A stretch of 24,927 nt of DNA. Source: Sanchytrium tribonematis. Its lineage: Eukaryota > Sanchytriomycota > Sanchytriomycetes > Sanchytriales > Sanchytriaceae. Every line of letters begins with the position of its first letter. Position 1 is the first letter of the stretch. The notes under the pieces were generated by a model that saw only the letters and a list, made by a program, of their open reading frames with translations, was not told where the DNA came from and did not search any database. Below are positions 1 through 24,927 of this stretch, in pieces. The position numbers and the translations under genes were made by a program. The DNA lies in the NCBI GenBank assembly GCA_018985235.1, contig JADGIG010000070.1, forward strand, positions 1-24,927, written 5' to 3'.

Positions 1-68
1 TTTACCTCTTTGTTGAATATTGATTCTGAATGGGTTTTAATTTCCTCATCGCTCTCGCTAGAAAACAT
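1..68 (-). CDS. Partial gene at left edge: acidic N-terminus of an unknown protein
   Basis: An ATG on the minus strand (complement of 66-68) opens a frame that stays open to the window edge, giving about 22 residues that begin MFSSESDEEIK. It starts 22 nt downstream of the Ypk-like kinase stop and has the same orientation. This matches the very short same-strand gaps of the three genes upstream, so I read it as the next gene in the series. The last bases on the coding strand read GAG then GTAAA. That resembles the 5' ends of the two tiny introns seen elsewhere here (GTAAAC and GTAATT), so exon 1 may end at the edge. No family can be assigned from so little sequence. A chance short ORF is the main alternative. 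Confidence 0.4.
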   Translation of the reverse strand, partial: MFSSESDEEIKTHSESIFNKEV

Positions 69-90
69 GGAGAAAATTGAAATAATCAAT

Positions 91-1828
91 TTATTTTCTC
101 AAGACAGATTTGGCAGAATATGTCTGCAATTCACTGCCAGGAACAAACGTAAATCCTACAAATTGTTTTTGCACTGATTCTGATAGCCTAGCTTCTTCAA
201 AAGAGTCTTTAGGCATTTCGTTAGTGAAAACTTCATCAAAATTACTTGTGTCACCTGCTGCTGCCACTCTGGGTTTGAATGGTGGGACAATTTGCTTTTT
301 GTAGAGCTTTTCAAAATCAATTTCCTGAAAAAAAGCATGTCCTTTAATTTGGGATTCGTTAAATCTCTTAGCTGGATCCTTTTCAATTATACCTGATAAA
401 ATATTTACCGCTAATGGTGACATATAACCAGGAAATACGACCTGATCCGTCATAATTCTTTTGTACATAACCTGTATGTTTTCATCATAGAATGGGGGAA
501 GTCCAGTAATCATCTCGAATAACAAAATTCCGAGTGTCCACCAATCTATCGATTTTGTATAGCCCTGGCCGTGGAGAACTTCAGGGGCCAGATATTCTGG
601 TGTTCCACAGAAAGTGGACGTTTTATCTTCTGTATTTGTATTAATTTTGCATAATCCAAAATCACATAATGCAATATGACCTACACCATCAAGTAAAATA
701 TTTTCAGGCTTAAGATCTCGATCTAAATAAATATTGTTTACAAATTATATTGTATTTATGTAGACATTCCAGTGCCAGCACCAGCTCTGCAGCATAAAAT
801 TTTGAACGCACCTCGCCAAATCGACCCTCGTTTTGAAGATGGTGGAATAATTCCCCACCATTAATAAAATCGAGGCAGAAGTACAGTTTCTCAGGGGTTT
901 GAAATGAAAATTTGAGAGAAACAATAAAAGGATGGTTGATTTTTGCCAAAACCTGCCTCTCCGCCAAGGTATGTTCAACCTCGTCAGTCTCCACTATGTG
1001 GCTTTTCTTGATAATTTTCATAGCGTAAACACGGCCAGTATCTTTTTTTCGAACCTGCATAACTTTCCCAAATGATCCTTTCCCAATGACTTTCATCAAT
1101 TCAAAATCTTCCATTGTGATTGCTTTACCAGCAGGTCGAGCAAGGCTTAATTGCAAATGGATTTGACCAGGTGTTTTTCCTACGGGAAGAGGAACTGGTG
1201 GATGAACAGTGAGCCATATGTCTACTAGTTTTTCGTAAACAGTTGGAATTGGAATAATAACAGATCCTAAAAGTACGTCTTGTTGCTCCAATGTATTTTC
1301 AGTGACTTTAATAGACTTTTTCCTATCCCTGGCTCTACCAGCTTGTTCTTCTAGCGCCTGTACTTGTCTTCTATCTTCTTCCTCGTCAACTGTCTTTTGA
1401 TAGACATTCAAAATTAGTTCAGCTTCTCTTGTGAAATCAAATGAAACCTTTGCTTTCCAGGTTGGAGTATCCATTTTACCACTACTGGAGAACATGGTTA
1501 TTTCATTTTTGTCATACTGAATGACTACATAGGGATTATAATAGATAAAATCCATATTTCCTTGTTTAAATTTTTTTTCTCTTTGATCTGTAGGGATTTT
1601 GTCTAATACACCTAACGGAATATAGAGATTTTTGGCTTCAATAACGCGACAAGAGAAAATACCAAGACTGTCGCTCTTATCTGTTTTATCTAGCTTTTCA
1701 GTTAAGTTGGTTTTTACGGGAGCTGGTGACACCTCCTCTTTCTTTTCAGAGGGAGATTTTGGAGATTTTACATCTTCAACATCAACACCAGAAGGTGTCT
1801 TTTTAAAAATTTTATTTAGTAGACCCAT
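91..1828 (-). CDS. Ypk1/Gad8-like AGC kinase with N-terminal C2-like domain (one 19-nt intron)
   Basis: This is an AGC-family Ser/Thr kinase of the Ypk1/Gad8/SGK type, a TORC2 effector controlling membrane lipids, actin and stress responses in fungi. The coding sequence is complement(91..722, 742..1828), 572 residues. A C2-like region covers about residues 55-230, interrupted by a charged insert. The kinase domain begins near 240, with glycine loop GKGSFGKV (249-256), Lys271, catalytic YRDLKPEN (Asp365), DFG (383-385) and activation loop TFCGTPEY (Thr399). The AGC tail has DTSNFDE and hydrophobic motif FVGFTF near the C-terminus. The reading frame breaks within YRD unless a 19-nt GT...AG intron at 723-741 is removed. 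Its removal restores the catalytic loop exactly, so this is not a pseudogene. The start is 33 nt from the Nit1 stop. The stop TAA lies inside AATAAA. Ypk-type is well supported; the S. pombe relative Gad8 also carries a C2 domain. Confidence 0.95.
723..741 (-). other. 19-nt spliceosomal intron in the Ypk-like kinase gene
   Basis: On the coding strand the intron reads GTAAACAATATTTATTTAG. It is a phase-1 intron splitting the Tyr codon of the YRDLKPEN catalytic loop. Retaining it gives an in-frame TAA nine codons later. Removing it joins two halves of an otherwise continuous, fully conserved kinase domain. GT and AG ends are canonical. There is no room for a separate branch-point region and polypyrimidine tract. 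Confidence 0.92.
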
Positions 1829-1861
1829 ATAAATCTCAATTGTGGCTTACCTCCTCCTTTT

Positions 1862-2635
1862 TCAACTGTAAATGTCTGAACGTACATGATCCATAATAGA
1901 CATGGCGCTGCGTACTTCATTCAAATAATCCAAGTCAATATCAGCAACTAACAGTTCCGGCTTGTTTGATCCCCTAGCCAAAATCTTTCCAAAAGGGTCA
2001 ATAATTAGACTATTTCCAAATGATTCTCGCGTCACATGTTTACCCACTTGAGCAGCTGCAATAACAAAGCATTGAGTCTCAATAGCTCTTGCAATCAGTA
2101 GAGGCTCAAAATGAACTCCAGTTTTCATGGTAAAAGCACTTGGGAAACTCAAGCATTGTGCACCCATTTCCCTCAGCTTCATGCAAAATTTGGGGAAACG
2201 TATATCGTAGCATATTCCTAGACCTAAGTATCCAACAGGAGTATCTGCTAATTTGATATGGTCACCAGCTTCGAATCTATCGCTTTCTTTTAATAGTTCA
2301 AATAAGTGAATTTTATCATATTGTTCTATCAAATTGCCTTTATGATCCAAAATGATTTGCCTGTTCCTATATTTGGTATTGTTTGAAGACAAGGCGTGTA
2401 TTCCGATGCTCATCCACATAGAAAAATTTTTCGACAAATTTTTCAATTCTGAATTGATATCATTATATTCTCCCTCCATAAAATCACTGCATTCAGGAAA
2501 GAAAATCATTTTGCAGTCTTTGCTTCGAGCCTCTTTTACCATCTTTGTAATAAGTTGGAGGTTCTCTGTAGTATTGGGACCAGAGCAGATCTGAGCAACA
2601 GCTATTTTTACTCGTTGCATGGAGAAATTTGACAT
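1862..2635 (-). CDS. NIT1: Nit1-type carbon-nitrogen hydrolase (deaminated glutathione amidase)
   Basis: This 257-residue protein belongs to the nitrilase superfamily. The closest match by eye is animal NIT1 and its yeast counterpart, which hydrolyse deaminated glutathione, a side product of transaminases (metabolite repair). The catalytic triad is visible: Glu48 in FFPECSDF, Lys108 in YDKIHLF and Cys142 in LGICYDIRFP. The substrate-pocket stretch PSAF (around 165) and RAIETQCFVIAAAQ also match NIT1. The tail (HVRSDIYS) resembles the NIT1 C-terminus. The length is the usual single-domain size, with no FHIT fusion. The start could be Met1 or Met6. The gene sits between an NTF2-like gene (18 nt away) and the kinase (33 nt away), all on the minus strand. 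The stop is TGA, and unlike most neighbours no AATAAA is seen after it. Confidence 0.88.
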   Translation of the reverse strand: MSNFSMQRVKIAVAQICSGPNTTENLQLITKMVKEARSKDCKMIFFPECSDFMEGEYNDINSELKNLSKNFSMWMSIGIHALSSNNTKYRNRQIILDHKGNLIEQYDKIHLFELLKESDRFEAGDHIKLADTPVGYLGLGICYDIRFPKFCMKLREMGAQCLSFPSAFTMKTGVHFEPLLIARAIETQCFVIAAAQVGKHVTRESFGNSLIIDPFGKILARGSNKPELLVADIDLDYLNEVRSAMSIMDHVRSDIYS

Positions 2636-2653
2636 TAGAATTGCAAAATTTAT

Positions 2654-3094
2654 TCAATGTTTAACACGAGTCAAAATGTCCCATTTGGCTGAATCATTAT
2701 AGTGCTCAAATGATAGCAACTTCATGTTATCGTCGTAAGTGAATAAATGCAATTGAAAGTCAACAATTTTGTTTCCTGTTGGCTTATGTGTCATTTCTGA
2801 ATCAATCAATGCAGCCACCTGGTTTCCACCTTCCATCAAATTCTTGACTTCAAAGCGATGGAAATCGAAATTTTCCGCCAACATTGTAAAAAACTCTGCG
2901 CATTCAGCCTTTCCAAATCGAGGCTTATACACTTCAATTTTTCGCTTGGGACTATCAGGCAAACTATCGTCCCATTTAATTATTTCGTGCATATGAGACA
3001 CCATTCCTGTCACATCGCGCTCAGCAAACATTTGATAGATTTGGCCTGTCAACTCTGCAAATTTCCCATACAAGGGGAAAGGGACAGCATCCAC
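2654..3094 (-). CDS. Small NTF2-like/SnoaL-type protein of unknown function
   Basis: About 125-146 residues with the pattern of the cone-shaped NTF2-like (SnoaL/ketosteroid isomerase) fold. There is an N-terminal helix (GKFAELTGQIYQMFAERDV), a following acidic/aromatic strand (IIKWDDS), a central strand pair (EVKNLMEGGNQVAALIDSE) and a C-terminal strand with FQLHLFTYDDNMKLLSFEHY. The fold hosts both enzymes and non-enzymes, so no reaction can be given. The start is uncertain. The frame opens at a GTG at 3094 and an in-frame TGA lies upstream. The first in-frame ATG (3031) would remove most of the first helix. Either a GTG start or an unrecognised small upstream exon is likely. The stop reads TGAATAAA, overlapping a poly(A) hexamer. 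The next gene begins only 18 nt after it. Confidence 0.6.
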   Translation of the reverse strand: MDAVPFPLYGKFAELTGQIYQMFAERDVTGMVSHMHEIIKWDDSLPDSPKRKIEVYKPRFGKAECAEFFTMLAENFDFHRFEVKNLMEGGNQVAALIDSEMTHKPTGNKIVDFQLHLFTYDDNMKLLSFEHYNDSAKWDILTRVKH

Positions 3095-3243
3095 TAACCG
3101 TATTAAGGAGCATCATATGATATCCCATAGACTAAATTAAAAATTCAATTCTAAATAATAGAAGCACCTTAAAACCTCTTTATTACCCCATTTTCTGTTT
3201 AACCGTAGATACGACAACCCGATTCATCACAGATTGTGAAACG
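3095..3243. promoter_or_regulatory. Divergent intergenic region between the NTF2-like and MCMDC2-like genes
   Basis: This 149-nt AT-rich interval separates the first minus-strand gene of the left cluster from the first plus-strand gene. It must hold both promoters. No TATA box stands out. An unrecognised 5' exon of the NTF2-like gene may also lie here, given that gene's missing ATG. Confidence 0.5.
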
Positions 3244-5001
3244 ATGACACAATCAAGGATAAATGAAAAGCTCCAACAAGATTTAAGAAACCTGATGCTC
3301 AAGTATTCCAAATTAGAGTCTAACGAAAAAACAGGAACTGAACAGAATTATGACTCGAATGCTGTAGAATTTAACTTGTCTAGTACAATTAATTCTTCGT
3401 TTTTAGATTCAAGTAGCACTATAAGGCTTGATGAACAATTTGAATTTTATGGGCTGGAAGTACATATGGAGGTATTGGTTGCATATCTAGACGCCTTCCA
3501 TCGAATTGAAATCGATAATGGTTGTTTTTTTGATGAGCATAAATTGAAACACTACGATTTCAAATATCGCATCGATTTTTTGAAGTTTTCTCATCATTGT
3601 CCTGCCTTGTCAGAATATTATATAAATGGACAGCATAAGGAAATGGAACTTATATTCAATTTGGCAAGTTCCAAATTTGTAAAAGATGAGGAATTTCTCT
3701 TTGAAAATTTGAAATGCAATGTCACTTTTTTTAATATGGCAATATCTGTGCCAATTTTTCGCTCAATAGAGTATCAAGAAAGTTTGAAAATGTGCAGGCT
3801 ACACGGCAGAGTAGTGAGATTATTGCCTTTAACGAAATTGCCATACAAGAGATTATACAGTTGTAAAAGTGACTCCTGTAGAAACAGAACGATGATTACC
3901 TTGAGACCTCAAATCTCTAAATCAAAGCTGATTATCAGGCAAGAATTTAATTGCTTTGAACAATTTATGGTAAGCACAGTATCAGAAATGAAATGTATTT
4001 CTTGTGTGGCGAAACTCGAAGAAAGCATTAGCGAAAGATGGTATACAAACAGACAAGCAGCTCTGGTCTCTGTTAATGCTGGATTATATTTACAAAATGC
4101 GTTAGTATATTTCGACGACGATCAGTTTAATTCAATCAATTTGCTAGATAATCTTATCATGTATGGTTTCGTTGAAAAAACAAATATCGAAGGTGCAGCA
4201 TTTGGAAAGAAAAAGAAGTATCTAGGAATATCACACAGATATGCCTTGAAAATATGCGCCATTGAGAAGTGCAATAAGGTGCCAAAAAATTTATTTCCTT
4301 TCATTCACGCCAATTACGGAAAATTGTTGAAGATCATACTCAGTTGTTGTACAGCGTATCCTTTGGTCAACAATAAGAGCCTCCTTGTCCGTTTTACATG
4401 CAAATCCGAAGAGCAGTATCATCTACGCTTTTTTTTAAGAAATATGGCGACATTTGACGAGAGAAACTACTCCAAAGTTCAATTGGAAGAATTTGTACAA
4501 TATCAGGGTTCAAATGTAGTGTTTTTTAATCCTACTAAAAAGTGGAGCTTCAACCTGATGGATCAACTTTCTTGCAGTAATATTCAAATGTGTATTATTT
4601 GGATAGACATTGACTGCGTTTGCAAAGAATATGATTTGGACTTGTTGAGGTTAAAATCTATATATTTTCCTTTAAAAATCGAAAATTTGGATGACTGTGA
4701 TTTTATTTTTCCTGATTTAATGATTCAACATGATACGGATGCGGACATTTGCGAAGAGACAAGTTTTGAGTTTACGTTAAATGATAATCTTACTTTGGAG
4801 TTCTCAAAAGCTTTAGCGACCGTCTTAGATTGCAACTTAAATGACTATGTCGTTGCAAATATTCACTATCTAATGAATGTTGCAAAAAACCAACCAATTG
4901 ACATGTTGAAGTGCTCCCTTTGTGAGCATTATTACGGAGAGCCTTACTGCAATCCCGAGCAGCATAGATCTTCTTTGAGGGAATATTTTCAAATAACTTA
5001 A
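3244..5001 (+). CDS. MCM-like protein resembling MCMDC2 (OB fold with zinc ribbon, no Walker motif)
   Basis: A 585-residue protein. The region from about 186 has the layout of the MCM N-terminal OB domain. A strand LHGRVVRLLPLTKLPYKRLY leads into a zinc ribbon with Cys207-x4-Cys212 and Cys251-x2-Cys254. The C-x4-C spacing and the following L-x-E ... R stretch resemble animal MCMDC2 more than the replicative MCMs (C-x2-C). No Walker A lysine loop, Walker B or arginine finger is visible, and the C-terminal half is highly divergent. It ends with a short Cys-rich stretch (KCSLCEHYYGEPYC). MCMDC2 and its fly relatives Mei-217/Mei-218 act with Rec/MCM8 in meiotic recombination, promoting crossovers or strand invasion. 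That role here is inference. The stop is TAATAAA and the next ATG follows after 9 nt. A degenerate replicative MCM or another zinc-OB protein remains possible. Confidence 0.5.
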   Translation: MTQSRINEKLQQDLRNLMLKYSKLESNEKTGTEQNYDSNAVEFNLSSTINSSFLDSSSTIRLDEQFEFYGLEVHMEVLVAYLDAFHRIEIDNGCFFDEHKLKHYDFKYRIDFLKFSHHCPALSEYYINGQHKEMELIFNLASSKFVKDEEFLFENLKCNVTFFNMAISVPIFRSIEYQESLKMCRLHGRVVRLLPLTKLPYKRLYSCKSDSCRNRTMITLRPQISKSKLIIRQEFNCFEQFMVSTVSEMKCISCVAKLEESISERWYTNRQAALVSVNAGLYLQNALVYFDDDQFNSINLLDNLIMYGFVEKTNIEGAAFGKKKKYLGISHRYALKICAIEKCNKVPKNLFPFIHANYGKLLKIILSCCTAYPLVNNKSLLVRFTCKSEEQYHLRFFLRNMATFDERNYSKVQLEEFVQYQGSNVVFFNPTKKWSFNLMDQLSCSNIQMCIIWIDIDCVCKEYDLDLLRLKSIYFPLKIENLDDCDFIFPDLMIQHDTDADICEETSFEFTLNDNLTLEFSKALATVLDCNLNDYVVANIHYLMNVAKNQPIDMLKCSLCEHYYGEPYCNPEQHRSSLREYFQIT

Positions 5002-5010
5002 TAAATCTCC

Positions 5011-5871
5011 ATGTTTACTGTACTTTTGAGAGGGCAATTGATTTCAATTTTGCTGACTCTCTGCTCTACTACATCACAATTTTTAGGTCCATATAAAATA
5101 CCCACTTTCCAGTTATTTATAACCTATTTAGTCTTATGTATTTATGTTATTTACTATAAAAGTATTCCAAGGCATTGGACATACTCATTAATTGCGTTCT
5201 TTGATGTGATGGCAAATTATTGTCTAATCAAGGCTTACCAATATACAGATCTTTTGAGCATATCACTATTGAATAGACTGAGCATTCCAATAGTCATGAT
5301 TCTTTCAAAATATTTTCTTAAAACAAGATACACAAGCAGAAATTATATTGGCATGCTAATATGTGTATCTGGATCCTTGCTAGTTGTTTATAGCGACTAT
5401 CAAAAAAAGTCTGGAACAGGAAGTTGGATTGGTGATGTTTTGTGCGTTGTTGGTGCTTGCCTGTATGCTTTAGCCAACACTTTGCAGGAATATCTAGTAA
5501 AAGAATCGACTATTCCAAATTATTTGACAAGTATTGGAGGATATGGTGTTGTCTTTGCTGGAATTTTGCTAGGTATAGAATATAAAGAAATGGCACATTT
5601 TAAAATAGATCAAATCGGTGTTATATATATGTTAGTTTTCGTAACAAGCATGTTTTTCTTGTACTCTTGTGTGCCTAGATTTATTATGAATTCTAGCGCA
5701 ACCTTATTTAACTTATCAATATTGACTTCCGACATCTACAATTTGCTTGTGAGTGTTTTTATATTTGGAATTGAGCTTACATGGCTCTATGCTGTAGCAT
5801 TTGCTATAATTTTGATTGGTATCTATTTGTTCCACTCAAGTGGTAAAGATTCTGAAGTCAACATTGTCTAA
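5011..5871 (+). CDS. SLC35F1/F2-type membrane transporter
   Basis: This 286-residue, about ten-helix protein belongs to the drug/metabolite transporter superfamily, SLC35F1/F2/F6 branch. Supporting features are the early stretch RGQLISILLTLCSTTSQFL and the helix around FFDVMANYCLIKAYQYTDLLSISLL, where this branch has FxDVxANxxxxxAYxYT. Also seen are a central loop with SGTGSWIGDVLCVVGACLYA and NTLQEYLVK, and a final helix near 255-275. Relatives are thought to carry nucleotide-like or small organic substrates; human SLC35F2 imports a modified nucleoside. The substrate here is unknown. The ATG lies 9 nt after the stop of the MCMDC2-like gene, leaving no room for its own promoter. The two may share a transcript, or the promoter may lie inside the upstream gene. 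It converges on CBP3 with 48 nt between stops. Confidence 0.85.
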   Translation: MFTVLLRGQLISILLTLCSTTSQFLGPYKIPTFQLFITYLVLCIYVIYYKSIPRHWTYSLIAFFDVMANYCLIKAYQYTDLLSISLLNRLSIPIVMILSKYFLKTRYTSRNYIGMLICVSGSLLVVYSDYQKKSGTGSWIGDVLCVVGACLYALANTLQEYLVKESTIPNYLTSIGGYGVVFAGILLGIEYKEMAHFKIDQIGVIYMLVFVTSMFFLYSCVPRFIMNSSATLFNLSILTSDIYNLLVSVFIFGIELTWLYAVAFAIILIGIYLFHSSGKDSEVNIV

Positions 5872-5919
5872 TGTAGAATTATTTTGAACTTGTAAATTCA
5901 TCTGTAGATGAAAAATAAA

Positions 5920-6486
5920 TTATTTATTAAGATTAAGCTGGGAAATCTTGACAGGCAATGTGATTGCACTTTCAAAATCAACAGACTTAAGACCTAATGT
6001 ATATGCTAAATTCCCACGAATATATTTAACAGTTACTCTTTCAATATTTGGATATTGTTTGTTTTGCAGTATATTCCTTCTAACTGCATTCAATAAATTC
6101 TCATCAAGAAGCTTGTGATCTGCATTTGGATCTGTACTCAAAGAAGAATCGTAAGCTTTACACATGCCAAGACATTGTTCCCACAATTGTTTGACTAATT
6201 TTTGCTGAGGAACATCCATTCTTGCCAAACGATCTTCAACATCATGAAAGATCAAATCTATTGTGTTTTTAGTCAAAGGCTGATTCGATTGCAGCGGATG
6301 TAAAAACATCCATAAATGAAGAATCTGTGATGAAAACCATAATTGAAAGGAATCTGGTAATTTCGTTTGAGATGATATAAAATGTTCAAATTCGGTAACG
6401 GGGGCCTTTAAACTATGCTGAATTTGTAAACCTACTCTATTGTAATAATTCTGCTTTGTGTTAAATAACTGTAGAAAGCGATTCAT
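5920..6486 (-). CDS. CBP3: CBP3/UQCC1 ubiquinol-cytochrome c chaperone family protein
   Basis: The 188-residue protein matches the Cbp3/UQCC1 family, mitochondrial assembly factors that with Cbp6/UQCC2 bind the mitoribosome exit and newly made cytochrome b for complex III. The signature core is LPDSFQLWFSSQILHLWMFLHPLQ followed by the helix TIDLIFHDVEDRLARMDV, corresponding to the family's LP-x-SFQxWFxxxxLHxWM and FFxDxxxRM elements. Shorter than yeast Cbp3 (about 335 residues), it has a brief N-terminus (MNRFLQLFNTKQNYYNR) whose Arg/Lys/Asn-rich, acid-free start could act as a presequence. An AATAAA is formed by the last Asn-Lys codons just before the stop. The presence of this gene implies a functional complex III. 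Confidence 0.88.
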   Translation of the reverse strand: MNRFLQLFNTKQNYYNRVGLQIQHSLKAPVTEFEHFISSQTKLPDSFQLWFSSQILHLWMFLHPLQSNQPLTKNTIDLIFHDVEDRLARMDVPQQKLVKQLWEQCLGMCKAYDSSLSTDPNADHKLLDENLLNAVRRNILQNKQYPNIERVTVKYIRGNLAYTLGLKSVDFESAITLPVKISQLNLNK

Positions 6487-6620
6487 TGTTTTCTCCGCAA
6501 ATTCGAATTTTACTTAGAGGGCTGCAAGATATTATCACAGATGTTTGTGAAAATGAAATCGGTGATATATTCTGGTGTACAAGACATTCTCACATTACTC
6601 AAGTATATTGTACGACAATA
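6487..6620. promoter_or_regulatory. Divergent intergenic region, CBP3 / MFS transporter
   Basis: 134 nt separate the CBP3 ATG (minus) from the first in-frame ATG of the transporter (plus). The transporter frame is open back to a TTG at 6486, but that stretch lacks an ATG and precedes any membrane segment, so I treat it as 5' noncoding. Confidence 0.45.
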
Positions 6621-8006
6621 ATGATGTCATATTTCGCAAACTCGGTTCCCCTTCAAATGTCAAAAACGAAAGACCCACAATCCAATGTTCTTAAAATTAC
6701 AGCTTACACCTTTGGGCTATGGACCGGATACGTTTTGTATACATTAAATTTGCAGGAATATTTTCCGGCGGTCCAAACATTTTACCCTAACGATTATCGA
6801 ATGATTGCTGCACCATGTGGAATGCTTCTTGGGACTTTGATGACACCCACATTTTTAGACAGATATAAGCTTAGACATGTATTATATTTTGGCGCTTTTG
6901 TCTCAATATTAAGTTGTGCAGTGATGCCTTTTGCATTTGCACCAGAGGTAATTATTGTTGATAGAATATTTTTTGGTATAGCTTTGGGTCTGCTGCTAAC
7001 TAAATTTTGTATTTTTGTGAGTATGGTGGTTCCAAATGAAAGAATATTAGAATATACGATTGATTTGATTGTAGGCTTTGCAGGTGGGTGTACACTAGCA
7101 AACGTAATCAGCTTGGTGTCATACAGTGAAAATGTATTTAGTAGATCATTCAGAATACCTTACTTTATTGCAATTGCTTTGATTCTTCTCTGGACAGTGT
7201 GGGTCTCATTATTTTTGCCAGAAAGTCCTTTATTTTTTATTAAAGAGGGAAATGACGATGCAGCTGGCAGAATAATTGCTGCTTTTTACGGAAAGCCAAG
7301 CAGCCACCAGGATATTCAATCAAAGATCAAATCTGCTAAAGAGGCAATCAAATCTGCCTCACTGAAGAGTCCTACTCTAATCACACCATTAAATGCCAAA
7401 TTTCGTTCCAAGACTCTAATATCAGCAACTTTATTGTTTTTTACATTTGCAAGTTACCCTGCAACGCTACTGTTTTACGGTATTAAAACTCTTAATACAG
7501 ATTTCGATGGCCAAACAAAAATCACCATATCTCTAACTTTTACTACTATATTTTTCGTTTTTTCGTTTTTTAGCAAAAAGCTGATTATGAAATTTAAGAG
7601 AAAAAATTCAATGTTGGCATCTGCCGTGGTTCTTTCCCTGTTATCTCTGATATTGTGTTTTTTAACAATTTCAAAGAGTTATATTGTTGCAATTATAGTG
7701 CTGGGATTATCTTCTGGAATTGCATCAATTTGGCTTGCTATTTCACTTGCTACAGTTATGCAAATTTTTGACGAGGATGCCAAGTCAAGATCTATTGCAT
7801 TATCATTAGCGTGCGCTTGGTTCGGGGCGATTTTGGTATTTTTATTCGATATTTTATTGTCTGAATATACTGTATTTTTAATGACTGCACTTTCACTTAT
7901 ATCTTTAGTATGGATCAAAGTTTCACCACTACCAGAGCAGCATCATTTAAGTGCTTATGAGACTTCAAGAAGAGAGTTGCTAAGGCAAGATTCTTCTCAA
8001 AAATAA
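6621..8006 (+). CDS. Major facilitator superfamily transporter, sugar-porter-like
   Basis: A 461-residue, twelve-helix MFS protein from the first ATG (6621; a second ATG follows directly). Sugar-porter (SLC2/GLUT) features are present but worn. There is a loop 2-3 element LDRYKLRH, in the place of D-R-x-G-R-R. LPESPLFF closes the first six helices, where the family has PESPRWLL. A charged intracellular linker follows (about residues 205-260). The expected sugar-binding QQ-x-x-G in helix 7 is not recognisable, so the substrate could differ. The C-terminus is short and polar (SRRELLRQDSSQK). The stop lies inside AAATAAA. The next gene, IPP-2, converges with only 10 nt between the two stops, so the 3' UTRs must overlap. 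Confidence 0.8.
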   Translation: MMSYFANSVPLQMSKTKDPQSNVLKITAYTFGLWTGYVLYTLNLQEYFPAVQTFYPNDYRMIAAPCGMLLGTLMTPTFLDRYKLRHVLYFGAFVSILSCAVMPFAFAPEVIIVDRIFFGIALGLLLTKFCIFVSMVVPNERILEYTIDLIVGFAGGCTLANVISLVSYSENVFSRSFRIPYFIAIALILLWTVWVSLFLPESPLFFIKEGNDDAAGRIIAAFYGKPSSHQDIQSKIKSAKEAIKSASLKSPTLITPLNAKFRSKTLISATLLFFTFASYPATLLFYGIKTLNTDFDGQTKITISLTFTTIFFVFSFFSKKLIMKFKRKNSMLASAVVLSLLSLILCFLTISKSYIVAIIVLGLSSGIASIWLAISLATVMQIFDEDAKSRSIALSLACAWFGAILVFLFDILLSEYTVFLMTALSLISLVWIKVSPLPEQHHLSAYETSRRELLRQDSSQK

Positions 8007-8016
8007 ATTTAGATAT

Positions 8017-8412
8017 TTACTCATCTTCATCTTTCTCGAGTAGTTCTCTAGCCTTTCTAAGAGCTTCACCTTCGTTTTTATAATGCTGTTTCCTATGGTC
8101 AACAAATTCTTCATCTTCTTCATTAGCTTCCTTATCAGATTGCTCATCGCTCTCACTCCAGTCGTCCACAACCTCATCTACCAATTCCTTCGGCTGCATT
8201 TGAGGCTTAGGTAGGTGAGGGCTACTCACAGCTTCCTCCAATTTCAGAGTAGGAATGCCTTCCTTATTTAATAATTGATCTCTTTCCACATCGTACCTGA
8301 TAAATGGTGTTTTAGGCTCTTCAATCTTTGGATTCCCCTGAAATTGCTTATTAAACTCTAAATTGTCTTCATCGAATCGCACATGAGAGTGAGCTGTCGT
8401 TGGAGATGACAT
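8017..8412 (-). CDS. GLC8: Protein phosphatase inhibitor 2 (Glc8/IPP-2)
   Basis: The 131-residue, highly charged protein carries the ordered short motifs of inhibitor-2, an intrinsically disordered regulator of protein phosphatase 1. VRFDEDN (residues 11-17) stands for the K-x-x-KWDE element. EEPKTPF (31-37) is the conserved site where GSK-3-type kinases phosphorylate the Thr (Thr35 here). An acidic stretch covers about 83-103. RKQHYKNEGEALRKARELL (107-125) matches the HYNEGxNIKxAR helix that occupies the PP1 active site. The usual RVxF-like KSQKW element is not obvious. The length is slightly below yeast Glc8 and human IPP-2. It converges on the MFS gene. Its upstream 96 nt before the PNRC-like stop contains a run of A on its coding strand. 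Confidence 0.9.
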   Translation of the reverse strand: MSSPTTAHSHVRFDEDNLEFNKQFQGNPKIEEPKTPFIRYDVERDQLLNKEGIPTLKLEEAVSSPHLPKPQMQPKELVDEVVDDWSESDEQSDKEANEEDEEFVDHRKQHYKNEGEALRKARELLEKDEDE

Positions 8413-8508
8413 GAATTATAATCTGTAACAAATGAAACTGGGATGAAATCTTGAGTTCGATTTTTTTTTTAAATGTACCAAAATGGGGAATAAATTTATT
8501 AATTATAT

Positions 8509-8709
8509 TTATAAATTTAGCATAGCTTTCAGCTCTTCGGTTTTCCCTTTTTTTGTTGGAGTAGTATCTAATCCAGAACTTTTTCGATTCACGAGTAGCT
8601 GAGGAGTCGGTAAATCCATTGGGTTTGGAGCATTTTGAAATTCTGGTGATGCGTAGTATTTTTTGCCTTTCGAAGAACTCATTGATTGAAATTTCGAGGG
8701 GACAGACAT
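8509..8709 (-). CDS. 66-residue PNRC/Edc1-like mRNA decapping activator peptide
   Basis: A very small basic protein with the arrangement of the PNRC/Edc1/Edc2 family. An aromatic motif (KKYYASPEF, residues 16-24; family YAGxxF) is followed after a short spacer by a proline-rich element NPMDLPTPQLL (29-39; family LPxP). In known members the Y-A-G motif activates Dcp2 and the LPxP segment docks on the Dcp1 EVH1 domain, promoting removal of the mRNA cap. Here Gly of YAG is replaced by Ser. A C-terminal mini-helix LKAMLNL (60-66) may be a further interaction motif. An AATAAA lies about 12 nt after the stop. The assignment rests on short motifs only, so confidence is moderate. Confidence 0.65.
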   Translation of the reverse strand: MSVPSKFQSMSSSKGKKYYASPEFQNAPNPMDLPTPQLLVNRKSSGLDTTPTKKGKTEELKAMLNL

Positions 8710-9002
8710 GACTTTTTATTTGGATTTTAAATTAAAATATTTGATTGGTCAATATCATCAAAGGTGATTGAAAGTTTTCTATTAGCGAACTGAAATTAAA
8801 GTCTGCAAAATGATCACTGAGCACCGAGCTCTTTTATCATTTTAAGATAAAAAGCGCTAGATTGCAAACTATGTTGTAGGGTTCGAATTGCGTCACATCT
8901 AAACACGTGATTGATACTGTGTGACTTCACAAGTTTTAAATGGAAACACATCCAATTTGCCACGCAAAAATACCGTGATTTGTTTAATTTGTACTAGCCA
9001 GC
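8710..9002. promoter_or_regulatory. Divergent intergenic region, PNRC-like / Kv channel
   Basis: 293 nt without a convincing ORF. It holds an imperfect hairpin (8827-8838 with 8846-8858: TTTTATC against GATAAAA, flanked by AGC/GCT). It also holds a CACGTG E-box (8904-8909) within ACACGTGAT, and GTGTGACTTCAC (8920-8931). The last element closely resembles GTGTGACTTTAC at 10129-10140 before the next plus-strand gene. I see no tRNA. Confidence 0.5.
8904..8909 (+). promoter_or_regulatory. CACGTG E-box in the Kv channel promoter
   Basis: The palindrome CACGTG lies about 94 nt upstream of the Kv ATG, in the context AAACACGTGATTGA. CACGTG is bound by bHLH factors such as Cbf1/Pho4 in fungi. It is one of three copies of ACACGTGAT found in intergenic DNA here. 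Confidence 0.45.
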
Positions 9003-9986
9003 ATGAAAAAAAAGAAAACAAATTCATTTTCTTATTGGAATGAAGTTTTAAATTATCCGTTCCATAGCAAATTAGGGTATGCCATATTCACTTTGAATAC
9101 CATTGTGATTATAATATCAATGATCAATGTTCTTTTATCTACCATGTGGAGTTATATTGATTCTGAGGCTGCCAGGGATAAATTTGTTATTATAGATCTA
9201 TTAACAAATGTTTATTTCATTTTTGAGTGGATCATCAGAGTCTACACTTCCAAAAACAAAACTAAGCTATTAAAATCTAAGATAGTATGGCTTGAGGGTC
9301 TTTCTAATTTGGTAATAATAGCAGACATAGAATTTTTAATTTCAAGTAGAAATGATTGGATTATAACTGGATGGGTGCCGCTGCTTTGTACTATTAGATG
9401 TTTTAGACTCTGCAGATTATATTGGCATTCATTTCAACTTCAGCTAGCCTGGAAAGCTGTCCGTCAAGCGAGAGATGGTCTGATTATGATGATTGTTTTG
9501 TCTTGTATATCTCTATTATTTTTAGCAAATATACTCTATTTTGCGGAAGAACTCTCCTGCGAAACTAGAAACAATGTGAGGTACTACATTTCTGGTCCAG
9601 AAGTAGGGAAACCATGTGCATTTCAAAGTCTGTTTGATGCCTATTGGTTTACGGTCTGTTCAATCACAACAACTGGCTATGGCGATATTGTCCCAAAAAC
9701 AGCACAGGGAAAGACTATTGCTGCTTTTGTTATGCTACTTGCTGTTGTAATGTTTACCTTTCCGATCACAATAATTAGTGCTCATCTAACAGAAATATAT
9801 ATGAGAGAAAAACAGAGGAGACGGTTCAAAAAAAATAACGTCATAGATCCCTCTCTCAGCACGAAAAATGTCTGCAAAACATTGATATCAAAATGTGAGA
9901 ATGATATAGAATTGATTACAAAACAACTTGTTCAATTGCAAAGTATTTTGTCGCAAGTATCAAAAAATACTGACCTTTCTGACTAA
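9003..9986 (+). CDS. Voltage-gated potassium channel (Kv-type, six-TM)
   Basis: The 327-residue protein has a complete Kv-type layout. S1 lies near 26-46. S2 ends with EWIIRVY (Glu75 and Arg79, the gating charge partners). S3 contains Asp108. S4, RCFRLCRLYWH, has basic residues at every third position (Arg132, 135, 138). S5 is near 158-181. The pore loop has selectivity filter TTTGYGD (222-228). S6 is near 236-262 with FPIT, where animal Kv channels have PVP. The cytoplasmic tail is short and partly coiled, with no tetramerisation T1 domain at the N-terminus. The product is a plasma- or organelle-membrane K+ channel. Two Cys in the S5-pore turret (186, 205) could form a disulfide. The stop is TAATAAA. 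Such channels are uncommon in fungi but present in early-diverging lineages. Confidence 0.93.
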   Translation: MKKKKTNSFSYWNEVLNYPFHSKLGYAIFTLNTIVIIISMINVLLSTMWSYIDSEAARDKFVIIDLLTNVYFIFEWIIRVYTSKNKTKLLKSKIVWLEGLSNLVIIADIEFLISSRNDWIITGWVPLLCTIRCFRLCRLYWHSFQLQLAWKAVRQARDGLIMMIVLSCISLLFLANILYFAEELSCETRNNVRYYISGPEVGKPCAFQSLFDAYWFTVCSITTTGYGDIVPKTAQGKTIAAFVMLLAVVMFTFPITIISAHLTEIYMREKQRRRFKKNNVIDPSLSTKNVCKTLISKCENDIELITKQLVQLQSILSQVSKNTDLSD

Positions 9987-10126
9987 TAAACACAATTTGT
10001 TTAACTTTTATTTGACTCAAATTATTAACTTTTACCTGAAATAATTTACGCAGAAGAAATAACACGTATTTGATAATTAGTCTGGCCATGCTTTGAATTA
10101 AAAGTGAAACATCAAAATCAAAGATC

Positions 10127-10132
10127 ACGTGT
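10127..10132 (-). promoter_or_regulatory. CACGTG E-box upstream of the modular sequon-rich gene
   Basis: On the minus strand the context reads ACACGTGAT, identical to the copies at 8902-8910 and 21097-21105. The site is 12 nt before the annotated ATG, overlapping GTGTGACTTTAC. Its closeness to the ATG suggests a very short 5' UTR or a start further downstream. Confidence 0.4.
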
Positions 10133-10143
10133 GACTTTACCCT

Positions 10144-12705
10144 ATGGTTGCCCCTTTCGCACAGATCAATTTTAATAGATTTGCGATCTATTGCAATTAC
10201 TCCTTGATGACAAATTGGTCTGCGTTACAATTACACTGCCAGACTTTGATCAAAGACTTTTCTGAAAGTGGGTATGAAAAGCACCTTTTGGGTGGTAACA
10301 TCACTGCTTCTAATCTCACTGTCTCTCAACAGGATGGATGTCTTAAAGCAAAAGATGCCAAACAGTCTGACTTTTGGACTTCTTTTGATACATGTCAAAG
10401 TCACCGATATTTGTGGGTTCATTTAGACGTCGACGTTGATGCTTCATTCAAAGTTAAGACAAAGGACTGTCAGGACGTTGAACAAACTCATGAAGTGAGC
10501 TGTTCGAATGGCACATGGTCCACTCCAAGTGGTACATATTACGATGGTTTTCTTATAAAAGTCACCGGGATCAAGAAATTTCATTTAGAAGAATCCAGTG
10601 TGGATGAATGGAAATTGAAGAAATTATCTTTTGTTGACTGCCCAATGCCAGGAGATTCTGACTATAAGCATCCAGAAAACTACACAATTGGTGTTCAAAA
10701 TGGTACAGGTAATGTGAACTGGACTATGGCTAAGAACCACACTGCCAATGGAACTATCAATTGGGATATGGCTAAACATCACAATGGCACCGCACAAGTC
10801 AATTGGGACATGGCAAAACACCATAATGCTACTGCAAATCTAAAATGGGAAATGGCTAAAAATTGGACTGGAGATGGAAAAGTTGACTGGAAGTTGGCTT
10901 CTACCCATAATGGAACCGCAATTTACAATGAAGGTCTAAAGACGAAGGATCCTGTAACTTACCCTCCTCAAAATGCGCCTGCTTCTAATGGTTGGGTATC
11001 ACCGCCTTCATCACCAGAACCAGTGAAAGCTGCAGTACCTACTCCTATCGTTGACCCAAAGCCATGGACAAGAGAAAACATTTACGGAAACTGTTTTGCT
11101 TTGCCTATTCACGATTTTAATAAGTCATTATCGGATGTGGAGTTTTCAAACTACTCAGCCCGTGTTTTAGGCTCTAAAGGGGAGATTAAATACGCTACTG
11201 GAACAAATGAATTACCATTTGACTTACAATGGTACGACATGTTGTTAATCGAATTCACTGCGACCGCTGGAACTGCCTTTACAGTTGAGTTAGAGCAAAA
11301 TAATAAGTGGCATAAGTCTCCTTATTCTAGAATTGTCATTCCTGACAATAGACATAGAAGCGTGTTATTAGATTTAAGCGAATTTAAATGGGAAAACAAA
11401 TGGACCACCGGCATCAAGTTTAGCTCTTTTACTGGAGAATTGAAAATCGACTTCACCAAAATTAGTTTTTTGAATTGCAACCATGTTGACAAGGTTGAAA
11501 CACCTGCTTTACCTGTTTGCACGGCACAAAAGATTGTTTTGAATGACTTCTTTACCGGAGAGAAAAACAGAAATAGAAGAGGATTGAGAATGGGTTGCGA
11601 TGGAACTGCTGAGTACATCACTTTGAATAATGGCTCATTAGAATTGAAACCATATCAAAATTCAACCAACCAAACGTATTGGTACACAAACATTGGTACT
11701 CCTTGCTTTAATCAATCTTTAAGTGAATTTAAAAGACCTAGTTTAGAAATTGAGGTGAAAGCACCTGCTGGTTCGTTGTATGATATTCAATTGGAATTCG
11801 CTGACAAATGCTGGTCAGAGAAAGGAGATTATAGCAGACAGAACTACACTGTTAAGCAAGTCCCTAGTGCTGCGTATGCTCAACATGTCAATGACTCAGT
11901 TCAAGCATTGAGAATCCCTCTAGAAAGCTCTGAATTCTTAAACTTGTTTAGTCTTTATCTCATGAATATCCACTCCACTGGCTCGTTAGTGTTAAATCAC
12001 ATTCATATCGTTGATGTTGCTTGTAGATATGAAGTAATTGCACCTACTCCTACTCCCACCACAACAACTAAAAACATTGCAGCACCTGCGCCACTTCCTG
12101 CAACCAACTACACTATCCCAGCTCCACTTCCATCCAATGGCTCTGTAGAAAACTACACTGTTCCTCCAAGCCCTCCATCAGAACATAAGGTTAAGAAATA
12201 TTATGCTTTGAACAACTTTACTTCCAATGATCCTCAAAAGAACATCAGAGGATTTAAAATGGGATGCGACGGTACTGCAAATTACTCTCAAGTCGCAAAT
12301 GGTACATTTGAGTTAAATTCTTACGATCCTAAAGATAACACTACCGCTAATACTTATTGGTACACAAATGTTGGTGCTCCTTGTTTTGCTCAAAACTTTA
12401 CTGATTATAAGAAACCTGCTATTGAAATTCAAGCTTTTGCTGTAGCAAATACTACGTTTGAGATACAATTGCAATTTGCAGATTCATGCAATCACACTGA
12501 AAGAGATCATTACAAAGTTAAGCAATTCCACTCAAAAGATCTGGCTCAATGGACTTCGGACTGCGACAAATATGTCCACATCCCTGTTGATCATGATGAT
12601 TTCCACAATTTATTTAGCATTTATTTGTTGAATATCGATTCTAAAAACTCTATCAAGTTGGATCATATTCATGTTGTTGATCTTGACGACGATGCTACTC
12701 AATAA
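10144..12705 (+). CDS. Large modular glycoprotein-like protein with four related beta-sandwich-type modules and W-x-MAK repeats
   Basis: This 853-residue protein is not recognised. Four modules of about 115-170 residues can be aligned by eye. They lie at about residues 32-166, 317-446, 459-627 and 687-846. Each opens with a (L/I)x(D/N)F-type strand and closes with a strand such as KLSFVDC, KISFLNC, HIHIVDVAC or HIHVVDLDD. Modules 3 and 4 are most alike and share MGCDGTA, YWYTN, PCF and FAD elements. The pattern suggests a carbohydrate-binding-like jelly roll, but that is inference. Between modules 1 and 2 are five units of 12-16 residues with NGT and W-x-MAK. A Pro/Thr/Ala-rich linker precedes module 4. 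About thirty N-x-S/T sequons and many Cys imply secretion or surface exposure. No proper signal peptide is visible from this ATG, so the 5' end may be wrong or need a missed intron. Codon choice looks different (more C-ending), fitting high expression. The stop is CAATAAA. Confidence 0.75.
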   Translation: MVAPFAQINFNRFAIYCNYSLMTNWSALQLHCQTLIKDFSESGYEKHLLGGNITASNLTVSQQDGCLKAKDAKQSDFWTSFDTCQSHRYLWVHLDVDVDASFKVKTKDCQDVEQTHEVSCSNGTWSTPSGTYYDGFLIKVTGIKKFHLEESSVDEWKLKKLSFVDCPMPGDSDYKHPENYTIGVQNGTGNVNWTMAKNHTANGTINWDMAKHHNGTAQVNWDMAKHHNATANLKWEMAKNWTGDGKVDWKLASTHNGTAIYNEGLKTKDPVTYPPQNAPASNGWVSPPSSPEPVKAAVPTPIVDPKPWTRENIYGNCFALPIHDFNKSLSDVEFSNYSARVLGSKGEIKYATGTNELPFDLQWYDMLLIEFTATAGTAFTVELEQNNKWHKSPYSRIVIPDNRHRSVLLDLSEFKWENKWTTGIKFSSFTGELKIDFTKISFLNCNHVDKVETPALPVCTAQKIVLNDFFTGEKNRNRRGLRMGCDGTAEYITLNNGSLELKPYQNSTNQTYWYTNIGTPCFNQSLSEFKRPSLEIEVKAPAGSLYDIQLEFADKCWSEKGDYSRQNYTVKQVPSAAYAQHVNDSVQALRIPLESSEFLNLFSLYLMNIHSTGSLVLNHIHIVDVACRYEVIAPTPTPTTTTKNIAAPAPLPATNYTIPAPLPSNGSVENYTVPPSPPSEHKVKKYYALNNFTSNDPQKNIRGFKMGCDGTANYSQVANGTFELNSYDPKDNTTANTYWYTNVGAPCFAQNFTDYKKPAIEIQAFAVANTTFEIQLQFADSCNHTERDHYKVKQFHSKDLAQWTSDCDKYVHIPVDHDDFHNLFSIYLLNIDSKNSIKLDHIHVVDLDDDATQ
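10699..10917 (+). repeat. In-gene tandem repeat encoding sequon-bearing W-x-MAK units
   Basis: Five consecutive units of 12-16 residues (typically 14), such as NGTAQVNWDMAKHH, then a partial sixth (NGTAIYNEG). Each full unit has a Trp and an M-A-K or similar turn, and most carry an N-x-T sequon. At the DNA level the units have diverged at third positions, so the repeat is old or selected at protein level. Confidence 0.85.
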
Positions 12706-12738
12706 AGAATATTATAGTTTGAAATAATTTATTTTGCT

Positions 12739-12918
12739 TCACTGAAATGCTAGGAGACCATGTCTTTGTTTGAACCCAACTCGATACTTACTGAATTTAT
12801 CATCCGGAGAGAATTTGGCTGGATGAGCAGAGTTGTTTTGAGTATCGCTGCTCTTTTCTTTTAAAGTGTAAACTCTTTCGTTTTTGTCATTCAAAGTGTA
12901 GTGAAGTAGAAGGGACAT
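12739..12918 (-). CDS. NOP10: NOP10, H/ACA snoRNP subunit
   Basis: The 59-residue protein matches Nop10, a core component with dyskerin/Cbf5, Nhp2 and Gar1 of the H/ACA RNPs that pseudouridylate rRNA. The conserved features are all present: the N-terminal YTLNDKNERVYTLK hairpin, then SAHPAKFSPDDKFSKYRVGFKQRHGLL, matching the family's SAHPARFSPDDKYSRxRxxxKKRF. The length is typical (58-64 residues). The frame is open a little further upstream to a TTG, but the ATG at 12916-12918 is the expected start. A poly(A) hexamer begins 7 nt after the TGA stop. The gene is head to head with BFR2/AATF, another ribosome-biogenesis gene, with 34 nt between the two ATGs. Confidence 0.95.
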   Translation of the reverse strand: MSLLLHYTLNDKNERVYTLKEKSSDTQNNSAHPAKFSPDDKFSKYRVGFKQRHGLLAFQ

Positions 12919-12952
12919 TGTTCGTTTTGCAAGGGTCAAAGTCTAAAAGGGG
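12919..12952. promoter_or_regulatory. 34-bp bidirectional promoter shared by NOP10 and BFR2
   Basis: Only 34 nt separate the two divergent ATGs. Any core promoter for each gene must lie in this space or inside the other gene's coding sequence. The interval contains TTTTGCAAGGGTC and AAAAGGGG. Both products work in the nucleolus, so a shared regulator of ribosome biogenesis is plausible. Confidence 0.55.
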
Positions 12953-13792
12953 ATGAATAACAGATTGGAACTATCATCTACTAACGATATTGGTTCCGAT
13001 AACTACAATTCTTCTGTATCCGAAGAGGATCATCAGTCAAACGAATCTGGCGTATCAGAGACTGACAATAAACTTGATAATAGCGAAGAAACTGACAAAA
13101 TAGACCAAAATGAAATTCGAGAGGCAGTAATTGCCCAGAAGCAGCTCTATAGTAGTCTGTTAGAACAAAGAATTAGATTGCAAAAGAAAATACAGTATCT
13201 TAATGATGATGAGGCAGTCAAATTAATTCCTAAAATCGAAGTGGAAAATAGATTACAGAATTATATTGAGAGTGCTGGATTAAGCACCTCTTCATCTTTG
13301 GACAAGTTGGACGCCTTGTATGATACTTTACTAAATGAGAGTCAACAAGAAACTAAATTAAAGGGAATGCAGCCTATTTCTGAGCAATTACAGCAAATTT
13401 TGCTGAAGGACGAATCTAGGTTATTGAAAAAAACTCAATTGAATCGTCTAACTAAGGTGGAAGACGAATCTGTTTTTGACGAGAGCGATTTTTACGCCAT
13501 GATGTTGAAAGAATACCTCGAGCAAAAATCAAATTCTCCTGAGAATCAAGCAAAGATTAAAAAATTTAAGCAGTCCATCAAAGTGCACACAAGAGAAGTT
13601 GATCGAAAAGGTACCAAGGCAAGAAAACTTAATACAGAAAAGATACATGAAAAGATTAGGGGACTAGTGCCTACTGTAAAGCATTACAAGGGTCTCTGGG
13701 AATTTGAAAATATTGATATGTTAGTCAATGGATTATTTGGTCAATCGGGCATTGCGAATGACGAAGATGTTGGAGAATTCAATGTGTTTTAA
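12953..13792 (+). CDS. BFR2: BFR2/AATF (Traube) ribosome-biogenesis protein
   Basis: The 279-residue protein resembles AATF/Bfr2, an SSU processome component needed for early 18S rRNA processing. The acidic N-terminus (about 1-55) is followed by a helical segment EAVIAQKQLYSSLLEQRIRLQKK (about 59-81), corresponding to the AATF leucine-zipper domain. Later come FDESDFYAMMLKEYLEQKS (about 174-192), where the family has FDDDDFYxxLLRExIE. Then VDRKGTKARKLN and EKIRGLVP lie in the C-terminal TRAUB domain, and a DMLVNGLFGQ tail corresponds to the family's LFxSLFG. It is shorter than yeast Bfr2 (534 residues), having lost much acidic filler. It is divergent from NOP10 across 34 nt and converges on a 7TM-RGS gene with 5 nt between stops. 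The stop is TAATAAA. Confidence 0.88.
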   Translation: MNNRLELSSTNDIGSDNYNSSVSEEDHQSNESGVSETDNKLDNSEETDKIDQNEIREAVIAQKQLYSSLLEQRIRLQKKIQYLNDDEAVKLIPKIEVENRLQNYIESAGLSTSSSLDKLDALYDTLLNESQQETKLKGMQPISEQLQQILLKDESRLLKKTQLNRLTKVEDESVFDESDFYAMMLKEYLEQKSNSPENQAKIKKFKQSIKVHTREVDRKGTKARKLNTEKIHEKIRGLVPTVKHYKGLWEFENIDMLVNGLFGQSGIANDEDVGEFNVF

Positions 13793-13802
13793 TAAATTTA
13801 TT
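13791..13802. terminator. Palindromic poly(A) signal shared by BFR2 and 7TM-RGS gene A
   Basis: AATAAATTTATT is a perfect 12-bp palindrome, so it reads AATAAA on both strands. It overlaps the stop codons of both convergent genes (TAA at 13790-13792 on plus; TAA at 13798-13800 on minus). One short element can thus provide both stops and both poly(A) signals. Confidence 0.7.
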
Positions 13803-14832
13803 TTACATATGGTAGAATATTGTCATTTACAAGTGTTACAATTTGCTCTGCAACTAAATACAATTTTGAAGGGTTTTCCAGCACCTCGAGCCTAAGGCTT
13901 TCGCAAATATTCAACTGATAGATTGAGCCCACATTTATAAAATCCATATAAATTATATCCAATAGCTTCTTTTCTCCACAGCGTTCAAAATCCTCATACA
14001 CTCTAAGAAATTTAACATTTTCCTCGCAAAAAAATTGCCTAGCAGTTTCTTCCAGATAATCGATATTATAGAATGTTCCCATTACTTGAATATTTCGAGT
14101 TTGCAATTTGTAATTAAGAAAGTAGAGAATGGGATAGTAAGCACCCCAAAATATAAAGTTTATACCTTGAAATGTGTTATCTAGTGAGTAATTCACCTCA
14201 AAATGGATCCTAGATAAAACCAAGACAATAGCAATTATAATTGTACAAACAAATTTTCCCAAAAGTTCATTCCTCATACCGATTCTGTCCTTAACATTAT
14301 AATGTATGATGCCGATGACGAATGTCACCTCGAGTATCATTAAAGCTATAGTAACTCCATAGCTAATTACAAATGGGTGTTCTTCACACCTAAAATCAAA
14401 ATCCGGTTCCTCCAAAGCTATAAAATTGTAAATCAAAGGTATACCCTCACTCAAAATTAAGGCCACTGCTGCAAATAATATACACCGACTTTTTCGAATC
14501 TTGTTCTTTTCATCCCACAGAAATCGAGTTAAATATTTGATACTACTTTTTTCTTCCACTAAGTAGTTGAAAATAAATGTTGTTCTAATAATATATACAA
14601 CTAGTGCGATGGTGGATACAAATTGAATAGAAATACAAGGGGAATGGGTCCAGGATAGTATGAGGGAGATATATGAGGAGAAAAGCCCTAACAATAAGAG
14701 TTTTGGTCTCCTTTTTGATATAATCAATTTCTTGTAATTCACTAATAGAAAGATCAATCCAAGTACAAAAAACACTGTTAATGATATGATCATTGCTACG
14801 GAATCTAATATACTTTTATTTTTATGTGACAT
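13798..14832 (-). CDS. 7TM-RGS protein A (seven-helix receptor-like with C-terminal RGS domain)
   Basis: The 344-residue protein has seven hydrophobic segments over about residues 12-240, then a C-terminal RGS domain from about 258 to the end. The RGS part shows ARQFFCEENVKFLRVYEDFE (helix 4-type E-E-N-x-x-F), a central DIIYMDFIN, then YQLNICESLRLEVLENP and AEQIVTLVNDNILPYV. This follows the order of canonical RGS helices. It is short (about 87 residues against 120) and lacks some helix 1-3 sequence. RGS domains speed GTP hydrolysis by G-alpha, and 7TM-RGS hybrids are known in plants (AtRGS1), amoebae and some fungi. The loop VKDRIGMRNE (180-189) is almost identical in the neighbouring paralogue and may be a family signature. 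The ligand is unknown. Confidence 0.85.
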   Translation of the reverse strand: MSHKNKSILDSVAMIISLTVFFVLGLIFLLVNYKKLIISKRRPKLLLLGLFSSYISLILSWTHSPCISIQFVSTIALVVYIIRTTFIFNYLVEEKSSIKYLTRFLWDEKNKIRKSRCILFAAVALILSEGIPLIYNFIALEEPDFDFRCEEHPFVISYGVTIALMILEVTFVIGIIHYNVKDRIGMRNELLGKFVCTIIIAIVLVLSRIHFEVNYSLDNTFQGINFIFWGAYYPILYFLNYKLQTRNIQVMGTFYNIDYLEETARQFFCEENVKFLRVYEDFERCGEKKLLDIIYMDFINVGSIYQLNICESLRLEVLENPSKLYLVAEQIVTLVNDNILPYVK

Positions 14833-15020
14833 TATAGCTTTTCGGGCCTACCAAGAGGACGTTCAACCAGATAGATATTATGGACCACATGGTCAAGCAA
14901 TGTCTTATCAAAAGGCCGAAATCAAATTCATGCAAATATTTTTATGATTATTTGAAATCTTAAGAATATCTCAGTGAGAATGCCAGAAATTTTTTATGTT
15001 GAACGTCAATTTTAGATAGA
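14833..15020. promoter_or_regulatory. Intergenic region between the two 7TM-RGS genes, with a 10-bp inverted repeat
   Basis: 188 nt holding the 3' end of gene B and the promoter of gene A (both minus strand). GACGTTCAAC (14858-14867) and GTTGAACGTC (14998-15007) are exact reverse complements. A small hairpin GACCA-CA-TGGTC lies inside (14883-14894). A structured RNA closed by the repeat is possible but no known family fits. Confidence 0.45.
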
Positions 15021-16025
15021 TTACACATGTATCAACAAGTTTTCGCGGACCATTTGAATGACCTCGTCGTATGCTAAATGCAGTGTGGTAGGATCGTCAA
15101 GAATAGAAATTCTAGTTTTTTCACATAAATTTAGTTGAAATTTAGACTTCCTTTTTATAAAAGAGTTGATGATTTCATTCAAAATCAGTTCATCGGGCTC
15201 AAATTGATACTCATAATATTTTTGTAAGAATAAGATATTCTCGGAACAAAAAAATTGCTTTCCCACCTTCATTAAATCCGAAAAATCATGTTGTTCGTCA
15301 GGCAATAACAAAGTTCTGTTTCTTCGTTTAAAATAAGCTAAATAGATGAGAGGGTACCATACTCCCCAAAATATAGCTATTATTCCGATAGTGAGATCGA
15401 TATAAATTGTTGGGAAAGGAAATCTTTTTTGTAAAATTTGAGAAACGATCCCGACTAACATAGCCGAAAAAACTCTTCCAATAACCTCGTTTCTCATCCC
15501 AATACGATCCTTTACTTTTTGTCTAAACATAAGGCCAATGAAAATTAGTCCTGCTAATATAAAAATGAAAATGAATGGTAGACGAATATAGGGAGGGTAT
15601 ATTTCACAAGTGTATTGGGAGACATGTTGAATCACATTATACGCCGCCATAGCACCTAAAGATAAAACCAAATCAACAGAGCAAATCAATAATGACTGCA
15701 ATTTTCGTAATTTGTGATGTTCTCCCCAAAATAAATAGTTGAAAGATTTGACCCAACATTTTTTTTCACTCAAATAATTGTAAATGTAAGCTGTTCGAAG
15801 CAATGAAATGTACAGTAGAATAATAGTCAATGCCTGAGTCAGCATACAAGGTACGCCGCAGATCTGCAACACTGTAATAGTAAACCAAAGCCACTGATCT
15901 ACAAATAGTAAATGTGGTAATCTTCTGGCAATGACTACATGATTCACATGATACAGTTGAATAGAGAAGCCAGAAATGAAATAAAATAAGAGGACAAATA
16001 TCGTCCAAAGTGGTAATTCGAGCAT
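15021..16025 (-). CDS. 7TM-RGS protein B (tandem paralogue)
   Basis: The 334-residue paralogue of the gene downstream has the same organisation: seven membrane segments (about 5-232), then an RGS-like tail (about 247-334). Shared landmarks are LLRTAYIYNYLSEK (TTFIFNYLVEEK in A), VKDRIGMRNEVIG (171-183), IFWGVWYPLIY before the tail, and QFFCSENILFLQKYYEY at the RGS core. Overall identity is low, so the duplication is old. It is probably a G-alpha GTPase-accelerating receptor at a membrane. A glucose-sensing role like that of AtRGS1 would be speculation. The 58 nt before its ATG run directly to the stop of the GRAM-VASt gene, leaving little promoter. No AATAAA is seen at its stop, unlike most neighbours. 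Confidence 0.83.
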   Translation of the reverse strand: MLELPLWTIFVLLFYFISGFSIQLYHVNHVVIARRLPHLLFVDQWLWFTITVLQICGVPCMLTQALTIILLYISLLRTAYIYNYLSEKKCWVKSFNYLFWGEHHKLRKLQSLLICSVDLVLSLGAMAAYNVIQHVSQYTCEIYPPYIRLPFIFIFILAGLIFIGLMFRQKVKDRIGMRNEVIGRVFSAMLVGIVSQILQKRFPFPTIYIDLTIGIIAIFWGVWYPLIYLAYFKRRNRTLLLPDEQHDFSDLMKVGKQFFCSENILFLQKYYEYQFEPDELILNEIINSFIKRKSKFQLNLCEKTRISILDDPTTLHLAYDEVIQMVRENLLIHV

Positions 16026-16083
16026 GAAGATTAGGGTGGTTTTAGATCAATCTCCACGCAGAGAAAAAAACAAATAGTGCTAT

Positions 16084-17858
16084 TTAATTTATTGACAATG
16101 CTGTGACTATAAATTTCATAAATAAATAAAGATTGAATAAAAATAAAAATATCAGAACTGCTAAAATAACTTCATCGATATTTAGTGACGAAATCCAAAA
16201 GGTGAATGCAACTTTCGCTTCCGTGATCTTGGAAATTTCTTCAACGCTTCCCTTTCGCTTTTTCTTCGCTTTAGATATGCCCTTGTCTATTTGGTCCAGC
16301 GCATCACTATAAAACTTCTTGACTCTATCGGATACTCGTTTATCAACTTTAGATTCTTGGAAAACTGTCTTCTTGTAGTCTACTCGAACACTTACGGACA
16401 ATTTTGAATGCTTTCCCTCGTTTAAAATTTCTACCCTATGAAGGGAAACATAATTTGGTACGTTTTGACTAGATGACACAGGTATACCAGAGCTTTGAAT
16501 TTCCACCAAATACCTTTGTTAATATAAAATTACTTCTCATTTTCAACTGAATTTACGAGATAATGAATATCTGAAAATTTAAAAAGCTCGGTTGGGCGAT
16601 TCACCTTGTAAGCAATAGTACGTGAATTGCATTTAGATTGAGTACCTGATATAGTATCTTTGTAGAGTACCTCCGACCAGTGTGTTATTTCGAGGTCAAT
16701 GGCACCCTGACTTTGTAAGGTTCGCTGTAAAAGTGGAGATTCGAATAGAAATCGGTAAATATACTTTGGTTTAAGCTTGATCAGCTTTTCAAAAACAATC
16801 ATTTTAAATTGAGAACCGATGGGAAGATTTGACATAGAGGGTACACTTAGTAATGGCTTCAGTAATTTATCTACGTCGGGAGAACCGGGAACATAAGGTT
16901 TTGGTGAGGGACTATTTTTACCAATATCCTCCGCTATAACATTTAGACTGTCCATAGTTTTGCTGATAGAGATAGAACTTTTTTGTCTTGGTTTGGTTTT
17001 TTCGGTAATTTGAGCCTGAATAGTAGCTAAACTTTTACCCATGTTGGACCAAAAAGCTTTAACAGGATCATTTGGATTAAGCTGAAGTGCAGCTTGATTA
17101 TCCTTCTTATCTTCGGAGGCTGATTTTATATCAATGACATCTTCAAGAGCTTCTTTAATTTTCATTGGTGTATTTGCACTTTGGATCGTGGGGGATTTGC
17201 TCAAATCTATATCAGCACTTGCAATTCTAGAAATGCTTTCTTGTTCCCCCAATAGCTTTTCCTGTAGAGTTGATCCAATGTCGTCCTCCTCACTATTTTT
17301 TAAAGCATTTGTGACCGAAGATTTCGGAAACACAATTTCTTCTTGACTATTCGACATGTTAGGAATCTTGAGAGTGGATTCCCCAATAAGAGCCGCATAC
17401 TCTTTACAAGAATCTTCCCAGTAGAGCTGCATTAATTTATGAGCAGCGTTCCTTTTTAAAAACGATACAAATGTGTAAAAATTTTGAGTAGTGTAAATCC
17501 TAATTGCGTTGGGAAATACACTTGCTGTATTTCTCTTTTCTATATTGACAATATCGTGCAAGTAAATTTTAATTTTTACAACATTTGCAGCATCCTGTCC
17601 AATATATCCTAAAATGGACTTGTTTACGATCAGTCTTCCCGTGTTGGTCGTATTCTCCAGGCAGCATGTAAATATTTGATTCATATCCAGCTCTTGTAGC
17701 TCAAATTCTAATCGCAATAATTCCAAATCAATTACGTCAATACCACTCTTTGTTTGGATTTCGTTCGGGGAATTTAAATCTGATTGCGAAGAAAATCTTC
17801 TATTCTTGTGTTGCTGTAAATCGGTTAAGGCATCAATCGTTGGCGATAACGAGGACAT
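16084..17858 (-). CDS. GRAM-VASt sterol-transfer protein (Lam/Ysp/Aster family), one 20-nt intron
   Basis: The coding sequence is complement(16084..16513, 16534..17858), 584 residues. A GRAM domain lies at about 49-150 (NTGRLIVNKSILGYIG, then LHDIVNIEKR and FYTFVSFLKRNAAHKLMQLYWE). A long Ser/Lys-rich linker follows. The VASt/ASTER domain starts near 350 (FEKLIKLKPKYIYRFLFESP ... EITHWSEVLY ... KVNRP) and continues across the intron into exon 2 (IQSSGIPVSSSQNVPNY ... LSVSVRVDYKKTVFQESKVD). A single membrane anchor of about 22 residues lies near the C-terminus. This is the architecture of yeast Lam/Ysp2 and animal GRAMD1/Aster proteins, which tether ER to other membranes and move sterols. Without splicing, exon 1 stops at once (AAG TAA). 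With splicing the VASt domain is intact. The frame extends upstream to a GTG at 17990, but the first ATG (17858) is preferred. Confidence 0.88.
16514..16533 (-). other. 20-nt spliceosomal intron in the GRAM-VASt gene
   Basis: On the coding strand: GTAATTTTATATTAACAAAG. It sits between codons for ...ENE-K and YLVEIQSS, inside the VASt domain. Removal restores one frame of 584 codons; retention gives TAA at the splice site. A TTAAC that could act as a branch site ends only 4 nt before the 3' end. Confidence 0.88.
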
Positions 17859-18140
17859 TTTCTCTTGATTATGTATTTGATGGAAAGAAATTTGGGAGCT
17901 GTAACAAAGGAGGCGCCTCAATTTTAAACCCCTGCGACTAGGATTTTTAAATGACCTTTTCAAAAAATTTACCAAAATGGTCCCCAGCACATAAATTTCA
18001 TTTGCTGAAATAATGTAGAGTCAAGATCCAGATGGTTTCCATGAAATTGAACGATCATGCGAGTGACTGGTGCATTTTCAAACATGTGATTGACGACGCT
18101 ATCATTTATAACGAAGCTGTGGCTCCAATGCAACCAAAAC
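17859..18140. promoter_or_regulatory. Divergent intergenic region, GRAM-VASt / F-box gene
   Basis: 282 nt between the two ATGs. Both frames are open upstream of the ATGs but only from GTG or TTG, so this is probably noncoding. It contains AAACATGTGATTGA (18080-18093), one base different from AAACACGTGATTGA at 8901-8914. Confidence 0.45.
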
Positions 18141-19190
18141 ATGGCAACTCCTTTGAATTTACCAGAAGAGATTATTCTGAACATTTTAAGATTTAATCCG
18201 AGATCCATGTTCTTGCTAAACAAAGATTACACAAAAAAGTATTTGATGCCAAAATATGCAAAAGTTTACTATCAAAAGAATTGCATAATTCCGATATTTA
18301 AGAAAACAACTAGACGAAGTGTATTCAGATACGAGCAATGGATTACGAATTTCGGATTTTTTTTTCATTTTGGAAAATATTCAAGAAATGATTTTGCTTG
18401 TTTTAAATATTTAACCAGGTGTTACACATTTGACATATTTGTTCGTCATTCGGAATTACCCGATCAAGATTTTATGCTGTCCTTTGATGGTGCTTCAATG
18501 GATGAAATCATCGAAATTCTTAACAATATTAATACCGAATATGAAGAATTTCATACTTTATTGAAAAAATATGACTGGAAAAAATTATCAGGTCTACATG
18601 CACTAAATTTGGGAGATGCTTCTAGCCAGGAACTGAAAAATCTCACCAGATTGTCACTATTTTATGCTAATTGCTATGAACTAGAAAATTTATATTGCCC
18701 CAACATCAAAGAGCTTAAAATTCATGAATTTGAGTCCGTTTCAATTGACTGCCTCCATAAATCATTTCCAAATTTGGAATATCTAAAAGTCGGAGCAAAT
18801 GATGCTATTAAATGTACTGAGTTGCCAGCAAAACTTAAAGCGCTCGAAGTGTCATTCATTCACAATAATATTACTTTACCTTCGTCTTTTAAAACAGTGG
18901 AACATTTGACAGTCAAAGTACCGTATCCTCATTTCGACAAAACTTTGTTAGACGAAATGGTGAGACTTACTTCATTTAACCTTGTTGTTGGCAGACAGTT
19001 GGCCATTAGCAACAGAATGCTTTTTGATGACCAATACCGCCTGTTTTCGTTTTCAAATTTTACAGTTGGAATCGTGGATGTCAAATACACATGCGATACA
19101 GCCATGGTTAAGCAATTGATGCAATTAATAGGAGTTGAAAAAACATTAGAAATTTCAAAGCTTATCTCAAGTCGAATTTATTCACGTTAA
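18141..19190 (+). CDS. F-box protein with LRR-like C-terminal region
   Basis: A 349-residue protein starting at the first ATG (18141). The N-terminal MATPLNLPEEIILNILRFNPRS has the F-box pattern LPxEIxxxIL, used to bind Skp1 in SCF ubiquitin ligases. The rest contains leucine-patterned segments (LSGLHALNLG, LTRLSLFYAN, CPNIKELKIHEF, FPNLEYLKVG, PAKLKALEVS, TVEHLTVKV) spaced about 20-25 residues apart. These look like degenerate leucine-rich repeats for substrate binding. The substrate is unknown. The gene converges on the NSUN2-type gene and their coding regions overlap by 9 nt. The frame extends to a TTG at 18090, which is less likely as a start. Confidence 0.75.
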   Translation: MATPLNLPEEIILNILRFNPRSMFLLNKDYTKKYLMPKYAKVYYQKNCIIPIFKKTTRRSVFRYEQWITNFGFFFHFGKYSRNDFACFKYLTRCYTFDIFVRHSELPDQDFMLSFDGASMDEIIEILNNINTEYEEFHTLLKKYDWKKLSGLHALNLGDASSQELKNLTRLSLFYANCYELENLYCPNIKELKIHEFESVSIDCLHKSFPNLEYLKVGANDAIKCTELPAKLKALEVSFIHNNITLPSSFKTVEHLTVKVPYPHFDKTLLDEMVRLTSFNLVVGRQLAISNRMLFDDQYRLFSFSNFTVGIVDVKYTCDTAMVKQLMQLIGVEKTLEISKLISSRIYSR

Positions 19191-20942
19191 TTTCATACGA
19201 AGCGCTGTAGACTTTAAATCTTCCTTATCCTGCAATAAAACTATTGATACTTTAGATTTAAATGCCGAAAAATACATAGACTGTCCATTTTCGTTCTTAT
19301 ATTCCAAAATAAATGCAGAAAATGGTAGATTGGCTACAACAGCTACAAATTCGGGTCTCAAGTTTTTGAAGTGGTTCAGTCCTTTGATCAAATTAACCAA
19401 AGAATTATAGTCAATTGGGATTACAAATGTTTCCTTATATTCGTTAAGCATTCTTAATATATCTGGCAGAGATTCGTCATGAAATCGAGGTGCTTCCCTT
19501 AATTCCAGGTCCTCCGTTTTGTCTACCACCACTGAACCACGCAATCCGCTGATTAATTTGCATCCGGAGTTAACTATGAATAGGGATACACTGTGTACGG
19601 CGACATTGTAACAAAATTCACTAAAATAAAAAAAGCCTCTATTTCTACCACCACTACTTACAGCTGTAAATCTATGGTTGGCATATTTTGTAAATGGAAA
19701 CATTTCGCGCATTCTAGTATCTGCTTGGGAGTTTGGTTGTAGAAAAAAAGCCTGAAAATTATCAGCTCTTTGTATATACTCACGAAATAATCCAGAATTA
19801 AGCTCAGGCAATTTGTATTTGGCACGATACTCATCGATCGGTTTTGTCTTGGGTCCATAATCTATCTCCTCAAGCTTTTCAAACAGACATACAAAGAATC
19901 CACCAGTATTATTGTCATGAGGATAAATTCGAACGCAATCCTCTATATTGAAGTTCGAAATATCGCTACCTGGAAGCATAGCCTTTACTTTTGAAGCATT
20001 AGATTCTGTAATATAGTGCTTTGGAATTGTCCAGCTTTTAATTCCTTCGCGTGTCTTGAATTTCCCAAGAATATTTCTACATTTTACCAACTTTATTTTC
20101 CCGCCAAAATGCTTGAGCAAGTTATAAACCACAGCCTCATTTTCTACTGGATTCATTGAGCAGGTGCTATAAACCATTTTACCACCTACTTTTAACATAT
20201 GAATTGCTCTAATAGCTATTGCCAATTGCATAGGATGTAATCCAATAGCGTCATTTGGACTCCAGCGATTCCAGACATTTACATTTTTTCGCGTCGTTCC
20301 ATCACCCGAACAAGGTACATCACATAAAATTTTGTCAAAATACAAGGGTTCAACTTCACTAGAAGCATTTCTAAAATAGGGAAAAGGAAACTTCTGGCCA
20401 TTATGACATGTAAATAATATATTACTAGGGCAAACCACTTTAAGTTGATGAATAAGCATCGAAGCTCGTTTCTTATTTGCATCATTTGCAATTAATATGC
20501 CTGTACCATTTAGTGCTTCTGCGAGTTGGCTTGTTTTAGATCCAGGAGCCGAGCACATATCTAGTACCGCATCATTTTCCTTGACATCCAGAATAACAGG
20601 AGGAATCATGCTTACCGTTTCGGCTCTCCAGATTCCGCCAATATTAGTTTCTGCAGACACAAAGTCATATATGTCTGATTGTCTAAATTCTTTCTTTCCA
20701 TATGGAGTTTGATATCCATGAGCTAGAAACGGTAGAGGTTTTAAATCTATTTTAGACTTTGTCCATTCGAGATGATTTTTCGTTAATCGAAACGATATAG
20801 GCAACAATTCTTGCATTATTTTAAACATTTCATCAAGCTCTTTTTCGTCAAGTAAATTTTGGCATTTGTAATATTCATAAAACTTTTTGTTTTCTCTGAT
20901 TGTTGACCGATGATCCTGTTTGCGCTCTTTTTCGGATGTCAT
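19182..20942 (-). CDS. TRM4: NSUN2/Trm4-type tRNA (cytosine-5) methyltransferase
   Basis: The 586-residue protein is a NOL1/NOP2/Sun-family RNA m5C methyltransferase, closest to NSUN2/Trm4 (Ncl1), which methylates several tRNA positions. The N-terminal FYEYYKCQNLL and LLPISFRLTK match the Trm4 start. SAM motif I is VLDMCSAPGSKTSQL (about 127-141). Motif IV, DVPCSGDGT, contains the release Cys211. Motif VI, YSTCSMNPVENEA, contains the nucleophile Cys261, followed by GGFFVCLFEK. The HYITESNA insertion and the C-terminal PUA-like part (TKYANHRFTAVSSGGRNRGFFYFSE) also fit. It is shorter than yeast Trm4 (684 residues) at both ends. The TGAATAAA stop/poly(A) combination lies inside the end of the convergent F-box gene. 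Confidence 0.95.
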   Translation of the reverse strand: MTSEKERKQDHRSTIRENKKFYEYYKCQNLLDEKELDEMFKIMQELLPISFRLTKNHLEWTKSKIDLKPLPFLAHGYQTPYGKKEFRQSDIYDFVSAETNIGGIWRAETVSMIPPVILDVKENDAVLDMCSAPGSKTSQLAEALNGTGILIANDANKKRASMLIHQLKVVCPSNILFTCHNGQKFPFPYFRNASSEVEPLYFDKILCDVPCSGDGTTRKNVNVWNRWSPNDAIGLHPMQLAIAIRAIHMLKVGGKMVYSTCSMNPVENEAVVYNLLKHFGGKIKLVKCRNILGKFKTREGIKSWTIPKHYITESNASKVKAMLPGSDISNFNIEDCVRIYPHDNNTGGFFVCLFEKLEEIDYGPKTKPIDEYRAKYKLPELNSGLFREYIQRADNFQAFFLQPNSQADTRMREMFPFTKYANHRFTAVSSGGRNRGFFYFSEFCYNVAVHSVSLFIVNSGCKLISGLRGSVVVDKTEDLELREAPRFHDESLPDILRMLNEYKETFVIPIDYNSLVNLIKGLNHFKNLRPEFVAVVANLPFSAFILEYKNENGQSMYFSAFKSKVSIVLLQDKEDLKSTALRMKLT

Positions 20943-21098
20943 TTTGTATGTTTACTCCTTATGAAACACTGACAATATATTTTTGTATAACTTCATTTTT
21001 TTGATATGAACTCCACTAATATTTATACTTAATATTATGGGAAGTGGGAACAAATTTAAATGAATTCTTGAGAATTTTTTCTTCCCATTGGATAGAAA

Positions 21099-21104
21099 CA
21101 CGTG
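21099..21104 (+). promoter_or_regulatory. CACGTG E-box in the U3 promoter
   Basis: Context AAACACGTGATGGGG. It lies 42 nt upstream of the predicted RNA start and 7 nt before the TATA box. It is the third copy of ACACGTGAT in this window. Confidence 0.5.
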
Positions 21105-21111
21105 ATGGGGG

Positions 21112-21118
21112 TATAAAA
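21112..21118 (+). promoter_or_regulatory. TATA box of the U3 snoRNA gene
   Basis: TATAAAA begins 29 nt before the AAGACC at which the U3-like RNA is predicted to start, a normal RNA polymerase II spacing for snRNA/U3 genes. Confidence 0.6.
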
Positions 21119-21140
21119 AGAAATTAATCCCCAAAAACTT

Positions 21141-21327
21141 AAGACCGTACTGTACAGGATACATGTATAGTTAATATCTAGTGTTTAGTCATCTGACTAG
21201 GTACCTTGATCAGCTCAGAAGGTGATATTTTCGTTGTAGAGAAGAGGGACAACTGCATTTAGCAATGGATGATCTTGCTCGTAGTCGTATGACATTAAGC
21301 ATCTCTACAACGGTATCTGATGAGTTG
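21141..21327 (+). ncRNA. Probable U3 small nucleolar RNA
   Basis: A 187-nt candidate in otherwise empty DNA. The 5' end AAGACCGTAC resembles U3 starts, and CAGGAT ... TATAG (21155-21170) is a divergent box A/A' region. Box C is GATGATCTTG (21268-21277), the same ten bases as in yeast U3. The 3' C'/D kink-turn can be drawn in full. Outer stem CAGCTC (21211-21216) pairs with GAGTTG (21322-21327), box C' is GTGATA (21222-21227), and an 11-bp perfect stem CGTTGTAGAGA (21232-21242)/TCTCTACAACG (21302-21312) follows. Box D is CTGA (21317-21320). A 5' hairpin TAGTC-ATCT-GACTA lies at 21186-21199. U3 pairs with the 35S pre-rRNA and 18S 5' end to drive SSU processome assembly. Box B is weak and box A departs from the near-universal sequence, so another C/D RNA is the alternative. 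Confidence 0.75.
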
Positions 21328-21453
21328 CCCTAATCAATCTTTTTCTAATTAATAATCTTTTCTAACAGTCAAACCGCTCGATAACTTCAGTAGGCTCAAA
21401 AGATCACTATAAAATTTTAATCACAAAAGGAGTTCGACGAAACAGTATCTTGA
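21328..21453. other. Intergenic: U3 3' flank and SDHAF2 5' flank
   Basis: 126 nt. It must contain the U3 3' end signals and the SDHAF2 promoter. An in-frame TGA directly precedes the SDHAF2 ATG, so no simple N-terminal extension exists. A spliced presequence exon cannot be excluded. Confidence 0.4.
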
Positions 21454-21756
21454 ATGATTGAACAACTCAAGAAAATTCCATTTGATTTAAGATTAAAAAG
21501 GTTAATATATAATTGCAGAAAAAGAGGGATTGTAGAGAACGAGTTGATTTTGAGCAATTACCTGAAGGAACACGATGTTTCTGAAAATGAAATTGACGAC
21601 ATGGAAAAGCTATTGATGAAACCAGATTGGACATTATACAGAGAATTGACTGGTACAGGTGGCGTTGGTCTTATGGAGAAGCTTCAGAAGTATACTCACC
21701 AACGAAGACCATTGCGAATGCCCGAACTTGAACTTTCGAAATATTCTAAACCATAA
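21454..21756 (+). CDS. SDH5: SDHAF2/Sdh5 succinate dehydrogenase assembly factor
   Basis: The 100-residue protein matches the SdhE/Sdh5/SDHAF2 family, which promotes covalent attachment of FAD to the succinate dehydrogenase flavoprotein. LKRLIYNCRKRGIVENELILSNYL (residues 14-37) holds the RGxxE motif (Arg24, Gly25, Glu28). EIDDMEKLLMKPDWTLYREL (45-64) matches the family's LDxYxxLLxxPDWDxYxW. The C-terminal RPLRMPELE matches the usual R-x-P-E/D-L-E. The N-terminus before the domain is only about 12 residues, short for a mitochondrial presequence. Import may use a cryptic signal, or an upstream exon may be missing. It converges on MARVEL-like gene A with 7 nt between stops. Confidence 0.92.
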   Translation: MIEQLKKIPFDLRLKRLIYNCRKRGIVENELILSNYLKEHDVSENEIDDMEKLLMKPDWTLYRELTGTGGVGLMEKLQKYTHQRRPLRMPELELSKYSKP

Positions 21757-21763
21757 ATTTTAT

Positions 21764-22396
21764 TTAATTAGATCGCGTGGATTTTAGCTTCATTAAAATT
21801 GAAAGCCCGTCAGCTATAAAAGTGATGTATATAAGATGTCCTAAGATGATCAACCAGGACGTATTTTCGCATGCTGTTTTCCATATCCTCTGATTACTGA
21901 CTTGTGGATCTACTGAGGCTGTACACGCTATACCTCTTATATTGATCGGCCTGCTATCATTTGTTAGTGGGAATAGAAAGCCAATTGAAGAAACTGCCCA
22001 GATCAAGACGAAGGCAAAATCTATGAAGCAAGTGACTTTTAAAAATTCTCTACTAGACATTATCTCGAAAAGTCTTGTTTTCTTGCTTTCGGTTGAACCG
22101 CCTTGTTCTATCGTTTTAGAAATAGTAGCAACAAAGCGAAATAAAAGAAAAAATAAAGTTGTGTATACTAATGATACGATCGTCAGAGTGAATGTGAAAT
22201 CTTGTCTAAACGTATAAACCTCAGAAGATGATGGATACGAAGGCGAAGATAAGTCTCCGATATTTGCTTTCAAAATGCTTTCGTTTTCTTTAATCAAGAT
22301 TATCATTGTCAGCGTAAATATTACTTGTAATATGTAAATGAAAGGTCTCTTGTTGACTTTTCTGCTTTCCTCTGATTCCGAATCTTCTTCAAACAT
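21764..22396 (-). CDS. Four-TM MARVEL-like membrane protein A
   Basis: A 210-residue protein with an acidic/basic N-terminus and four hydrophobic helices (about 19-36, 66-90, 121-144, 179-201). This is the layout of MARVEL-domain proteins, which organise fungal membrane compartments. The loop between helices 3 and 4 holds two Cys (158, 176), a possible lumenal disulfide. Motifs shared with the next gene are YTFRQDFTFTL before helix 2, GFLFPL at the end of helix 3 and the ACTAS that follows. The exact family is not certain, so MARVEL-like is a description of topology. The stop TAA is followed by ATAAA to form AATAAA. No function can be given. Confidence 0.7.
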   Translation of the reverse strand: MFEEDSESEESRKVNKRPFIYILQVIFTLTMIILIKENESILKANIGDLSSPSYPSSSEVYTFRQDFTFTLTIVSLVYTTLFFLLFRFVATISKTIEQGGSTESKKTRLFEIMSSREFLKVTCFIDFAFVLIWAVSSIGFLFPLTNDSRPINIRGIACTASVDPQVSNQRIWKTACENTSWLIILGHLIYITFIADGLSILMKLKSTRSN

Positions 22397-22461
22397 CTTT
22401 CGAATTGTGGCCTATCAACAAAAGCTACAAATGTGACTAATTTATTCATATGATCCATTCT

Positions 22462-23094
22462 CTATTGACTTTTATTTAAGTAAAGCAAGCCGAAAATCCC
22501 GCTGGATAAATAGGATATGCTCAGCGTATATTCAATGACAATCAAGCTATTGCAACTGTTGCAGATCTCCAGCCAAGGCTTAGGGTCTTGCAATCTATCA
22601 TCCTGAGAAGCCGTGCAACTGACGCTCTTGACATCGATTGGTGTGTCTTGATCTATTATAGGAAATAGAAACCCACTTGCAACTCCTACACATAAGAGAA
22701 TCAGTAAAAAATCAATAATAACACCAGCCTTGGTTATTAATTTGTTGGTTCTTGTATATCTTCTTTTTCTTAAATCTACGTCAAGACTGTCATCATCTTC
22801 GGAGGATTTCCCTGATTTTAATACTAAAAAGAAACCACTTAACAATGCAGCATACAGTATACATAAAACAGACAATGCTAAAGTGAATTGCTGTCTGAAT
22901 ACGTATAATTGATCTCTGTTGGGATATAAGCTACTGGGCAGTTTATATAAGTTTCGACTGATTAAATTAAGATTATTTGTAGTTAAATAAACCGCCGATG
23001 CACTCAAAATAAGCTGGATAAGCTTAAAGCTCACTCTTTTATCGAAAGGTTCATTTGGATTCTCGTTTTCAATGATACTGGAATTTTCCGACAT
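22462..23094 (-). CDS. Four-TM MARVEL-like membrane protein B (tandem paralogue)
   Basis: Also 210 residues, with the same four-helix plan (about 23-40, 68-93, 121-146, 183-205). It shares YVFRQQFTLAL, GFLFPI and SCTAS with protein A. The 3-4 loop has Cys at about 160, 178 and 181. The loop between helices 2 and 3 is more charged (SSEDDDSLDVDLRKRR), suggesting a cytosolic face with phosphorylation sites. It lies 65 nt upstream of protein A in the same orientation. Tandem duplication is the simple explanation for equal length, order and motifs. The stop is TAG, unlike the TAA/TGA of neighbours, and AATAAA falls in the preceding Asn-Lys codons. Confidence 0.7.
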   Translation of the reverse strand: MSENSSIIENENPNEPFDKRVSFKLIQLILSASAVYLTTNNLNLISRNLYKLPSSLYPNRDQLYVFRQQFTLALSVLCILYAALLSGFFLVLKSGKSSEDDDSLDVDLRKRRYTRTNKLITKAGVIIDFLLILLCVGVASGFLFPIIDQDTPIDVKSVSCTASQDDRLQDPKPWLEICNSCNSLIVIEYTLSISYLSSGIFGLLYLNKSQ

Positions 23095-23141
23095 TTTTGA
23101 TTCAGTGATGTTTTTGACCCAAATAGAAATTTTAAAGAAAT

Positions 23142-24422
23142 TTATTCCTGCATAGATTCAAAGCTGTTTGTAGAGCTTGACTTTTTTAAGTCAGAAAATG
23201 GGTCTGCTTTTAGCTTAAGCATATTATCTACAGACTCAGGAGATTTCATTAATGTATCAATACAGGTTGGTAGATCACCTTCGTTTGTATCGACAATCAT
23301 TGCATCTATTTCAGAGGTTTCTGGTTCTTTAGATTTAGTGTGACCAATAACTTTCACCAATTTGCTTGCATCCACGTTATTAGTGAAAGTTGTTTTTAAG
23401 GTATCAGAGGAAATCGTCCTTGAATTATTACCAGCTAATGGTAAACTGAGGCTAGACACGTAGGGTGCTCGTTGATAGCTTAATTCTGGGCTATATCTTA
23501 TCGGGCTACTGAAATCGCCCCCCTTTCTCTTGAACTTATTAGGAGTCCTATTAAGAGTAATTTTTGGAGTTCTGCGAATAGGACTCTGAATAATGACTCG
23601 ATCTTGCCTTATGGTTGGCTCTCTTTCCAAAATAGATTCTTCGACGTCTTGCTTCAAGGCGTCAGCAGCAAATTGTTCCAATCTCTGATTTTGAAGCAGA
23701 AGTACCTCCTCACTATCATATGGCTTACCAACACAGACCGGAGCAGATTGAGCCTCAGAATATGGCTTAGCCCCACCGGGTATACTGTATTCAAAAGTGG
23801 GACCAAAATTCACTTTTACCGCTCCACCTTTCCATATTCCAATTGCAGGATAATATGTGCCTAAATACAGTGAGGGAAATCCCTTTACAATCTGTCCATT
23901 AATAAAGTAAGTTATTCTGCTCCCTTCTTTCCAAATCTCCACTTCTGGCTGATTTACCGTAGTACACCCATAAAGCTTCTTCGGATTCCACCTTCTGCTG
24001 ATCAATATCGCTTCTTCTTCTTCAGTTTGACTATCAGGCAGTTCTATTAATATTCCTACAGTATCTCCAACTTTAAATCCGATTCTACTTTCAAAAGTTT
24101 CTCTGGCAATGGCTTGGTGGTATAAGCGACCCGTATTTGAAAATCCATATCCAAAACTATCATAGCCAGGGTAAGACTGGAGATCTGCACTTATTTGAGC
24201 AAATCCAACACGACAATGACCTTCTATCAATGTAATTTCATAATACCAGGATCCACTAATGAGTGCAAAATTTCCTTTTCCAGTTCTCCATCCCATGTTG
24301 TTTTTAATAACATTGGCTTCTCTTTGAATTTGGGGTGCTGAAAGAACATTTTCTTTGCTAATGGTGACAGGGTCAGTCAAGGTATTTTGTAAATCGCAAT
24401 ATAATTCGTAACGAAATGACAT
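23142..24422 (-). CDS. Ash2/Bre2-type SPRY protein (COMPASS H3K4 methyltransferase subunit)
   Basis: The 426-residue protein has a SPRY domain at about 38-215 typical of ASH2L/Bre2. Supporting stretches are GSWYYEITLIEGHCRVGFAQ, GYDSFGYGFSNTGRLYHQAI, VGDTVGILIELP, EGSRITYFINGQIVKGF, and YYPAIGIWKGGAVKVNFGPTFEY. In ASH2L the equivalent order includes ARLGWSQ, GYDKFSYSWR, GxKxHQS, VYFPAISLYK and VxINFGPxFxY. The domain binds RbBP5 and stimulates Set1/MLL methylation of histone H3 Lys4. The N-terminal PHD/winged-helix of ASH2L is absent, as in Bre2. The C-terminal 200 residues are low-complexity with repeated S/T-P sites (SPIRRTP, NRTPNK, SSPIRYSP), likely phosphorylated. The stop is GAATAAA. 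Confidence 0.88.
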   Translation of the reverse strand: MSFRYELYCDLQNTLTDPVTISKENVLSAPQIQREANVIKNNMGWRTGKGNFALISGSWYYEITLIEGHCRVGFAQISADLQSYPGYDSFGYGFSNTGRLYHQAIARETFESRIGFKVGDTVGILIELPDSQTEEEEAILISRRWNPKKLYGCTTVNQPEVEIWKEGSRITYFINGQIVKGFPSLYLGTYYPAIGIWKGGAVKVNFGPTFEYSIPGGAKPYSEAQSAPVCVGKPYDSEEVLLLQNQRLEQFAADALKQDVEESILEREPTIRQDRVIIQSPIRRTPKITLNRTPNKFKRKGGDFSSPIRYSPELSYQRAPYVSSLSLPLAGNNSRTISSDTLKTTFTNNVDASKLVKVIGHTKSKEPETSEIDAMIVDTNEGDLPTCIDTLMKSPESVDNMLKLKADPFSDLKKSSSTNSFESMQE

Positions 24423-24450
24423 ACAAGGAGATTTAAAGCTTTGCTAAAAT
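24423..24450. promoter_or_regulatory. 28-bp divergent spacer between SPRY gene and F-box-like gene
   Basis: Only 28 nt lie between the two opposed ATGs. This is too short for two separate core promoters, so at least one probably lies inside the facing coding sequence. Confidence 0.4.
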
Positions 24451-24870
24451 ATGACAAATGGAGCAATAAAACTCAGACTGCCCGATGAGATCTGGTCATT
24501 GATTTGTAACAATAGCTTCGAATTGGCGTGGAAGCTGCAACATCACAAATTGATGAGTCAAATATCTAAAAATTACCACGTTTCCATGACAATCAAGCTG
24601 CAAAATGGCAAATACATTTTCAATTTATACCGCGACATTATATGGAGATTTAAATCTAGAAATTACGAAGGAATTATCGGACTTCAGTTAATACCTGATT
24701 TGTTCTTAAAGCAAGTACTGATGTGGACACTAGAAATTGACAATATTGTTTTAAAATGTCCCGGAAACATAAGTGTTAAAGCATCTGACTTAGTGGATCT
24801 TTACACACGAATAGGGAAACCAATTTTTGTAAGCAATTTTGAAAGCATTAAAGAAAACTCGCTGGCTTAA
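24451..24870 (+). CDS. Short F-box-like protein
   Basis: 139 residues. The N-terminus IKLRLPDEIWSLICNNSFELAWKLQHHKL fits a divergent F-box (LPDEIWxxI). The remainder (MTIKLQNGKYIFNLYRDIIWRF ... LMWTLEIDNIVLKCPG) shows weak repeat-like hydrophobic spacing, reminiscent of the other F-box protein in this window but much shorter. The length suggests either a truncated family member or a gene whose later exon(s) lie beyond a missed intron. No AATAAA is near the stop. Expression is untested and confidence is modest. Confidence 0.5.
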   Translation: MTNGAIKLRLPDEIWSLICNNSFELAWKLQHHKLMSQISKNYHVSMTIKLQNGKYIFNLYRDIIWRFKSRNYEGIIGLQLIPDLFLKQVLMWTLEIDNIVLKCPGNISVKASDLVDLYTRIGKPIFVSNFESIKENSLA

Positions 24871-24927
24871 ATTTTAAAACCAATATACTTTAACTTCAAA
24901 CTAAAGTAAAGATTAGCCCTGATTCTT
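24871..24927. other. Right-edge noncoding stretch
   Basis: 57 nt of AT-rich sequence after the last stop. Nothing recognisable is present. Confidence 0.3.

Follow-up and report, generated by a model that had tools for sequence, protein, structure and literature searches.

Probable U2-type introns of 19–20 nucleotides in a sanchytrid-like zoosporic fungus

A kinase gene in the 24,927-nt stretch of DNA analysed here (the window, meaning that whole stretch) is interrupted in its catalytic loop by 19 nt, which almost certainly constitute a U2-type spliceosomal intron, one of a class of 19–20-nt introns in a sanchytrid-like zoosporic fungus. The evidence comes from the restored reading frame and protein domain, from related kinases broken at the same codon, from other split genes of the same genome and from a shared internal motif. 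Coordinates of the window features are collected in Table 1.

The interrupted kinase and its relatives

The frame of the unspliced kinase reads ...LHKYNII at the end of exon 1 and is then lost (CKQYLFRSRS followed by a stop), so that the open reading frame (ORF) ends ...HKYNIICKQYLFRSRS and a stop. Written on the minus strand, the junction is ...CTACATAAATACAATATAATTT / GTAAACAATATTTATTTAG / ATCGAGATCTTAAGCCT..., with the cut placed 1 base past ATT (exon 1 ending ...ATAATTT). Removal of the 19 nt gives LHKYNIIYRDLKPENILL, the spliced form reading HKYNIIYRDLKPENILL, within an open frame of 572 aa. The initial annotation had described a 19-nt intron in an AGC kinase whose excision would restore YRDLKPEN, and the joined frame does read NIIYRDLKPEN. 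The Pfam Pkinase profile scored 102.2 bits on exon 1 alone (profile positions 1–120) and 120.1 bits on exon 2 alone (positions 122–263), while the joined exons reached 243.6 bits over the full domain (positions 1–263), with a weak C2 region upstream of Pkinase and Pkinase_C downstream. Named relatives among the matches listed are fungal kinases, many of them labelled AGC protein kinase Gad8. The 19-nt interruption of the kinase is confirmed as an observation, and its reading as an intron is supported by the sequence features described below.

Table 1. Features of the two interrupted genes of the window, with counts over the 30-intron anatomy set where these apply.
Feature	Position	Strand	Remarks
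19-nt intron of the kinase gene	723..741	(-)	GTAAACAATATTTATTTAG; phase 1, within the kinase catalytic loop
5' splice site of the kinase intron	739..741	(-)	GTA; found in 29/30 introns
yUnAy motif of the kinase intron	727..731	(-)	TTTAT; intron positions 11–15, −9 to −5
Predicted branch A of the kinase intron	728	(-)	position 14, −6; putative branch site
3' splice site of the kinase intron	723..726	(-)	TTAG; AG 30/30 (by selection), TAG 26/30, TTAG 17/30
Kinase exon 1	742..1828	(-)	weak C2 region and N-terminal kinase lobe through HKYNII
Kinase exon 2	91..722	(-)	(Y)RDLKPEN to stop; C-terminal lobe and Pkinase_C
20-nt intron of the GRAM-VASt gene	16514..16533	(-)	GTAATTTTATATTAACAAAG; its removal unites two ORFs, giving a 584-aa protein
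GRAM-VASt exon 1	16534..17858	(-)	GRAM, 34.8 bits in the exon 1 ORF
GRAM-VASt exon 2	16084..16513	(-)	end of VASt and C-terminal hydrophobic stretch; no Pfam match alone

Seven GT..AG joins leave the frame open at the kinase locus. Among the joins listed, the 19-nt join is the only one that gives NIIYRDLKPEN as in the Paraphysoderma kinase (P0006). A 43-nt join also restores YRDLKPEN, but it deletes CLHKYNII and was rejected.

Three close relatives, P0002, P0003 and P0004 (77–79% identical to the window kinase), have ORFs that likewise stop directly past NII, the sequence before the break being HKFNII in P0004. For P0003, removal of 19 nt was the sole solution that suited both frames (lengths 8–60 and seven exon ends were tried), with or without a GT..AG requirement, and it places the intron at the same nucleotide; this back-translation assumes that exon 2 of P0003 encodes the same residues as that of the window kinase, with one residue left free. 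In P0002 and P0004 too little of the ORF follows the break for the length to be determined: at least 14 nt and at least 20 nt, respectively, are compatible, on the assumption that each ORF ends at a stop codon. Exon 2 ORFs for P0003 and P0004 were located on contigs. A search of the viral contigs collection returned no relatives.

The second intron of the window interrupts a gene for a GRAM-VASt protein, which we take to be Ysp2/LAM-like. Its VASt domain (37.6 bits) was matched in the joined protein only; neither ORF alone matches.

A class of 19–20-nt introns in the genome

The genome was surveyed for other split kinases, following a suggestion in the initial annotation to look for short GT..AG interruptions of conserved ORFs. 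A 6,336,753-bp assembly gave 129 kinase matches, among which 22 split pairs, the window's included, were chosen by eye. Five of these pairs lie in one open frame and 17 are frame-shifted. Every one of the 17 frame-shifted pairs closes with a GTA..AG join, 19 nt long in 14 cases and 20 nt long in 3. The next-best GTA..AG length closed at most 4/17 pairs, and with any GT..AG join allowed the runner-up length closed 6/17, so the join is more than a chance fit. Six other end pairs, applied to the same 17 breaks, closed no more than 4/17 at 19 nt, and no more than 7 whatever the length up to 60 nt. Two kinase matches (L049 and L022) contain internal stops. On this survey, the predicted kinase intron is a member of a class and not a lone oddity.

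These results bear directly on whether the 19 nt stem from faulty sequencing or assembly, or whether the kinase gene is a pseudogene that their insertion has disabled. A lone 19-nt out-of-frame insertion would look just like the window locus taken singly; however, removal of the same length with the same motif restores all 17 frame-shifted kinases, three relatives break at the same codon, one of them with exactly 19 nt, and the kinase profile is kept in both exons. We consider an error or a pseudogene very improbable.

A motif-blind scan was made of 221,106 bp (the window and 20 contig stretches, with a GC content of 35.3%), allowing removals of 10–80 nt and requiring both flanking ORFs to span at least 60 codons and each to be broken without the join. 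There were 11 GT..AG joins of 19 nt and 4 of 20 nt, compared with 0–3 per length at 10–18 nt and 1–2 at 21–24 nt; directly adjoining the class there were 1 at 18 nt and 2 at 21 nt. The 11 GT..AG joins of 15–18 and 21–24 nt were simply taken as chance. The other 255 dinucleotide pairs gave a mean of 4.7 joins at 19 nt, with single pairs reaching 28, and at greater lengths GT..AG itself rose along with the rest, to 10 at 57 nt against a mean of 8.8 for the other pairs. By themselves, these length counts are not decisive. Joins with GTA..TAG ends numbered 9 at 19 nt and 3 at 20 nt, with at most 2 at every other length from 10 to 80 nt. In addition, each of the 15 motif-blind joins of 19–20 nt carries U at −8 together with A at −6, neither of which was used in their selection.

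When the flanks were shortened to 20 codons and GT..AG joins were left unscored, no 19-nt peak was seen (135 joins, against 108–142 at the other non-multiple-of-three lengths of 14–29 nt). Scoring of the same DNA with a weight matrix built from the 17 kinase introns (score of at least 12) gave 20 joins of 19–20 nt, 3 of which are also in the matrix; the remaining fourteen lengths between 14 and 29 nt together gave 5. Scaled up, the scored joins correspond to about 570 per 6.34 Mb, that is, some hundreds of introns, to be read as an order of magnitude and not as a count. Searched by itself across the whole genome, the 20-nt motif GTAN8WTWAYTTAG shows no enrichment, with 48 matches versus 52 for its reversed control; motif counts alone therefore cannot size the intron set, and coding context was used. 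The intron signal emerges when conserved domains or long ORFs are examined, or when joins are scored for the motif. The 6.34-Mb assembly searched is incomplete, and its contigs as seen are all longer than 10 kb and may be a filtered subset; the published sanchytrid assemblies are given as 10.5 and 11.2 Mb, with GC contents of 36.3 and 34.6% (PMC8371127).

Merging the kinase and motif-blind introns gave 30 distinct sequences, of which 23 are 19 nt and 7 are 20 nt long, with an AT content of 78.5%; the intron of the SF1 gene described below is not counted among them. Their start and end frequencies are entered in Table 1. U at −8 and A at −6 are invariant across the set, and 28 of the 30 have yUnAy at −9 to −5, compared with 3.4% of the 2108 GT..AG 19/20-mers in the same DNA. 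The motif also occurs in 19% of 153 AT-rich GTA..AG 19/20-mers, real introns among them. It played no part in the choice of the 17 kinase introns or the 15 motif-blind introns. T is present at +6 in 23 of the 30. G at +5 is usually important in 5' splice sites; it is found in just one of the 30, though the 5' end of the U1-like RNA (see below) looks canonical. The additional base of the 20-nt introns sits on the 5' side. Branch motif and 3' site thus make up a single block, in which the predicted branch A precedes the final G by 5 nt. In length the class is near-uniform at 19–20 nt, within a motif-blind search that covered removals of 10–80 nt.

Splicing machinery and a proposed mechanism

U2 snRNA (115.9 bits, with GTAGTA) and U6 snRNA (61.8 bits, with ACAGAGA) are present in the genome. 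A U1-like RNA (L059:1501–1647), with the 5' end ATACTTACCTTG, scored 43.7 bits, below the Rfam gathering score of 69.5. U4 and U5 snRNAs gave no match in the incomplete 6.34-Mb assembly; the controls for this search were also silent, hence this is not evidence of absence. Rfam models run over the window gave nothing above the gathering score.

The gene for SF1 was found via its KH domain on contig C225, and its best solved match is Splicing factor 1 (7vpx_D, 2.5e-41). Its exon 1 on C225 is identical to the EukProt protein NODE_304_length_10309.p9. Pfam searches of the genome with the PRP4 and SF1-HH families gave no match, and their controls were silent; run on the SF1 protein, SF1-HH scored 21.3–24.5 bits, under the cut-off of 29.3. 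The SF1 gene itself carries a 19-nt intron, GTATTTCGAACTTATTTAG, within the KH domain (L060:1657–1675; G000:C225:5276–5294), so making SF1 would need the very splicing that SF1 serves. The KH score is 43.9 for exon 1, with none for exon 2, and rises to 62.2 for the joined protein. Across the junction, the joined sequence DADLDQHVTIMASSWDKIKKA aligns without a gap to DADLNLHVCIMGSTWDKIKKA of the uninterrupted relative P0244. This gapless alignment to a protein without the intron supports the exact intron ends.

The initial annotation had proposed examining U2, SF1 and U2AF; the first two were found, and no U2AF large subunit exceeded the cut-off among the matches scanned (20 in the genome, the best at 51.6 bits, with the proteins of five loci scanned). 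The top U2AF protein score was 79.7 bits (L052; cut-off 310.3), and another RRM model scored higher at each locus. One of the loci, L051, looks CC1-like (198.5 bits, cut-off 231.65). The two bases between yUnAy and AG leave no room there for a polypyrimidine tract, which makes a reduced role for U2AF plausible.

The length, the GT..AG ends, the fixed yUnAy, the site conserved in three relatives and the presence of U2, U6, the U1-like RNA and SF1 together fit spliceosomal removal. U1 and U6 would recognise a short 5' site (GTA, often with T at +6). SF1, and then U2, would recognise the yUnAy at its fixed place, with the branch A 5 nt ahead of the final G, and the 3' site would be the first AG past the branch motif. 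If the branch and the 3' site are locked together in this way, and 13–14 nt separate the 5' site from the branch A, the length of the intron would itself be part of the recognition signal. From these features we infer actual splicing, the identity of the branch-point A and the role of length. The class may then be described as one of ordinary mechanism and extreme size.

Translational bypass, in which ribosomes hop over the 19 nt, or programmed frameshifting could in principle take the place of splicing. Ribosome hopping is known from mitochondrial byp elements, and fixed lengths of 19–20 nt would suit a hop as well. However, the GT..AG ends and the fixed yUnAy (28/30) are splicing signals, the genome has U2, U6, the U1-like RNA and SF1, and 19 and 20 nt shift the frame differently, so that one frameshift rule cannot serve both. 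We therefore give bypass or frameshifting very little credence.

Spliceosomal introns of this class may also be turning over. The KH domain of SF1 is broken at different points in different relatives: DADLDQ^H in the genome's own SF1, LIGP^R in P0243 and KT^I in P0242 (^ marks the break). No SF1 break among the P0241, P0242 and P0243/P0244 ORFs is shared by all three, in a comparison that covers few ORF ends and takes P0243 and P0244 as one genome. For the P0243 break, no length from 8 to 60 nt fits strictly when at least 4 downstream residues are tested; with one substitution allowed, 20 nt is the sole fit up to 36 nt, a weak result. The differing breaks may possibly reflect recent intron gain or patchy loss. 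A broader and doubtful extension would be that Sanchytriomycota have only 19–20-nt introns throughout the phylum and are still gaining them as preformed units whose length and motif are fixed, with a spliceosome that does without +5G and perhaps without U2AF.

Placement of the genome and ultrashort introns elsewhere

In a tree of the kinase, the window protein clusters with its three close relatives (100/99), and this cluster, on a stem of 0.85, is placed with Blastocladiomycota (100/99); the tree covers one gene and 41 rows, with 37 named proteins chosen from 120 listed. The earlier description of the genome as fungus-like agrees with this grouping on a long stem. Ciliates remove internal eliminated sequences from their DNA, and the elements described here are likewise short, AT-rich and uniform, but the chance that the window is unprocessed germline DNA from which the 19 nt are excised at the DNA level is practically negligible, given that the kinase falls among fungi as the sister of Blastocladiomycota (100/99), that the joined genes read in the standard code and that the elements bear splice-site and branch motifs.

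Sanchytrids are described as sister to Blastocladiomycota on a very long branch, and both published sanchytrid proteomes as TransDecoder ORFs on SPAdes contigs (PMC8371127). The present genome is probably that of a parasitic zoosporic fungus, either Amoeboradix gromovi or Sanchytrium tribonematis. If it is one of these published sanchytrids, intron-bearing genes would be split or shortened in its proteome. If so, sanchytrid gene counts, gene losses and sanchytrid-specific proteins would need redoing with 19–20-nt introns allowed. Among the matches listed in a search of titles and abstract starts in open-licence PubMed Central, none described introns this short in sanchytrids, and in the sanchytrid papers searched the word 'intron' occurs once each, in the reference list.

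Genomes with ultrashort introns are already known from nucleomorphs, mikrocytids and heterotrichs; the genome described here, probably that of a fungus, adds to them. The precedents named by the initial annotation, chlorarachniophyte nucleomorphs and heterotrich ciliates, both hold, and its list lacked the mikrocytids (16–17 nt, PMC10245619). Nucleomorph introns of chlorarachniophytes are reported as GT-AG and mostly 18–23 nt long, with a mode of 19 nt in Bigelowiella natans (70.3%) (PMC4494063). They thus resemble the present class in having GT-AG ends, in 19 nt being the commonest length (in B. natans) and in belonging to a reduced genome (PMC4494063). However, the nucleomorph is a remnant algal nucleus with 1.6–3.2 introns per gene (PMC4494063), whereas the introns described here are in a nuclear and probably fungal genome and are sparser (20 scored joins in 221 kb).

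The rhizarians Mikrocytos mackini and Paramikrocytos canceri are reported to have introns of 16–17 nt (217 and 7 of 224), with U2, U4 and U6 identified (PMC10245619). They resemble the present case in having some hundreds of introns of near-single length and conserved sequence in a reduced parasite (PMC10245619). Their 16–17-nt introns occur with U2, U4 and U6, compared with 19–20 nt and U2, U6 and a U1-like RNA here (PMC10245619).

In Stentor coeruleus, whose introns are 15–16 nt long, 90.9% of introns have their branch A at position 10 of 15 (PMC9505925). That places it at a fixed −6 from the 3' end, the same as is predicted here (PMC9505925). The distance from the 5' site to the branch is 9 nt in Stentor, a free-living ciliate, compared with the predicted 13–14 nt here, and the available text on Stentor describes no strong branch consensus, in contrast to yUnAy in 28/30 introns here (PMC9505925). 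A spliceosome spanning almost no distance had been thought necessary at the outset; since the predicted 13 nt between the 5' site and branch A of the kinase intron exceed the Stentor spacing, no unprecedented geometry would be needed. Introns of other Fungi and of Microsporidia are alike in their U2-type machinery, and those of E. cuniculi have a strong branch motif, CTAAYTT (PMC2483917).

Within Fungi, the shortest mean named in the available text of a survey is 63 bp (C. neoformans), and that text mentions no class near 20 nt (PMC8476143). Malassezia introns are termed very short, with no figure in the text available (PMC7426719); we accordingly do not claim the present introns as the first of their kind in Fungi. 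A zoosporic fungus with 19–20-nt introns would nevertheless put ultrashort introns inside the kingdom with the best-studied spliceosomes. The question of the minimum intron would become testable there, both for the spacing of the 5' site, branch and 3' site and for length replacing sequence as a signal.

Several other genes of the window were noted. The product of the ORF at 8988–9986 (+) matches Ion_trans (66.4 bits) and is an ion channel; its pore carries TTTGYGD, which makes it a likely K+ channel. An 856-aa ORF at 10135–12705 (+), with no Pfam match, has repeats of the NGTxNWDMAKHH type and many N-x-T sites, and by eye its product may be secreted. Two adjacent look-alike multi-span membrane proteins, also with no Pfam match, are encoded at 13798–14847 and 15021–16046 (-) and by eye perhaps combine 7TM with an RGS-like tail. 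A further adjacent pair of look-alike membrane proteins with no Pfam match, at 21764–22411 and 22462–23157 (-), is by eye perhaps a tandem duplicate.
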